A DNA stretch of 64,000 nt from Sinorhizobium meliloti (GTDB lineage Bacteria > Pseudomonadota > Alphaproteobacteria > Rhizobiales > Rhizobiaceae): positions 749,976 to 813,975 of the forward strand of contig NZ_CP141212.1 of the NCBI RefSeq assembly GCF_035610345.1. The letters run 5' to 3'. Shown one piece after another: positions 1 through 64,000 of this stretch. The position numbers and the translations under genes were made by a program. Positions within the stretch are counted from its first letter, which is position 1. Each line of letters opens with the position of its first letter. Under the pieces are notes generated by a model. That model saw only the letters and a program-made list of their open reading frames with translations, made no database searches and was not told the origin of the DNA.

Positions 1-1
1 T

Positions 2-1204
2 GTCGCCGGCGAACAGGGCGCCGCCGACCACGAGCGCGACGTCCGCGGTTTCGCGCTTAAATTCTACACCGGGGAAGGCAACTGGGACCTCGTCGGCAAC
101 AATACGCCGGTCTTCTTCATTCGCGATCCCTACAAGTTCCCCGACTTCATCCACACGCAGAAGCGTCATCCGAAGACCAATCTGCGTTCCGCCACTGCCA
201 TGTGGGACTACTGGTCCCTGTCGCCGGAAAGCCTGCATCAGGTGACGATCCTGATGTCCGACCGCGGCCTCCCGCAGACGCCGATGCATATGAACGGCTA
301 CGGCTCGCACACCTATTCCTTCTGGAACGACGCGGGCGAACGCTACTGGGTCAAGTTCCACTTCAAGACCCAGCAGGGCCACAAATTCTTCACGAACGAG
401 GAAGGCGAAACGGTCATCGGCAAGACCCGCGAGGGCTATCAGGAGGCACTGTTCTACGCGATCGAGAACGGGGCTTTCCCGCGCTGGACGGTTCAGGTGC
501 AGGTCATGCCGGAGCTCGACGTGGAGAAGACGCCTTACAACCCGTTCGACCTGACCAAGGTGTGGCCGCATGCCGACTACCCGCCGATCGAGATCGGCGT
601 GCTGGAGCTCAACCGCAACCCGGAAAACTATTTTGCCGAGATCGAGAACGCAGCCTTCTCGCCCTCCAATATCGTTCCCGGCATCGGCTTCTCGCCGGAC
701 AAGGTGCTGCAGGCCCGCATATTCTCCTACGCGGATGCCCACCGCTACCGCCTCGGCACGCATTACGAGCACATCCCGGTCAACCAGCCGCGCTGCCCGG
801 TTCACCACTACCATCGCGACGGTCAGATGAACACCTATGGCGGCATCCGCACCGGTAATCCGGACGCCTATTACGAGCCGAACTCCTTCAATGGACCGGC
901 CGAACAGCCGTTGGCCAAGGAACCGCCGCTCAGAATAGACGGCGACATGTCCCGCTACGATCACCGCGTCGGCAATGACGACTACATTCAGGTGCGGGCG
1001 CTGTTCGACCTCTTCGACGAGGGGCAGAAGTCGCGCCTCTTCTCCAACATCGCGGCCGCCATGGGCGGCGTCCCGGGCGAGATCATCGAGCGGCAGCTCA
1101 TTCATTTCGCCCGCGTCCACCCGGAATACGAGGCGGGCGTCCGCCGGGCGCTGAAGACCGCCCACGGCTACGAGGCGGACACGATCAGCACGGCGGCCGA
1201 GTAG
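2..1204 (+). CDS. katA: Catalase, 5'-truncated by the window edge
   Basis: Monofunctional haem catalase that breaks hydrogen peroxide into water and oxygen. The reading frame is open from base 2 and ends with TAG at 1202-1204. The first codons already lie inside the catalase core ([12 protein letters not shown], then [10 protein letters not shown]), so the N-terminal part with the catalytic His lies outside the window. Family landmarks visible are the [14 protein letters not shown] stretch and, further on, the haem-ligand region around [14 protein letters not shown], which carries the proximal Tyr. About 400 residues are present. The short C-terminus suggests a small-subunit clade enzyme of roughly 490 residues in full. 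A perfect hairpin follows the stop and the next gene is convergent. Family is certain; the symbol is inferred from rhizobial naming. Confidence 0.95.
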
Positions 1205-1228
1205 TCCGGCACCCGTTCCGGCAAGCGC

Positions 1229-1255
1229 GAAGGCCACGCCTCAGGCGTGGCCTTC
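1229..1255 (+). terminator. Hairpin after katA
   Basis: A perfect 12-bp inverted repeat (GAAGGCCACGCC, loop TCA, then its complement) lies 24 bases after the katA stop and before the end of the convergent LysR gene. The stem is very stable but no run of T follows it, so it may terminate weakly or simply stabilise the 3' end of the mRNA. Confidence 0.6.
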
Positions 1256-1281
1256 GTCATTGGAGGAGATATGTAAGCGGC

Positions 1282-2232
1282 TCACCAGCCCGGCAGCATA
1301 TGGCTCTGCCGGAGGCGCGGATAACGGGGATAGCCCTTGAGATCGCCTTCGAGATCGTCGTTGACGGTGATGGGCGTGATGTTGTCCAGGCAGGCGGTAA
1401 TGTGATTGGTGATCGCGTTCGACAGCGACGGCGAAAGGCCGGGGCGCTTCATGATGCCGATCTGCACCGGCGCCAGTGACGGGAAGCCGTCGGCCAGCGT
1501 CAGCACCTTCATGCCCGGTCGCAGTGCCGACTCCGGAAGGACGGAGACCGCCATGCCGGCGAGCACCGCGGCGGCAACGACGGTCGAGGACCAACTCGTG
1601 AACAGGATTTGATATTCCTTGCCGGTCGCATCGAGCGCCGCGCAGGCAGCCTGCCGCCACTGACAGTCGCGCCGGCCGACCGCAAGCGGGATTGGCGCAT
1701 TCTCGGGCAGCGGATGATTGATGGAGCTTACCCAGCAGAGCGGCTCGGTTCGTACGACGTCGGAAGCCCGCGCACGCGGATTGTGGGTGACGAGCGCGAT
1801 GTCGAGATCGCCCTTCGCCATTTTTTCCGCGAGGTCCACCGAGGGCTCGCAAATGATGTAGAGCTCGACGTTCGGATGCGTCTTGGCGAAGCGGACGATG
1901 ATTTCGGGCATGTAGCGGTCCGCGTAGTCGTCCGGTGTGCCGATCCGCAGCGTTCCCTCGAGGCGGTTGTCGTCGAAGGAGGCGATCGCCTCATTGTTGA
2001 GGCGGATCATCCGGCGGGCAAAATTGAGGAGCCTGTCGCCCTCGACTGTCAGCCGGTTGCCCCGGCCGTCCTTCATGAAAAGCGGCTTGCCGATCCGTTC
2101 TTCCAGGCGTCGCATCTGCATCGATACGGCGGATTGAGTCTTGAAGACACGGTCGGCCGCCTTGGTGAAGCTGCCCGTGTCTGCGATTGCTACGAAGGTT
2201 TGCAGCTGGTCGATATCGAGCGGTGCGGACAT
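1282..2232 (-). CDS. LysR-family transcriptional regulator
   Basis: 316-residue LysR regulator. The N-terminal winged helix-turn-helix covers about residues 8-66 (DIDQLQTFVAIADTGSFTKAA, followed by the SAVSMQMRRLEE recognition helix). The substrate-binding domain follows from about residue 92 (LRIGTPDDYADRYMPEI). It carries several Cys residues, including one in DCQWRQAACAAL and others at ICEPS and LCW. Cys is common in redox-responding LysR proteins, but no thiol-switch pair can be assigned by eye. It is convergent to the catalase, not divergent as oxyR usually is. The binding domain gives no effector. An oxidative-stress role is only suggested by position. ATG start at 2232; the ribosome site is weak. 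Confidence 0.85.
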   Translation of the reverse strand: MSAPLDIDQLQTFVAIADTGSFTKAADRVFKTQSAVSMQMRRLEERIGKPLFMKDGRGNRLTVEGDRLLNFARRMIRLNNEAIASFDDNRLEGTLRIGTPDDYADRYMPEIIVRFAKTHPNVELYIICEPSVDLAEKMAKGDLDIALVTHNPRARASDVVRTEPLCWVSSINHPLPENAPIPLAVGRRDCQWRQAACAALDATGKEYQILFTSWSSTVVAAAVLAGMAVSVLPESALRPGMKVLTLADGFPSLAPVQIGIMKRPGLSPSLSNAITNHITACLDNITPITVNDDLEGDLKGYPRYPRLRQSHMLPGW

Positions 2233-2442
2233 GGCCGGAATACCTATAAGATTGTTTGATGAATATCATTAAAAACATTCGTTGGACTGATCAATAAGGA
2301 TTTGCGAATGATAATCCGCAAACCACGTCAATCTTTCCGGCCAAAATAGTCGCCGGTTCGCCAAAAGTATTTCCGCCTGCCCCTGCGAAAGACCTCCCCG
2401 CAGGGGACGGGTTTCTTCGTGCCCGCGAAAAGGAGTTCCGTC

Positions 2443-2739
2443 ATGCGCACGACCCACCACGCCTCCGGTTTCGGCCTCGTTGCGAGCAGGCAGTCGCCTG
2501 CAGCCCGCACAACAGGCATCATCGGCGTGCTGACGGCCGTCTGGCGCCTTTATCGAAACCGCTGCCAGATTGCCCGCCTGCAGGATCTCGACGATCGCCA
2601 GTTGCTGGACATGGGTTTGAAACGCGAAGACCTGCGCGAGGCGCTGACCTCGGCCTTCTTCGAAAACCCGGGCAACTACCTGACGCGCGCCTCACGCAAT
2701 CGGGCGAACCTCTTCTACAGGGGAGTGCGCCACGATTGA
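2443..2739 (+). CDS. DUF1127 domain-containing small protein
   Basis: 98-residue basic protein. The C-terminal half holds the DUF1127 signature (WRLYRNRCQIARLQDLDDRQLLDMGLKREDLREAL), an Arg-rich helix followed by a helical hairpin. Such proteins are widespread in alphaproteobacteria; some affect RNA metabolism or phosphate and carbon physiology, but the role of this one is unknown. The ATG at 2443 was chosen over an in-frame ATG at 2419 because AAAAGGAG sits eight bases upstream of it. It is longer than the usual 45-70-residue DUF1127 proteins, having about 35 unrelated N-terminal residues. An 8-bp hairpin (2380-2406) lies just before the ribosome site. The next structured region may be its 3' UTR or a separate RNA. 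Confidence 0.8.
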   Translation: MRTTHHASGFGLVASRQSPAARTTGIIGVLTAVWRLYRNRCQIARLQDLDDRQLLDMGLKREDLREALTSAFFENPGNYLTRASRNRANLFYRGVRHD

Positions 2740-2777
2740 CCCCTCATGGCGCGTCCCGCCGCCTCGGATGCGCCAGT

Positions 2778-2929
2778 GCGGCATGATCTGCGAAATCTTC
2801 GCCTCGCGCGGATCATGCCGCGAATTTCGGATCGTGCCGATGGCACGTCGTAAAAGTTCCCCGCAGGGTATGAGCCAATAGACCCTGCTCCTTGCCCGGT
2901 ACATGCCAAGACGTGTACCGGGCTTTTTT
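2778..2929 (+). ncRNA. Candidate structured RNA with four hairpins
   Basis: The 362-base gap between the DUF1127 gene and the convergent DUF937 gene holds four consecutive perfect stems on the + strand: 2778-2788 with 2811-2821 (11 bp), 2833-2838 with 2842-2847 (6 bp), 2863-2869 with 2882-2888 (7 bp) and 2895-2903 with 2914-2922 (9 bp), the last followed by CTTTTTT. The unpaired stretch between stems 3 and 4 contains CTCCTT, which could pair with ribosome binding sites. No gene lies downstream on this strand, so it is either a 3' UTR-derived RNA of the DUF1127 gene or an independent small RNA. It was not recognised as a named family. Bases 2930-3101 hold nothing evident. Confidence 0.45.
2895..2929 (+). 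terminator. Intrinsic terminator
   Basis: A 9-bp perfect stem (CCCGGTACA / TGTACCGGG) with a 10-base loop is followed at once by C and six T. This is a textbook rho-independent terminator, reading in the + direction, and marks the 3' end of whatever is transcribed from the DUF1127 gene or from the candidate RNA before it. Confidence 0.85.
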
Positions 2930-3101
2930 GCGCGTCCGATAAGGCGCGGCGCGGTGCTCGGACGCAGCTTTCCTCATCGAGTTTGTCGGCATGTTTCCAG
3001 TTTGGGAATAAATCATGGCGAAGGCCAGTCGGGCGCGTGCCCCGTCGCGCGGAGAGGGTTCGTCCTCGCATTAAACCCGAGGAGAGGGGCAATCCCGGCG
3101 G

Positions 3102-3935
3102 CTAGGCCTTGCCGCCCGAGCCGCCCTTGTAGCTCTCGAACAGGGCGTCGATGCTCTTCTGATATTCCTTCTGCATTTCCAGCCCGCTGTCGAAGAGACT
3201 GTTCATCGCCTGCGAAAACTGGGCGAAGGCCGGGTTATCGGCCGGCGCTTTCTGCGCCGTGTCGGCGCCCCGCATCATCTCCGCATAGGCCTTGAAGAAC
3301 GGATTGTCGGCGAAAAGATCGGCTGCTTTCGGCTTATCGCCGGCCTTGCCCGTTTCTCCCGGCTTGCCCATGCCGAAGAAGCCCTGCATCGCCTGGGTGA
3401 AAGGATTGTCGAAGGGGTTGGACTGCGGTTCGGGCTTCTTGGCGAGGCCTGTCGCCTCCATCCATTGCTGCATCAGCGTCATCATCGGATTGTCGGCGAG
3501 CCCACCGCTCATCTGCCCCGTGGTCTGTTTGAAGAGCCCGCCCATCAGCGTGCTCGCCATCACCGGCAGCATCTGCTTGTAGATCTCCTGACCGATCCCC
3601 GTCATCTGTGCCGCCTGCGCCGCAATCGCGCGCGACATTTCCTTCGAGCCGAAAAGCTGGCCGAGAATGCCGTTGCCATCTGCGACACCCTGGGGTGTGA
3701 ACGCCTGGCTCATGTCTTCGAAATACCGGGCGTAATTGCCGGTCGAGAGCGCCGTCAGCAGCGCGCCGAAGTCGTAGGGGTTCGTCGTATTGTACTTGAA
3801 GCCAGTGGAAAATGCGGGCATCAGCGCGGCCGTGGCTTTCGCCATCTGCTCCTGCGCGAGCCCGAATTGTTTCGCCATCAGTTCGATGGCGTGGCCGTTC
3901 TGCGCCTGCGCGAACATGTCAAAAAGCGGTGCCAT
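3102..3935 (-). CDS. DUF937 domain-containing protein
   Basis: 277-residue protein of unknown function. The N-terminal about 100 residues resemble the DUF937 family (LFDMFAQAQNGHAIELMAKQFGLAQEQ, then ALMPAFSTGFKYNTTNPYDFGALLTAL). The rest is rich in Met, Ala, Gly and Gln with short repeats of the type DNP.F.(A/Q)AM, and the C-terminus is a charged helix. No signal peptide or membrane helix is visible. The ATG at 3935 is preferred to the one at 3974 because GGGAGGA lies a few bases before it. It stands alone between the candidate RNA and gshA, in the same direction as gshA but about 140 bases downstream of it. Family assignment is from memory of rhizobial homologues. Confidence 0.7.
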   Translation of the reverse strand: MAPLFDMFAQAQNGHAIELMAKQFGLAQEQMAKATAALMPAFSTGFKYNTTNPYDFGALLTALSTGNYARYFEDMSQAFTPQGVADGNGILGQLFGSKEMSRAIAAQAAQMTGIGQEIYKQMLPVMASTLMGGLFKQTTGQMSGGLADNPMMTLMQQWMEATGLAKKPEPQSNPFDNPFTQAMQGFFGMGKPGETGKAGDKPKAADLFADNPFFKAYAEMMRGADTAQKAPADNPAFAQFSQAMNSLFDSGLEMQKEYQKSIDALFESYKGGSGGKA

Positions 3936-4072
3936 TGGCGTTCCTCCCGGGACGAGCGACGCATGTCCTTGCACTATAACGGGAATTGGAGGGCTGGAAA
4001 CCGCTTTTTCTGAAGCGCCGGATAGGGGGCGGAAGGAGCATGTCGGCTGCTCCGTCCGGGTAGAGGGTCCGC

Positions 4073-5446
4073 TCAGTATTGGTAGTCGGCGAAAACCGGT
4101 TCGACCGATTCGTTCCAGCGGCCGTGATAGAGCGAGAGCATGTCTTCCGCGAGCGTCGCCTTCTTCGCCAGCACTTCGTCAAGCGGTGCCAGGAACTGGC
4201 TTTCGTCGATGCCGTCGCCGTTCAGCCGGTTGCGGCGCTTGAGACCGCTGCGCGAAATGGCGAGAACCTCGCGCGCGACATCGAAAAGCGACCTCGACCG
4301 GAATTCGGCCGCGAGCGCCTTTGCGGGCACGGCATCTCTGAGTGCCAGGACCTCTTCGTAACCCCAATCGCGGGTCAATTCCTCGGCCGCCGACAGGGCC
4401 TCGTCATCGTAGAGCAGGCCGACCCAGAACGCCGGCAGCGCGCAGATCCGCCGCCAGGGGCCGCCGTCTGCCCCGCGCATTTCCAGAAAACGCTTCAGAC
4501 GGACGTCGGGAAAGAGAGTCGACAGATGATTGGTCCAGTCGCCCATCGTCGGCTGCCACTCGGCGATTTCGCCCTTCAGCGCCCCGTTCATGAACTGACG
4601 GAAGGTGACATGGGTGCAGTCATGGTAATGCCCGTCGCGGACGACGAAATACATGGGGACGTCGAGCGCCCATTCCACATAGTCGCTGAAGCCGAAGTCC
4701 GGCTTGAAGGCCGTCGGCAACAGGCCCGAGCGCCGGTTGTCGGTATCGCGCCAGATGTCGCCCCGCCAGGAAAGCAGCCCGTTCGGCTTGCCTTCGGTGA
4801 AGGGGGAGCTCGCAAAGAGGGCGGTGGCGAGCGGCTGCAGCTTCAGGGAGACCTGCATCTTCCGCCGCATGTCCTCTTCCGAGGAGAAGTCGAGGTTAAC
4901 CTGGATCGTGCAGGTGCGATACATCATGTCGAGGCCCTTGCTGCCCACCTTGGGCATGTAGCGCGTCATGATGGCGTAGCGCGACTTCGGCATGCGCGGC
5001 GTCTCGGCGAAGTTCCATTTCGGACTGCCGCCGATGCCGAGGAAACGGATGCCGAGCGGTTCGGCGATTTCCCGAAGCACGGCAAGGTGCTGGTTGGATT
5101 CCTTGCAGGTCTGATGGAGGTTCTCGAGCGGTGCGCCGGAAAGCTCGAATTGCCCGCCCGGCTCGAGCGAAATCGCTCCATTGCCCGAGGGCTCGGCAAG
5201 GCCGATCACATTCCCCTCGTCCACGATCGGCTCCCAGCCGTTCCTTTCGGCCATACCGTTCAGGAGCGCCTGGATGCTGGCCTCGCCGAAATAGGGCACC
5301 GGGCTGTTGTCCGCCTTGAAGAAGGCGAACTTCTCATGTTCGGTGCCGATCCGGAACTTTTCCTTCGGCTTCGATCCGGATGCCAGATAGGCGGTCAGTT
5401 CAGCGACAGAGGTAACCGGCGTCTGGTCGGTAGTGTCTCGGGCCAT
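4073..5446 (-). CDS. gshA: Glutamate-cysteine ligase (plant/alphaproteobacterial type)
   Basis: First enzyme of glutathione synthesis: ATP-dependent ligation of glutamate and cysteine to gamma-glutamylcysteine. The 457-residue length fits the rhizobial enzyme. Recognisable segments are KFRIGTEHEKFAF near the N-terminus, EPGGQFELSGAPLENLHQTC, the MPKSRYAIMTRYMPKVG block and RTCTIQVNLDFSSE, all typical of the plant-type GCL family rather than E. coli GshA. The ATG at 5446 (MARDTTDQ) is chosen over 5533, since homologues begin there and an AAGAAG motif precedes it. It is followed downstream by the DUF937 gene and preceded by rsmE in the same direction. Glutathione is required for normal symbiosis in S. 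meliloti (established knowledge). Confidence 0.95.
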   Translation of the reverse strand: MARDTTDQTPVTSVAELTAYLASGSKPKEKFRIGTEHEKFAFFKADNSPVPYFGEASIQALLNGMAERNGWEPIVDEGNVIGLAEPSGNGAISLEPGGQFELSGAPLENLHQTCKESNQHLAVLREIAEPLGIRFLGIGGSPKWNFAETPRMPKSRYAIMTRYMPKVGSKGLDMMYRTCTIQVNLDFSSEEDMRRKMQVSLKLQPLATALFASSPFTEGKPNGLLSWRGDIWRDTDNRRSGLLPTAFKPDFGFSDYVEWALDVPMYFVVRDGHYHDCTHVTFRQFMNGALKGEIAEWQPTMGDWTNHLSTLFPDVRLKRFLEMRGADGGPWRRICALPAFWVGLLYDDEALSAAEELTRDWGYEEVLALRDAVPAKALAAEFRSRSLFDVAREVLAISRSGLKRRNRLNGDGIDESQFLAPLDEVLAKKATLAEDMLSLYHGRWNESVEPVFADYQY

Positions 5447-5581
5447 ATTCGTCTTCTTTGCCTGGGCGGCTCCTGCGGGGTCAGCAGGATCGGATGGAGT
5501 GCTTGAACCGTAATCAAGTGCGGCGCAAGTCAATTTCTTTCAAGATGCCCTCAAAAAAACTAGGAGCAAGCGGATGACGCA

Positions 5582-7841
<2,260 letters not shown>

Positions 7842-8021
7842 TGGCTGTTCTCCAACTGTAATATTCGCCAGTAGCGGCACAAACGGGCGTATTCAAGAGG
7901 AATTGACGAGGGGGCGAGGGGGGCGGCCGGGGCGTTACCCGATCCGGCATGTCGCAGCCTGCGGCGAGCTTGCGTGTCCGACCAGTCGTCGGGGCGGGTG
8001 CCGTGGGCTTCCGCCTCGCCG

Positions 8022-8528
8022 TCAGTTGCTGGAGGTTTTCGGCCGCTGCTCCGGGTCGGGGCCGAGGCGTTTGCCGAATTCGAGGATAAGCTCTTTCAGC
8101 GAAGGCTCTGCAACGCGCTTTGCCGCCTCACGATAGTCGACCCATTCCAGCCGCCTGCTGCCCTTCTCCGGGAAGTTCTTGCAGAAATCCTCGACTTCGA
8201 GCGCATGCACCTGCACCTTGCAGGAGATCTCCAAGCCGTGGTCCATCCGCTTCTGATAGACGTAGGCGCCGATGGCGGCCCTCTGCACCTTGCCCTTCAC
8301 CCCGGCTTCCTCATAGGCCTCGCGCTCGGCGACCTCGTGTGCCTGCTTGCCCTGCATCGGCCACCCCTTGGGGATGACCCACCGGCCGGTGTCGCGGCTG
8401 GTGATCACCAGGATTTCCAGCGCATTCGTCTTCCTGGCAAGCCGATAGCATAGCGCCGCATACTGCATGCGCGCCGGGCGACGCAGCATGAGTTGCACAT
8501 CAGAAGCGAGCCGGTGCAGAAAGTTCAA
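8022..8528 (-). CDS. NUDIX hydrolase
   Basis: 168-residue NUDIX-fold pyrophosphohydrolase, acting on an unidentified nucleoside diphosphate-linked substrate. The catalytic helix is evident: GWPMQG followed by EVAEREAYEEAGV, matching G-x5-E-x7-RE-x2-EE-xG except that the first Glu position is Lys. The REAYEEAG metal-binding part is intact. The family members with this PKGWP type of box include diadenosine polyphosphate and diphosphoinositol polyphosphate hydrolases, but the substrate cannot be read from sequence. The gene stands alone; 180 bases separate it from the PiT gene and about 270 from the GntR regulator on the same strand. Confidence 0.85.
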   Translation of the reverse strand: MNFLHRLASDVQLMLRRPARMQYAALCYRLARKTNALEILVITSRDTGRWVIPKGWPMQGKQAHEVAEREAYEEAGVKGKVQRAAIGAYVYQKRMDHGLEISCKVQVHALEVEDFCKNFPEKGSRRLEWVDYREAAKRVAEPSLKELILEFGKRLGPDPEQRPKTSSN

Positions 8529-8799
8529 GATTCCCGATACTCCTCAACGAATCAGTGGTTACCGCGCGACCCGAGTATGAACCGTCGCATGCCGCTGTAA
8601 ATGCGTTCGTCAAACGCGCCGCATTCATTCGGATTCACGCTCTTCCTTTTCGGGACTATGCATCACCCAGCTAACGCAAAGCGCGGAGTCGCGGTTCCGA
8701 CCGAACCACTGTCCCATGACCATATTTAGGAAATCGGCTGGAATTTTACCACGGGGCACTCGCCATCCGTACTTTTGCGCTTGTCGGGCGCGCGACGGG

Positions 8800-9591
8800 T
8801 CAGGAACCCGCGCGATCACGCTGCTGCAGGCGCAGGCGGGCAATGCGCACCCACTCTCCGCTGCGCTCGGCCTCGCGCGCTGCCGTGGCGACGAAATCGA
8901 TGTGGCTCTGCGCGGCCGCCTTGGCGGTTTGCGGATCGCCGACCATGATCGCCGCATAGATCGCCTCGTGCTGCGCGAGAAGCTGGTCGCGTGCGCCGGG
9001 CGCGTCGAAGACGGAATTGCGGTGGAAGAAGATGCCTTGGGTCAGCAGCCTGTAACAGGCCCTGAGGGTGTGAAGCAGGATGATATTATGAGCGCTTTCG
9101 CCGATGGCATTGTGCAGTTCGATATCGGCTTCGAGTTCTTCGGCGAAGTTGCCGCTCTCGTGTGCGGCGCGCATGCGTTTGATGACGCGGGTAAGAATGT
9201 CGCGGTCGAAGTCGGTTGCGCGGGTCGCCGCCAGTTCCGCCGTCAAGCCTTCGAGTTCGCGCCGGTATTCGAGATAGTCCTGGGTCGCCTTGTGGTGGCG
9301 TCCGATGAGCTCGATCAAGGGTTTGGAAAAGATCTGGCCGACCACGTCGGCGACGAACGTGCCGCCGCCATGCCGGCTTTCGACGAGACCGCGCGCCTCC
9401 AACTCCTTGAGCGCCTCACGCAGGATCGGCCGCGACACGTCGAAGCGCCTGGAGAGTTCTCGCTCGCCCGGCAAGCGATCGCCGTCGCGTAATACGCCCT
9501 CGAGGATCAGAAGCTCGATCTGCTGCACCACCTCGTCGGCCGTCCGGCCATGGCTGATGCGGGCATAAAGGTCGTCCTGGTCTTCGGTCAC
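8800..9591 (-). CDS. GntR-family (FadR subfamily) regulator, probable glycolate-operon regulator
   Basis: 263-residue regulator with an N-terminal GntR winged helix (VVQQIELLILEGVLRDGDRLPGERELSRRFDVSRPILREALKELEARGLV) and an all-helical FCD ligand domain with a probable metal site (EADIELHNAI and a later QHEAIYAAI). FadR-subfamily members such as GlcC, LldR and PdhR respond to glycolate, lactate or pyruvate. GTG at 9591 is preceded by GGGAG; a GTG at 9627 is the alternative. An AGTGG-N13-CCACT palindrome lies upstream at 9677-9699, and the same architecture occurs in front of glcD, so autoregulation and control of glcDEF are inferred. Whether it represses or activates is not visible. Confidence 0.85.
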   Translation of the reverse strand: MTEDQDDLYARISHGRTADEVVQQIELLILEGVLRDGDRLPGERELSRRFDVSRPILREALKELEARGLVESRHGGGTFVADVVGQIFSKPLIELIGRHHKATQDYLEYRRELEGLTAELAATRATDFDRDILTRVIKRMRAAHESGNFAEELEADIELHNAIGESAHNIILLHTLRACYRLLTQGIFFHRNSVFDAPGARDQLLAQHEAIYAAIMVGDPQTAKAAAQSHIDFVATAAREAERSGEWVRIARLRLQQRDRAGS

Positions 9592-9676
9592 GGCTACGTC
9601 TCCCGGAGCGCCAAGGGCTTTGTGCACAGGTGTCGCCGGCCTCCGCTTCCATTCGGCAATCTAACAGGACCCATCA

Positions 9677-9699
9677 AGTGGTCAAATTGATTGTCCACT
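9677..9699. promoter_or_regulatory. Candidate GntR operator (AGTGG-N13-CCACT)
   Basis: Arms AGTGGTCAA and TTGTCCACT flank a 5-base centre; they are complementary at all but one position. The palindrome sits between the divergent gntR and DUF3422 genes. An identical outer architecture occurs at 12127-12149 upstream of glcD. TGGT/ACCA-type half-sites are typical for FadR-subfamily proteins (established knowledge). Confidence 0.65.
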
Positions 9700-9805
9700 C
9701 TGCCGGTGTTGACAAAGATCGAACTGCGTCAAAGCGCCCTGTTCTTTTTACCTTATCCGTTGATAAGAAGGTGATGATGAACGCGTGAGGGGGAAGAAGC
9801 GCTTC

Positions 9806-11074
9806 ATGCCAAAGGGCAGTTTTGCATTTCCGGTGGCGCCCATGCGCGCCCAGGCGCTCGGCGAGGTCCATTCACGGCCCTATGCACTGGTGACGACTCC
9901 GCGCGTCATCTTTCAACTCGCCTTCATGACGGAGGGCGGGTCGATCGTCGATCACGCCGTGATGTCCGAGTTGTCGCGCTCGCGCGGCATTGCCCCGCCC
10001 GGTCGCGACGCCAATCACCACGCGATCCCCTGGGGACAGGGAACGCTGCGCTGGGAGCGGCACACGGAATTCTCCACCTATTTCTGGGACGCGCCCGCGC
10101 CGGAAAGCTTCGGCGGCGAGGTGCCGATCCATCCGTTCGGCGACGGTTTTTCGCCCCCGGGCTCGCTGATTTCCGGAGTTCGTCTGGAAATTCGTCCCGA
10201 TACGCCGGAGACCCGCGAGGCGATCGCGGCTTTCGATCCCACGAGCCTCTGTTACAGCGAAACCAAGAATGGCCAGGCGGTGCTCCTGACCGACTTTCGC
10301 CAGAACGGCGACGGGCTGACCCAGGTGCTGGTCATCGATCGCGGCATGACGGAGGCGGGAACGGGCGCCCTGGTGCAGCGCCTGCTCGACATCGAGACCT
10401 ACCGCACGCTTGCCATTCTCGGCCTGCCGCTTGCACAGTCGCTGTCGCCGGAGATCCGCCGCACCGAGGACGGCCTGACGGCGGTGACGCAGCGCATGAA
10501 GGAAAACGTCCGCGAGGAGGCTGACGAGATGCTGGCGGAGATCACCCGCCTTGCCGCCGATCTCGAAGCGGGTGCCGCCCTCAGCCTCTATCGCTTCGGC
10601 GCCAGCCGCGCCTATTACGGCATTGTCCAGGAACGCATCCGCACGCTTTCCGAGACGCCGGTGCCCGGTTACGAGACCATCGGCACCTTCCTCGAGCGCA
10701 GGCTGGCGCCGGCAATGCGCACCTGTCAGTCGGTCGAGGAGCGGCAGGCGAATCTCTCGCGCAAGCTCGCCCGCGCTACGGCTCTCCTGAGAAGCTGGAT
10801 CGACGTCGAACTGGAACGGCAGAACAGCGCCCTGTTGAATTCGATGGATCGCCGCGCCAAGCTGCAATTGCGCCTGCAACAGACCGTCGAAGGATTGTCG
10901 GTGGCGGCGATTTCCTATTATGTCGTCGGGCTCTTCGGCTACCTCGCCAAGGCCGTCAGTCATGAAATACCCGTTGATCCCGGTCTCCTGACGGGCCTCG
11001 CCGTTCCCTTCGCGGTCGCCGGGGTCTGGCTGGTGGTGCGGCGCATTCGCCGCCATCACGACGAGCACGGATAG
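9806..11074 (+). CDS. DUF3422 family membrane-anchored protein
   Basis: 422-residue protein of the DUF3422 family, function unknown. The long N-terminal part is soluble (ALGEVHSRPYALVTTPRVIFQLAFMTEGG near the start), the middle is helical with coiled-coil tendency (ARATALLRSWIDVELERQNSALLNSMDRRAKLQLRLQQTVEGLSV), and the C-terminus has two hydrophobic helices (about VAAISYYVVGLFGYLAKAV and LLTGLAVPFAVAGVWLVV). The ATG at 9806 is preferred over a GTG at 9785 because a GAGGGGGAAGAAG purine run precedes it. The gene is divergent from gntR across the operator and convergent to a LysR gene, with only one base between the stops. Its place next to the glycolate regulator may be functional or coincidental. 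Confidence 0.8.
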   Translation: MPKGSFAFPVAPMRAQALGEVHSRPYALVTTPRVIFQLAFMTEGGSIVDHAVMSELSRSRGIAPPGRDANHHAIPWGQGTLRWERHTEFSTYFWDAPAPESFGGEVPIHPFGDGFSPPGSLISGVRLEIRPDTPETREAIAAFDPTSLCYSETKNGQAVLLTDFRQNGDGLTQVLVIDRGMTEAGTGALVQRLLDIETYRTLAILGLPLAQSLSPEIRRTEDGLTAVTQRMKENVREEADEMLAEITRLAADLEAGAALSLYRFGASRAYYGIVQERIRTLSETPVPGYETIGTFLERRLAPAMRTCQSVEERQANLSRKLARATALLRSWIDVELERQNSALLNSMDRRAKLQLRLQQTVEGLSVAAISYYVVGLFGYLAKAVSHEIPVDPGLLTGLAVPFAVAGVWLVVRRIRRHHDEHG

Positions 11075-11075
11075 A

Positions 11076-11972
11076 CTATTGCTCCCAGTAGGGCACCGGG
11101 CCGTAGAGTGCGGCGAGATAGTCGATGAACTGCCTGACCTTGGCCGGCAGGAATTGCCGGCTTGGATAGACCGCCGAAAGCGTCAGCTTGTGCGATCCTT
11201 CCCATTGCGGCAGCACCTGAACCAGGCGCCCCTCCCGAAGTTCCCTGCCGATGTCCCAGGTGGACCGCAGGGCGATGCCGGCACCGGCAATCACCGCTTC
11301 GCGGATGATTTCCGACGAGTTGGTGACGAGCGGTCCCTCCGGCCGGTAGGAGAGGCTGCCGTCGGGGCCCTCCAGCTTCCAGTTGTCGTTGTTGTGCGCC
11401 GGCAGACAGATGTGATGCGCGAGTTCGCCGATCTCCGTCGGCGCTCCATGACGGGCGACATAGCTCGGCGCCGCGCAGAGAAGCCGGCGCACCGGCGCGA
11501 GCTTGCGGGCGACGAGGCTCGAATCGCTGAGTTCGCCTATTCGGATGGCGAGGTCGAAACCTTCTGCGACGATGTCGGTGAAATCGTCGGTCAGTACGAT
11601 GTGCAGCTTCAGGTCGGGATGGTCCTTCATGAAACCGGTCAGATGCGGTGCGATGTGCATGCGGCCGAAGGAGGTCGGCGCGGAAATGCGCAGAGTCCCC
11701 TGGACCTGGGACGAGCGGCCCGAAGCATAGGCCTCCGCTTCCTCCAGACCGGCGAGAATGCCGAGAACGCGGTCATAGAAACCCTGGCCGGCCTCCGTCA
11801 GCGAAATCTGCCGAGTCGTGCGCTGCAGGAGCCGCGTGCCCAGCCTGTCTTCGAGCCGCTTGATACGTTTGGAAATCACGGCTGCGGAAAAACCGAGCGC
11901 GCGTCCCGCCGCCGACATGCTGCCGGTCGACACCACCCGCGCAAAAATTTCGAGATCGCCTAGATTCGTCAT
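11076..11972 (-). CDS. LysR-family transcriptional regulator
   Basis: 298-residue LysR regulator. The DNA-binding domain is at the N-terminus (LGDLEIFARVVSTGSMSAAGRALGFSAAVISKRIKRLEDRLGTRLLQRTTRQISLTEAG), which is the subgroup that resembles DmlR/AaeR-type regulators. The effector domain starts near residue 90 (LRISAPTSFGRMHIAPHL). ATG at 11972 has AGGA upstream; a TTG just before it is an alternative. It is divergent from glcD with about 200 bases between them, so a role in glycolate or a related acid is possible but not demonstrated. The intergenic region also holds the GntR-type palindrome and a short RIME-like remnant near 12049. Confidence 0.87.
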   Translation of the reverse strand: MTNLGDLEIFARVVSTGSMSAAGRALGFSAAVISKRIKRLEDRLGTRLLQRTTRQISLTEAGQGFYDRVLGILAGLEEAEAYASGRSSQVQGTLRISAPTSFGRMHIAPHLTGFMKDHPDLKLHIVLTDDFTDIVAEGFDLAIRIGELSDSSLVARKLAPVRRLLCAAPSYVARHGAPTEIGELAHHICLPAHNNDNWKLEGPDGSLSYRPEGPLVTNSSEIIREAVIAGAGIALRSTWDIGRELREGRLVQVLPQWEGSHKLTLSAVYPSRQFLPAKVRQFIDYLAALYGPVPYWEQ

Positions 11973-12126
11973 CAATCCTGATCATTGTTTCCAAAGGCGA
12001 AAAGATCATTAACATTTGCCGGGTGTCCGTCCAGCCCTGTAAAAGGTTAGAGCGGGATGCGATGAGGTCATTGCTTGTGTATGTCCTCGTCTCAAGTCCG
12101 CCGCACACTTTTGGGCGACATGCATT

Positions 12127-12149
12127 AGTGGTAAGCAAAAAATACCACT
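12127..12149. promoter_or_regulatory. Candidate GntR operator in the glcD promoter
   Basis: AGTGGTA and TACCACT form perfect 7-bp arms around a 9-base A-rich centre, 22 bases before the glcD start codon. The outer pentamers and their 13-base spacing equal those of the site at 9677-9699 upstream of gntR. A site this close to the start would overlap the transcription start or the early leader, which fits repression, but this is inferred. Confidence 0.65.
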
Positions 12150-12171
12150 TTGCTGTGAATGGGAGGCGCTC

Positions 12172-13611
12172 ATGCCGGAGACGATCGGCTTTCTTAAGCC
12201 AAGGCAGGCCGTCCTCGACCGTCGGCGGGAAATCGTCGCCGATCTTGCCGATCTGTTGCCGGAAGGCGGCCTCATCAGCGACGAGCGCGGCCTCAAGCCC
12301 TTCGAGACGGATGCGTTTATCGCTTATCGGCGGATGCCGCTCGCGGTCGTCCTTCCTCAGACGACGGAGCAGGTGGCCGCGGTGCTCAAATATTGCAGCC
12401 GCTACGGCATTCCGATCGTGCCGCGGGGCGCCGGCACCTCGCTCTCCGGCGGCGCCATTCCTCAGGAGGACGCGATCGTCGTCGGTCTGTCGAAGATGTC
12501 GCGCATCCTCGATATCGATCTGTTCAACCGCACGGCGACGGTTCAGGCGGGCGTGACCAATCTCAATATTTCCGATGCAGTTTCGGCCGACGGCTTCTTC
12601 TATGCGCCGGATCCGAGTTCGCAGCTCGCCTGCACCATAGGCGGGAACATCGGGATGAATTCCGGCGGCGCGCACTGTCTGAAGTACGGGGTTACGACCA
12701 ACAACCTTCTGGGTGTCAAGATGGTGCTTTTCGACGGCACCGTGATCGAACTCGGCGGCAAGGCGCTCGACGCGCCGGGATACGACCTGCTTGGGCTCGT
12801 CTGCGGTTCGGAGGGGCAGCTCGGCATCATCACGGAAGCGACGGTGCGGCTGATTGCGAAGCCCGAGGGAGCGCGGCCCGTCCTCTTCGGGTTTGCCTCC
12901 TCCGAGTCCGCCGGCAGCTGCGTCGCCGATATCATCGGATCGGGCATCATCCCCGTCGCAATCGAATTCATGGACAAGCCGGCGATCGAGATCTGCGAGG
13001 CTTTCGCCCAGGCCGGCTATCCCCTCGACGTCGAAGCATTGCTGATCGTCGAAGTGGAAGGTTCCGAGGCCGAAATGGATGCCATGCTCGCCGGCATCAT
13101 CGAGATCGCCCGCCGCCACGGCGTGATGACGATCAAGGAATCGCAATCGGCTCTGGAAGCGGCACTGATCTGGAAGGGGCGTAAGTCGGCCTTCGGCGCA
13201 ACCGGCCGGATTGCCGATTATATCTGCATGGACGGAACGGTGCCGCTGAGCCAGCTCTCTCATGTGTTGAGGCGGACCGGCGAGATCGTCGCCGGCTACG
13301 GCCTGCGCGTTGCGAATGTCTTCCATGCCGGCGACGGCAACATGCATCCGCTGATCCTCTATAACATCAATGATCCGGAGGAAGCTGCCCGCGCGGAAGC
13401 TGCCGGCAACGACATACTGAAGCTCTGTGTCGAGGCGGGCGGCTGCCTGACCGGGGAACACGGCGTCGGCATCGAGAAACGCGATCTGATGCTGCACCAG
13501 TACAGCAGGGCCGATCTCGGTCAGCAGATGGCGGCGCGCGCCGCCTTCGATCCGCAATGGCTTATGAACCCGTCGAAGGTTTTTCCGCTCGAAGGGCGGC
13601 CCGCGGCATGA
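12172..13611 (+). CDS. glcD: Glycolate oxidase FAD subunit GlcD
   Basis: FAD-binding catalytic subunit of the membrane-associated glycolate oxidase, which oxidises glycolate to glyoxylate. The 479-residue protein has the FAD_binding_4 (VAO/PCMH) domain in the first half, with the FAD loop at VPRGAGTSLSGGAIP and IGGNIGMNSGGAHCLKYGVT, and the FAD-oxidase C domain in the second half, including VFHAGDGNMHPLI and LTGEHGVGIEKRDLM. Length and order match GlcD throughout. ATG 12172 is preceded by GGGAGG. It is first in the operon; its TGA overlaps the glcE start as ATGA, so translation is probably coupled. Confidence 0.96.
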   Translation: MPETIGFLKPRQAVLDRRREIVADLADLLPEGGLISDERGLKPFETDAFIAYRRMPLAVVLPQTTEQVAAVLKYCSRYGIPIVPRGAGTSLSGGAIPQEDAIVVGLSKMSRILDIDLFNRTATVQAGVTNLNISDAVSADGFFYAPDPSSQLACTIGGNIGMNSGGAHCLKYGVTTNNLLGVKMVLFDGTVIELGGKALDAPGYDLLGLVCGSEGQLGIITEATVRLIAKPEGARPVLFGFASSESAGSCVADIIGSGIIPVAIEFMDKPAIEICEAFAQAGYPLDVEALLIVEVEGSEAEMDAMLAGIIEIARRHGVMTIKESQSALEAALIWKGRKSAFGATGRIADYICMDGTVPLSQLSHVLRRTGEIVAGYGLRVANVFHAGDGNMHPLILYNINDPEEAARAEAAGNDILKLCVEAGGCLTGEHGVGIEKRDLMLHQYSRADLGQQMAARAAFDPQWLMNPSKVFPLEGRPAA

Positions 13612-14825
13612 TCGTCCATTTCGAGCCGGCAAGCGAGGAGGGGATCGCGTCCGTCGTGCGGTCCGCGGCGGCCGAGCGCGTCACGCTCGCCGTAGTCGGC
13701 GGCGGCACGCGCGCAGGTCTCGGCAATCCCACGCGTGCGGACAGAACGCTCTCGACCAGGCGCCTTTCCGGCATCGTCACCTATGACCCGGCCGAGATGA
13801 CCATGAGTGCGCTTGCCGGAACGCCGCTCGCCGAAGTCGAGGCAGCACTGCACGCCAAGGGCCAGATGCTCTCCTTCGAACCGATGGACCACCGGCCGAT
13901 TTTCGCAACGACGGGCGAACCGACGATAGGCGGGGTCTTCGCCGCCAATGTCTCCGGGCCTCGCCGCTACGTCGCCGGTGCCGCTCGCGACAGCCTGCTC
14001 GGGGTGCGTTTCGTCAATGGCCGGGGAGAACTCATCAAGGCCGGCGGTCGGGTGATGAAGAACGTGACCGGGCTCGATCTCGTCAAGCTCATGGCGGGAT
14101 CCTACGGCACGCTCGGCATTCTGACCGAAGTCACCTTCAAGGTGCAGCCACTCCCGCCGGCGGCGGCGACCGTCGTCGTCTCCGGGCTGAACGATGCGGA
14201 AGCCGCTGCGGTGATGGCGGAGGCCATGGCGCAGCCGGTGGAGGTTTCGGGTGCGTCGCATCTGCCGGAAAGCGTGCGCAGCCGCTTTCTCGACGGCGTA
14301 TTGCCGGATGGCGCCGCAACGGTGCTCCGGCTCGAAGGCCTCGCGGCATCCGTTGCCATTCGGGCGAAAAAGCTCGGCGAAAAACTGTCGCGCTTCGGGC
14401 GGATTTCGCAACTCGACGAGGCGCAGACAGGAACCCTCTGGACGGAAATCCGCGATGTGAAGCCTTATGCCGATGGCACCAGACGGCCTTTGTGGCGCGT
14501 ATCGGTCGCCCCTTCGGCGGGCCATCAGCTCGTCGCCGCATTGCGCCTGCAGACCGGTGTCGATGCCTTCTACGACTGGCAGGGCGGTCTGGTCTGGCTG
14601 CGCATGGAGGCAGACCCGGAGGCGGAACTGCTCCGCCGTTATATTGGCGCGGTCGGCGGCGGACATGCGGCGCTTCTGCGTGCCGACGAGGAGGCGCGCG
14701 GCCGCATTCCGGCCTTCGAACCGCAGTCCCCGGCCGTGGCACAATTATCGGAACGCATCCGCGCCCAATTCGACCCGTCGGGCATATTCAATCCAGGGCG
14801 CGCGGCCGCGTTGGTCCAGAACTAG
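13608..14825 (+). CDS. glcE: Glycolate oxidase subunit GlcE
   Basis: Second FAD-binding-domain subunit of glycolate oxidase, required for activity together with GlcD and GlcF. The 405-residue protein has a PCMH-type FAD domain (VVGGGTRAGLGNPTRAD near residue 30; TIGGVFAANVSGPRRYVAGAARDSLLGVRFVNG; MKNVTGLDLVKLMAGSYGTLGILTEVTFKV) and a C-terminus ending in the family-typical RIRAQFDPSGIFNPGR. The start codon is the ATG of the ATGA overlap with glcD at 13608-13611. An upstream in-frame ATG at 13557 was discarded since it would overlap glcD by 55 bases and is not conserved in the family. Confidence 0.95.
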   Translation: MIVHFEPASEEGIASVVRSAAAERVTLAVVGGGTRAGLGNPTRADRTLSTRRLSGIVTYDPAEMTMSALAGTPLAEVEAALHAKGQMLSFEPMDHRPIFATTGEPTIGGVFAANVSGPRRYVAGAARDSLLGVRFVNGRGELIKAGGRVMKNVTGLDLVKLMAGSYGTLGILTEVTFKVQPLPPAAATVVVSGLNDAEAAAVMAEAMAQPVEVSGASHLPESVRSRFLDGVLPDGAATVLRLEGLAASVAIRAKKLGEKLSRFGRISQLDEAQTGTLWTEIRDVKPYADGTRRPLWRVSVAPSAGHQLVAALRLQTGVDAFYDWQGGLVWLRMEADPEAELLRRYIGAVGGGHAALLRADEEARGRIPAFEPQSPAVAQLSERIRAQFDPSGIFNPGRAAALVQN

Positions 14826-14959
14826 GCGAAGGGACCTTTCGCCATCGTGCGGTCTAAAAGATCGGCCTAAGACGAAGAGAATCGATCATGGCGATTTCCG
14901 GCCAGCCCGACGGAAATCAAAGCGATCCAAGGCCGCAAGGCGCCACATGGAGTACTCGG

Positions 14960-16252
14960 TTGCAGACCAACTTCTCCCCTGAGCAGCTCGCCGACCCGCA
15001 TGTCGCCGAATCCGAAACGATCCTGCGCAAATGCGTGCATTGCGGTTTCTGCACGGCCACTTGTCCGACCTACGTGGTTCTCGGCGACGAACTCGACAGT
15101 CCACGCGGGCGGATCTACCTGATCAAGGACATGCTCGAAAACGGCCGTGCGGCAGACAGCGAGACCGTCACCCATATCGACCGCTGTCTCTCGTGTCTGT
15201 CCTGCCTGACCACCTGTCCTTCGGGTGTAGACTACATGCATCTTGTCGACCACGCCCGCGCCCATATCGAGAAGACCTACAAGCGGCCGTTCAAGGACCG
15301 GCTCGCCCGCGCCGTCATTGCCGCCACTCTTCCTTATCCGTCGCGGTTCCGGCTGGCGCTCGGGGCTGCCGGTCTTGCGCGCCCGCTCGCCGGATTGCTG
15401 AAGAGGGTTCCCTTCCTCAGGACCTTCGGCGTCATGCTCGATCTGGCGCCGAGCGCGCTGCCGGTATCGCGGGGGGCAAAGCCGGCGGTCTACGCGGCAA
15501 AAGGCACGCCGCGCGCCCGCGTCGCGCTTCTGACCGGCTGCGCGCAGCCGGTGCTGCGGCCGGAAATCAACGATGCGACCATCCGTCTGCTCACGGGCCA
15601 AGGAGTCGAGGTCGTCGTTTCGGCGGGAGAGGGCTGTTGCGGGGCACTCGTCCATCACATGGGACGGGATGAGGCGGGGCTGAAGGCTGCTCGGCACAAC
15701 ATCGATGTCTGGCTGAAGGCGGCGGAGGAGGATGGGCTCGACGCCATCATCATTACCGCATCCGGCTGCGGGACGACGATCAAGGATTACGGCCATATGC
15801 TGCGGCTCGACCCGGCCTATGCGGAGAAGGCGGCGAGGGTTTCCGCGCTGGCCAAGGACGTCACCGAATATCTCGCGACCCTCGACCTGCCGGAGCAGGG
15901 GGCACGGAATCTCACCGTTGCCTACCACTCCGCATGCTCGATGCAGCATGGGCAGAAAATCACCGCGGCACCGAAGCAGCTCCTTAAACGGGCGGGCTTT
16001 TCGGTTCGCGAGCCGGCGGAGGGGCATCTCTGTTGCGGTTCGGCCGGCACCTACAACATTCTGCAGCCGGAGATCTCGGCGAAGCTGAAGGCGCGGAAGG
16101 TGAGAAATATAGAGGCGACCAAGCCTGAAGTGATCGCCACCGGGAATATCGGCTGCATCACGCAGATCGCCAGCGGCACGGAGATACCGATCCTGCACAC
16201 GGTGGAGCTGCTCGACTGGGCCTATGGCGGTCCAAAGCCGGCGGGGTTGTGA
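14960..16252 (+). CDS. glcF: Glycolate oxidase iron-sulfur subunit GlcF
   Basis: Iron-sulfur subunit that passes electrons from GlcD/E to the respiratory chain. Two ferredoxin-like clusters are visible near the N-terminus, CVHCGFCTATCP and CLSCLSCLTTCP, followed by two CCG domains (GCCGALVHHMGRDEAG and LCCGSAGTYNILQP) of the heterodisulfide-reductase type. I prefer the TTG at 14960 (then QTNFSPEQLADPH): GGAG lies seven bases upstream and E. coli GlcF also begins MQT. An ATG at 14888 would add 24 residues that look non-homologous. It lies 134 bases after glcE (62 if the ATG is used). It completes glcDEF; no malate synthase or glycolate permease gene is nearby. Confidence 0.94.
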   Translation: MQTNFSPEQLADPHVAESETILRKCVHCGFCTATCPTYVVLGDELDSPRGRIYLIKDMLENGRAADSETVTHIDRCLSCLSCLTTCPSGVDYMHLVDHARAHIEKTYKRPFKDRLARAVIAATLPYPSRFRLALGAAGLARPLAGLLKRVPFLRTFGVMLDLAPSALPVSRGAKPAVYAAKGTPRARVALLTGCAQPVLRPEINDATIRLLTGQGVEVVVSAGEGCCGALVHHMGRDEAGLKAARHNIDVWLKAAEEDGLDAIIITASGCGTTIKDYGHMLRLDPAYAEKAARVSALAKDVTEYLATLDLPEQGARNLTVAYHSACSMQHGQKITAAPKQLLKRAGFSVREPAEGHLCCGSAGTYNILQPEISAKLKARKVRNIEATKPEVIATGNIGCITQIASGTEIPILHTVELLDWAYGGPKPAGL

Positions 16253-16261
16253 CAGTCAGGG

Positions 16262-16404
16262 GGTGAGCAGGGGACCCTCATCCGCCTGCCGGCACCTTCT
16301 CCCATTTTGAGCGCGAGAAGGGACTCGCGGAAAGGTCCCTGTCCCCTCTCCCCGGGTGCGGGAAGAGGGCTGGTCCTCGGGGGAGGAGAGGTCCAGTGCG
16401 GCCG
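16262..16404. repeat. Intergenic palindromic repeat region
   Basis: Between glcF and the convergent L,D-transpeptidase gene lies a C/T- and G-rich stretch containing CCCTCATCCG.CTGCCGGCACCTTCTCCC and later short complementary pieces (AGGGAC with GTCCCT, 16318-16345). This wording is typical of dispersed rhizobial intergenic repeats. The family is recognised by eye only; no second full copy was found in this window. Confidence 0.4.
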
Positions 16405-17100
16405 TCAGCCGCCGAAAATGGTGCGGAAAATGTCGACGCCGCGATCGTCGAAATAGGTGTCGCCGGGCTTGCTGCCGGGGCCGATGACGACGACTTTCGT
16501 GCCGATCCCGGCGCGCTCATAGAGGTGTTCGACATCCTCGTTCATCATCCGGATGCAGCCCGAGGACATGTTCTGGCCGATGGTCCAGGGCTGGTTGGTC
16601 CCGTGGATACGGAAGATCGTGTCGCGGCCACCCTTGTAGAGATAGAGCGCGCGGGCGCCGAGCGGATTGTCGATGCCGCCGGGCTGCGTGATCGGCAGGA
16701 TGCGGCCATTCGCTCTCTCGCGCACGCGCATCTCGGCCGGCGGCGTCCAGCTCGGCCATTCGGCCTTTCGGCCAACCTTGACGACACCGGACCAGCCGAA
16801 GCCGTCGCGGCCGACGCCGATGCCATAGCGCGTCGCCCGGTTCGGGCCGTCGATGTAATAAAGATACTTGCTGTTGGTATCGACGATGATGGTGCCGGGA
16901 GCCTCGTCCGTGCGGAAGCGCACCTTGGTGCGCCAGTATCTCTGAGGCGGCTTCTTCTGCTTGGCGACTTGAATGATGTCGGAACTTTTTACGCCCGCGC
17001 CGACAGTATCGGCCGGAGTAAATGCCGAAGCGTTTCCGGAGACAAGAAGAGCAGCGGCCGCAACTGCAAGCGCGGCCATCCCCGTGACATGACGTCTCAT
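16405..17100 (-). CDS. L,D-transpeptidase (YkuD family), secreted
   Basis: Periplasmic L,D-transpeptidase, forming 3-3 peptidoglycan crosslinks or attaching proteins to peptidoglycan. The 231-residue protein begins with an Arg-rich n-region and a hydrophobic segment (MRRHVTGMAALAVAAAALLVSGNASA), a clear Sec signal peptide. The YkuD catalytic domain ends in the motif HGTNQPWTIGQNMSSGCIRMMNEDVEHLYE, containing the catalytic Cys in SxGCIR and the conserved His. ATG 17100 has AGAGGGA upstream; a longer frame to 17274 would destroy the signal peptide. The next upstream gene on the same strand is a paralogue, making a tandem pair. Confidence 0.93.
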   Translation of the reverse strand: MRRHVTGMAALAVAAAALLVSGNASAFTPADTVGAGVKSSDIIQVAKQKKPPQRYWRTKVRFRTDEAPGTIIVDTNSKYLYYIDGPNRATRYGIGVGRDGFGWSGVVKVGRKAEWPSWTPPAEMRVRERANGRILPITQPGGIDNPLGARALYLYKGGRDTIFRIHGTNQPWTIGQNMSSGCIRMMNEDVEHLYERAGIGTKVVVIGPGSKPGDTYFDDRGVDIFRTIFGG

Positions 17101-17283
17101 TACGATTTCCCTCTGAACCCTCGTTGCAAGCAAGCCACGCGATTTAACCGCAAGTGGGCGCCCGCGATACATTCTATAGTGCAACGATTTCGACGAGACT
17201 TGTATCTGAGGGAACATCTGTTGCTTCAAAACCACGGTTTGCGGCGATGAAGAGGGAAAAGAAGTATTGTGCATCCATGGTCG

Positions 17284-18024
17284 CTATATCACGACGACTT
17301 TTGTGCCGACCTTAACTCTCTCATAGAGATCGACCACGTCCTCGTTACGCATGCGGATACAGCCGGAGGAAACGCCGTAGCCGATCGTCCAGGGTGCATT
17401 GGTGCCGTGGATGCGATAGAGCGTCGAGCCCAGATACATGGCGCGAGCCCCGAGCGGATTCTCCGGTCCGCCGTCCATGCGGGCCGGTAGATAGTGGCCC
17501 CGCGCTGCCTCACGCGCGATCATTTCCTGCGGCGGCGTCCAGTTGGGCCACTCGGCCTTGCGCGTGATCCTGTGCTCTCCCGCCCATTCGAAGCCCGGCT
17601 TGCCGACTCCTACGCCGTAGCGCCGCGCGTCGCCGTTGCCGGTGACGAGATAGAGAAAGCGGTTGTTGGTGTCGATGACGATGGTCCCGGGCTTCTCCTT
17701 CGTCTCGTAAGCGACCATCTGCGGGAGGAACTGTGGATCGATTCTCGACTTTGCCGGCTTCTGTCTGCGCGCGATCGAGGCTGGCTGAACGGCCGCGTTG
17801 GCGGGGCGGCGGCTGAGCTCGCGCCGCTCGACCCGCTTTCGGGTGGTCGTGGGAACCTGCTGGCGATAGACCACGCGCTTGCCCGTCAGCTGCATCACCC
17901 AGGGGGCGGTCAGATCCGGGCTGACGATGACAGGCGGACGGTTTTGATACCGATCCTGTGCGCCTGCAACCCCGGAAAGGATCGAAAAGAAGCATGCGGC
18001 AAAACAAAGGGATTTTTTCAGCAT
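17284..18024 (-). CDS. L,D-transpeptidase (YkuD family), second tandem copy
   Basis: 246-residue paralogue of the neighbouring transpeptidase. It has a signal peptide (MLKKSLCFAACFFSILSGVAGAQ), then about 80 basic, poorly conserved residues (Arg-rich, RKRVERRELSRRP), then the YkuD domain from about residue 110 (KPGTIVIDTNNRFLYLV). The active site is HGTNAPWTIGYGVSSGCIRMRNEDVVDLYE. The protein ends abruptly after GTKVVVI, lacking the C-terminal tail of its neighbour. The two genes are 183 bases apart, a gap that includes the signal-peptide gene's own leader. The pair probably arose by duplication; whether both are active is not visible, though both keep Cys and His. Confidence 0.93.
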   Translation of the reverse strand: MLKKSLCFAACFFSILSGVAGAQDRYQNRPPVIVSPDLTAPWVMQLTGKRVVYRQQVPTTTRKRVERRELSRRPANAAVQPASIARRQKPAKSRIDPQFLPQMVAYETKEKPGTIVIDTNNRFLYLVTGNGDARRYGVGVGKPGFEWAGEHRITRKAEWPNWTPPQEMIAREAARGHYLPARMDGGPENPLGARAMYLGSTLYRIHGTNAPWTIGYGVSSGCIRMRNEDVVDLYERVKVGTKVVVI

Positions 18025-18312
18025 CGGACGGACTCGCTACTTGGCCGGAACAATCTGGAGGAGCCCGGGTGAGTTGCCTCGCCAAGGCCCTTGCGTTCAA
18101 TTCAATGGGGCGGAGCTCTGGGGAAATCGCATGCGCGTTCCAGTGCTCCGGCAATGGCGGGATGCTCTCATCTGTCCGCAACCGAACCGTAAACGGTGCG
18201 GCGCTCAAGGGCGGCCTCGGCAATAAAGCTTTGGGTAGGGTTATTCGCCTCTTTATCGATGTGGTTTGCAAATGGTAAATGGAACAAAAGAGAAACGATG
18301 GAGAGAGGCGAA

Positions 18313-18948
18313 ATGGCAGCCAGGGGCTTGATTACGGGGGAAGACGGCCTTGATCGCTGTGCCTGGCACGGCAATCTGGAGGATTACCGCCGCTATCATG
18401 ACGAAGAATGGGGCCGGCCGGTCGCCGATGATCACAGGTTGTTCGAAAAGATATGCCTCGAAGGCTTTCAGTCGGGCCTCTCCTGGCTGACGATCTTGAG
18501 AAAGCGCGATGCGTTTCGCGCCGCATTTGCGGGCTTCGATTTCGACAAGGTCGCCGAGTTCGGCGAGGAGGACGTCGAGCGTTGCCTCGCCGATACCGGC
18601 ATCGTTCGCCATCGCGGCAAGATCGTGTCGACCATCAACAATGCCCGCCGGGCGAAGGAGCTGCGCGCGGAATTCGGTTCGCTGGCGGCCTATTTCTGGT
18701 CGCATGAGCCCGATGGAAGCGAGCGTCCGAAGATCGTCGATTTCGAGACCCTCATCGCCAATCCGACGACGCCGGCCTCAGTGCGGATTTCGAAGGATCT
18801 GAAGAAGCGTGGCTGGACCTTTGTCGGCCCGACCACCGTCTATGCCTTCATGCAGGCGATGGGCCTCGTCAACGACCATATCGAGGGCTGCTTCTGCCGC
18901 GCGCCGATAGAGGACCTGCGCCGGCGCTTCGCACGTCCGGCGGCCTGA
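18313..18948 (+). CDS. tag: DNA-3-methyladenine glycosylase I
   Basis: Base-excision repair glycosylase removing 3-methyladenine from alkylated DNA. The 211-residue protein shows the Tag signature: DRCAWHGNLEDYRRYHDEEWGRPV near the N-terminus, FQSGLSWLTILRKRDAFR, and the C-terminal NDHIEGCFCR. Cys and His in the first block and His and Cys in the last match the zinc-binding site known for E. coli Tag. Start choice: ATG 18313 has an AGAGG site just upstream; ATG 18298 is possible. Upstream lies a 288-base gap with no evident signal. A strong palindrome separates it from the convergent NCS1 transporter. Confidence 0.94.
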   Translation: MAARGLITGEDGLDRCAWHGNLEDYRRYHDEEWGRPVADDHRLFEKICLEGFQSGLSWLTILRKRDAFRAAFAGFDFDKVAEFGEEDVERCLADTGIVRHRGKIVSTINNARRAKELRAEFGSLAAYFWSHEPDGSERPKIVDFETLIANPTTPASVRISKDLKKRGWTFVGPTTVYAFMQAMGLVNDHIEGCFCRAPIEDLRRRFARPAA

Positions 18949-18965
18949 TTGCCGCATCCGGTAAG

Positions 18966-19000
18966 AACATCGCCCTCCCATTCAATGGGAGGGCGATGTT
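18966..19000. terminator. Bidirectional hairpin between convergent genes
   Basis: Perfect 15-bp arms (AACATCGCCCTCCCA and its complement) around a 5-base loop. The hairpin lies 17 bases after the tag stop and 20 bases before the end of the convergent transporter gene. It is symmetric, so it can serve both transcripts; no long T run follows on either side. Confidence 0.7.
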
Positions 19001-19020
19001 CGCTGATAGCAGGTAAATTA

Positions 19021-20478
19021 CTAGGGTTGGGCCGGGTATGGCCTGGCCGATTTGAAGGAGCGGAGCGCGTAGTATATCGCACCCGCTATGGCGACGCCGA
19101 AGAACCAACCGTAGACGCCCCACCATGCCGGCATGACGGATGTAAGCCCCGGCAGGATCGAGGAGAAGACGATCCCGATGCCGGCGGCGATCAGCGCGTT
19201 GACGTGCCAGCCGTTCTCGAAGCGGAACTCGCCGTGTTCGCGGTAGAGCGCCTCCACATCCACGCGGCCCTTCCGGATGAGGTAGTAGTCGACCATCATG
19301 ACGCCGAAGATCGGGCCCATCGTATTACCGATCATGTTGACGAAGTGCGCGGCCCCGCCTTCCCAAGGCGCGAATGGATAGAGCGCGAGGGCGATCAGCG
19401 CCGCGATATAGCCACCCTTCTTGAAGTCGATGTGCTTGGGAAAGACGTTGGCGAAGTCGAAGGCGGGCGAGACGAAGTTGGCGACGACGTTGATGCCGAG
19501 AGTCGCCACCGCGAAGGTCAGTGCGGCGAGCAGCGCCAGGAACCAACTGTCGAACTTGGCCGAGATCTGGTCGGGGTGCAGCAGCACCTCGCCATAGACA
19601 TTGAAGGCGGCGATGGTTGTAACGCCGGCGACCAGCGAGAACAGGATGAGGTTGACCGGCAGGCCCCAGAGGTTGCCGACCTTCAGCGACCGTTCGCTCG
19701 GGCAGTAGCGCGAGAAGTCGCAGAAATTGAGATAGAGCGCGGAGAAATAGGTCACCCAGATCGCGGCCACTGCGCCAAGTGCGGCGAGCGACCCCGGTAC
19801 GCCGGGCACGCCGGCATTCTTGGTCTTTTCAAGCAACACGTCCATCGGGATCGTGTGGCTGAACGAGAAGCCGCCCGCCTTGACGACGAGATAGATCGCA
19901 AGCAGCAGCATCATCACCCAGACTGCTGGACCGGCCCAGTCCTGGAACTTTCGAACAGTCTCCATGCCGTTCTGGATGATCAGCAGTTGAAGACCCCAAA
20001 CGACGACGTAGCAGACGAGTTCGAGGGTGGAATGACCGAGCATGTGGCTCGACTGGTGGAACTGAAGCAGGCTTTCATTGCGGACAAGCAGCGCGACGAT
20101 GGCGCCCGAGGCTGCCGCCGTCTGGGCGCCGTACCAAAAGCACGCGACGATGGCGCGGACGATTGCCGGGAAGTTCGCGCCCCAGATACCGAAGGACGCC
20201 CGGGCCAGGACCGGGAAGGGCACGCCGGTGCGCACGCCGGCAACGCCGACAAGCTGCATCAGGAAGAAGATGATGAGCGAGCCGATGCCGATCGCCAGGA
20301 GAAAGTTCATAAAGCTGCCGCAGAAGAGAAACAGGCTGGCGGCAAGATAGTAGCCCCACAGGCTGTGCACGTCCGATGTCCAGACGTTGAAAATGGAGAA
20401 TGCGCCCCAGTTGCGTTCTTTGGCGGGCGCGAGGTCTTCGTTATACAATTGTGGAGATGCACCGGGTGGTATCGTCAT
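19021..20478 (-). CDS. NCS1-family nucleobase/hydantoin:cation symporter
   Basis: 485-residue inner-membrane symporter of the NCS1 family, which imports cytosine, uracil, allantoin, hydantoins or related compounds with H+ or Na+. Typical features are the N-terminal NEDLAPAKERNWGAFSIFNVWTSDVHS, the GVPFPVLARASFGIWGANFPAIVRAIVACFWYGAQTAAASGAI helix pair, and YVVVWGLQLLIIQNGMETVRKFQDWAGPAVW, with about twelve hydrophobic segments. The substrate cannot be assigned; no purine or pyrimidine catabolic gene is adjacent. ATG 20478 is chosen because GAGGGG lies five bases upstream; an ATG at 20499 lacks this. The upstream region is filled with repeats. Confidence 0.88.
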   Translation of the reverse strand: MTIPPGASPQLYNEDLAPAKERNWGAFSIFNVWTSDVHSLWGYYLAASLFLFCGSFMNFLLAIGIGSLIIFFLMQLVGVAGVRTGVPFPVLARASFGIWGANFPAIVRAIVACFWYGAQTAAASGAIVALLVRNESLLQFHQSSHMLGHSTLELVCYVVVWGLQLLIIQNGMETVRKFQDWAGPAVWVMMLLLAIYLVVKAGGFSFSHTIPMDVLLEKTKNAGVPGVPGSLAALGAVAAIWVTYFSALYLNFCDFSRYCPSERSLKVGNLWGLPVNLILFSLVAGVTTIAAFNVYGEVLLHPDQISAKFDSWFLALLAALTFAVATLGINVVANFVSPAFDFANVFPKHIDFKKGGYIAALIALALYPFAPWEGGAAHFVNMIGNTMGPIFGVMMVDYYLIRKGRVDVEALYREHGEFRFENGWHVNALIAAGIGIVFSSILPGLTSVMPAWWGVYGWFFGVAIAGAIYYALRSFKSARPYPAQP

Positions 20479-20638
20479 CGTTTCCCCTCTTGACGTCATG
20501 GCACCTGTGCCTATGGAAGAGGAGCTTGCCGCCCGCTGTCAATATCGCTGCGTGCTCAGAGTGCTATAGGGACCTTTGCGCGCCTCATTAAGACGCGCGG
20601 CGCTGTAGGAAACGTATCGGAGGTTGCATCCTCTCCAC

Positions 20639-20754
20639 CCTCATCCCTGTGTTTGTCACAGGGATCCAGCAGCGCCGCGTCTGCGGCGCGGGAAGCGTTT
20701 TTTCAGCCAAGGACTTGGTCTGGCTGGATTCCTGTGACGAGCACAGGAATGAGG
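20639..20754 (-). repeat. Long palindromic repeat, inverted relative to the copy at 40.4 kb
   Basis: Two 32-base arms (20639-20670 and 20723-20754) are complementary with about four mismatches, each containing a small CCTGTG...CACAGG dyad; the centre holds GCGCCGC/GCGGCGC. Read on the minus strand, the element and its flank to 20812 match 40405-40565 closely over about 165 bases. The same order of parts at both places shows a dispersed repeat family and not chance. Confidence 0.85.
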
Positions 20755-20796
20755 AAATCAAGCAAGCGCGGCCGGTGGCCCGAAACTCAACAGGCC

Positions 20797-20841
20797 TTAG
20801 AGCGGAATGAGGAAAACTGTGCGCCGCCCGCGTGCCGCTCT
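20797..20841. repeat. RIME-like element
   Basis: The sequence AGAGCGGAATGAGGAAAACT followed by GCGCCGCCCGCGTGCCGCTC resembles the RIME family of rhizobial intergenic mosaic elements (recognised from memory). It abuts the CAGGCCTTAG end of the long palindromic repeat, exactly as at 40360-40408. Confidence 0.55.
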
Positions 20842-20851
20842 TCTTGGAATC

Positions 20852-20899
20852 GATCACGTTCATGCTTTTAGGTCGACCTGACCTAAAAGCATCGTGATC
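20852..20899 (-). terminator. Long hairpin at the end of the DUF305 gene
   Basis: Perfect 13-bp arms ATGCTTTTAGGTC / GACCTAAAAGCAT around a 5-base loop, extended by GATCACG and CGTGATC outside with a 3-base bulge on one side. It begins at the last base of the DUF305 stop codon. It could end the DUF305 transcript, but the same palindrome type is dispersed in rhizobial genomes, so it may be a repeat that took on this role. Confidence 0.55.
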
Positions 20900-21285
20900 T
20901 AGCCGCCATTGCGGGCCAGCCATTCCTTCATCATCCTGATCTCTGCTTCCTGGGCCTTGATGATGTCATCCGCGAGTTTGCGGATCGCTTCGTCCTTGCC
21001 GTGTTCGAGCTCGACCTTCGCCATGTCGATCGCTCCCTGGTGGTGAGCGATCATGGCGCGTACGAAATCGAGATCGGCATTGCCGCTGAAGGCGATGTCC
21101 ATGTCCTTGTGCATCTTGGCGTTCGCCTCGGCGAAGGCCTTGCTCGACGGGGACGCGTCACCCGCCGCGCCGCTCTCTGCCGAACCGTGATGCATGCTGC
21201 CGTGGTCGGTTTCCTGCGCCAGCACGGGAACAGCAGCGAGCGTAGCGGCGAGAAACAGGGCAGACAGAGATCGTTTGAGGACCAT
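20899..21285 (-). CDS. DUF305 family secreted protein (CopM-like)
   Basis: 128-residue exported protein. A signal peptide is evident (MVLKRSLSALFLAATLAAVPVLAQ), followed by a His/Met-rich stretch (DHGSMHHGS) and the DUF305 core: MHKDMDIAFSGNADLDFVRAMIAHHQGAIDMAKVELEHGKDEAIRKLADDIIKAQEAEIRMMKEWL. The paired His (AHHQGAI) and Met residues suggest metal binding; some family members such as CopM bind copper (established knowledge). The ATG at 21285 has AAAGGAAACG upstream and is preferred to 21300. It stands alone; no copper genes are adjacent, so copper handling is only a hypothesis. Confidence 0.85.
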   Translation of the reverse strand: MVLKRSLSALFLAATLAAVPVLAQETDHGSMHHGSAESGAAGDASPSSKAFAEANAKMHKDMDIAFSGNADLDFVRAMIAHHQGAIDMAKVELEHGKDEAIRKLADDIIKAQEAEIRMMKEWLARNGG

Positions 21286-21360
21286 TTCGTTTCCTTTCAT
21301 CGAGTCCGCCGCTCACAGGGGCGGACAAAATGCAAAGATGATGGAAATTGGCACGCGCCG

Positions 21361-21786
21361 TCAGGCGTCCGTATTGTCGCTATCCGGAAGGGCGAACACG
21401 CCTTCGAGCGAACCCTCTGCGCCCTCGTCCGTAAGCGTCGAATTGCCGATGCAATAGAGTGGCGAAGGATGTCCCGTTACGCCGCGGACGGTGGTCGAGA
21501 AGCAGAAGGACGAGGAGCTTTCCGTCGCCTGTTCCAGAATGTTCAGGATCGTGGACCGGTCGCCTCTGTCATAGGCCCTGACGAGGTCGACGATGCCGCA
21601 GGGATTGCGCCGCAGACCGAGGAGGGCAGCGGTTTTGGAACCTATCATGAAAGCGCCGCTGGAAAGGTCGCAGCGCCATGGCTCCACCAGGCAACCCGCC
21701 TGCGAGACGCGGCGGGTCCAGGCTCTGTGCGTCTCCGGACTCAAAGGTTTTATGGATCCGGATCCCGGTGTCATGAAGTTCAGCAT
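21361..21786 (-). CDS. Small PAS-like domain protein of unknown function
   Basis: 141 residues, no signal peptide or membrane segment. The core reads CLVEPWRCDLSSGAFMIGSKTAALLGL, a helical linker IVDLVRAYDRGDRSTILNILEQATE, then beta-rich FCFSTTVRGVTG and LYCIGNSTL. This order resembles a PAS-3/PAS-4 fold (W.CDL..G.....LLGL) without any output domain. I could not name a family. ATG at 21786 is chosen because the frame upstream to 21855 gives a sequence unlike a globular domain. It lies between the DUF305 gene and hisS on the opposite strand to hisS. Confidence 0.6.
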   Translation of the reverse strand: MLNFMTPGSGSIKPLSPETHRAWTRRVSQAGCLVEPWRCDLSSGAFMIGSKTAALLGLRRNPCGIVDLVRAYDRGDRSTILNILEQATESSSSFCFSTTVRGVTGHPSPLYCIGNSTLTDEGAEGSLEGVFALPDSDNTDA

Positions 21787-22018
21787 ATCGCTCAGTCCCC
21801 ATAGTCGCCCTCGATCTGCTGCGTAACCTATACGCGTAAATTGCGAGATATACAATCACGGCATTGTGATCGGGCCGTTCGCGCAGGAACGCATGCAACG
21901 CCGCAATGTTCCGCAAGGCCGCACGCGCGCGGTCTTGCGGCTTGTCGCCGCCCTTGCCGCCCCTGCCATGATCCGGTAGGGAAGGCACCGACCAAGCTTG
22001 AAGTCCGGAATGCTTTCA

Positions 22019-23533
22019 ATGAATGAAAAACAGAAGAAAACGCAGAAGCTCAGGGCACGCCTGCCGCGCGGCTTCGTCGACCGGTCGGCCGCGGACATTC
22101 GCGCCGTCGACGAGATGATCGCGAAAATCCGCGAAGTTTACGAACGTTACGGCTTCGATCCGGTGGAGACGCCGCTTTTCGAATATACCGACGCGCTCGG
22201 CAAGTTCCTGCCCGACAGCGACCGGCCGAATGAAGGTGTCTTTTCGCTGACCGACGACGACGACCAGTGGCTGAGCCTGCGCTACGATCTGACTGCGCCT
22301 CTCGCACGTCACGTGGCCGAGAATTTCAACGAAATCCAGCTTCCCTATCGTACCTATCGCGCCGGTTACGTTTTCCGCAACGAGAAGCCGGGCCCGGGCC
22401 GCTTCCGCCAGTTCATGCAGTTCGATGCCGATACGGTCGGTGCCGCCGGCGTACAGGCCGATGCCGAAATGTGCATGATGATGGCCGACACGATGGAGGC
22501 GCTCGGCATTGCCCGCGGCGATTACGTGATCCGCGTCAACAACCGCAAGGTACTCGACGGCGTTCTGGAGGCGATCGGTCTCGGCGGAGTCGAGCAGACG
22601 AATACGCGGCTGACGGTGCTGCGCGCCATCGACAAGCTCGACAAGTTCGGTCCGCAAGGCGTGCGGCTGTTGCTGGGTGAAGGGCGCAAGGACGAGAGCG
22701 GCGACTTCACCAAGGGCGCCGGGCTGAACGAGGAGCAGATCGGCAAGATCCTTTTCTTCGTTGGGATCACGGACTATGCGAGCAGCGCGGACGATCTGGC
22801 GGCGCTCGTCGCCGGAACGGCCCGCGGCGCCGAGGGCGTCACCGAGTTGAACACGATCCGCAGCCTTGTACTCAGCGCCGGCTACGAGGCGGACCGCATC
22901 AAGATCGACCCCTCCGTCGTGCGCGGCCTCGAATATTATACCGGCCCGGTCTTCGAAGCGGAGTTGCAGTTCGCCGTCACCAATGAAAAGGGCGAGCAGG
23001 TCGTCTTCGGCTCCGTCGGCGGGGGCGGCCGCTACGACGGCCTCGTGTCGCGCTTCATGGGACAGCCGGTACCGGCGACCGGGTTCTCCATCGGCGTGTC
23101 GCGGCTGATGACGGCACTCAAGAATCTGGGCAAGCTGGGCGCCGAACAGGTCACCGCTCCGGTTGTCGTTTGCGTCATGGATCGCGATATCGAAAGCATG
23201 GGGCGTTACCAGCGCTTCGTGCAGGATCTGCGGCATGCCGGCATCCGCGCCGAAATGTACCAGGGCAACAAGAAGAACTTCGGCGACCAGCTCAAATATG
23301 CCGACCGTCGCGGATCGCCGATCGCCGTGATTCAGGGGGGCGACGAGCGCGCCTCCGGCGTTGTGCAGATCAAGGACCTGATCGAAGGCAAGCGCCTTTC
23401 GGGCGAAATCGAGGATAATGTCGCCTGGCGCGAGGCGCGTGTCGCGCAGGTTTCCGTCCCGGAAGGCGAACTCGTCGCGAAGGTGCGCGAAATTCTGGCG
23501 GAACAGGCCGAGGACCGGAAAAGGGCGGGTTGA
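22019..23533 (+). CDS. hisS: Histidine-tRNA ligase
   Basis: Class II aminoacyl-tRNA synthetase charging tRNA-His. The 504-residue protein has motif 1 around [20 protein letters not shown], motif 2 at [29 protein letters not shown], the histidine motif [13 protein letters not shown] and motif 3 near [30 protein letters not shown], then the C-terminal anticodon-binding domain (VVVCVMDRD..., [31 protein letters not shown]). This is the longer alphaproteobacterial HisS. The ATG at 22019 fits family starts ([24 protein letters not shown]), though the ribosome site is weak. It leads hisS-hisZ-hisG. A 12-bp hairpin lies in the leader (21911-21940). Confidence 0.96.
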
Positions 23534-23538
23534 CCGCA

Positions 23539-24678
23539 ATGCCTCTGATCAATCTTCCCGCCTTTGCCGGCGACCTTCTCGCAGATTTCGAGCGCCGGAA
23601 CACGCTGCGCGTCGATACGCCGGTCATCCAGCCGGCGGAGCCTTTCCTCGACATGGCCGGCGAAGATCTGCGCCGGCGCATTTTCATGACCGAGAGCGAG
23701 ACCGGCGAGAGCCTTTGCCTGCGCCCCGAGTTCACCATTCCCGTCTGCCTCCGCCATATCGAGACCGCAACCGGCACGCCGCAGCGTTACGCCTATCTGG
23801 GCGAGGTGTTCCGGCAGCGCCGCGAAGGATCGAGTGAATTCTACCAGGCGGGCATCGAAGACCTCGGCGATCCGGATACGGCCGCTGCCGACGCCCGCGT
23901 GGTCGGCGACGCTATGTTCGTTCTCGCCAACCGGTTGCCGGGCGAGCGGCTGAACGTGACGCTCGGCGACCAGTCGGTGTTCGAAGCGGTGATTGCCGCA
24001 TGCGGCCTGCCCGGGGGCTGGCAGAAGCGCCTCATCCATGCCTTCGGCGATCAGAAGCAGTTGGAACGGCTCCTGGCGGCGCTCGCCGATCCGAAGTCGC
24101 CCGGCGTCTTCGGTCACGACGTCGAGCGCGTCGCGTCGCTCGGCATGCTCGAGGACGAGGAGCGGCTCGTCGCCCATATCGGCGAGACGATGAAGGCGAC
24201 CGGCTATTCGACCAATGCGAGCCGCTCGCCCCGCGATATAGCGCGGCGCCTGAAGGAAAAAGTCGAACTCGCCGCCACCCGGCTGGACAAGGAGGCGCTC
24301 GGCGTCATGCGCGCGTTCTTGGCTTTCGATCTGCCGCTCGCCGATGCTCCGGCGGCGCTCCACCGCTTCGCCGGCAAGGCGGGCCTGAAGATCGATGATG
24401 CGCTGGCGCTTTTCGACGCGCGCGTGGCCGCGCTTGCAAGGACCGGCGCCGATCCCGGCCTGATGCGTTACCGCGCCGCCTTCGGACGGCCGCTTGATTA
24501 CTACACCGGGCTCGTCTTCGAAATCGGGGTCGAAGGCACGCCGGCGGTGCTCGCCGGCGGCGGCCGGTTCGACCGCCTTTTGACTTTGCTCGGTGCCCGC
24601 GAGCATATTCCGGCCGTCGGCTTTTCCCTCTGGCTCGACCGGATAGAACAGGTGATCGCTGCGGGGAGGGCGGAATGA
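23539..24678 (+). CDS. hisZ: ATP phosphoribosyltransferase regulatory subunit HisZ
   Basis: HisS-like regulatory subunit that combines with the short HisG to form an active ATP phosphoribosyltransferase, the first step of histidine synthesis. The 379-residue protein resembles a synthetase catalytic core ([89 protein letters not shown]) but has no anticodon-binding domain. The start is ATG 23539, five bases after the hisS stop; a TTG at 23530 overlapping that stop is the alternative. Its end overlaps the hisG start (ATGA). Being next to its own paralogue hisS suggests origin by local duplication. Confidence 0.94.
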
Positions 24679-25370
24679 CCGTCACCATTGCGCTGCCCTC
24701 CAAGGGGCGAATGAAGGATGAGGCCTCGGCGATCTTCGAACGCGCCGGAATGAAGATTGCGGCAGTCGGCAGCGACCGGTCCTATCGCGGCCGCGTTGAA
24801 GGGTGGGCCGACGTCGAGATCGCCTATTTGTCCGCCTCGGAAATCGCCCGTGAGATCGGCAGCGGCGCGGTCGATTTCGGCGTCACGGGCGAGGATCTCG
24901 TGCGCGAAGGCCTGGCGGACGCCGACACCCGGGTCGACTTCGCCGCCCGGCTCGGCTTCGGTCACGCCGATGTGGTCGTCGCGGTACCCGAGATCTGGTA
25001 CGACGTCGACACCATGGCCGACCTCGGCGATGTCGCGGCGGACTTCCGCGCCCGCCATGGCCGCCGGCTTGCGATCGCCACCAAATACTGGCGTCTGACG
25101 CAGCATTTCTTCTCGGGCAGCCACGGCATCCAGCTCTACCGCATCGTCGAGAGCCTGGGAGCGACCGAAGGCGCGCCCGCGTCCGGCTCCGCCGACATCA
25201 TCGTCGACATCACCTCGACGGGCTCGACGCTCAAGGCCAACCATCTGAAGATCCTTTCTGACGGCGTGATCCTGCGCTCCGAGGCCTGCCTCGTGCGGGC
25301 GCGCAAGGCCGCCCACGAGGGCAATCCGGTGATCGGCCGGATCGTTGCTGCCGTGCAGGCCGTGCTCTGA
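24675..25370 (+). CDS. hisG: ATP phosphoribosyltransferase catalytic subunit (short form)
   Basis: Catalytic subunit joining ATP and PRPP to phosphoribosyl-ATP. The 231-residue length marks the short HisG form, which lacks the C-terminal regulatory domain and depends on HisZ, encoded just upstream. Features are the start [24 protein letters not shown], the [13 protein letters not shown] segment and the PRPP-binding loop in [22 protein letters not shown]. The ATG at 24675 overlaps the hisZ TGA by four bases, suggesting translational coupling. No other his gene follows; the next gene is a GST 120 bases downstream. Confidence 0.96.
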
Positions 25371-25490
25371 GCGCGAGGACGGCGAAGGTGAAGACCGGCA
25401 AATTTGCCTTCGACCCTGACAAATGCAACCGACGCTCCCTATGTTGGGGCGGCAGACACCCTTTCGATTTCCCACCTAGAGGCATCCGTC

Positions 25491-26198
25491 ATGGCTGATC
25501 TTTCTTCGTTTCCGATCACGGCTCGCTGGCCGGCGAAAAGTCCCGATATCATCCAGCTCTATTCGCTCCCGACGCCGAACGGCGTTAAGGTCTCGATCGC
25601 GCTCGAAGAACTGGGCCTGGCCTATGAGGCACACCGCATTTCCTTCGATACCAACGAGCAGAAGTCGCCCGAATTCCTGTCGCTCAATCCGAACGGCCGC
25701 ATTCCGGCGATCATCGATCCGAACGGACCCGACGGAAAGCCGATCGGCCTCTTCGAATCCGGCGCGATTCTGATCTATCTTGCAGAAAAGACCGGCAAGC
25801 TTCTCCCGGCGGATGCGGCCCGCCGTTACGAGACGCTGTGCTGGGTGATGTTCCAGATGGGCGGCATCGGACCGATGTTCGGGCAGTTCGGCCATTTCTT
25901 CAAATTTGCCGCCGACAAGGTCGCCAACAACCCCTATCCGGTTCAGCGCTATCGCGACGAAGCGAAGCGTCTTCTCGGCGTCCTCGAAGCGCGGCTCGAG
26001 GGCCGTCAATGGCTGATGGGGGACGAATACACCATCGCCGACATCGCGACCTATCCTTGGGTGGAAGGGGCTCGCAAATTCTATGGCGGCGCCGAGGTGC
26101 TCGACTATAAGAGCTTCCCGAACGTCATGGACTGGGTGGATCGCGGCCTGGCACGCCCCGCCGCCCAAAAGGGCATGGAGATCCCGCGCAAGGAGTAG
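25491..26198 (+). CDS. Glutathione S-transferase family protein (nu-class/YfcG-like)
   Basis: 235-residue GST. The thioredoxin-like N-terminal domain reads IIQLYSLPTPNGVKVSIALEELGLAYEAHRI and contains the LFESGAILIYLAEKTGKLLP glutathione-binding stretch; the helical C-terminal domain includes YTIADIATYPWVEGARKF. The TPNG segment at the active site is characteristic of YghU/YfcG-type nu-class GSTs, which act as disulfide-bond oxidoreductases on glutathionylated substrates (established for E. coli). Start ATG 25491 follows a frame with no good site upstream. The start is supported by homologues beginning MADLSSFP. It is followed closely by a flavoprotein gene (78 bases). Confidence 0.88.
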   Translation: MADLSSFPITARWPAKSPDIIQLYSLPTPNGVKVSIALEELGLAYEAHRISFDTNEQKSPEFLSLNPNGRIPAIIDPNGPDGKPIGLFESGAILIYLAEKTGKLLPADAARRYETLCWVMFQMGGIGPMFGQFGHFFKFAADKVANNPYPVQRYRDEAKRLLGVLEARLEGRQWLMGDEYTIADIATYPWVEGARKFYGGAEVLDYKSFPNVMDWVDRGLARPAAQKGMEIPRKE

Positions 26199-26276
26199 TT
26201 TCGGGCGGGGGCCTCCGCCGGAGATTGACCGGGTGCCGGCCGGGAGGATAGCGATGGGCAGAGACGATTGAGACGG

Positions 26277-27503
26277 ATGGAGCAGGTGTCGGGAAGACTT
26301 GTTGTTGTCGGTGGCGGTCAAGCCGCATTCGCTTTGGTCGCCAAGCTTCGCGCCCTCAAGGACATGCGTCCGATCACCGTGGTTGCCGCCGAAGCGAGCC
26401 TGCCCTACCAGCGGCCGCCGCTCTCCAAGAAATATCTGCTGCGCGAAATGACCCTCGATCGCCTGCTTTACCGGCCGGAGCCCTGGTATGCGGAGCACGA
26501 GGTCGACATACGTCTTTCGACCGCCGCGACGGCGATCGATCGCGCCGCCAAACGCGTGACGCTCAGCGATGGCTCCAAACTTGCCTATGAGACGCTTGCC
26601 CTCGCGACCGGCGCCACGCCGCGTCGGCTGCCGGCCGCGGCGGGCGGCGATCTCGCGGGCGTTTTCGTCGTGCGCGATTTCCGGGATGCCGACCGGCTGG
26701 CAGAGGAGATGCAGCCCGGCCGGCGGGTGCTGGTCGTCGGTGGAGGTTACATCGGCCTCGAGGCTGCGGCGGTTGCCCGGACCACGGGGCTCGAGGTCAC
26801 AGTCATCGAAATGGCCGACCGGATCCTTCAGCGTGTCGCCTCCGGCGCCACCTCGGCGATCGTCCGCGAAATTCACCGCTCGCACGGCGTCGATATACGT
26901 GAACGCACAGGGCTCCATCGTCTGATCGGCGACAACGGCCGCGTTACGGCGGCGGAACTCTCCGACGGCTCCGTCATTCCCGTCGATATCGTGATCGTCG
27001 GCATTGGCGTGGCGGCGAATGATGCGCTGGCGCACGAAGCCGGCATCGAAACCGCAAACGGCATTGTCGTCGACAGCCATGGCCGGACCTCAGATCCAAC
27101 GATCTTCGCCATGGGCGACTGCGCCGTCCTGCCGTGGGACGGCATGCGCATCCGCCTCGAATCCGTGCAGAATGCCGTCGACCAGGCGGAAGCGGTTGCC
27201 GCGGTTCTCGCGGGCAGCACCGAACCCTATGACCCGAAGCCCTGGTTCTGGTCCGACCAGTACGACGTCAAACTGCAGATTGCCGGCTTCGGCCTCGGCC
27301 ACGACGAGACGCTCGTCCGCCAGGGCCAGCGCGAGGGCAGCGTCTCGGTCTGGTATTTCCGCCAGGGCAAGCTGGTCGCCGTCGATGCTATCAACGACGC
27401 CAAGGCCTATGTGACGGGAAAGAAGCTTCTCGAGGCGGGCGCCACGCCGGACCGTGTGCTGCTCGCCAATCCGCAGGTCGATCTGAAGGCATTGCTGACT
27501 TAG
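26277..27503 (+). CDS. FAD-dependent pyridine nucleotide-disulfide oxidoreductase (ferredoxin reductase type)
   Basis: 408-residue flavoprotein of the rubredoxin/putidaredoxin-reductase type, transferring electrons from NAD(P)H to a small iron-sulfur protein. The N-terminal FAD fold is VVVGGGQAAFALVAKLRAL; LPYQRPPLSKKYLL is a family signature; the NAD fold is RVLVVGGGYIGLEAAAVARTTGLEVTVIE; the second FAD contact is TIFAMGDCA; the reductase C-terminal domain follows FWSDQYDVKLQIAGFG. No ferredoxin or P450 gene is adjacent, so its partner is unknown. ATG 26277 is chosen; a TTG at 26268 is nearly as good. The gene may be cotranscribed with the GST upstream. Confidence 0.88.
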   Translation: MEQVSGRLVVVGGGQAAFALVAKLRALKDMRPITVVAAEASLPYQRPPLSKKYLLREMTLDRLLYRPEPWYAEHEVDIRLSTAATAIDRAAKRVTLSDGSKLAYETLALATGATPRRLPAAAGGDLAGVFVVRDFRDADRLAEEMQPGRRVLVVGGGYIGLEAAAVARTTGLEVTVIEMADRILQRVASGATSAIVREIHRSHGVDIRERTGLHRLIGDNGRVTAAELSDGSVIPVDIVIVGIGVAANDALAHEAGIETANGIVVDSHGRTSDPTIFAMGDCAVLPWDGMRIRLESVQNAVDQAEAVAAVLAGSTEPYDPKPWFWSDQYDVKLQIAGFGLGHDETLVRQGQREGSVSVWYFRQGKLVAVDAINDAKAYVTGKKLLEAGATPDRVLLANPQVDLKALLT

Positions 27504-27505
27504 AG

Positions 27506-27603
27506 CACTTCCAGGAGAAGTGTGTAACGATTTTCCGTCCGGAAATGCGTTGGACCAAAGGGTCAGAACATTTCAGTGTTTCCATGAAACATTGAAATGC
27601 TCC
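27506..27603. repeat. Three-hairpin rhizobial intergenic repeat
   Basis: Directly after the flavoprotein stop lie three successive dyads: CACTTC/GAAGTG, TTTCC/GGAAA and a 14-bp arm pair at 27569-27582 and 27586-27599 with one wobble. This GAGCACTTCC...AAATGCTCC wording is a dispersed element in Rhizobiales (recognised from memory). It may also act as a transcript end for the flavoprotein gene. Confidence 0.65.
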
Positions 27604-27630
27604 AGCGCGGCCGCATGCGCTCCGGCATTA

Positions 27631-27663
27631 TAAAACAAAAAGGGCGGCTCGAGAGCCGCCCTT
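27631..27663 (-). terminator. groEL terminator
   Basis: Perfect 11-bp arms (27640-27650 and 27653-27663, AAGGGCGGCTC and complement) with a 2-base centre. On the minus strand the stem is followed by a T-rich tract TTTTTGTTTTA, fitting a rho-independent terminator 37 bases after the groEL stop codon. Confidence 0.85.
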
Positions 27664-27699
27664 CGGATCCGGATGGATCGTGCTAAGGCTGTCGCCTTA

Positions 27700-29379
<1,680 letters not shown>

Positions 29380-29412
29380 TCAAATTACGGAATTTGAAGG
29401 GGTGCCGGCCGA

Positions 29413-29709
29413 TCAGCCGATGACGCCCATGATGTCGGCTTCCTTCATGATCAGAAGGTCTTCGCCGTCGATCTTGACTTCGGTGCCGGACCACTTGCCG
29501 AACAGAATGCGGTCGCCGGCCTTGACGTCGAGCGGAACAACCTTGCCGCTTTCGTCGCGGGCACCCGAACCGACAGCCACGATTTCGCCTTCCTGCGGCT
29601 TTTCCTTAGCGGTGTCCGGAATGATGATGCCGCCCTTGGTCTTTTCTTCAGACTCGACGCGGCGGACGACAACGCGGTCGTGCAGCGGACGGAAATTGGT
29701 GCTTGCCAT
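29413..29709 (-). CDS. groES: Co-chaperonin GroES (10 kDa)
   Basis: 98-residue lid of the GroEL chamber. The sequence is typical from start ([43 protein letters not shown]) to end ([31 protein letters not shown]); the mobile loop that contacts GroEL is [14 protein letters not shown]. It is the first gene of the groESL operon, with about 85 bases of leader after the inferred transcription start and a CIRCE element in that leader. Confidence 0.98.
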
Positions 29710-29767
29710 TGTCTAATCCCTCGATCAAATGACACTGCGGGTCGCGAATGGACCCGCCGGATGGGTG

Positions 29768-29794
29768 TTAGCACTCTTATCAAGTGAGTGCTAG
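29768..29794 (-). promoter_or_regulatory. CIRCE operator (HrcA site)
   Basis: TTAGCACTC, nine bases, then GAGTGCTAG: eight of nine positions of the second arm match the consensus inverted repeat and the spacer has the canonical length. It lies just downstream of the inferred -10 box of groES and would allow HrcA repression. Confidence 0.95.
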
Positions 29795-29802
29795 CGCCAG
29801 CC

Positions 29803-29831
29803 GAGATAAGGGTGGCCGTGAAATGAGTCAA
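29803..29831 (-). promoter_or_regulatory. groESL promoter
   Basis: On the minus strand, CTTGACT (-35, TTGACT at 29831-29826) is separated by 17 bases from TATCTC (-10 at 29808-29803, CTTATCT). The boxes fit the vegetative sigma-70 or RpoH pattern of rhizobia, and the CIRCE element begins nine bases after the -10 box. Confidence 0.7.
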
Positions 29832-30160
29832 GGATCGGTTCCGAGATTTTTTGCCGGCCGTGATCGTTGACAGCGCCGAGCCCCCGCCGCGGCTTGTTTG
29901 ATTATCTCATCCCTGGAAGAGGCGAGACTGCAGGATCCGTTTCCTGCCAAAGGAACATGCCGGAGACCGCGCAGTCGCCACGCGAGGAATTCAAGCGCAT
30001 CGCCATGCGCGCCGGCAAAACCGACCTGAGCTTCGACGCGCCGCTTCCTGGAATTGCTTTAAAATCCTTGGGAAGTGCCGCGTTTTTCTCGGCGTGAGGC
30101 TTGTATTCTTGCCCCTTCCTTGCGATGTCAGCCGGAAAGCCGAGTTTGCAGGAAGCCAGC
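29832..30160. other. Gene-free interval between groESL promoter and HAD gene
   Basis: About 330 bases. A 15-base stretch near 29888 (GCGGCTTGTTTGATT) matches part of the 40.4-kb repeat element, so a repeat fragment is likely there. A 76-codon frame at 29867-30097 has no ribosome site and no recognisable domain and is not called. The promoter of the downstream HAD gene must lie here but no clear boxes were recognised. Confidence 0.5.
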
Positions 30161-31009
30161 ATGGCCGTCAGGATCAATAGTTTTCGGGAAATCGCCGGTC
30201 GTTACGACGTGGTCCTTTGCGACGTCTGGGGCGTGCTTCACAACGGCATTCAAGCCTTTGCATCCGCCTGCGAAGCGCTGGCCGAGGCGCGCGCCCAGGG
30301 GCTGACCGTCGTTCTCATCACCAATTCACCCCGGCCGCATCCGGGCGTTACGGTGCAAATCCGCGGCCTCGGCGTCCCCGACGAAGCCTATGACCGTATC
30401 GTGACCTCCGGCGACGTGACGCAGGCGCTGATTGCGGCGGCCGACAAACGCATCTTCTTCATCGGAGCCGACCGGGATCTGCCGCTGCTCGAAGGGCTCG
30501 GCACCGAGATCGTATCCGCCGACGAGGCCGAGACGATCGTCTGCGCCGGCTTCTACGACGACGAGACCGAGACGCCCGAGCACTACCGCGCGACGCTGAC
30601 GGGGCTCGCCAAGCGGAAAATACCGTTCATCTGCGCCAACCCCGATCTTGTCGTGGAGCGCGGGCATAGGCTCATCCCCTGTGCCGGTGCCATCGCCAAA
30701 CTCTATGAAGAGCTCGGCGGCGAGGCCCGCATTGCCGGCAAGCCCTATATCGCGATCTATCATGCCGCTCTCGCGCAGGCCAAGTCCGCCAGGGGTAATT
30801 TCGATCTTTCGCGCGTCATCGCCATCGGTGACGGGATGCCGACCGACGTCAAGGGTGCGCAGGATGCCGGCTTCGACCTGCTCTACATCAGCGCGGGCAT
30901 CCATGCGCAGGAATACATGCACGAAAGCCGCACCGACGAAGCGAGGCTCATGGCCTTCCTGAGGCAGAATGGGGCGCAGCCGAAATGGTGGATGCCGCGG
31001 CTGGCATGA
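30161..31009 (+). CDS. HAD-superfamily hydrolase, subfamily IIA (TIGR01459-like)
   Basis: 282-residue phosphatase of the HAD superfamily, NagD-like class IIA. Motif I is YDVVLCDVWGVLHNGIQAF with the nucleophile Asp; motif II is VVLITNSPRP; motif III/IV is VIAIGDGMPTDVKGAQDAGFDLLYI. The substrate is unknown; members are often labelled as HAD proteins of unknown class next to ribF in alphaproteobacteria. ATG 30161 has AGGA eight bases upstream. ribF follows after 13 bases, so the two probably share a transcript, and a role in flavin nucleotide turnover is possible but speculative. Confidence 0.85.
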   Translation: MAVRINSFREIAGRYDVVLCDVWGVLHNGIQAFASACEALAEARAQGLTVVLITNSPRPHPGVTVQIRGLGVPDEAYDRIVTSGDVTQALIAAADKRIFFIGADRDLPLLEGLGTEIVSADEAETIVCAGFYDDETETPEHYRATLTGLAKRKIPFICANPDLVVERGHRLIPCAGAIAKLYEELGGEARIAGKPYIAIYHAALAQAKSARGNFDLSRVIAIGDGMPTDVKGAQDAGFDLLYISAGIHAQEYMHESRTDEARLMAFLRQNGAQPKWWMPRLA

Positions 31010-31022
31010 CGGGACGATCGGC

Positions 31023-32006
31023 ATGACCGTTTTTCACCGCAACGAGACCCGCGATCCGCTGCCCGAACATCTACGCGGCGGTGTGGTCGCGATCGGCAAT
31101 TTCGACGGCGTGCATCGCGGCCATCAGTCGGTGCTGAACCGCGCGCTGGAGGAGGCGGTGAAGCGGGCCGTTCCGGCGCTCGTGCTCACCTTCGAGCCGC
31201 ATCCGCGTACCGTATTCCGGCCCGACGCGCCGGTGTTCCGCCTCACACCGGCGCCGCTGAAAGCCCGCATACTCGAGGGAATGGGATTCGGTGCCGTCAT
31301 CGAATATCCTTTCGACCGGAGCTTTTCGGAGCTTTCGGCCTCCGACTTCATTCATAGCATCCTGCGCGAATGGCTGCACGCCTCCCATGTCGTCACCGGT
31401 TTCGATTTCCATTTCGGCAAGGGGCGGGAAGGCGGGCCGGCCTTCCTGATGGCGGCCGGGGAGCGCGAGGGATTCGGCGTGACGCTTGTGGATGCGTTCC
31501 GCGACGAAAACGCCGCCGTCATTTCCTCGAGTTTCATCCGCTCCCTGCTGGCCGAGGGCGACGTTTCGCACGCGGCCGGGCTGCTTGGCTATCGCTATAC
31601 GGTCGAAGCCGAGGTCATCGACGGCAAGAAGCTCGGCCGCACGCTCGGCTATCCGACCGCGAACATGCGCCTGCCGCCCGAGGCGGAGCTGAAGAGCGGC
31701 ATCTATGCGGTGCGTTTCCGGAGGGCGGACGGGTCCCTCCATGACGGTGTCGCAAGCTTCGGCCGTCGCCCGACGGTCGACAGCGACGGCGAAGCCTTGC
31801 TGGAGACCTTCGTTTTCGATTTCTCCGCGGATCTCTACGGCGAGATCTGCGCCGTATCCTTCTTCGGCCGGTTGCGCGACGAACTCAAGTTCGACGGTCT
31901 GGAGCCATTGATGGTCCAGATGCGCAAGGACGAGAGCGAGGCCCGCGCGCTGCTTGCGGGCGTTCAGCCCCTGAGCGAGATCGACCGCAGGCTCAATTTC
32001 GCCTGA
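31023..32006 (+). CDS. ribF: Bifunctional riboflavin kinase / FAD synthetase
   Basis: Converts riboflavin to FMN and FMN to FAD. The 327-residue protein has the N-terminal adenylyltransferase domain with GNFDGVHRGHQSVLNRAL (the HxGH-like nucleotide site), FEPHPRTVFRP and SSSFIRSLLAEGDV, and the C-terminal flavokinase domain with KKLGRTLGYPTANMRLP and the GVASFGRRPTVD motif. ATG 31023 gives MTVFHRNETRDPLPEHLRGGVVAIGNFDG, matching family starts; 30969 was rejected. It follows the HAD gene closely and precedes ileS by 282 bases that hold no evident signal. Confidence 0.96.
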   Translation: MTVFHRNETRDPLPEHLRGGVVAIGNFDGVHRGHQSVLNRALEEAVKRAVPALVLTFEPHPRTVFRPDAPVFRLTPAPLKARILEGMGFGAVIEYPFDRSFSELSASDFIHSILREWLHASHVVTGFDFHFGKGREGGPAFLMAAGEREGFGVTLVDAFRDENAAVISSSFIRSLLAEGDVSHAAGLLGYRYTVEAEVIDGKKLGRTLGYPTANMRLPPEAELKSGIYAVRFRRADGSLHDGVASFGRRPTVDSDGEALLETFVFDFSADLYGEICAVSFFGRLRDELKFDGLEPLMVQMRKDESEARALLAGVQPLSEIDRRLNFA

Positions 32007-32288
32007 GCGGCGGCAGGGCCCTATGCCGCCCGATGCGTCAAAGATTTCGGGCATGCGCGGCCGGCGGACCTTTTCAAAAGGCGGAAAACGCCTTAAAGAA
32101 CCGGCCATAATGACCCGGTTCCATCGAGTGATCGTCGATCAGCGAATTATTGGCCCGGCTTTCCGCGCGCTCTAGGCTGCGCCGGAAGGTCCGGGATTTC
32201 GGCGTTTCAACGCCCCCATCATCTTCGAGATTACCGAACCCTTCCGCCTGCGTGACTGCCCCGCGCGGAAAACACGAATGCGAAAACC

Positions 32289-35198
32289 ATGACCGAGACC
32301 GCTGAAAAGATCGACTATTCTTCCACCCTTTACCTGCCGCAGACGGACTTTCCGATGCGGGCCGGCCTGCCGCAGAAGGAGCCGGAGACCGTCGCCCGCT
32401 GGCAGAAGATGGAGCTTTACAAAAAGCTCCGCGCGTCCGCTGCCGGCCGCGAGAAGTTCGTCCTGCACGACGGCCCTCCCTACGCCAACGGCAACATCCA
32501 TATCGGCCACGCCCTGAACAAGATCCTCAAGGATGTGATCAACCGCTCTTTCCAGATGCGCGGCTTCGATGCCAATTACGTGCCGGGCTGGGACTGCCAC
32601 GGTTTGCCGATCGAATGGAAGATCGAAGAGAAGTACCGCGAGAAAGGCAAGAACAAGGACGAGGTGCCGGTCAACGAGTTCCGTCAGGAATGCCGTGAAT
32701 TCGCAAGCGGCTGGATCGGGATTCAGACCGAGGAGTTCAAGCGCCTCGGCATCGAGGGCGACTTCGAAAACCCCTACACCACGATGAATTTCCACGCGGA
32801 AGCGCGCATCGCCGGCGAGCTGATGAAGATCGCCAAGTCCGGTCAGCTCTATCGCGGCTCCAAGCCGGTCATGTGGTCGGTCGTCGAGCGTACCGCACTG
32901 GCCGAGGCCGAGGTGGAATATGCCGACGTCGAAAGCGACATGATCTGGGTGAAGTTCCCGGTGACCGAAGGCCCCGATGCGCTTGCCGGCGCCTTCGTCG
33001 TCATCTGGACGACGACCCCCTGGACGATCCCCGGCAACCGCGCGATCGCCTACTCGTCACGCTATGCCTATGGGCTCTATGAAGTCGCGACCGCCGAGAA
33101 CGACTACGGGCCGCAGCCGGGCGAGAAGCTGATCTTCGCCAAGCGCCTGGCGGAAGAGTCGGCCGCCAAGGCGAAGGTCACCTTCAACTTCGTGCGCGAT
33201 GTGGAGGCGGCCGATCTGGCCGCGATTACCTGCGCCCATCCGCTGCACGGCCTGGGTGGCGGTTATGCGTTCAACGTGCCCCTTCTCGACGGCGAGCACG
33301 TCACCGACGATGCCGGCACCGGCTTCGTCCATACTGCACCCAGCCACGGCCGCGAAGACTTCGAAGCGTGGATGGACAATGTGCGCGTCCTCGAGGAACG
33401 CGGCATCTCGTCCACGATCCCGTTCCCGGTCGACGATGCCGGCTATTTCACTGCCGATGCGCCCGGCTTCGGTCCGGATGCGGAAGGCGGCGCCGGCCGC
33501 GTCATAGACGACAAGGGCAAGAAGGGCGACGCCAACGACCGCGTCATCAAGGCCCTTATCGGCCGTCACGCGCTCTTCGCGCGCGGCCGTTTGAAGCATT
33601 CCTATCCGCATTCCTGGCGGTCGAAGAAGCCGGTCATCTTCCGCAACACGCCGCAATGGTTCGTCACCATGGACAAGGATTTCGGCGACGGCACGACGCT
33701 GCGCTCGCGCGCGTTGAACGCGATCGACGAAACCCGTTTCGTGCCCGGCGCCGGCCAGAACCGTCTCCGGGCGATGATCGAACAGCGCCCCGACTGGGTG
33801 CTTTCGCGCCAGCGCGCCTGGGGTGTGCCGATCGCGATCTTCGCCGACGACGAGGGCGAAATCCTCGTTGACGACGAGGTCAATGCCCGCATCCTCGACG
33901 CTTTCGAGAAGGAAGGAGCGGACGCGTGGTTCGCCGAAGGCGCGAAAGAGCGCTTTCTCGGCAACGACCACGACCATGCCCGCTGGCACCAGGTCACGGA
34001 CATCCTGGACGTATGGTTCGATTCCGGATCGACCCACACCTTCACGCTGGAGGACCGTCCGGACCTGAAATGGCCGGCCGACGTCTATCTCGAAGGCTCC
34101 GACCAGCACCGCGGGTGGTTCCATTCCTCGCTGCTCGAAAGCTGCGCGACGCGCGGCCGCGCGCCCTACAACGCCGTCATCACCCATGGCTTCACCATGG
34201 ATGAGAAGGGCGAGAAGATGTCGAAGTCGAAGGGCAATACCGTCACGCCCCAGGAGGTGATGAAGGATGCCGGCGCCGACATCCTGCGCCTCTGGGTCAT
34301 GACGACGGACTATTGGGAAGACCAGCGCCTCGGCAAGACCATCATCCAGACGAATATCGATGCATACCGCAAGCTGCGCAACACGATCCGCTGGATGCTC
34401 GGCACGCTCGCCCACGACAAGGGCGAGGCTGTAGCGCTTGCCGACATGCCGGAACTCGAAAGGCTGATGCTGCATCGTCTTGCCGAACTCGATCGGCTGG
34501 TGCGCGAAGGCTACGACGCCTTCGACTTCAAGAGGATCGCCCGGGCGCTCATCGATTTCTCGAATGTCGAACTCTCGGCTTTCTATTTCGATATCCGCAA
34601 GGATGCGCTCTATTGTGACGCGCCGTCGTCGTTGCGCCGCCGCGCGGCCCTGCAGGTCATCCGCACCCTTTTCGATTGCCTGGTGACCTGGCTTGCACCC
34701 ATGCTGCCCTTCACTGCCGAGGAGGCCTGGCTTTCGCGCAACCCGCAAGCCGTTTCCGTGCATCTCGAACAGTTCCCCACGGTCCCGGCGGAATGGCGTA
34801 ACGACGCGCTCGCCGAGAAGTGGCGGAAGATCCGCGAAGTCCGCAAGGTGGTGACCGGCGCGCTCGAGATCGAGCGCAAGGAAAAACGCATCGGCTCTTC
34901 GCTGGAGGCGGCGCCGGTCGTCCATGTCGCCGATCCGGATCTGCTCCAGGCGCTCAACGGCCAGGACTTCGCCGAGATCTGCATCACCTCGGGGATCGAT
35001 GTCGACGGGGGCGAGGGCCCGGAGGATGCGTTCAGGCTGCCGGACGTCGCGAAAGTCAGCGTCGTACCGAAACTCGCCGAGGGCCGCAAATGCGCCCGCT
35101 CCTGGCGAATCACCACCGATGTCGGCTCCGATCCGCTCTATCCGGACGTCTCCGCGCGCGACGCGGCCGCCCTGCGGGAGCTCGGCTTCAAGCCGTAA
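32289..35198 (+). CDS. ileS: Isoleucine-tRNA ligase
   Basis: Class I synthetase that charges tRNA-Ile and edits misactivated valine. The 969-residue protein has HIGH at residues 71-74 ([14 protein letters not shown]), the CP1 editing domain between (including [14 protein letters not shown] and [17 protein letters not shown]), and KMSKS at 643-647. The C-terminus lacks an obvious zinc-finger Cys set, as in many alphaproteobacterial and eukaryote-like IleS. It ends [10 protein letters not shown]. The ATG at 32289 is supported by the family start. lspA, which often follows ileS in proteobacteria, is not here; a lipoprotein gene follows instead. Confidence 0.97.
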
Positions 35199-35330
35199 TC
35201 GATCGGTTTACCGGGTGAATTGCGTTCAGGCTCTTCATCCGGTAAAACCTGCCCGAAATTTGGCGGATTTTTCCGCCATGGGGCGCTGAATGGCCGTTTT
35301 AGCGACGCGCGGCCGGCTGGAAGGAATCTC

Positions 35331-35951
35331 ATGGGAATGACGCGAGAGTTGCGAGCGGCTGCCGGCATTGCCGCCATCCTGGCGGGAGGTCTGGTGCTTT
35401 CCGGCTGCATCGGCGGCCCTACCTACGGAACGGACAAGACGGCCGGCGAGCATTTGCTCGACGATCTAGGCAGCGCGGTCAGCCTCGCTCCCGCGAAGAA
35501 GGATCCGGTGAAGTATCAGCCGCGCCCCGGTTTGGTGCTGCCGCCGCAACAGCAGCAGACCGCTCTGGTCGAGCCGCAGCAGTCGCTTGCAAGCCGCGAG
35601 GCCAACCCGGCCTGGGTCGAGTCTCCCGAGGAGACGCGCGCGCGTCTGCGCGAAGAGGCGGACGCCAACAAGAACGATCCCAACTACGTCTCGCCGCTGG
35701 CAAAAGCGAATGCCAACGGCCGCCGTCTTTCCGCCAAGGAACAGCAGGAGGCCTATCGCGAGGCGCGCAAGATCGAGCAGGGCGCCTATGCGGACAAGCG
35801 CCGTTTCCTGAGCGATCCGCCGCTCGAATACCGTCGACTGCCGGAGGGGGCTGAAGCCGATCTCGGAGAGCCCGAAAAGGACAAGGCGCGCCGCCGCAAG
35901 AAGGAGGCGCAGATCAAGAACTCCGGAAGCAAGTGGTACTGGCCGTTTTAG
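35331..35951 (+). CDS. Predicted lipoprotein of unknown function
   Basis: 206-residue protein with a lipoprotein signal peptide: MGMTRELRAAAGIAAILAGGLVLSGC, where LSGC is the lipobox and Cys the lipidation site. The mature part is hydrophilic, with a Gln/Pro stretch (PPQQQQTALVEPQQ), a helical charged middle (EETRARLREEADANKNDP) and a basic C-terminus (KDKARRRKKEAQIKNSGSKWYWPF). I recognise no enzyme motif. ATG 35331 has AAGGA six bases upstream; the in-frame ATG at 35337 is possible. It lies 132 bases after ileS in the same direction. Envelope location is inferred from the lipobox. Confidence 0.8.
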   Translation: MGMTRELRAAAGIAAILAGGLVLSGCIGGPTYGTDKTAGEHLLDDLGSAVSLAPAKKDPVKYQPRPGLVLPPQQQQTALVEPQQSLASREANPAWVESPEETRARLREEADANKNDPNYVSPLAKANANGRRLSAKEQQEAYREARKIEQGAYADKRRFLSDPPLEYRRLPEGAEADLGEPEKDKARRRKKEAQIKNSGSKWYWPF

Positions 35952-36000
35952 AGCGGAATGAGAAACTGCGTGCGGCTCCGTTCGCATCCAAGTTTTAGAA
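35949..36000. repeat. RIME-like remnant
   Basis: AGAGCGGAATGAGAAACTGCGTGCGG directly at the lipoprotein stop codon resembles one half of the RIME-type elements seen at 20797 and 40360. It is degenerate, and its second half (CGTTCGCATCCAAGTTTTAG) pairs only partly with the first. Confidence 0.4.
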
Positions 36001-36013
36001 TTGGTCCAAAGCC

Positions 36014-36493
36014 ATGGCTATCAGCATTCGCGATGCCCTTCCCGGTGACGCTGCGACGATCCTCCGTTTCATCACGGAACTCGCGACTTATGAAAAGGCG
36101 CCGCACGAGGTCGAGGCGACTGTCGAGCGCGTGCACGAGTCGCTCTTCGGAGCCGATGCCGTCGCGCGCGCCGTGATCTGCGAGGCCGACGGCAAGCCCG
36201 CGGGCTTTGCCGTCTGGTTCTACAGCTATTCCACCTGGCAGGCGCGCAAGGGATTATATCTGGAGGATCTTTACGTCTCGCCGGAGTTTCGGGGCTCGGG
36301 CGCCGGCAAGGCGCTCCTGAAGCACCTGGCGCGGACGGCAGTCGCGGAAGGCTGCGGCCGCTTCGAATGGAGCGTGCTCGACTGGAACGAGCCAGCCATC
36401 CGCGTCTATGAGGCCGTCGGGGCGGAGCCCATGTCGGAATGGACGCGTTACCGGCTCGCCGGCAAGGGATTGGAAGCGTTCGCAGCGGACTGA
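36014..36493 (+). CDS. GNAT-family N-acetyltransferase (diamine acetyltransferase-like)
   Basis: 159-residue acetyl-CoA-dependent acetyltransferase. The GNAT fold is complete: IRDALPGDAATILRFITELATYEKAP at the N-terminus, LYLEDLYVSPEFRGSGAGKALLKHLA as the acetyl-CoA loop (RGSGAGK), and the C-terminal CGRFEWSVLDWNEPAIRVYEAVGAEPMSEWTRYRL. This last block and the YEKAP stretch are typical of SSAT-like enzymes that acetylate polyamines or thialysine, so a small amine substrate is likely but unproven. It is monocistronic by appearance, convergent to tadA. Confidence 0.88.
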   Translation: MAISIRDALPGDAATILRFITELATYEKAPHEVEATVERVHESLFGADAVARAVICEADGKPAGFAVWFYSYSTWQARKGLYLEDLYVSPEFRGSGAGKALLKHLARTAVAEGCGRFEWSVLDWNEPAIRVYEAVGAEPMSEWTRYRLAGKGLEAFAAD

Positions 36494-36545
36494 CACTTCA
36501 CGCGGTCCCGGGGAAATCGCAACACAGTTTTCGCCGAGGTGATCT

Positions 36546-36995
36546 TTAACGTCGGCTGGCGAAGAATTCGCGCAGAATGTCGGCGGCCTCCCGCTCGGCA
36601 AGACCGGAATAGACATCCGGCACATGATGGCAGGTGGGGGAAGCATAAAACCTGACGCCGTTGTCGACCGCGCCGCCTTTGGGATCCTCCGCGCCATAAT
36701 AGAGGCGGCGGATGCGAGCGAAGGAGATCGCAGCCGCACACATGGTGCAGGGCTCGAGCGTGACATAGAGATCGGCTCCCGAAAGACGCTCGTCGCCGAC
36801 GGCGGCCGCCGCCTGGCGGATCGCCTCGATCTCCGCATGTGCGGTGATGTCGCTGCGTTCGCGGGTGCGATTTCCGGCCGCGGCGATCATCTTGCCGTCG
36901 AGCACGATGACGGCGCCGATCGGCACTTCGCCGCGTGCCGCCGCCTTTCGGGCCTCCTGAAGGGCCGCCTGCATGAAGCGTGCCGTTTCTGCCAT
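36546..36995 (-). CDS. tadA: tRNA-specific adenosine deaminase
   Basis: Zinc deaminase converting A34 of tRNA-Arg(ACG) to inosine. The 149-residue protein shows GEVPIGAVIVLDG, the catalytic HAEIEAI (His53, Glu55) and the zinc pair PCTMC (Cys83, Cys86), followed by YYGAEDPKGGAVDNG and FYASPTCHH, close to the bacterial TadA signature. The related guanine deaminases lack this arrangement. ATG 36995 is divergent from rluB with 74 bases between, where the two promoters must overlap. Confidence 0.93.
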   Translation of the reverse strand: MAETARFMQAALQEARKAAARGEVPIGAVIVLDGKMIAAAGNRTRERSDITAHAEIEAIRQAAAAVGDERLSGADLYVTLEPCTMCAAAISFARIRRLYYGAEDPKGGAVDNGVRFYASPTCHHVPDVYSGLAEREAADILREFFASRR

Positions 36996-37069
36996 CGTTC
37001 GTTCGATAATTTCCTCTTAACCCACGGCCTACGACCTGATAGGACAGCCGCAAAAGGCAGGCAACACAA

Positions 37070-38767
37070 ATGACATCCAAAGACAAGCCCACGAGGCCCG
37101 GCGGCAAGGCCAAGGGTCGCGACAAGAAACCTCATTCCGGCAGCGAGAAGCCTGCGGCACGGGCAGCCGGCAACAGTCCGGCAGCGCCCGCCGGTGCGGA
37201 CGAGCCGCAACGCATCTCGAAGATCCTGTCGCGCGCAGGCGTCGCCTCGCGTCGCGACGTCGAGCGGATGATCATGGAAGGGCGGGTCAGCCTCAATGGC
37301 GTCGTGCTCGACACGCCGGTCGTCAATGCGACCCTTGCCGACAGGATCGAGGTCGACGGCCATCCGATCCGCGGCATCGAACGGACACGGCTCTGGCTTT
37401 ATCACAAGCCGGGCGGCCTCGTGACGACCAATGCCGATCCGGAAGGCCGTCCGACGGTTTTCGAGAACCTGCCCGAGGATCTGCCGCGCGTTCTGTCGGT
37501 GGGCCGCCTGGACATCAATACCGAGGGCCTGCTGCTCCTGACGAACGACGGCGGGCTTGCCCGCGTGCTCGAGTTGCCGTCGACCGGCTGGCTGCGTCGC
37601 TACCGCGTGCGGGCGCACGGGGAAATCGATCAGGAGGCGCTCGACCGTCTGAAGGAGGGCATCGCGGTCGAAGGCGTTCTCTACGGAGCGATCGAGGCGA
37701 CGCTGGACCGGGTGCAGGGCTCGAACGTCTGGATCACCATGGGCCTGCGGGAAGGCAAGAACCGCGAGATCAAGAATGTGCTCGGCGCGCTCGGCCTCGA
37801 TGTCAACCGGCTGATCCGCATCTCCTACGGTCCGTTCCAGCTCGGCGAGCTGCCGATCGGTCAGGTTCAGGAAATACGCGGCCGCACGCTGCGCGAGCAG
37901 CTGGGGCCTCGGCTGATCGCCGATGCCAAGGCAAATTTCGACGCGCCGATCTATAACGATCAGCCGGCTGCTGCCGAGCCTGAAGCGGAGCCCGCCAACC
38001 ACGCAAAGGCGGAATGGGGCAACAAGCGCGAAAAGGCCGAGGACAAGCGGGAGCGTGCTCTTGCCCGTCTCGATACCCGACGCGACGATGGTCGCCCGAA
38101 TGAACGCGGCCGCAGCCGCGGTAAGCCGGAGGAGCGTCCGGTGCGCCCGCCGGTCCGGCGCAACCGCTCTTCCAACGTCTGGATGGCGCCGGGTGCGCGT
38201 CCGACCGTAGAGAAAAAGCCGAAGGCAGCGGAGGACGAGCGGTCGCCGAAGGCGGCGCGGCGCGCGCCTGCGGAAGGCAAACGGCGCGACCGGCCGAAGG
38301 ACGCTGCGGCGAAAGCAGCGGGCGGCTTCGATGCGGAACGCCAGGGCAAGGGGGGTAAATCCGCCGGCCGCAAGGATGCCGCAGGTGCCGGCGGCTTCGA
38401 GAGGCGTCGACCGCTCGAAAGCGCGGAGCGGAAATCCCGCGACCATGGCGACCGTCCGCCGCGCCGGCCCAGCGGCGAGCGAGCGGCCCGCCCGGCCGAC
38501 GACCGCATCTCGTCCGAAGGACGCAAGGAGAACGCTCGGCCGCCGCGTGGCGACGGCAAGAAGAGCTTCGCCGGCGACCGGCCACGTGCGAACGCCGGCG
38601 GCAAACCGGTTGCTGGAAAGCCGGCTTCGGGAAAGCCGGCCGCCCCTCGCTCGTCCGGCCCGCGTGCTGGAAAACCCGCCGGCAGCAGACCCGCTGGAGG
38701 CAAGCCCGGCGGTCGTCCGGGCGGCGGTAAGCCGCCGGGCAAGGGGCCGCAGGGCAGGGGGAAGTAG
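37070..38767 (+). CDS. rluB: 23S rRNA pseudouridine synthase (RluB/RsuA family) with long basic tail
   Basis: Pseudouridine synthase of the RsuA/RluB/E/F family acting on ribosomal RNA. The 565-residue protein has an N-terminal Lys/Gly-rich stretch (1-45), an S4 RNA-binding domain (about 47-95, RISKILSRAGVASRRDVERMIMEGRVSLNG), and the catalytic domain to about residue 285, with GRLDINTEGLLLLTNDG (catalytic Asp148) and GLREGKNREIKNVLGALG. Beyond about residue 290 comes a tail of some 275 residues made mostly of Arg, Lys, Gly, Pro and Ala, without predicted fold. Such tails occur in rhizobial RluB, but this one is nearly as long as the enzyme. rsmD follows by six bases. Confidence 0.92.
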   Translation: MTSKDKPTRPGGKAKGRDKKPHSGSEKPAARAAGNSPAAPAGADEPQRISKILSRAGVASRRDVERMIMEGRVSLNGVVLDTPVVNATLADRIEVDGHPIRGIERTRLWLYHKPGGLVTTNADPEGRPTVFENLPEDLPRVLSVGRLDINTEGLLLLTNDGGLARVLELPSTGWLRRYRVRAHGEIDQEALDRLKEGIAVEGVLYGAIEATLDRVQGSNVWITMGLREGKNREIKNVLGALGLDVNRLIRISYGPFQLGELPIGQVQEIRGRTLREQLGPRLIADAKANFDAPIYNDQPAAAEPEAEPANHAKAEWGNKREKAEDKRERALARLDTRRDDGRPNERGRSRGKPEERPVRPPVRRNRSSNVWMAPGARPTVEKKPKAAEDERSPKAARRAPAEGKRRDRPKDAAAKAAGGFDAERQGKGGKSAGRKDAAGAGGFERRRPLESAERKSRDHGDRPPRRPSGERAARPADDRISSEGRKENARPPRGDGKKSFAGDRPRANAGGKPVAGKPASGKPAAPRSSGPRAGKPAGSRPAGGKPGGRPGGGKPPGKGPQGRGK

Positions 38768-38773
38768 GCGGCC

Positions 38774-39334
38774 GTGCGCATAGTCGGTGGAGAATTTCGC
38801 GGCCGCACGCTGGCCGCGCCGAAATCGGACGATATCCGTCCGACCACGGACCGCACGCGCGAGAGCCTTTTTAACATCCTGAGCCACGCTTATCCGGAGG
38901 CGCTTGACGGAACGCGCGTTCTCGATCTTTTCGCGGGCACGGGGGCCGTCGGGCTCGAGGCGCTGTCGCGCGGCTGCCGGCAGGCTCTCTTCGTGGAGCA
39001 GGGGGTCGAGGGACGCGGGCTGCTGCGGATCAACATCGAAGCGCTCGGCCTTCAGGGGCGGGCCAAGATCTTTCGCCGCGACGCGACGGATCTCGGACCG
39101 GTCGGGACGATGGAGCCGTTTCATCTGGTGTTCGCAGATCCGCCCTATGGCAGGGGTCTCGGCGAACGCGCTCTGGCCGCGGCCGCCCGCGGCGGTTGGC
39201 TCGTTCCGGGTGCCCTTGCAATCCTGGAGGAGCGCGCGGACGTCCGGCCGCAGTTCTCCGAAAGTTTCGAATCGGTCGACGAACGCGCCTTCGGCGATAC
39301 GCTCATGCATTTTCTGCGTTTCCGAGGCGCCTGA
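38774..39334 (+). CDS. rsmD: 16S rRNA (guanine-966-N2)-methyltransferase RsmD
   Basis: SAM-dependent methyltransferase modifying G966 of 16S rRNA. The 186-residue protein begins MRIVGGEFRGRTLAAP (GTG start), contains RPTTDRTRESLFNIL, the SAM site VLDLFAGTGAVGLEALSRG and the catalytic FADPPYGRG (NPPY-type motif). It lies six bases after rluB, so two rRNA-modification enzymes share one transcript. A patatin gene follows after 87 bases. Confidence 0.95.
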   Translation: MRIVGGEFRGRTLAAPKSDDIRPTTDRTRESLFNILSHAYPEALDGTRVLDLFAGTGAVGLEALSRGCRQALFVEQGVEGRGLLRINIEALGLQGRAKIFRRDATDLGPVGTMEPFHLVFADPPYGRGLGERALAAAARGGWLVPGALAILEERADVRPQFSESFESVDERAFGDTLMHFLRFRGA

Positions 39335-39421
39335 GACCGGCGCAAAGTCGGTTGGAGCTGTTCAGATTCCGCGTGATCTCGGCCTGCCCCTCGTGCAGGA
39401 TGGCCGATGACGGAGGTGGCG

Positions 39422-40306
39422 ATGGAGCAGAACCTGTCCACGATATGCAAAGCCGCGGGTAGCGAGGGGGAGCCGACCATCGCGCTTGCCCTCGGCGGCG
39501 GCGGCGCGCGCGGACTTGCCCACATCCATGTCATCGAGGCGCTTGATGAGATGGGGCTTCGGCCGGCGGTCGTCGCCGGTTCGTCGATCGGCGCTCTCAT
39601 GGGCGCGGGCGTGGCCGCCGGCATGAGCGGGAAGGAAATCCGTGAACACGTGCTTTCGACCGTCGGCCGGCGTGGGGAGGTTCTCAACCGCCTATGGCGA
39701 TTGAGGCCGACCAGTCTTGCCGAGGCTGTGACGAGCGGCTTCCGCGTCGGCCAGTTCAATATAGAGCGTGTGCTGAAGGCCTTCCTGCCTGAGGCGGTGC
39801 CTGTCCGCTTCTCCGATCTGGCCATCCCCCTGAAAATCATCGTCACCGACTATTACGGGCAGACGGAGCGGGTCTGCGAAAGCGGGGACCTCTACAAGGC
39901 GCTCGCTGCCTCCTGTGCCCTGCCGGCGGTATTCATGCCGGTGAAGATCGACGGCCGCGTGATGATCGACGGCGGCATCTATAATCCGATCCCCTTCGAT
40001 CACCTGCGCGGACTGGCGGATATCGTCGTCGCCGTCGATGTCGTCGGCGGGCCGGATGGCGACGGGGAGACGATCCCGAGCCGTATCGACAGCCTGTTCG
40101 GCGCGACCCAGTTGATGATGCAGTCGATCATCACGATGAAGATGCAGGCCGGCGCACCGGATATTCTCCTGCGTCCCGATGTCGGGCGGTTCCGCGTCCT
40201 GGATTTCCTGCGGGCGCAGGAATTGCTTACCGCCACCAGCGGGACCAAGGACGAGGTGAAGCGCGCGCTGGCAGAGCGTATCGATCGGTGGAAGAAGGGG
40301 ATATAG
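39422..40306 (+). CDS. Patatin-like phospholipase family protein
   Basis: 294-residue acyl hydrolase of the patatin/RssA type. The oxyanion loop is LALGGGGARGLAHI, the nucleophile elbow is GSSIG, and the catalytic Asp lies in MIDGGIYNPIPFD. These are the two residues of the Ser-Asp dyad. It has no signal peptide, so it likely acts at the inner face of the membrane. ATG 39422 is chosen over 39407 because GGAGG lies just upstream. The substrate is unknown. It is followed by a repeat-filled interval. Confidence 0.9.
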   Translation: MEQNLSTICKAAGSEGEPTIALALGGGGARGLAHIHVIEALDEMGLRPAVVAGSSIGALMGAGVAAGMSGKEIREHVLSTVGRRGEVLNRLWRLRPTSLAEAVTSGFRVGQFNIERVLKAFLPEAVPVRFSDLAIPLKIIVTDYYGQTERVCESGDLYKALAASCALPAVFMPVKIDGRVMIDGGIYNPIPFDHLRGLADIVVAVDVVGGPDGDGETIPSRIDSLFGATQLMMQSIITMKMQAGAPDILLRPDVGRFRVLDFLRAQELLTATSGTKDEVKRALAERIDRWKKGI

Positions 40307-40359
40307 GCGACCGAGGGGCAAATGATCTGTTCAACCGGCTTGAAAACATCCCCGGTCGG

Positions 40360-40408
40360 AGACGCGGGATGCGGGCGGAAAACCGCACGCGCTTTTCTCC
40401 CGCTCTAA
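40360..40408. repeat. RIME-like element
   Basis: GCGGGATGCGGGCGGAAAACCGC followed by CGCTTTTCTCCCGCTC: an imperfect palindrome of RIME type (recognised from memory). It abuts the left terminal repeat of the 246-base element, the same arrangement, inverted, as at 20797-20841. Confidence 0.6.
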
Positions 40409-40650
40409 GGCCTGTCGAGATTCGGGCCACCCGCTGCGGCTTGTTTGATTTCCTCATTCCTGTGCTTGTCACAGGCATCCAGCCAGACCAAGTCCTTGGG
40501 CTGGAAAGGCTCTTCCGCGCCGCGGACGCGGCGCTGCTGGATCTCTGTGACAAGCACAGATCGGCTACGATCAAAGGAAACAAGCTTCAACGCCATTATC
40601 CATGTCGCAGCAGCCGTCATAAACTCAAAATGAATCTCAACAGGCCTTAG
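40405..40650 (+). repeat. 246-base element with 19-bp terminal inverted repeats
   Basis: CTAAGGCCTGTCGAGATTC at 40405-40423 and GAATCTCAACAGGCCTTAG at 40632-40650 are complementary with a single mismatch. The interior holds the palindromic core (arms 40452-40483 and about 40536-40560) also found inverted at 20639-20754. No coding capacity and no clear target-site duplication is seen. The structure resembles a MITE, though recombination among repeats could also explain it. Confidence 0.65.
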
Positions 40651-40666
40651 CACAGGTGTTAACAGG

Positions 40667-40836
40667 CCCTGATATCTCTCCGCCTTTTCCAGCGTCTCGT
40701 CGGCAAGATCCGGCAGAGCATCGTCAGGCTGAGTGACTTCACGCTCCGGCTTTACCAGCGGTTGCGGCCGGACAGGCTTTGAATGTAGCATGTCGCGGCC
40801 GGCGGTGACCCTCTGCTTCCTGCAGGACCAACTGCG
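40667..40836 (-). pseudogene. Duplicated 3' end of the kefB-like gene
   Basis: About 170 bases repeat the sequence at 41665-41835 in direct orientation, 998 bases away, with a handful of substitutions and a short indel. In translation both read ...PVRPxPLVKPxREVTQPDDALPDLADETLEKAE. In the intact gene TGA follows; here the stop is changed to AGA, so the frame runs on into repeat sequence. The 5' end of the fragment fades out just before the vapC stop. It has no start and is a non-functional remnant. Confidence 0.85.
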
Positions 40837-40842
40837 CGAGCC

Positions 40843-41229
40843 TTACGCCGCCGGGATATCGGTTTGCGAGAAATCACTTCCCTTGAACAGGAGCGGTTCA
40901 TTTGTCAGAAAGGCTAGGGCGTAGGAAAAACAATCACCGAAATTCAAACCGGCCGGATGGCGGCCTTTGCCGAAACGGCGCCAGGCACGGCGGGCCTGGT
41001 CCATATGCTCGGCGGTTACCGCAACAATCTCCACGTTTGCCTTGTAAAGCCAAAGGTCAAGTTCCGCGCCGGCAGCTTCGCCTAACCGGGTTTCGATTAC
41101 CATGGCTGCTTCCAGAGCGGTTGCCGCGGAGATGAGCCGAACCGGGTCGTGCGCGATTTTCTCGCGGAAACTTCCGGCCTCCTGTTCATTGAAGGCAATC
41201 GCGGCAATGGCGGATGTGTCGATTACCAT
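40843..41229 (-). CDS. vapC: VapC-type PIN-domain toxin
   Basis: 128-residue PIN-domain ribonuclease, the toxin of a type II toxin-antitoxin pair. Acidic active-site residues expected for PIN nucleases are visible: Asp4 (MVIDTSAIAAI), Glu40 (SAATALEAAMVIE) and Asp99 (LNFGDCFSYALA), with a further Asp119. The start overlaps the antitoxin stop (TAATG), the usual arrangement. VapC toxins typically cut initiator tRNA or rRNA (established for the family), but the target of this one is unknown. The gene lies between two copies of the kefB-like 3' end, which suggests recent acquisition. Confidence 0.92.
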   Translation of the reverse strand: MVIDTSAIAAIAFNEQEAGSFREKIAHDPVRLISAATALEAAMVIETRLGEAAGAELDLWLYKANVEIVAVTAEHMDQARRAWRRFGKGRHPAGLNFGDCFSYALAFLTNEPLLFKGSDFSQTDIPAA

Positions 41230-41483
41230 TATGAGGGGAGTCCATCCTCGTCATAACCGATGATGTCATCGGAGCTGCGACCGTCGAGGACGGGCATGGC
41301 ATTCCAGCGGCGTTGAATGGCCTCCAGATCCTCCAGAAGGGCCGCGCGCCGGGCAGCGGTGTCGGTTCGGCGCAATCGTTCTTCGAGGGCACGCTTGGTG
41401 GCCAGCGTGATGGATTCCCCGGTCCGCCGGGCAAGTGTGCGGGCAAGCTGCTCGGTTTCGATATCCTTGATGCTCAGCGCCAT
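41229..41483 (-). CDS. vapB: VapB-type antitoxin (Rv0623-like)
   Basis: 84-residue antitoxin. The N-terminal MALSIKDIETEQLARTLARRTGESITLATKRALEERL is a ribbon-helix-helix-type DNA-binding segment of the Rv0623/PSK family, and the acidic C-terminus (SSDDIIGYDEDGLP) would wrap the toxin. AGGAAG lies seven bases before ATG 41483. It precedes vapC and overlaps it by one base, so both are translated from one message. Two GGTAG repeats 15 bases apart lie upstream and could form part of an autoregulatory site. Confidence 0.9.
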   Translation of the reverse strand: MALSIKDIETEQLARTLARRTGESITLATKRALEERLRRTDTAARRAALLEDLEAIQRRWNAMPVLDGRSSDDIIGYDEDGLPS

Positions 41484-41664
41484 CAGATGCTTCCTGGTTC
41501 CTACCGTTCAATATTCTACCATGATGGCGCATTGATATCCAGAACGCACGTCATATTGCGGCAGTAGGGCCGGTCAGAGTCCCTGGAGGTCATTTCGGCC
41601 CTGACAGAAGGGCCTTTCTCGTAGATCCCCGATGTTTTAGTCGGGTCGACCCACAACATGAACG

Positions 41665-41835
41665 CCCTGATATCACTCCGCCTTTTCCAGCGTCTCGTCG
41701 GCAAGATCCGGCAGAGCATCGTCAGGCTGAGTGACTTCACGCTTCGGCTTTACCAGCGGTTCCGGCCGGACGGGCCTTGAATGCAGCATGTCGCGGCCGG
41801 CGGTGATGCCCTCCGCTTCCTGGAGCACCAGCCTT
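41665..41835 (-). repeat. kefB-like gene end that is repeated at 40667-40836
   Basis: This is the copy inside the intact gene. The similarity starts at GCCCTGATATC just outside the gene and reaches about 160 bases into its coding region. Between the two copies lie vapBC and about 190 bases of other sequence. Confidence 0.85.
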
Positions 41836-43499
41836 GCCTCGTCGCGGCGGCGTATATCGTCCATGATGCCAATGGCTTCGTCGCCGTTCACGCCGAGCGC
41901 CTCGAGCGTCTTTCGGCCGAAAAGCAGACCAGACTCGAACGTCTCGCGCAATTCGTAGTCGACACCCCGTGCGCGCAGTTCCAGCGTGTGCAGGCGGTCG
42001 TAGGAGCGCGCGAAGATGCGGGCATTCGGGTATTCGGCATGGACGAGATCGATGATCTTGTCCGTGACCTCCTTCTTCTGCGTGCACACGGCGACAATCT
42101 TCGCCTTCTCTATTCCGGCCGCTCGCAAGACGTCGAGGCGTGTGCCGTCGCCGAAATAGATGCGGAAGCCGAATGTGGCCGCCTGACGCACGCGCGCCGC
42201 GGAATGGTCGATGATCGTCACATCGCGGCCGCCGGCGAGAAGGATCTGCGAAGCGATCTGGGCGAAGCGGGAAAAACCGATCATCAGCACGTCGGCGCCG
42301 GCGCCCTCGAAATCCTCTTCCATTTCCTCGGCCAGTTCGTCCTGCTTGTGCATCAGCCGCCTGGAGAGCATCGCTGCCACGGGTGTCAACGCCATGGAGA
42401 GCGTGACGATGGCGACGAGCAGGGAGGACGTGGCTTGCGAGAAGACGCCGGCCGCGGCGGCTGCGGTGAAGAGCACGAAGCCGAATTCGCCGCCCTGCGG
42501 CAGAAGCAGGCCGATGCGCACGGCGTCGTTGTGGCGTGAGCCGGCGGCCCGGCACAGTCCGTAAAGGACGAGGCTCTTTACCAGCATCAGCACGGGAACG
42601 GCGATGATGATGCTCAGCAGGTTCTCTGCCACCACTTGGAGCTCGAGCGACAGGCCGACCGCCATGAAGAAAAGCGCCTGGAGGATGCCGCGGAATGGCT
42701 CGATGTCGGCCTCCAGCTCGTGACGATAGGACGATTCCGCCAGCAACACCCCTGCAAGGAACGCGCCCATCGCCATGGAAAGGCCGGCGAGTTGCATCAT
42801 CGTCGCCGCGCCCATGACGACGAGAAGCGCGGCTGCGATCATGACGTCGCGCGCGCCGGTGCGCGCGATCACCTGAAAGAGCGGATTGAGAAGATAGCGA
42901 CCGGCGGCGAAAAGCGCGGCCACGGCGGCGATGGCGATCGCGAAGTCCTCGATCGGCGTGGTCGTATCCTCCGGTGCCTGCGCCGCCATCAGCGGAATGA
43001 TCGCAAGCAGAGGCACGATCGCCAGGTCCTGGAGCAGGAGAATGGAGAAGGCGCGCTGGCCATAGCGCGTGTTGGTATCGTTGTTCTCCTCCAGGATCTG
43101 CATGGCGAAGGCCGTGGAGGATAGCGCCAGGCCGAAGCCGGCGACGACGCTGCCGGCGCCTCCGAGAAGACCGCTGAACGCGATCAGGAACGAAAGAACG
43201 GCCCCGGTGATCACGACCTGTGCCGTACCGAGACCGAAGATGTCGCGCCGCATCTGCCACAGTCGCGACGGTTTCAGCTCGAGGCCGATGATGAACAGCA
43301 GGAAGACGACGCCGAGTTCCGAGACATGCAGAATCTCTTCGCCTTCCGTGATTTGCTGGGCGACGGGACCGATCAGGATGCCGGCGGCGAGGTAACCAAG
43401 GATGGTGCCGAGCCCGAGACGCTTGAACAGCGGCGCTGCGATCACGGCGCCGGCAAGCAGCATCAGCGCCTGAGAATAGATTATCGTTGTCGTTTCCAT
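41673..43499 (-). CDS. Monovalent cation:proton antiporter-2 (KefB/YbaL type)
   Basis: 608-residue CPA2 antiporter with an N-terminal domain of about twelve hydrophobic segments (residues about 5-385, for example LGLGTILGYLAAGILIGPVAQ and FLLFIIGLELKPSRLWQMRRDIFG) and a C-terminal TrkA-N/RCK domain (from about 405: ADVLMIGFSRFAQIASQILLAGGRDVTIIDHS...FRIYFGDGTRLDVLRAAGI). In E. coli KefB/KefC such RCK domains bind glutathione and NAD; here that is only an analogy. The tail after about residue 530 is hydrophilic, and its coding end is duplicated beside vapC. ATG 43499 is chosen since the first helix begins soon after (METTTIIYSQALML). Confidence 0.9.
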   Translation of the reverse strand: METTTIIYSQALMLLAGAVIAAPLFKRLGLGTILGYLAAGILIGPVAQQITEGEEILHVSELGVVFLLFIIGLELKPSRLWQMRRDIFGLGTAQVVITGAVLSFLIAFSGLLGGAGSVVAGFGLALSSTAFAMQILEENNDTNTRYGQRAFSILLLQDLAIVPLLAIIPLMAAQAPEDTTTPIEDFAIAIAAVAALFAAGRYLLNPLFQVIARTGARDVMIAAALLVVMGAATMMQLAGLSMAMGAFLAGVLLAESSYRHELEADIEPFRGILQALFFMAVGLSLELQVVAENLLSIIIAVPVLMLVKSLVLYGLCRAAGSRHNDAVRIGLLLPQGGEFGFVLFTAAAAAGVFSQATSSLLVAIVTLSMALTPVAAMLSRRLMHKQDELAEEMEEDFEGAGADVLMIGFSRFAQIASQILLAGGRDVTIIDHSAARVRQAATFGFRIYFGDGTRLDVLRAAGIEKAKIVAVCTQKKEVTDKIIDLVHAEYPNARIFARSYDRLHTLELRARGVDYELRETFESGLLFGRKTLEALGVNGDEAIGIMDDIRRRDEARLVLQEAEGITAGRDMLHSRPVRPEPLVKPKREVTQPDDALPDLADETLEKAE

Positions 43500-43650
43500 G
43501 CTCGGTGCTTCCGCTATAACGGCCGGGGGACCCGTGGGAGAGGGCGTATTCCGCCGCATATCATTTTGCTGCTGGGGCGGGAATCACGATGATGCCCTTG
43601 ATGCATGCTTCAGTGCACAATAAATGGGACAGGAATGAAAGGCCAAAATC

Positions 43651-44997
43651 ATGTCTGAGACGATCGATTCCGCCGTCCTCGAGCAACGTGCCGCCGAGCT
43701 TGTCGATCAGGCGCGCCGCGCCGGCGCGGATGCCGCGGATGCCGTGGTGGTGCGTGGCCGCTCCCGTTCGGTTTCGGTGCGGCTCGGCAAGGTGGAGGCG
43801 ACGGAAGCTTCCGAGAGCGACGATTTCTCGCTCAGGGTCTTTGTCGGGCGGCGCGTCGCCAGTGTTTCCGCCAATCCGGGCTTCGACTTGAAGGTCCTGG
43901 CAGAGCGTGCGGTGGCGATGGCCAAGGCGTCGCCGGAGGATCCTTACGCATCGCTTGCCGACCCCGATCACCTGGCGAAGTCCTATCCGGATCTCGAACT
44001 TTTCGACAACCGGGACGTATCGACCGAAGCACTCACGGAGGCGGCGCTCGCCGCCGAAGGAGCCGCGCTTTCGGTCACAGGCGTCACCAATTCCAGCGGG
44101 GCGGGCGCATCGGCCGGCATGGGCGGGCTCGTGCTCGTCACGTCTCATGGTTTCTCCGGCTCCTATATGGCCACCCGTTTCGGCTGCTCCGTCAGCGCCA
44201 TCGCCGGCGAAGGCACCAAGATGGAACGCGATTACGACTTCGACAGCCGCCTCTATTTCGATGAACTCCGCACTGCCGAGGACATCGGCCGGGTCGCCGG
44301 CGAGCGGGCGGCGGCGCGCGTCAACCCCCGCCGCGTCGTGACGCAGAAGAATGTGACGGTCGTTTTCGACCCGCGCGTCGCACGCGGCTTCGTCGGACAT
44401 CTTGCGGGAGCCATCAACGGAGCGTCTGTCGCCCGCAAGACCAGCTTCCTGCGCGACATGATGGGCAAGCAGATCATGAAATCGGGCATTGCCGTTACCG
44501 ACGATCCGTTGATCGTCCGCGGCGCCTCCTCGCGTCCTTTCGACGGGGAGGGGGTCAGCGGCTCGAAATTGTCGATGGTCGAGGATGGCGTGCTGCGCCA
44601 TTGGTTCCTGTCCACGTCTGCGGCCAGGGAACTCGGCCTCGAGACCAACGGGCGCGGCGTTCGCGGCGGTCCGGCGGTCAGCCCGGCCTCCACCAATCTC
44701 GCCCTCGAGCCCGGCTCCGTCTCGCGCGACGATCTGATCCGCGGCGTCGGCACCGGCTTCTATGTCACCGAGCTCATCGGCCAGGGTGTCAACATGGTGA
44801 CGGGCGAATATAGTCGCGGCGCCTCCGGCTTCTGGATTGAAAACGGCGAAATCCTCTATCCCGTTTCCGAGGTGACGATCGCCTCCAATCTCAAGCAGAT
44901 GTTCATGGCGCTGACGCCGGCCGACGACATCGACAGGAAGTTCGGCATCGCCGCGCCGACGCTTGCGATCGAAGGCATGACGATCGCCGGAACTTGA
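43651..44997 (+). CDS. pmbA: TldE/PmbA-family metalloprotease subunit
   Basis: 448-residue member of the TldD/PmbA (peptidase U62) family. It lacks an HExxxH zinc motif, which identifies it as the TldE/PmbA partner and not TldD. Typical blocks are RSRSVSVRLGKVEATEASESDDFSLRVFVGRRVASVS near the N-terminus, RVVTQKNVTVVFDPRVARGFVGHL in the middle and GSVSRDDLIRGVGTGFYVTELIGQGVNMVTGEYSRGASGFWIENGEI at the end. The TldD/E heterodimer cleaves unfolded peptides and matures some microcins (established for E. coli). A phosphatase gene follows after 45 bases. Confidence 0.93.
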   Translation: MSETIDSAVLEQRAAELVDQARRAGADAADAVVVRGRSRSVSVRLGKVEATEASESDDFSLRVFVGRRVASVSANPGFDLKVLAERAVAMAKASPEDPYASLADPDHLAKSYPDLELFDNRDVSTEALTEAALAAEGAALSVTGVTNSSGAGASAGMGGLVLVTSHGFSGSYMATRFGCSVSAIAGEGTKMERDYDFDSRLYFDELRTAEDIGRVAGERAAARVNPRRVVTQKNVTVVFDPRVARGFVGHLAGAINGASVARKTSFLRDMMGKQIMKSGIAVTDDPLIVRGASSRPFDGEGVSGSKLSMVEDGVLRHWFLSTSAARELGLETNGRGVRGGPAVSPASTNLALEPGSVSRDDLIRGVGTGFYVTELIGQGVNMVTGEYSRGASGFWIENGEILYPVSEVTIASNLKQMFMALTPADDIDRKFGIAAPTLAIEGMTIAGT

Positions 44998-45042
44998 ATG
45001 TGGGCGGTGCGTTGCACTACAGCGCCGCGTGTAAGGATTTGC

Positions 45043-45861
45043 ATGTCAGAAACAGCCCATTCGATCCGCCCGGCCTGGGACGAGGACCTCGAACTCATTC
45101 TTACCGCTGCAGTCGCGGCGGGCGACACTGCGCTCGGCTATTTCCGCAAGACGCTGGACGTCCGCTGGAAAAATGAGGGCCGTTCCCCCGTAAGCGAGGC
45201 CGACCTCGCCGCCAACGACATCCTCAAGGGGCGGCTGCTCGCCGCACGGCCGGACTATGGCTGGCTTTCGGAGGAGACCGACGACGACGAAAGCCGCCTC
45301 GTCCGCGAGACCGTCTTCGTCGTCGATCCCATCGACGGCACCCGGGCCTTCATCGCCGGCAAGGATCTCTGGTGCGTCAGCGTCGCCGTCGTCCACCGTG
45401 GTCAGCCTGTGGCCGGCGTTCTCTATGCGCCCGCCCTCGACGAGATATTCCAGGCGACCCGCGATGGCGAAGCGCAGAAGAACGGCAAGGCGATTGCCGT
45501 GCGGGAGGCGGCATCCGGCAAGGTGCTGAAGGTGGCGGCGGCCGAGGATGTCATGGGCAGGCTGGCATTGCCCTATCGCAACAGGATGATGCGTGTGTCG
45601 CACGTGCCGTCGCTCGCCTATCGCCTTGCGATGATCGCGGATGGCCGCATCGATGGAACGATCGTCAAGCGGAATTCGCACGATTGGGATTTGGCGGCCG
45701 CCGACCTCATCCTTTCGCGGGCCGGCGGGGCGCTTTGCAGTCTCGATGGCGAGCCTTTGTCCTACAACCGCCCGACTGTCACCCACGGCGTTCTGGGAGC
45801 GGCCTCGGGAACCGCGCTGCCGGCGTTGCTCGCCGCCTCCAGGCCGCTTGAGCCCCATTGA
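45043..45861 (+). CDS. Inositol monophosphatase-family phosphatase (CysQ-like)
   Basis: 272-residue lithium-sensitive-type phosphatase. Metal-binding motifs are WLSEET, DPIDGTRAFIAGKDLWCVSVAV and DWDLAAADLILSRAGG. The DPIDGT and WD motifs are common to inositol monophosphatase, CysQ (3'-phosphoadenosine 5'-phosphate phosphatase) and histidinol phosphatase HisN relatives; sequence alone does not decide among them. I favour a CysQ-like 3'(2'),5'-bisphosphate nucleotidase because of the overall layout. AAGGA lies six bases before ATG 45043. It is followed by DUF4170 and the Kdo transferase. Confidence 0.85.
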   Translation: MSETAHSIRPAWDEDLELILTAAVAAGDTALGYFRKTLDVRWKNEGRSPVSEADLAANDILKGRLLAARPDYGWLSEETDDDESRLVRETVFVVDPIDGTRAFIAGKDLWCVSVAVVHRGQPVAGVLYAPALDEIFQATRDGEAQKNGKAIAVREAASGKVLKVAAAEDVMGRLALPYRNRMMRVSHVPSLAYRLAMIADGRIDGTIVKRNSHDWDLAAADLILSRAGGALCSLDGEPLSYNRPTVTHGVLGAASGTALPALLAASRPLEPH

Positions 45862-45921
45862 CCTTTAGGGGCGAATGCCGCAAACCACCCCAACACCAAT
45901 AAGAACACAGATGGAATTTCG

Positions 45922-46158
45922 ATGGCTCACGACTCCGAGAAAAAACAACGGCTGCACCTCGTCTTCGGCGGCGAATTGGCAACGCTCACCGACGTGCAGT
46001 TTCGCGATCTGGAAAATCTGGATATCGTCGGCATCTTCCCGGACTACGAGAGCGCGCATGTCGCCTGGAAAGCCAAGGCTCAGATGACCGTCGACAATGC
46101 GCATATGCGCTATTTCATCGTCCACATGCATCGCCTGCTCGATCCGGAAGCGAAGTAA
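45922..46158 (+). CDS. DUF4170 domain-containing small protein
   Basis: 78-residue soluble protein, MAHDSEKKQRLHLVFGGELATLTDVQFRDLENLDIVGIFPDY and so on, matching the DUF4170 family that regularly sits directly before waaA in Rhizobiales. The fold appears compact alpha/beta without catalytic motifs. Its function is unknown; context points to lipopolysaccharide assembly. waaA starts 37 bases after its stop. Confidence 0.85.
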   Translation: MAHDSEKKQRLHLVFGGELATLTDVQFRDLENLDIVGIFPDYESAHVAWKAKAQMTVDNAHMRYFIVHMHRLLDPEAK

Positions 46159-46195
46159 TGCCGTCGGCGTCGGACGCGGCGGAGGGCAAGCGTTC

Positions 46196-47509
46196 ATGAG
46201 CAGCCTGCGCGCAAGGCTGGCACTTTCCGGCTATCGCTGGCTCGGAACGGCCGTCTATCCCTTCTTCTGGTCCTATCTTGCGCTCCGCGCGGCGAAGGGC
46301 AAGGAGGACCCGGCACGCCGGCGCGAACGCTATGGCTATGCTAGTGCGCCGCGGCCCCAGGGCCCTCTCGTCTGGTTTCACGCCGCCAGTGTCGGAGAGA
46401 CGAATGCAGTCACTCCGCTGATCAAGGAAATCCGCCGCCGCGGCATCGCCGTGGTGCTGACCACCGGTACGACGACCTCGGCGCGGGTCGCCGCGGAGCG
46501 ATTGGGCTCGGCCGTCGTGCACCAGTACGTGCCGCTCGATTTCAAGCCGGCGGTGAGCCGTTTTCTGGAATATTGGCAGCCGGATCTGGCGATCATCGCC
46601 GAATCGGAAATCTGGCCGATGACGATCATCGAGCTCGGCAGGCGCCATATTCCGCAGGTACTGGTCAATGGCCGTCTTTCCGACCGCACCTTCGCCCGAT
46701 GGAGGCGCCGGCCGTCGCTTGCCGATGCTCTCTTCGAAAATCTCGCGCTCGTCATCGCTCAGTCCGATGTCGATGCGGAGCGTTTCCGCACTCTGGGTGC
46801 GCTCCCGGTTACGGTCTCCGGCAACCTCAAGGTGGACAACGACGCGCCGCCGCACGATCCCAGAGACCTGCGCGAATACCGCCAGCAGATCGGTGCACGA
46901 AAGACCTGGGCTGCGATCTCGACCTTCGAGGGGGAGGAGAATGCGGCCGGGACCGTCCACCAGGCGCTTAAGGAGAGAACCGGCCTGCTGACGATCATCG
47001 TTCCTCGCCATCCGGAGCGTTGCGACGCGATCGAGGCTGCCCTGGTCGCGAAGGGGTTGACCGTCGCGCGCCGCACGCGCGGCGATCCGGTCACACCGGA
47101 AGTCGACATTCTACTCGGCGATACGATCGGCGAAATGGGGCTCTATCTGAGGCTGACGGAAGTCGCTTTCGTCGGACGTTCGCTTTTCGCCGAGGGCGGT
47201 CAGAACCCGCTCGAGCCGGCCATGCTCGGCTGCGCGGTGCTTTCCGGCGGGAATGTGCAGAATTTCCGCGAGACCTACCAGATGCTCGCGAAGAACGGCA
47301 GCGCCAAGATCGTGCGCGACACGGAGATGCTCGCCAAGGGGGTCAACTACCTGCTCGCCAACGACGACATGCGTCGCTCGATGATCGATGCCGGACTCGA
47401 AACCGTGCAACAGATGCGGGGCGCGCTGACGGCGACGATGAAGGGCCTCGACCCCTACATCAACCCGCTTGTGGTGAAGGCGCGGCTGGAGCCGCGCCCC
47501 GAAGCTTGA
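46196..47509 (+). CDS. waaA: 3-deoxy-D-manno-octulosonic acid transferase
   Basis: Membrane-associated glycosyltransferase that adds Kdo from CMP-Kdo to lipid IVA. The 437-residue protein has an N-terminal membrane anchor (RWLGTAVYPFFWSYLALRAA), then FHAASVGETNAVTPLI and LTTGTTTSARVAAERL in the acceptor domain, ESEIWPMTIIELG, and GDTIGEMGLYLRLTEVAFVGRSLFAEGGQNPLEPAMLG in the donor domain. These are hallmark WaaA motifs. GGAGGG lies nine bases before ATG 46196. The cluster waaA-HAD-lpxK groups two lipid A assembly steps. Confidence 0.95.
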   Translation: MSSLRARLALSGYRWLGTAVYPFFWSYLALRAAKGKEDPARRRERYGYASAPRPQGPLVWFHAASVGETNAVTPLIKEIRRRGIAVVLTTGTTTSARVAAERLGSAVVHQYVPLDFKPAVSRFLEYWQPDLAIIAESEIWPMTIIELGRRHIPQVLVNGRLSDRTFARWRRRPSLADALFENLALVIAQSDVDAERFRTLGALPVTVSGNLKVDNDAPPHDPRDLREYRQQIGARKTWAAISTFEGEENAAGTVHQALKERTGLLTIIVPRHPERCDAIEAALVAKGLTVARRTRGDPVTPEVDILLGDTIGEMGLYLRLTEVAFVGRSLFAEGGQNPLEPAMLGCAVLSGGNVQNFRETYQMLAKNGSAKIVRDTEMLAKGVNYLLANDDMRRSMIDAGLETVQQMRGALTATMKGLDPYINPLVVKARLEPRPEA

Positions 47510-47538
47510 AACGTGAAGCCTCGACTCTGGAAGGGACC

Positions 47539-48249
47539 ATGCCCGCAACGAAACCGATCGCCGGCATATTGTTCGACAAGGACGGCACCCTTCTCGACTA
47601 CGTGAAGAGCTGGGTGCCGGTGAATTACGAGCTGGCGCGGATCGCCGCCAAGGGCAATGAGAGCCTTGCGCGTGTCCTCCTTCAGGCGGGCGGGATGGAC
47701 CCGGAGACCGGATATGTCGTTCCCGACAGCCTGCTTGCGGCCGGGAATACGGTGGAGATTGCCACCGGCATGGTCGGCGCCGGCGCGCCGTTTACCGTAG
47801 AAGAATTGACGGCGCTGTTCGACGGGCTCTTTGCACAATCCGCGCATTATGCCGTGCCGGTGACCGATCTCGCGTCCTTTTTTGCCGGGCTGCACGCGAA
47901 AGGCTACCGGCTCGGCGTCGCCTCCAGCGATAACGAGCGCTCGATCCGGGAAACCGCCAGACGCTTCGGTTTCGAGGACTACCTTCATTACGTCGCCGGC
48001 TACGATAGCGGCTATGGCACAAAGCCGGAGCCCGGCATGGTGCTCGGGTTTTGCGCCGCAACGGGGCTTGCACCCGACGAGGTGGCCGTAGTCGGCGACA
48101 ACAATCACGACATGCATATGGGCCGCAGTGCCGGCGTCGGCATGACGGTTGCCGTTTTGACCGGCACCGGATCGCGCCAGTCGCTTGCCGCGTCTTGCGA
48201 CCACTGCCTCGCCGATATTACCGAGCTGGAAGCGGTGCTCACGAACTGA
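47539..48249 (+). CDS. HAD-family hydrolase (phosphoglycolate phosphatase-like)
   Basis: 236-residue HAD phosphatase. Motif I is GILFDKDGTLLDYVKSWVP, motif II lies in LGVASSDNERSIRETA, motif III/IV in VVGDNNHDMHMGRSAGVGMTVAVLTG. The helical cap domain between motif I and II is of the Gph/PGP type. Annotation as phosphoglycolate phosphatase would be a guess. AAGGGA precedes ATG 47539. It sits between waaA and lpxK, so a phosphatase step in envelope metabolism or an unrelated house-cleaning role are both possible. Confidence 0.85.
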   Translation: MPATKPIAGILFDKDGTLLDYVKSWVPVNYELARIAAKGNESLARVLLQAGGMDPETGYVVPDSLLAAGNTVEIATGMVGAGAPFTVEELTALFDGLFAQSAHYAVPVTDLASFFAGLHAKGYRLGVASSDNERSIRETARRFGFEDYLHYVAGYDSGYGTKPEPGMVLGFCAATGLAPDEVAVVGDNNHDMHMGRSAGVGMTVAVLTGTGSRQSLAASCDHCLADITELEAVLTN

Positions 48250-48390
48250 TCGGCTTGCCTTTTTCTCCGTTCTGACGTTCTTTGTCGCCGGTCACACCGC
48301 TCACGGCCGATGCCCGCGGCGGAAAGTTCTGGATTTGCCCTTCCTGCCTTCGATGTGCAGGAGCGGCCGCACGGATATTTACGGGTAAAG

Positions 48391-49431
48391 ATGGTTTCAG
48401 AAGCGCCCCCGTTCTGGTGGACCAAGGCCGACTGGCGCGCCTATGCTCTTTGGCCCTTTTCCTGGGTTTACGGCCGGATCGCCGGGATGCGCATGGACCG
48501 GGCGCGCCGGGCGACCTCCGCCGTGCCGCTGATCTGCATCGGCAACTTCACCGTCGGCGGAGCCGGAAAGACCCCGACGGCGATCGCGATTGCACGTGCC
48601 GCCAGGGCGCGGGGCCTGAAGCCCGCTTTCCTGAGCCGCGGCTATGGCGGGTCGCTGGACGTCACGACGGTGGTCGACCCCGAGCACCATCGCGCGCGCG
48701 ACGTCGGCGACGAACCGCTGCTGCTTGCCCGCGAGGCCCTCACCGTGATCTGTCGACGCAGGGTGGATGGTGCACGCAAGCTTGCTGCGGAAGGCGCCGA
48801 TATCATCATCATGGATGATGGCTTCCAGAGTGCCCGGCTCGTCTTCGATTTCGCCCTTCTGGTGGTCGATTCCGGCCGCGGCATCGGCAATGGCCATCTC
48901 GTGCCTTCCGGCCCGGTTCGGGCGCCGATCGGCAATCAGCTGCGCCATGCCAACGCTCTCCTGAAACTCGGCCACGGCTCCGCCGCCGATTCTCTCGTCC
49001 GCCAGGCGGCACGGGCCGGCAAGCCCGTCTATGTGGCCGAAACGGTGCGCACGGATACAGGGCCGCTCGACGGCGTCAAGGTCCTTGCCTGGGCCGGGAT
49101 CGCCGATCCGGAAAAGTTCTTCAAGACCGTTCGCGAGACCGGCGCGGTGATCGAAGAGACCCGGACCTTCCCGGATCACCACCATTTCTCCGAAGACGAG
49201 ATTGCCGATCTGATCGACCGTGCCGCAAGCCGAGGCTATACGCTGGTGACCACCGCCAAGGACATGGTTCGCCTGGAGCCCGGACACGGACGGGCAGGGG
49301 AACTGGCCGCGAAAAGCCGCGTGATCGAGATCGAGGTGCGCTTCGACGATCCGACAGCGCCGGGTGCTATCATCGACGCGACACTTGCCTCCGCCCGCGC
49401 CCGCCGATTGCGCGAGCGCAAGACGGGTTAG
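48391..49431 (+). CDS. lpxK: Tetraacyldisaccharide 4'-kinase
   Basis: Phosphorylates the 4' position of the lipid A disaccharide. The 346-residue protein has an N-terminal amphipathic membrane segment ([28 protein letters not shown]), the P-loop [38 protein letters not shown], and the [10 protein letters not shown] motif that contains the DDG metal-binding residues. The ATG at 48391 fits the family start ([10 protein letters not shown]); the longer frame to 48310 is dismissed. Its stop is immediately adjacent to the end of the convergent DUF2093 gene. Confidence 0.95.
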
Positions 49432-49662
49432 TCAAGCCTGACCCGCCAGGCCGCCGGCGCGTCGTTCCGCTTCGAGCGAGGCATCCGCGTCGGCGTAAGC
49501 CTCCTGGCGCGCGACGCTCCAGTACCTGAGTTCATCGACCGGAACGGGCTTGCCCGTAACGGCACAGATCACGTGCGAGCCGGCAAGTACGACTTGGAAG
49601 TCTCCGTCGAGATAGCGGATTTTCGCCTCCCGGGAGGAGTTTCCTTCAAAACGGTTCATCAT
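49432..49662 (-). CDS. DUF2093 domain-containing small protein
   Basis: 76-residue protein with the DUF2093 core YLDGDFQVVLAGSHVICAVTGKPVPVDELRYWSVARQEAYADADASLE. Such proteins occur next to lpxK in many Rhizobiales; the function is unknown. The single CAVTGKPV segment resembles a zinc-ribbon half but has only one Cys. The start is the first of two ATGs (49662 or 49659). It ends back to back with lpxK without a spacer. Confidence 0.85.
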   Translation of the reverse strand: MMNRFEGNSSREAKIRYLDGDFQVVLAGSHVICAVTGKPVPVDELRYWSVARQEAYADADASLEAERRAGGLAGQA

Positions 49663-49755
49663 GCCTGAACGGGCCTCGTCTAATCGTGGACGTCCTGATC
49701 TATCGCGGCGCTCTGCAAAAAACCAGCGGTTTTGGAAGATGGTTCCAGCAGGGTC

Positions 49756-51564
49756 TCAGCTCCGCCCGAAAAGCCGCTCGATGTCAGCCAGCTTCAGCTC
49801 GATATAGGTCGGCCGGCCGTGATTGCACTGCCCGGAGCCGGGCGTGGCCTCCATCTGGCGAAGCAGAGCGTTCATCTCTTCGGTGCGCAACCGGCGGCCC
49901 GAGCGCACCGAGCCGTGGCAGGCCATGGTGGCGGCGAGATATTCGAGCCGGCCGGCGAGCCCACCGGCCGTATCCCATTCCGCAAGCTCGTCGGCAAGCT
50001 GGCGAACCAGTCCGGCGGCGTCCATTTCTCCGAGCATCGCCGGCGTTTCGCGGACGGCGATCGCCGCGGGGCCGAAACGCTCGATGGCCAGTCCCAGGCG
50101 CGTGAATTCCTGCGCATGCGCAATCAGCCGGTCGCAATCGTCTTCCGGCAGGTCGACGATCTCGGGGATCAGCAGCGCCTGCGCCGGTACCGGGCGGGCG
50201 TGGAGCGCCGTTCGCATCGTCTCGAAGACGAGACGCTCATGGGCGGCGTGCTGGTCGACGATCACGAGCCCGTCGTCGGTCTGGGCGACGATATAGTTTT
50301 CATGAAGCTGGGCGCGGGCGGCACCAAGCGGGAAGGAAACCGCCCGTCCATCGTCGGCGCGCGTCGCCTCGACGGCGGCGGCGCTGCGCGCGGACGGCTG
50401 GGCGAAATCGGAGAAGGCCGCCTGGGGTGCTTCTGCAAAACTCCGCGCGGCCTCGTCGAAGCGCAGCGGCCGATAGGGCGAGACGGCGGCCGTCCAGGGT
50501 TCCTGCGGCCGGTCTGCCCGGTGGAACTCGGGACGGAAGGCGCGCATCAGCCCATGGGTCCCGGTCGTCGCCGCCCGGTCTCCCTCACGCGCCAACGCCT
50601 CGCGGATGGCGCCGATGATCAAGCCGCGGATCAGTCCGGGATCGCGGAAGCGCACGTCCGATTTTGCCGGATGGACATTGACGTCGACGAGAGCCGGATC
50701 GAGCGTGATCGACAGCACCGCGATCGGGTAGCGCCCCTGCGGAATGGTCTCGGCATAGGCGGCGCGGATCGCGGACATGATCAGCTTGTCCTGGACCGGC
50801 CGGCCATTGACGAACGCATATTGCTGAAGCGAATTGCCGCGGTTGAAGGTCGGCACGCCGGCAAAGCCCGTCAGCCGCGCATCCTCGCGCTCGGCGTCGA
50901 TCTCGATGGCATTGTCGCGGAAGTCGCGGCCGAGCACTTGCGCCATCCGCGCCAGCCGGTCGTCGCCTGTTGCTGGGAATTCGAGCGTCGTGCGATCGGA
51001 GCCGGAAAGCACGAAACGCACTCTCGGAAAGGCGATCGCCATACGCCGGACGACTTCCGAGATCGCAGCCGCCTCGGCCTTTTCCGACTTCATGAATTTC
51101 AGCCGCGCCGGGGTCGCGAAGAAGAGGTCGCGCACCTCGACCACGGTGCCTACGATAGCGGCCGACGGACGGGCGGGCTCGCTCCTGCCGCCGGTGACCG
51201 TGATCGCCGCGCCTTCCCGGGCCTCCGCCGTCCTCGTGGTGATCGACAGGCGCGCGACCGATCCGATCGAGGGCAGGGCTTCGCCGCGGAAACCGAGCGT
51301 CCGGATATCGGCGAGGCTGTCGTCGAGCTTGGAGGTGCAATGGCGGCGGATCGCCAGTTCGAGATCGGCCGGCGACATGCCGATGCCGTTGTCGGTGACC
51401 CTGAGGAGCGTCTTGCCGCCACCGGCGGTCGCGATCTCGATCCTCGTCGCGCCCGCATCGAGCGCGTTCTCGATCAGTTCCTTCGCGGCGCTCGCCGGTC
51501 GTTCGATGACTTCGCCGGCGGCGATCTGATTGATGAGCGTTTCAGAAAGTTGCTTGATGGCCAT
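49756..51564 (-). CDS. mutL: DNA mismatch repair protein MutL
   Basis: GHKL ATPase that links MutS mismatch recognition to strand removal. The 602-residue protein has [24 protein letters not shown] (ATP motif I), VTDNGIGM (motif II), [17 protein letters not shown] (motif III), a linker, and a C-terminal dimerisation domain. It contains the endonuclease motif [12 protein letters not shown] (437-448), plus ACHGS and CNHGRP elements of the metal site. This fits MutL endonucleases of bacteria that have no MutH. It lies downstream of the DUF2093 gene's promoter region; no mutS is nearby. Confidence 0.96.
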
Positions 51565-51933
51565 GCCCTATTTTCCAGGATTCGGAGAGGGAGGGAAAGC
51601 CCCGCGCGCACACTTCTCCAAGGCTGCCGGCCGGCACCTGCAAAAAGCGGGATTGCGACTTAATCGGGCTTTAACGTTCTGCTGCAATTTTCCACAGCAA
51701 CCTGAATGATCGTCGGGTTTTTGCCTCTGGAGCACCGCGGCGTTGCTGGACGCCGCCCGCATCCCTTCAAAAGGATGCCTCAAAGGCGGCCAGCATGTCC
51801 CGAAATGAAACCGCTGCTGATCGGTTGGCCGGACCGTAGCCGGGCCGGGAAGGCCGTTCAGCGGACAGAGTGCTACAGCACCCGTTATGCGTCCAAGGAC
51901 GACTGGCGCTGTAGCGGGAACGAGGGCAGCGCG
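51565..51933. other. Gene-free interval before the PAS protein
   Basis: 369 bases between the divergent mutL and the PAS/receiver gene. Frames cross it but none has a ribosome site with a recognisable product. Apart from short C/G-rich dyads I see no palindrome, repeat or clear promoter boxes. Confidence 0.5.
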
Positions 51934-53670
51934 ATGAATGATGTGGCGTCGGGCGGCGCAGACATCAGCAGGATCATTCTTGAGGCAAGCGGTGAAACGC
52001 TTGGCGCCGCCTTGCTCGTTTTCGGCCGGGACGACACCATCACCTTCGCAAGCGCCTCGATACTGCAATTTTTCCCGGTGCCAGCCGCCATGCTGGTTCC
52101 CGGGACGCGGCTGCGCGATTTTCTGGGGGCGGTATACGATACCGGCGTGCGCCCCGGAACCTTACCGGAGTCCAGCCGGCACAGGCCGAACCGCGAAGAC
52201 TGGATCGCCGAGCAGATGGCGCTCCACTGGCGGGAACGCTACGAGAATGTCGAGAGGGCCGGCCGTACGCGCTGGCTCTCTCTGCGTCAGCGGCGGCTGT
52301 CGAGCGGTATCGGCCTTCTCGCCGTCAGCGACGTCTCCGAACAGAAGAAGCGCGACGAGCAGGCCCGGACCGATCTCCAGCGGATCGCCCTGACGGAAGA
52401 GATCCTCAACGCTCAGCCCAATCCCATCTGCGTCAAGGACAGCAACCTCCACTACATCGCCGTAAACAAGGCCTTCTGCGTCATCCACGATCTCGCGCCG
52501 GACGCCATGCTCGGACGTTCCGCCTCGGACCTCGTAGAAACGGAGCTTGCGGAGCACTTCGAACGGTCGGACCGCCACGTCCTGGAGACAGGCATGCCGC
52601 ATTCGGAGGCGGAGCATATCGTTCGCGCCGACGGCAGCGACCTTTGGGTCGTGACGCGCAAATATCGTATCGGCCTGCCCGGCCGCCATTTCGTCGTCAC
52701 CTGCATGACCGACGTCACCGATATCGCCGTCTGGTATGACGGCTCGGAAAAAGGCGGCGACACCGGTCTGCAGATCCGGGACTATAGCATCTTCACGCCT
52801 GCGCAGAATTTCTACGATCCCTTCCGGTCGCTCGACTTGCAGCAACTCGCCCACGCCGGATCGAAGATCGACATGCTGCCGGCTCGGGAATTGCGCGTAC
52901 TTCTGGCGACCGCCGACCGGGACATGGAAGAGCGATTCGTGGCGCGGCTGCGCGGCTTCGGGCTCGACGCCTGTGCGGTCCGCAATGGCGGGGAACTCGA
53001 CGCCTTCGCGCTGGCTGCCGAAGCCCGCGGATTGGAGATCGACCTTCTTCTGCTCGACACCGCTTTTCCGGAGAAGCATCGCGCTCTCGCCTCCTGGCGC
53101 GCCTGTACGTGGGTCGAGGTATCGGGCGATATGGATGCGACGATCCTGCTTGCGGAGATCTTCGCTGTCCGCGCCCGCGACGCGCGTTCGCCGTTGATGC
53201 AGCCCGAATGGGGGATTGCGCTCGACCGCGATCTCGCGCCCGCGACGCATGCGCCGACGGTGGAAGTCCTCGTCGCGGAGGACAACCACGTCAACCAGTT
53301 CGTCTTCGCGCAGATCCTGGAGGGGCTCGGGATTTCCCACCGGATCGCCGCGGATGGAAGAGAAGCGGTGGACCTCTGGCACGAACTCCAGCCCGCCCTG
53401 GTTCTGATGGACGTCTCCATGCCGGTGATGAACGGCTTTGAAGCCGCCATTGCCATTCGACAGGCCGAGAAGGGCACGGGCCGTCGCACGCCGATCGTGG
53501 CCGTGACCGCCCAGGCGATCGATATCGACCTCGAGCGCTGCAGGACATCGGGAATGGATGACCACATCATGAAGCCGGTCAGCCCGGATATGATCGAGAT
53601 GCTGCTGCGGAAACACCTGCCGGCGGCCGAAAGGCGCGTTTCGGGTTCTGGTCGGAGCGGATCACAATGA
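51934..53670 (+). CDS. PAS-PAS-receiver-receiver signalling protein without kinase domain
   Basis: 578-residue cytoplasmic protein. An N-terminal PAS-like region (LLVFGRDDTITFASASILQFFPV... to DVSEQKKRDEQARTD) is followed by a second PAS (EILNAQPNPICVKDSNLHYIAVNKAFCVIHDL, to about residue 265). Then comes a degenerate receiver (LRVLLATADRDMEERFVARLRGFG...DLLLLDTAF) and a canonical receiver (VEVLVAEDNHVNQFVFAQILEGLG...LVLMDVSMPVMNG, phospho-acceptor Asp493, and KPVSPDMIEMLL). No histidine kinase domain is present, although the layout looks like a hybrid kinase that has lost its transmitter. GAGGG precedes ATG 51934. It overlaps the GGDEF-EAL gene by four bases (ATGA). Confidence 0.87.
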   Translation: MNDVASGGADISRIILEASGETLGAALLVFGRDDTITFASASILQFFPVPAAMLVPGTRLRDFLGAVYDTGVRPGTLPESSRHRPNREDWIAEQMALHWRERYENVERAGRTRWLSLRQRRLSSGIGLLAVSDVSEQKKRDEQARTDLQRIALTEEILNAQPNPICVKDSNLHYIAVNKAFCVIHDLAPDAMLGRSASDLVETELAEHFERSDRHVLETGMPHSEAEHIVRADGSDLWVVTRKYRIGLPGRHFVVTCMTDVTDIAVWYDGSEKGGDTGLQIRDYSIFTPAQNFYDPFRSLDLQQLAHAGSKIDMLPARELRVLLATADRDMEERFVARLRGFGLDACAVRNGGELDAFALAAEARGLEIDLLLLDTAFPEKHRALASWRACTWVEVSGDMDATILLAEIFAVRARDARSPLMQPEWGIALDRDLAPATHAPTVEVLVAEDNHVNQFVFAQILEGLGISHRIAADGREAVDLWHELQPALVLMDVSMPVMNGFEAAIAIRQAEKGTGRRTPIVAVTAQAIDIDLERCRTSGMDDHIMKPVSPDMIEMLLRKHLPAAERRVSGSGRSGSQ

Positions 53671-55016
53671 CATTGCAGGAGCTCGGTATCGATCGGGCGA
53701 AGCGGGACAGGCCGTATAGTGCCTCCTTCGTCGATCCATTGACCGAGCTCGGCAATGCACGCCACCTCAAGCAAACCGTCTGCGCCCTCGCGGCCGAACG
53801 GGCAAGCGATCCCGCACCCTTTACCATCGCCCTTGCAAATCTGGACGGGTTCAAGCCGATCAACGACCTCTTCGGCCCTGAGGCCGGCGATCAGATCCTG
53901 CGCCAGGTGGCGCACAGGCTGAAGGCCTGCGTTCCCGAGGGCGCGACGGTGACGCGTACCGCGGATGACGAATTCGCCATCGTCCTGCCGCTGGTCTTTG
54001 AACGAAGGAGTGCGGAGAAGCGCGGCCAGATGTTAAAGGAAGTGCTCTCTTCGCCCTTCGCACTCGGCGACCGGAACGTTCGGCTCTCGGCCTCGTTCGG
54101 CTTTGCTGTCTATCCCTTTGCCGGAGACACGTTCGACGACTTGCTGAAGAGCGCCGATACCGCGCTCTACCGCTCCAAACGGCGCGGCCGCGGACAGATC
54201 ACCGTGTACTCGCAAGAGATCGCACAGGAGATGAAGCACGCGACGCAGCTTGAGCAGGCATTGCGCAATGCGATCATCGCCGGTGGGATCGATGTCCACT
54301 TTCAACCGATCGTCGATCTGCGCAGCGACCGTCCGGTGGGTTTCGAGGCGCTGGCGCGGTGGTGCGACGCCGACCTCGGCTATGTCTCGCCGGCGGTGTT
54401 CGTGCCTTTCGCGGAAGAGCGCGGATTCATCGACGCGCTTTCCGAAATGCTTCTGCGCAAGGCGGCGCGGGCTGCCCTGTCCTGGCCGGAGGACCTCTTC
54501 CTGTCCTTCAACCTGTCCTCGGTCCAGCTGATGGATCCGGCGACGAGCGCTCGGCTCCTGGCAATCACAGCTCAGGTGGGCCTCGATCCCCGGCGCCTCG
54601 AACTCGAGATCACCGAGACCGCTGCGATGGCCGACGCCGGCACTGCCCAGAGGATCGTCACCGAATTGAGAGCGGCCGGCGTGCGCGTGTCGCTGGACGA
54701 TTTCGGAACGGGCCAGTCGAGCCTCGGGCGGCTCAGGGATTTTTCCCTCGACAAGGTGAAGATAGACCGGACCTTCGTTTCGGGGATTTCCACCGACCGG
54801 ACTTCAGAACATATCGTCAAGGCTATCGTTTCGATGTGCGAGGGGCTGGAACTCGCCGTGGTCGCCGAAGGCATCGAGCATTCATCCGAGGCGCTGAAGC
54901 TCAAGGCGCTCGGCTGCGGCCTGGGACAGGGCTATTTCTACGGCAAGCCCGCCGATGCCGATGCCACCTTGCGTTACCTTTCCGAGCATTACCCGGATAT
55001 GGCGGCGGCGCGCTGA
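53667..55016 (+). CDS. Degenerate-GGDEF/EAL protein, probable cyclic-di-GMP phosphodiesterase
   Basis: 449-residue protein. The GGDEF domain (about 22-185) has the signature changed to ADDEF (residues 99-103), which should abolish cyclase activity. The EAL domain (about 195-440) keeps its catalytic set: FEALARW (Glu227), NLSS, EITET, LDDFGTG (Asp344-Asp345), KIDRTFV (Lys365) and EGIE (Glu401). It is therefore a probable phosphodiesterase of cyclic di-GMP, with the altered GGDEF possibly sensing GTP. Being translationally coupled to the PAS/receiver protein suggests that one regulates the other. No membrane segment is visible. Its end overlaps the convergent LysR gene by 28 bases. Confidence 0.9.
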   Translation: MTLQELGIDRAKRDRPYSASFVDPLTELGNARHLKQTVCALAAERASDPAPFTIALANLDGFKPINDLFGPEAGDQILRQVAHRLKACVPEGATVTRTADDEFAIVLPLVFERRSAEKRGQMLKEVLSSPFALGDRNVRLSASFGFAVYPFAGDTFDDLLKSADTALYRSKRRGRGQITVYSQEIAQEMKHATQLEQALRNAIIAGGIDVHFQPIVDLRSDRPVGFEALARWCDADLGYVSPAVFVPFAEERGFIDALSEMLLRKAARAALSWPEDLFLSFNLSSVQLMDPATSARLLAITAQVGLDPRRLELEITETAAMADAGTAQRIVTELRAAGVRVSLDDFGTGQSSLGRLRDFSLDKVKIDRTFVSGISTDRTSEHIVKAIVSMCEGLELAVVAEGIEHSSEALKLKALGCGLGQGYFYGKPADADATLRYLSEHYPDMAAAR

Positions 55017-55963
55017 AGCGCCTCATGCCCGCTTGCGGTTCCGGCCCCCGAACGGTCGCGGAGGCCCTCCTCCAAAAGCCAGTCGCGGATGCGGCGCGCC
55101 TGACTGTTGAGTTCGCGTGACCGCGGCCAGACGACGTAGAAGGCCTGGCCCGTCCTCAGCACATGCCCCCCGACCGGCACCAGCGCGCCGGAGCGCACCT
55201 GCCGGGCGGTCAGATGCTCCCAGCCGAGCGCAATGCCCTCTCCCGCCAGCACGGCCTGGATCACGAGCACGTAATCGTTGATCGCGAGCCGCTTGCCTTG
55301 CGCCGGATAGGCAAGGCCCGCGCTCGCGAACCATTCGGTCCAGTCGCAGGCCCGCCTTACGGGCTCTTCGAGGTGGATAAGATTGTGCCTGATGAGGTCC
55401 GCGGGCGTTGCCGGCAGCCCATGCGTCTCGATATAGGCGGGTGTCGCCACGGCCTGAATGACTTCATCGGCCAGCACCGCCGCGTGATAGCGCGGCCAAT
55501 GGCTGGGGTCCCCGCCACGAATGCCGAGCGGGATCGGCTCCTCATCCAGATCGAGGTCGCGCACGCTTGTCTGGATGCGAAGGTCGATCTCCGGCAGGTC
55601 TTCGCGCAGCCGGGCTAGCCGCGGCAGCATCCACATGGAGGTGAAGGCCGTCGAGGCCGCCAGCGTCACATTGGTCTCGCGCCCTTTGGCGCGGATGTCT
55701 TCGGCCGACTTCTGGATCCGCGCGAGGCCGACCGAGACATCCGCGTGAAACTTTTCTCCCGCCTCCGTCAGTTCGACGGCCCGGTGCACACGGTGGAACA
55801 GCGGCACGCCCAGCTGGTTCTCGAGTCCTCGAATGGCGTAGGACACCGCTGCCTGAGTCATTCCGAGCTCACCGGCAGCGCGTGTGAAGTTCTGATGCCG
55901 GCCGGCTGCCTCGAAGACGATGAGGCTTGCGGCAGACGGTAGGAGACGGCGCAGGTTTTCCAT
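54989..55963 (-). CDS. LysR-family regulator (GcvA-like), divergent from mttB
   Basis: 324-residue LysR regulator of the GcvA-like group. The DNA-binding helix-turn-helix reads LIVFEAAGRHQNFTRAAGELGMTQAAVSYAIRGLENQLGVPLFHRVHRAVELTEAG; the effector domain includes TLAASTAFTSMWMLPRLARLREDLPEIDLRI and later GEGIALGWEHLT. It starts with ATG 55963 and is divergent from the MttB-family gene with 90 bases between, so it probably regulates that gene. A palindrome ATAAGT-ACC-ACTTAT overlaps its start codon. A 28-base overlap of its 3' end with the EAL gene is antiparallel. Confidence 0.9.
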   Translation of the reverse strand: MENLRRLLPSAASLIVFEAAGRHQNFTRAAGELGMTQAAVSYAIRGLENQLGVPLFHRVHRAVELTEAGEKFHADVSVGLARIQKSAEDIRAKGRETNVTLAASTAFTSMWMLPRLARLREDLPEIDLRIQTSVRDLDLDEEPIPLGIRGGDPSHWPRYHAAVLADEVIQAVATPAYIETHGLPATPADLIRHNLIHLEEPVRRACDWTEWFASAGLAYPAQGKRLAINDYVLVIQAVLAGEGIALGWEHLTARQVRSGALVPVGGHVLRTGQAFYVVWPRSRELNSQARRIRDWLLEEGLRDRSGAGTASGHEALQRAAAISG

Positions 55964-55976
55964 AAGTACCACTTAT
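55962..55976. promoter_or_regulatory. Candidate LysR operator
   Basis: Perfect palindrome ATAAGT-ACC-ACTTAT in the 90-base gap between the LysR and MttB-family genes. It covers the LysR start codon, which would fit autorepression and also activation of the divergent gene. It contains a T-N11-A pattern typical for LysR sites. It may also be a chance A/T palindrome. Confidence 0.4.
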
Positions 55977-56053
55977 ATCAAGCGTCGAATTTTTCCTGCG
56001 TTACAATAGCCTCTCTCGTCAATACCATCATTGCAAATGATGGGAGATCGACC

Positions 56054-57598
56054 ATGGAAGTGTTGGAAGCAACCGGCGAGGCGCCGAAACGGACCCGGAG
56101 CGGGCGACCGCAGCGACGCGAGGGCAGCAAGAATCTCGGCGTACCCTACATCGCCCGCAATATACCGACCTATGACATCCTCGGCGAGGAGAACCTGGAG
56201 CGGATCGAAGGGGTGGCCGACCGCATTCTCGCAGAAGTTGGCATCGAGTTTCGCGACGACCCGGTGGCGCTCGACCACTGGCGGCGCGCCGGGGCCAAAA
56301 TCGAAGGCCTTCGCGTCACCTTCGAGCCCGGGATGCTGAAAGAGATCGTCCGTTCGGCGCCGGCGCAATTCACGCAGCACGCCCGCAACCCTGCCCGCAG
56401 CGTCGAGATCGGCGGCCGCAACGTGGTGTTCTCTCCGGCTTACGGTTCCCCCTTCGTCATGGATCTGGACAAGGGCAGGCGCTACGGCACCATCGAGGAC
56501 TTCCGCAATCTGGTGAAGCTCGCCCAGTCGAGCCCCTGGCTGCACCACTCCGGCGGCACCATCTGCGAACCGTGCGACGTACCGGTGAACAAACGTCATC
56601 TCGACATGGTCTACAGCCACATAAAATACTCTGACCGCGCCTTCATGGGGTCGATTACCTCGGAGGAACGTGCCGAGGATTCGATCGAAATGGCCCGCAT
56701 TCTTTTCGGTGCCGAATTCGTCGACGGCAACTGTGTCATTCTCGGCAATGTCAACGTCAACTCGCCGCTCGTCTGGGACGGCACGATGACGAAGTCGCTG
56801 CGGGCCTATGCGCGCGCCAACCAAGCCGCGGTGATCGTGCCGTTCATCCTCGGCGGCGCGATGGGGCCGGTGACCAATGCCGGGGCGATTGCGCAATCCT
56901 ATGCCGAAACGCTTGCTGGCTGTGCGCTGACGCAGCTCGAACGCAAGGGCGCGCCCGTCATCTTCGGAAACTTTCTTTCCTCGATGTCGCTCCGCTCGGG
57001 CTCGCCGACCTTCGGCACGCCGGAACCGGCGATCGGCAGCATGGTCATCGGCCAGCTCGCGCGCCGGCTCGGCCTGCCGTTGCGCTGCGCCGGAAACTTC
57101 TCCAACTCGAAGCGCCCGGATGCACAGGCGATGCAGGAAGGCGTCATGTCGATGCTGTCGGCCGTACATTGCGGCGCCAATTTCGTCCTGCACTCGGCAG
57201 GCTTCGCCGACGGCCTGCTGGCCATGTCCTACGAAAAATTCATGATGGACATGGATTTCTGCGGGGCGCTGCATTCCTATCTTGCCGGCGTCGTTGTCGA
57301 CGACAATACGCTCGCCATGGACGCCTTCCTGGAAGTGGGCCCGGGCAGCCACTTCCTTGGCTGCGGCCATACGATGCGCAATTATCAGACCGCCTTCTGG
57401 GACAGCGCCCTTTCCGATAACGAACCCTTCGAGAAATGGGTGGAACAGGGCGAAACCGACATGGCGCTGCGCGCGAACAGGAGCTGGAAAAAGGCTCTCG
57501 CCGAATATGAGGCGCCGCCCTTGGATGCGGCAATCGACGAAGCGCTGAACGACTATGTCGCAGCGCGCAAGAACGGTATGGCCGACGCGTGGTACTGA
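56054..57598 (+). CDS. MttB-superfamily methyltransferase, non-pyrrolysine type
   Basis: 514-residue member of the trimethylamine methyltransferase (MttB) superfamily. Family blocks include NIPTYDILGEENLERIEGVADRILAEVGIEFRDD, YSHIKYSDRAFMGSITSEERAEDSIEMARILFG, and FGTPEPAIGSMVIGQLARRLGLPLRCAGNFSNSKRPDAQAM. True MttB enzymes read an in-frame TAG as pyrrolysine; this gene has none and is therefore a non-Pyl homologue, a group that includes methyltransferases acting on glycine betaine or other quaternary amines with a corrinoid protein. No corrinoid protein or reductive activase gene is nearby. The substrate is unknown. Confidence 0.87.
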   Translation: MEVLEATGEAPKRTRSGRPQRREGSKNLGVPYIARNIPTYDILGEENLERIEGVADRILAEVGIEFRDDPVALDHWRRAGAKIEGLRVTFEPGMLKEIVRSAPAQFTQHARNPARSVEIGGRNVVFSPAYGSPFVMDLDKGRRYGTIEDFRNLVKLAQSSPWLHHSGGTICEPCDVPVNKRHLDMVYSHIKYSDRAFMGSITSEERAEDSIEMARILFGAEFVDGNCVILGNVNVNSPLVWDGTMTKSLRAYARANQAAVIVPFILGGAMGPVTNAGAIAQSYAETLAGCALTQLERKGAPVIFGNFLSSMSLRSGSPTFGTPEPAIGSMVIGQLARRLGLPLRCAGNFSNSKRPDAQAMQEGVMSMLSAVHCGANFVLHSAGFADGLLAMSYEKFMMDMDFCGALHSYLAGVVVDDNTLAMDAFLEVGPGSHFLGCGHTMRNYQTAFWDSALSDNEPFEKWVEQGETDMALRANRSWKKALAEYEAPPLDAAIDEALNDYVAARKNGMADAWY

Positions 57599-57631
57599 GC
57601 GTTTCCAACGCGTTGCCACCCGACGACGAAA

Positions 57632-57652
57632 AGCGGCGCCATGGGCGCCGCT
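57632..57652. terminator. Hairpin between convergent genes
   Basis: Perfect 9-bp arms AGCGGCGCC / GGCGCCGCT with an ATG loop, 33 bases after the mttB-like stop, followed on the + strand by a T-containing tail (CCTGTTGTTCGTTTT). It could serve both the methyltransferase and the convergent PRC-barrel gene. Confidence 0.65.
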
Positions 57653-57679
57653 CCTGTTGTTCGTTTTAGAGCCTACGGC

Positions 57680-58312
57680 TTACTGCTGGGGGGCAGGTTC
57701 CGCAGGCGCCGGTGCCGGCGTCGTACCCGTTGCCGAAGTCGTCGACGTATCGACCGGCTGGTCGGCGTTACGCTCGGCCATTACCTGCGATTTCGTCTTG
57801 AACTCCGGCGCGGCCTTCAGGGAGTCGGCCGTTTCGGTGGTCGTCAGCTTGATGTCATCCGAATCGGGCTGGTCGGCAATCGCGATCTTGTCGAACGGAA
57901 CTGCGACGTTCTTTTCCCCGATGCCGAGGAAGCCGCCAACTCCGACGATGGCAGCAGCGATACCGCCTTCCTTCTCGATGATCAGGTCGTTGATCTCGCC
58001 GATGCTTTCATCGCTGGCATTGTAGACGGACTGGCCGATATAGGTATTCGCGGACACTTGGTCTTCCGCTTGCTCCGTCAGGTAGCTGGCGTCACCAGCC
58101 GCCATATCGGTCGTCTTGTCTGCCGTATCCGGTGTCTGCGCCTGCTCGTCGGCGGCCGGCGGGGTAGCCGGAGCCGGGGCGGGTTCCATGGTCTGGGTTT
58201 CAGGTGCCGTAGCCGGAGGCGTCGTGGTTTGCTGTGCGAAGCTCATCGGGGCAACGGCAACGCCCACGAGAAGCGCGCCAGCGGCAACGGAAGATATAAG
58301 TCTCTCTTTCAT
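57680..58312 (-). CDS. Exported PRC-barrel domain protein
   Basis: 210-residue protein with a signal peptide (MKERLISSVAAGALLVGVAVAPMSFAQ), a Pro/Thr/Ala/Glu-rich linker (residues about 28-75), a PRC-barrel domain (ANTYIGQSVYNASDESIGEINDLIIEKEGGIAAAIVGVGGFLGIGEKNVAVPFDKI) and a Pro/Ala-rich tail ending APAPAEPAPQQ. Periplasmic PRC-barrel proteins are often induced by stress in rhizobia, but the role is unknown. It stands alone, divergent from nothing evident, with a long upstream gap. Confidence 0.87.
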   Translation of the reverse strand: MKERLISSVAAGALLVGVAVAPMSFAQQTTTPPATAPETQTMEPAPAPATPPAADEQAQTPDTADKTTDMAAGDASYLTEQAEDQVSANTYIGQSVYNASDESIGEINDLIIEKEGGIAAAIVGVGGFLGIGEKNVAVPFDKIAIADQPDSDDIKLTTTETADSLKAAPEFKTKSQVMAERNADQPVDTSTTSATGTTPAPAPAEPAPQQ

Positions 58313-58661
58313 GTCAGACTGCCTTTCGTTGACGTTGTCGGCTAGAGGGCATTACGTGCGCTTTTCGCCCGCATTCCCTTCCAGCCCTTTGGCATCGATC
58401 ACGATGTCATCACCGTGATCCAGGCGCAGCCTCAAGTTGGGCCAGGGATGCTGCGCCGATGACACTCAAGCAACGTCCGGCAACGCAAACTGTTCCGGAA
58501 AAAGTGAACGCCGAGCTGGCTGGCACGAGGCTTCCATTGGTGTGCGCTCGATGCGGTTGCGCCGCATGCTCGGGTGAACACGCGGCGCAGAAGCTCGCAT
58601 TCCGGTTGCCTTTCGCAGGGGACGCCTTCATGGCTCCAGGGGTCCGGGGGCGAAGGCTCGA
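58313..58661. other. Gene-free interval
   Basis: 349 bases upstream of the PRC-barrel gene and downstream of the IlvD-type dehydratase gene. A 69-codon + strand frame (58459-58668) carries a cluster of four Cys (CARCGCAAC) that recalls a zinc knuckle, but it has no ribosome site and reaches into the dehydratase end; it is not called. No repeat or terminator was recognised. Confidence 0.5.
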
Positions 58662-60386
58662 TCAGTGACTTTCGCGGAGAACCTCGCTGCCGCTCTTGCC
58701 GACGAGGAAATCGAGGTCCGCGCCCCTGTCGGCCTGCAGCACCGTGTCGTGATAGAGTTTGTAGTAGCCGCGATGCCATTTCTGTTCGGGCGGCTGCCAG
58801 GCCGCCATGCGGGCCGCCAGTTCTTCCTCGCTGACGAGCAGGTTCAGCTCGCCTTTCAGGGCGTCGAGGCGGATCCGGTCGCCGGTCCTGACGATCGCCA
58901 GGGGCCCGCCGGCATTGGCTTCTGGGCTCACATGAAGAACGACGGTGCCGAAGGCGGTGCCGGACATGCGCGCATCGGAGATGCGCACCATATCGCGCAC
59001 GCCCTTTTCGACGAGCCGGCGCGGAATTGGCATGTTACCGACCTCCGCCATGCCGGGATAGCCCTTCGGTCCGCAACCCTTGAGCACGAGGATCGTGTCT
59101 TCGGTGACCGGGAGGTCGGGATCGTCGATCTTGGCCCTGAGGTCTTCGATCGTGTCGAAGACATAGGCCGGCCCCTCGTGGGCGAGCAGATGTTCGCTTG
59201 CCGCAGACGGCTTGATCACCGCACCGTTGGGCGCAAGATTACCCTTCAGCACGCGAATGCCCGCCGCCGCACGCAACGGGTTGTCTAGCGGGCGGATGAC
59301 GTCGTCGTTATAGACCTCCGCGCCCTCCCAATATTTGCTGATCGGAACGCCGAAGACCGTCGGTGCGTCGGCATGCAGCAGGTGCTGGATCCGATTCATC
59401 ACGGCCGGCAGGCCGCCCGCATAGGCGAGATCCTCGATCAGATACTTGCCTGAGGGCATGCAGTTGACGATGCAGGGCACCTGACCGCCCACCCGATCGA
59501 AATCCTCGAGACAGAGGTCGATACCCGCGCGCCCGGCGATCGCCAGCATGTGGACCACGGCATTGGTCGATCCGCCGACGGCGGCGTTGGCGATGATGCC
59601 GTTCTCGAAGTTCTCCTTTGTCAGGATTTTCGACAGCCTGAGGTCTTCGTGAACCATCTCGACGATGCGCTTGCCGGTCATGTGCGAGAGCGCCATGCGG
59701 CGGGCGTCGACCGCGGGCAGGGCGGCGTTCGTCGGAAGCGACAGGCCCATGGCTTCCACGATCGACGCCATCGTCGTCGCCGTGCCCATGGTCATGCAGA
59801 CGCCCGGCGAGCGCGACATGCCGCTTTCGGCGGCCATGAACTCCTGCAGGCTCATTTCGCCGGCGCGCACCGCCTCCGAAAACTTCCAGACATCGGTGCC
59901 CGACCCGATATCCTTGCCCTTCCACTTGCCGTTCAGCATGGGGCCGGAGGAAACGACGATCGTCGGGAGGTCGACCGAGGCCGCTCCCATCAGCTGGCCC
60001 GGGGTGGTCTTGTCGCAGCCGCCGAGAAGCACGACCCCGTCGATGCCATAGGCGCGGATAGCCTCCTCGACGTCCATTGCGAGCAGGTTGCGGAAGAGCA
60101 TGGCGGTCGGACGCATCTGCGTCTCCCCGAGCGACGACACCGGAAATTCGACCGGAAAGCCCCCCGCTTCCCAGACGCCGCGCTTCACCCCTTCGGCGAG
60201 AATACGCAGATGGCTGTTGCAGGGCGTGAGCTCCGACCAGGTGTTGCATATGCCGATGATCGGCCGGCCGTCGAACACATGGTCGGGAAACCCCTGATTC
60301 TTCATCCAGGACCGATGAATGAAGCCGTCCTTGTGCGTGCCGCCGTACCAGTGACGGCTTCTCAGTTCTTTTTTCTTGTCGCTCAT
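58662..60386 (-). CDS. IlvD/Edd-family sugar-acid dehydratase (arabinonate/galactonate type)
   Basis: 574-residue iron-sulfur dehydratase of the IlvD/Edd family. Cys56 (TPCNSHL), Cys124 (GGCDKTTP) and Cys197 (SPGVCMTMGTATTM), with Lys126, align with the [2Fe-2S] ligands and metal-binding Lys of Rhizobium leguminosarum L-arabinonate dehydratase; SDARMSGTAFGTVVLHVSPEA carries the catalytic Ser region. In this operon it most likely dehydrates galactonate (or a related aldonate) to the 2-keto-3-deoxy acid. GGAAGGAG lies seven bases before ATG 60386. It is the last gene of the operon, 89 bases after the lactonase. Confidence 0.9.
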   Translation of the reverse strand: MSDKKKELRSRHWYGGTHKDGFIHRSWMKNQGFPDHVFDGRPIIGICNTWSELTPCNSHLRILAEGVKRGVWEAGGFPVEFPVSSLGETQMRPTAMLFRNLLAMDVEEAIRAYGIDGVVLLGGCDKTTPGQLMGAASVDLPTIVVSSGPMLNGKWKGKDIGSGTDVWKFSEAVRAGEMSLQEFMAAESGMSRSPGVCMTMGTATTMASIVEAMGLSLPTNAALPAVDARRMALSHMTGKRIVEMVHEDLRLSKILTKENFENGIIANAAVGGSTNAVVHMLAIAGRAGIDLCLEDFDRVGGQVPCIVNCMPSGKYLIEDLAYAGGLPAVMNRIQHLLHADAPTVFGVPISKYWEGAEVYNDDVIRPLDNPLRAAAGIRVLKGNLAPNGAVIKPSAASEHLLAHEGPAYVFDTIEDLRAKIDDPDLPVTEDTILVLKGCGPKGYPGMAEVGNMPIPRRLVEKGVRDMVRISDARMSGTAFGTVVLHVSPEANAGGPLAIVRTGDRIRLDALKGELNLLVSEEELAARMAAWQPPEQKWHRGYYKLYHDTVLQADRGADLDFLVGKSGSEVLRESH

Positions 60387-60475
60387 CCGAGCACTCCTTC
60401 CACCGCGATTCAGCGCAATGGAGCAATTGTATGATTTTTCGCCGGCGCGACGCCAGTCTTTGTTGTTCGGCGGAT

Positions 60476-61360
60476 TTAAAGTCGGAATGCGGGCTCGAAG
60501 CGCCCTTTGACCTCGATCCCGAGGTCGAAGGTTTTCCCGCCCTGGGGGTCGGCTGCTCGCGCGGCGTCGTCCATGCCTTGCCAGGCCGAGGTCACCAGCA
60601 GACGTTCGGCCCTGGCGCCGACGAAAGCCGGGCAGCTCGGCTGCGTCGCCGGCACGGCGTAGCGGGCGACCTTCTGGCCGTCGGGTTTAAAGACCTCCAC
60701 GGCGCTTGCGCCCCACCGGGCGTTCCAGATCAGCCCGTCGGCATCGCAGACGGCGCCATCGACGCCGCCCGGGCTCGTGCTTTCGTCCGAAAGCAGCACC
60801 GGATCGCCGGTCGGGAGCGCTGTCGCCGGATCTATGTCCACGCGCATCAGCTGGTTGACGTCGGTGTCGGTGAAATAGGCGGTAGCCCCGTCCGGGGAAA
60901 AGCAGATCGCGTTGGGAATGGTGATGTTGCCATAGAGCCTCGTGACGCGGCTGCCGGCCACATAGTAGATCGCACCCGCATGTTTCTCGGCGCTGCGCCC
61001 CATGGTGCCGACCCAAAGCGCGCCGCAGGGATGGACGCGTCCGTCGTTGGAGCGGTTGCCCGGCTTTTCCTCGAGCGTCGCGAAATGGCGTAGCTTCGAG
61101 CTTTCGGTGTCGCGCACGAAAAGGCCCTGATCCGAGGCGATCAACTGCCGTAGCGGATCGATCGTCGCAAGCACGCTGCCGAGGAAGGGCAGGGGATGGA
61201 TCGCCTTCCGTCCGCTTTCGAGATGAAGCTCATGCAACTCGCGGCCCGTTATATTGAACCACCAGGCCGTTCCTGTGTCGGGGTCGAAGGTGGGGCCTTC
61301 GCCGAGTTCGCACGCGGCTTCCGAAAGGGTTCGGCCGGAAAAGGGAACGAGATCGGTCAC
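60476..61360 (-). CDS. SMP-30/gluconolactonase-family lactonase
   Basis: 294-residue six-bladed beta-propeller of the SMP-30/LRE family, hydrolysing an aldonolactone. Metal-site residues are visible: ELGEGPTFDPDTG (Glu), PGNRSNDGRVHPCGALWVGTM (Asn/Asp), IPNAICFSPDGATAYFTDTD and GGVDGAVCDADGLIWNARWGA. It begins with GTG 61360 overlapping the dgoA stop (GTGA). In the operon it would open galactonolactone to galactonate after the dehydrogenase step. The propeller family is certain; the substrate is inferred from neighbours. Confidence 0.9.
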   Translation of the reverse strand: MTDLVPFSGRTLSEAACELGEGPTFDPDTGTAWWFNITGRELHELHLESGRKAIHPLPFLGSVLATIDPLRQLIASDQGLFVRDTESSKLRHFATLEEKPGNRSNDGRVHPCGALWVGTMGRSAEKHAGAIYYVAGSRVTRLYGNITIPNAICFSPDGATAYFTDTDVNQLMRVDIDPATALPTGDPVLLSDESTSPGGVDGAVCDADGLIWNARWGASAVEVFKPDGQKVARYAVPATQPSCPAFVGARAERLLVTSAWQGMDDAARAADPQGGKTFDLGIEVKGRFEPAFRL

Positions 61361-61995
61361 TGCTGGCCTCCATAGACGGCATCATAGGCTGCGAGCGTGG
61401 CAATGGCCCGCTGCCGCACTTCCCCGGCGCTCATCCCGGCCTTGTACAGGCTCGAACCGAGCCCGAAGCTGCGGATCCCGATCGCTGCATAGTCGGAGAA
61501 ATTGACCTCGGACACGCCGCCGACCGCCGCGATCTCGAGGTCGCCCGGCAGCACCGCGCGGATCGCCGCGATGCCGGAGGGGCCGAGCACGCTTGCCGGA
61601 AAGAACTTGAGGCCGCTGGCTCCGGCGGCGGCGGCGGCCAATGCCTCCGTCGGCGTGAAAACGCCTGGCATCGTCACCATGTCTTTCGTCGCAGCAAGCC
61701 GGATGACTGCCGGCTCTACATTGGGGCTCACCATCAGCCGCCCGCCGACATCGGCGAGGCGTTCCACCTGGGCCGTCGTCAGCACCGTACCGGCGCCGAT
61801 AAGGCACCCGGCCGGAGCCATTTTGACGGCCGTCTCGATGGAGCGAAACGGATCCGGCGAATTCAGTGGGATTTCGATCGCCGTGAAGCCTGTTTCGATG
61901 AGGCCGCCGACCACGCCTTCCGCCTCCTCCGGCTTCAGGCCGCGCAGGATCGCGATCAGCGGGCGTTTCATCGGGGGCAGGGGGATTCTGTCCAT
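61357..61995 (-). CDS. dgoA: 2-dehydro-3-deoxy-6-phosphogalactonate aldolase
   Basis: KDPGal aldolase, splitting 2-keto-3-deoxy-6-phosphogalactonate into pyruvate and glyceraldehyde-3-phosphate. The 212-residue protein matches E. coli DgoA along its length: KRPLIAILRGLKPEEA, FTAIEIPLNSPDPFRSI, CLIGAGTVLTTAQVERL, LMVSPNVEPAVI, SGLKFFPASVLGPSGIAAIRAVLP (Schiff-base Lys in LKFFPAS) and AVGGVSEVNFSDYAAIGIRSFGLGSSLYKAG. ATG 61995 is 14 bases after the dgoK stop; a GTG at 62013 overlapping that stop is an alternative. The stop overlaps the lactonase start. Confidence 0.93.
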   Translation of the reverse strand: MDRIPLPPMKRPLIAILRGLKPEEAEGVVGGLIETGFTAIEIPLNSPDPFRSIETAVKMAPAGCLIGAGTVLTTAQVERLADVGGRLMVSPNVEPAVIRLAATKDMVTMPGVFTPTEALAAAAAGASGLKFFPASVLGPSGIAAIRAVLPGDLEIAAVGGVSEVNFSDYAAIGIRSFGLGSSLYKAGMSAGEVRQRAIATLAAYDAVYGGQQ

Positions 61996-62009
61996 GTTCT
62001 TTCTTTCTA

Positions 62010-62930
62010 TCACAAAGGCCAAATCGCACGGGCGGCTGCGGAAAGACCGGCCCGCACCGCCTCATCGGCGTCGACGGCCCGGACGTTGAGGCCCTGGCTT
62101 TCGAGGGCAGTACGATAAAGCGTGCCGAGCCCACCGGAGCCGACGAGGCATACGCCGTCCACCGTGCCCGAGGCCGCGAGCGCTCCCGCGATCTCCAGGC
62201 CTATCAGGGTCCCGGACAATTGCGCCCTCGCGTCGGCGGCGCCGGTGCCGTGCAGAAGCTGCCCGGCGCGAACGGAGAAGAGCAGATTGGTTGCGAGCGC
62301 CGGGTTCTCCCTCGTGCGGCTTACTGCATCCGTAAAGGCTGCGCTCCCGGTCGCGAAGCTTTCCGCTTCTGCCACCGCGTGGCTGAGGATGGTGTGGCGC
62401 GAGATGGTGTCGAAGAGCTCGCCGGTCATGAAGGTGGAAAAGCCCTCGACCCTGTCGTCGGCAAGACGAACCCACTTGCTGTGCGTGCCGGGCATGCAGA
62501 CGAGATGGCGGCCGGCGCCGAGATGCCCGGCAGCGCCGAGGAGCTGCGTCTCCTCGCCGCGCATGACGTCCGGATGCCGTTGGTCGCGCTGGGCGAGGCC
62601 GGGGAGAATGCGGATGTCGCGGTCGACATCGGGAATGGCCGTGGCACGGCCGGCAATCTCGGCGAGTGCTGCGGGGGTTTCGATATACCCGGCCTCCTTC
62701 CAGCCCTGACGGGCGCCTGCCATGCCGCAGATGATGATCGGCAGATGCGCAGGCGCGGAGACCGCGGCGAGATGGCCGCCGAGAATCGTGTGAAAACCGG
62801 TCTTTGCGGCCGTCGTCATGCCCTCGGCGCTGCGGCGTTCGGCCAGCACCGCACCGTCCTCGCCGATGATCCACAGGCGGAAGCTCGATGTTCCCCAATC
62901 CACTGCGGCATAATAGCCTGCCGTCGTCAA
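62010..62930 (-). CDS. dgoK: 2-dehydro-3-deoxygalactonokinase
   Basis: Kinase phosphorylating 2-keto-3-deoxygalactonate at C6. The 306-residue protein begins YYAAVDWGTSSFRLWIIGEDGAVLAE (ATP-binding phosphate-1 motif), has PIIICGMAGARQGWKEAGYIETPA, MPGTHSKWVRL and FMTGELFDTISRHTIL, all typical of DgoK. The start is a TTG at 62930 overlapping the SDR stop as TTGA, with GGAGG seven bases upstream; no ATG or GTG fits. This gives a translationally coupled pair with the dehydrogenase. Confidence 0.94.
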   Translation of the reverse strand: MTTAGYYAAVDWGTSSFRLWIIGEDGAVLAERRSAEGMTTAAKTGFHTILGGHLAAVSAPAHLPIIICGMAGARQGWKEAGYIETPAALAEIAGRATAIPDVDRDIRILPGLAQRDQRHPDVMRGEETQLLGAAGHLGAGRHLVCMPGTHSKWVRLADDRVEGFSTFMTGELFDTISRHTILSHAVAEAESFATGSAAFTDAVSRTRENPALATNLLFSVRAGQLLHGTGAADARAQLSGTLIGLEIAGALAASGTVDGVCLVGSGGLGTLYRTALESQGLNVRAVDADEAVRAGLSAAARAIWPL

Positions 62931-63697
62931 AACACGCCTCCATCGATGATCATGGTCTGTGCGGTCATCGCCGCCGAACTGTCCGACGCCAGAAAGAGGC
63001 ATGGGCCGACGAGATCGTCGGCGACCAGCATGCGCTTGAGGCACTGCCTTTCCTGCATCCGTGCGATCGATTCTTCCGTGAGCCACAACCGCCGCTGCCG
63101 TTCCGTAACGATCATGCCGGGCAGGATCGCGTTGACGCGGATATTGTCCGGCCCGAGCTTGCCGGCGAGCGACTTGGTGAGGCCGATGATCCCGGCTTTG
63201 GCTGCAGAGTAGGCGGGGATTTCCGGCATATTGAGCATGAAGGCGATCGAGGAGAAATTGATGATCGATCCGCCGCCTTGCCGCTGCATGTGGGGCGCGA
63301 CCGCTTGGCACATGAAGAAGATATGCCTGAGGTTGACGGAAAGGCTTTCGTCCCAGCTCTGCTCAGTCACCGCTTCGAGCGCCTGCCGGTCGTCGCGCGC
63401 GGCGTTGTTGACGAGCACACGGACGGAGCCGAGTTTGGCGGCCGCCTCCTCGGCTGCGGCCCGTACGGCCTCGACATCGCGAAGGTCTGCCTGGATGAAA
63501 TGCGGCGCCTGTCCGGTCTGCGCCGCGACCTTCTCGCAGAGCGCCAGGCTCGCTTCCGCTGCGATGTCCACGAAGGCGACGTGGGCGCCTTGCCGGGCGA
63601 ACGCCTCCACCAGTGCGGCTCCTATGCCGGAGCCGCCGCCGGTGACCAGAACTCCGCGATCGCGCAGATCAGGAAACTGGCTGCTCGGCAAGGTCAT
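62927..63697 (-). CDS. SDR-family dehydrogenase, probable aldose 1-dehydrogenase
   Basis: 256-residue short-chain dehydrogenase. The NAD(P) loop is VLVTGGGSGIGAALVEAFA, the NNAA motif VLVNNAARDD, the catalytic Ser in INFSSIAF, and Tyr/Lys in YSAAKAG. Asp in FVDIAAEAS after the second strand suggests NAD preference. As first gene of the operon with lactonase, dehydratase, kinase and aldolase it is the likely galactose (or related aldose) dehydrogenase that starts the pathway. ATG 63697 has GGGAG six bases upstream. It is divergent from an IclR regulator gene. Confidence 0.9.
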   Translation of the reverse strand: MTLPSSQFPDLRDRGVLVTGGGSGIGAALVEAFARQGAHVAFVDIAAEASLALCEKVAAQTGQAPHFIQADLRDVEAVRAAAEEAAAKLGSVRVLVNNAARDDRQALEAVTEQSWDESLSVNLRHIFFMCQAVAPHMQRQGGGSIINFSSIAFMLNMPEIPAYSAAKAGIIGLTKSLAGKLGPDNIRVNAILPGMIVTERQRRLWLTEESIARMQERQCLKRMLVADDLVGPCLFLASDSSAAMTAQTMIIDGGVF

Positions 63698-63732
63698 GGC
63701 TTCTCCCTGATACCGCGGCTGCGGGATTGGTT

Positions 63733-63749
63733 GTTCCAATATCCGGAAC
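63733..63749. promoter_or_regulatory. Candidate operator of the sugar-acid operon
   Basis: GTTCC-N7-GGAAC palindrome in the 126-base gap between the SDR and the IclR-type gene; a further GGAATT lies at 63765-63770. IclR-family proteins bind short dyads of this kind in divergent promoters (established for the family). This is an inference from position and symmetry. Confidence 0.45.
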
Positions 63750-63823
63750 TGTGTTTTATTATATGGAATTATCGCGCCAATGCTTTTAGCCTGTCAAGAT
63801 AGCGCAGCGGAAAGCGGATAAGA

Positions 63824-64000
63824 ATGAAGCGGAAGAAAGAAGACGACATGGAAGGTGACCTCGTCGGCACCGGCACGCTTGGCAAGGCAATGGCCGTGCT
63901 GGAGGCAGTAGCCATGGCCGACCGCCCTCAGCGCTTCACGGATATATTGCAGACCGTTCGTCAGCCCCGCGGAACCCTGCACCGGCTGCTTGGCCATCTC
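63824..64000 (+). CDS. IclR-family transcriptional regulator, 3'-truncated by the window edge
   Basis: The frame starts with ATG 63824 (MKRKKEDDMEGDLVGTGTLGKAMAVLEAVAM) and is open to the end of the window (59 codons). The visible part is the N-terminal IclR winged helix-turn-helix: TLGKAMAVLEAVAMADRPQRFTDILQTVRQPRGTLHRLLGHL. The ligand domain lies outside. Divergent orientation from the sugar-acid operon marks it as the likely local regulator, sensing a pathway intermediate. Confidence 0.8.
   Translation, partial: MKRKKEDDMEGDLVGTGTLGKAMAVLEAVAMADRPQRFTDILQTVRQPRGTLHRLLGHL

Follow-up and report, generated by a model that had tools for sequence, protein, structure and literature searches.

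A VapBC30-type toxin-antitoxin module between direct repeats of a kefB-like gene end in Sinorhizobium meliloti, with empty, decayed and remnant alleles among its relatives

The 64,000-nucleotide stretch of Sinorhizobium meliloti DNA analysed here (the window) contains an intact VapBC30-type toxin-antitoxin (TA) module lying between two directly repeated copies of the 3′ end of a kefB-like antiporter gene. The features of the locus, in order of position, are as follows.

39407..40306, + strand: patatin-like phospholipase gene, convergent with the kefB-like gene on the far side of the insertion site (ORF and family search)
40406..40649, no strand: MITE-like repetitive element whose 18-bp inverted ends match TAAGGCCTGTYGAGATTC; it flanks the outer repeat copy here and the single gene end in strain C101
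40666..40830, − strand: outer (far) repeat copy, a non-coding relic
40831..40842, no strand: junction at which vapC is fused to the kefB end, common to the window strain, 4H41, USDA1021 and Ak57
40843..41229, − strand: vapC toxin gene, 128 aa, PIN domain, VapC30-like (PIN, PF01850, 6e-17)
41229..41483, − strand: vapB antitoxin gene, 84 aa, Rv0623/VapB30-like (PSK_trans_fac, PF07704, 4.3e-28)
41484..41663, no strand: spacer from the gene end to vapB, comprising the vapB upstream region and the remnant of a repetitive insertion
41664..41830, − strand: inner (near) repeat copy, serving as the functional 3′ end of the antiporter gene; it runs from approximately codon 577 to 9 bp beyond the stop
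41673..43559, − strand: kefB-like CPA2 monovalent cation:proton antiporter gene, intact (ORF, Na_H_Exchanger and TrkA_N domains, and the names of close relatives)

The vapB gene is upstream of vapC with a 1-bp overlap at position 41229, and both are on the antiporter strand. The two proteins resemble VapBC30 of M. tuberculosis (4xgq) over almost their full lengths, with VapC matching VapC30 at residues 1–126 of 128 (2e-42) and VapB matching VapB30 almost from end to end (1.4e-19). A 1-nt gene overlap is also described for S. meliloti VapBC10 (PMC10945364), although the pair in the window is set apart by description and is probably not vapBC10, its toxin having 128 aa and that of VapBC10 being reported as 16.2 kDa (PMC10945364). 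Between the window strain and USDA1021 there are one non-synonymous and 12 synonymous differences in vapC (three and six, respectively, in vapB), and with so few non-synonymous changes vapC is under constraint. The module thus looks to be conserved as a TA system, with a predicted toxin activity.

Several other features of the region are noted here. The patatin-like phospholipase (39407–40306) has a weak match to PADLOC effector phospholipase models (7.6e-09), and the other three proteins scanned against defence-system models (the vapB, vapC and kefB products) gave no match. A search of positions 39300–42400 for known RNAs returned a single sub-threshold match and nothing else. The inverted ends of the MITE-like element (40406–40649) begin with TA, and a further copy of the end is present at 20782–20799; when the region 40310–42400 was used as a query there were 35 matches in the window genome, and those listed beyond the locus itself fall at about 40354–40560. 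The spacer contains one promoter-like site (41541–41513), a count not above chance expectation, and the repetitive insertion of which it holds a remnant is about 450 bp long in strain 4H41.

The repeat copies at 40666–40830 and 41664–41830 are about 166 bp long with their starts 998 bp apart, as proposed in an initial annotation of this DNA, which had also described loss of the stop codon and drift in the outer copy. Both parts of that description hold. The copies share 96% ungapped identity over 143 bp, or 93.4% over 167 aligned columns including a 2-bp gap, and the homology with the kefB end begins 12 bp past the vapC stop. The antiporter stop (TGA) is at 41673–41675 in the inner copy, and the equivalent positions of the outer copy (40675–40677) read TCT on the + strand, such that the stop is changed to AGA on the gene strand. 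Six substitutions of the outer copy, including the lost stop, are private to the window strain among the alleles read; a 2-bp deletion near the vapC side is common to the window strain and 4H41, and the outer copy of 4H41 has retained its stop. The repeat is not due to chance. In a background sample of 464 kb (the window and 20 samples of 20 kb each from the same genome) no second non-tandem direct repeat with copies within 4 kb reaches both 140 bp and 90% identity, with the nearest competitor, a 138-bp pair of 94.9% identity within a tandem array (L114), falling just under the cut-off.

The interval between kefB and the patatin gene was covered in 29 genus relatives and in 26 named loci, two sets that overlap in part (genus genomes G019, G024 and G030 are outside the 29-locus count). 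Only 4H41 (G014) and USDA 6670 (G022) of the 29 relatives carry vapB. The initial annotation had set aside an old tandem duplication for the case that all relatives have the same arrangement, and 27 of the 29 are without vapB. In 26 of the 29 the aligned protein ends are separated by 13–278 bp, a few of these gaps being overestimated and some alignments ending at residue 611. Searching the plasmid collection with kefB alone gave six records (K101, C101, M103, USDA1021, Ak57 and, at 76%, Shinella). We note that the chromosomal kefB locus is found here in records labelled as plasmids (USDA1021 psymB, Ak57 pSymB, pK101a, pC101a and pM103a; L059, L060, L125–L127), and that either these labels are probably wrong or the replicons are fused.

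The alleles differ in how much of the insertion they have. The window strain has the full module and the full outer copy. In 4H41 a stretch of 352 bp is missing, which takes in almost the whole of vapC and the very end of vapB; the outer copy has an intact stop, and the inner copy is followed by the repetitive stretch of about 450 bp, native flank included. In this draft sequence, which has an N inside the repeat, the duplicated stretch is longer than in the window strain (274 + 202 bp, repetitive flank included). USDA1021 and Ak57 have kept vapBC and have the same junction as the window strain, and of the outer copy they have only about 38 bp beside vapC; in Ak57 the matches to vapC, to kefB and to rsmD are each spread over more than one frame, a pattern suggestive of sequencing error. 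An apparent palindromic repeat is present between the patatin gene and the kefB stub of USDA1021 (L059, 3830–4000), and none was seen there in the window strain. The USDA 6670 allele consists of a frameshifted vapB and 29 vapC codons joined to the patatin gene end, without an outer copy. In C101, K101 and M103, which are about 1% from the window strain, there is a single gene end and the module is absent, and a further empty site with 73 bp between the last codons is present in genus genome G003. Because identity to C101 over 11.8 kb is at least 99.97% for both K101 and M103, these three strains are counted as one observation. A second match to the gene end was seen among the relatives' loci in 4H41 only, which is also the one locus with a direct repeat of the gene end among the 26 named kefB loci.

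The window is collinear with C101 over all 64 kb in two aligned pieces that overlap by 167 bp at the repeat, and the missing module and one repeat copy are the sole difference at this scale. This is the empty site with one gene end and no vapBC that the initial annotation predicted, and it also matches its expectation that the module can be lost precisely. The insert is present or absent between close strains, is flanked by direct repeats, and has a repeat-exact empty allele, and the locus thus has the properties of a small variable segment flanked by direct repeats. Over 424 kb compared between the window strain and C101 (406 kb aligned) there are four indels of at least 200 bp net: the insert at the kefB locus, which is non-tandem and has a long repeat; an indel of 257 bp net with an overlap of 145 bp, which may reflect tandem copy number; and two without overlap. 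Direct-repeat overlap is absent from the inserts relative to C101 at G000:C1:964510 and 1088234 (1,091 bp and 15.7 kb net).

Other insertions are found at the same place. The remaining one of the 29 relatives, a contig of S. medicae USDA1037 (G013; L034, 5860–7341), has a different insert of 1,486 bp between kefB and the patatin gene, perhaps an outer-membrane protein gene as judged by reading, and in five Rhizobium loci (L050, L052, L054–L056) the two genes are 1–2.5 kb apart. The gene-end repeat is absent from all of these, and the kefB–patatin site is one that tolerates insertions.

Divergence was compared between the module and its surroundings. Three neighbouring genes differ by 1.2% (38/3181) between the window strain and 4H41, and by 5.2% between the window strain and USDA1021. 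Against 4H41, vapB has 7/252 differences (2.8%; p=0.04 versus the 38/3181 in the three core genes) and the vapB-side spacer has 22/136 (16%), compared with 16/334 (4.8%) in the non-coding flank (p=1e-4), with 19 gap columns in the spacer alignment. Against USDA1021, vapBC differs by 3.3% versus the 5.2% of the neighbouring genes (p=0.054). Because the module and spacer divergence departs from that of the flanks, the module alleles probably either predate the separation of the flanks or have passed from one strain to another, and the value with USDA1021, slightly below that of the genes, makes a horizontal exchange of the module possible.

The initial annotation suggested that divergence of the two copies might reveal which of them is foreign, and on these alignments neither looks so. 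The two copies of 4H41 are identical to each other and to the single end of C101, save for about 40 bp on the vapC side and one N. The inner copy in the window strain and 4H41 is of the C101 type, without the USDA1021 substitutions, and the outer copies of both strains resemble the C101 gene end as far as the 2-bp indel, beyond which, beside vapC, they are USDA1021-like. The six private substitutions of the window strain's outer copy are drift of a relic, with no foreign end imported. In 4H41 the inner copy also stands ahead of the repetitive flank, and part of the present repeat may therefore stem from later gene conversion. The module or a remnant of it is present in five of the six S. meliloti complex alleles read (window strain, 4H41, USDA1021, Ak57 and USDA 6670), the exception being the C101 clone, and the simplest explanation is therefore that C101 has lost it. 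By parsimony, a precise loss through the repeat is probable. C101 has no marker private to an outer copy, and either a crossover between the repeats or replacement from an empty-site strain would produce its allele.

The explanation we favour, with a probability of about 0.6, is an ancient capture of a TA fragment by illegitimate or homology-assisted recombination in which the gene end was duplicated, with subsequent decay, allele exchange, and loss in C101. An ancestor of the S. meliloti complex would have captured a VapBC30-type fragment between two convergent genes that stand close together, and the 3′ end of vapC would have been joined to approximately codon 577 of the antiporter gene, leaving the last 166 bp or so of the gene on either side of the module. 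Of these, the inner copy would complete the antiporter gene and the outer copy would be a displaced or duplicated relic. Illegitimate or homology-facilitated recombination by the host, with no dedicated recombinase, most likely carried this out, the incoming fragment being anchored by gene-end homology and its other end joined without homology. Later changes would include point drift of the outer copy with loss of its stop in the window lineage, deletion of nearly all of vapC in 4H41, shortening of the outer copy to about 38 bp in USDA1021 and Ak57, and near-complete deletion in USDA 6670, with the single gene end of the C101 clone left by a crossover across the direct repeat or through replacement by an empty allele.

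The anatomy, the common junction in several lineages, the empty alleles and the differing decay are observed directly; the mechanism of capture we infer for an event that is old and whose ends are eroded. The junctions at the kefB locus are compatible with homology-facilitated illegitimate recombination, and none of the 29 homologous vapBC loci offers a donor with a kefB end within its 1.5-kb flanks. That the insertion at the gene's 3′ end left the host gene whole, as the initial annotation had it, is supported. Its comparison of the module to a mobile unit of the integrative type is not supported: no integrase is recognised between the repeats, no inverted repeat of at least 20 bp is present at the edges of the interval, the outer end has decayed in lineage-specific ways, and neither copy is foreign in appearance. 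The insertion is a well documented case of ordinary gain and loss and is not a new kind of mobile element.

An integrase- or transposon-driven unit was considered and rejected from the anatomy, with a duplication of about 166 bp, no transposase among the genes of the locus by ORF and family search, and no inverted repeats of at least 20 bp at the module boundaries. A degenerate version, in which an e14-type element integrated at the 3′ end by means of a recombinase, restored the gene end and has since lost its integrase, has the same topology, e14 leaving a 163-bp duplicated icd end (PMC6379469), and a duplication that keeps the gene whole is indeed what is found at the kefB locus. We consider it very improbable, however. 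No site-specific recombinase is recognised between the repeats, where the ORFs searched are vapB and vapC and the leftover sequence could not accommodate an integrase gene; the outer end decays freely; the gene-end repeat is seen in 4H41 alone among the relatives' kefB loci; and the other inserts at the site (L034; L050, L052, L054–L056) are without it.

Two further histories reach the same arrangement by other orders of events. One is that the gene end was duplicated in tandem earlier and a TA fragment was inserted later at the duplication junction. The longer duplicated stretch of 4H41, with its repetitive flank included, is what a tandem duplication would give; however, a duplication without module remnants is present in no locus read, the only relative with a gene-end repeat being 4H41, two events at one spot are required, and at a second locus described below (L099) the duplication and the TA segment are seen only together. 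We regard this order as unlikely. The other is that the original insert had only a short gene stub past vapC, as in USDA1021, and that the full outer copy arose by a crossover within the 38-bp stub in an empty-site recipient, which kept its own gene end and flank. In its favour, such a stub is present in USDA1021 and Ak57, the outer copies of the window strain and 4H41 change from C101-like to USDA1021-like sequence at the 2-bp indel, and the divergence of the module and its flanks is unequal. Against it, one more event without explanation is required to give an internal fragment of 38 bp whose two ends are unrelated, it would be simpler for USDA1021 to have lost part of a longer copy, and the inner copy in the window strain and 4H41 is of the C101 type and lacks the USDA1021 substitutions. 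This order, too, we think improbable.

A second locus of the window genome, L099 (G000:C2:1454392; region 1451300–1457700, 2693–4331), is the one among 14 other PIN loci of this genome that has the same architecture. Its order is a DUF982 gene, a MazE-type antitoxin gene, a PIN toxin gene and a second DUF982 copy without a start, and the repeat is 303 bp long at 96.7% identity. In 57 of the 60 plasmid records listed (124 matched) the span is 1.2–1.3 kb rather than 2.6 kb, with no room for the insert; three of the 57 (1021, WSM419 and USDA1021) were inspected closely. 4H41 has a single DUF982 copy at this site, and among the records listed the insert is present only in the window strain, K101, C101 and M103. 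Matches of 81–82% to the inserted segment are found in plasmids of Rhizobium sp. RCAM05350 and Pararhizobium qamdonense, where they extend from the vapC stop to a point ahead of the antitoxin gene, and beyond this there is a weak match (67–73%) inside a TetR gene annotated adjacent in those plasmids. The DUF982 copies have no DNA match within the 3-kb flanks of these plasmid loci, and the segment therefore appears to be foreign DNA without evident defined ends that arrived along with a duplication of the target gene. On sequence comparison L099 reads as a younger, analogous event, and its direction is clear.

Besides that of the window, we tested 94 PIN loci chosen among the matches listed, 14 from the same genome and 80 from other genomes. 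Repeats span the PIN gene in three: L142 and L150 (50–57 bp, 84–88%) and L099; a further 39 repeat pairs do not span it. Three PIN loci (L136–L138, at about 9300–13150) have a direct repeat of about 220 bp and 85% identity, one copy beginning where the PIN gene ends and the other lying 3.4 kb away, the gene itself not being spanned. None of the 80 loci in other genomes has a comparable long repeat (two have those of 50–57 bp). Long direct repeats around PIN modules are thus no general rule, and that generalization is rejected; one long case in 94 is compatible with chance and does not prove enrichment. Among 30 loci from the VapC search, including that of the window, with 1.5-kb flanks, a repeat spans the module in the window only. 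A broader proposal is that TA modules can become established in chromosomes without a recombinase, by way of insertions in which 150–300 bp from the end of the adjacent gene are duplicated, so that the gene is spared and the module gains a handle for host recombination by which it can be lost or its alleles re-exchanged between strains; the kefB/VapBC30-like and DUF982/MazE-PIN loci would be instances, and we put this forward as a doubtful generalization. Searches of the openly licensed literature listed no publication recognised as describing the kefB/vapBC locus or the insertion of TA modules along with a duplicated gene end.

The value of the locus is that one TA insertion is seen as a clean natural series of empty, full, toxin-deleted, truncated and remnant alleles, with flanks that are in part about 99% identical, such that a chromosomal TA module can be followed base by base from its gain through decay to loss. 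It also illustrates how a gene-end duplication can mimic the signature of a mobile element while probably being a by-product of recombination.

The kefB/vapBC locus belongs to an already known class of repeat-flanked insertions. Among the closest parallels are bacterial microdiversity loci, which similarly have small strain-variable inserts with direct repeats at their base and empty alleles elsewhere; 10–18% of the variable segments are reported to be repeat-flanked, and homology-assisted illegitimate recombination has been proposed (PMC2884548). The repeats described there are mostly shorter than 30 bp, whereas that at the kefB locus is 166 bp and is the coding end of a gene. Homology-facilitated illegitimate recombination has also been proposed for Vibrio T6SS effector-immunity arrays and for Rhs, where downstream parts are orphaned (PMC5361080). 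As in those arrays, the cargo at the kefB locus would have entered with an anchor in a gene, leaving as an orphan what used to lie downstream; the locus differs from the arrays as described in that the cargo is a vapBC pair and the two ends are nearly identical, and the gene product is therefore unchanged. Prophage e14 shares with the kefB locus a duplicated gene end and a gene left whole, but it is a site-specific prophage integration (PMC6379469), whereas the kefB locus has neither a recombinase nor defined ends.
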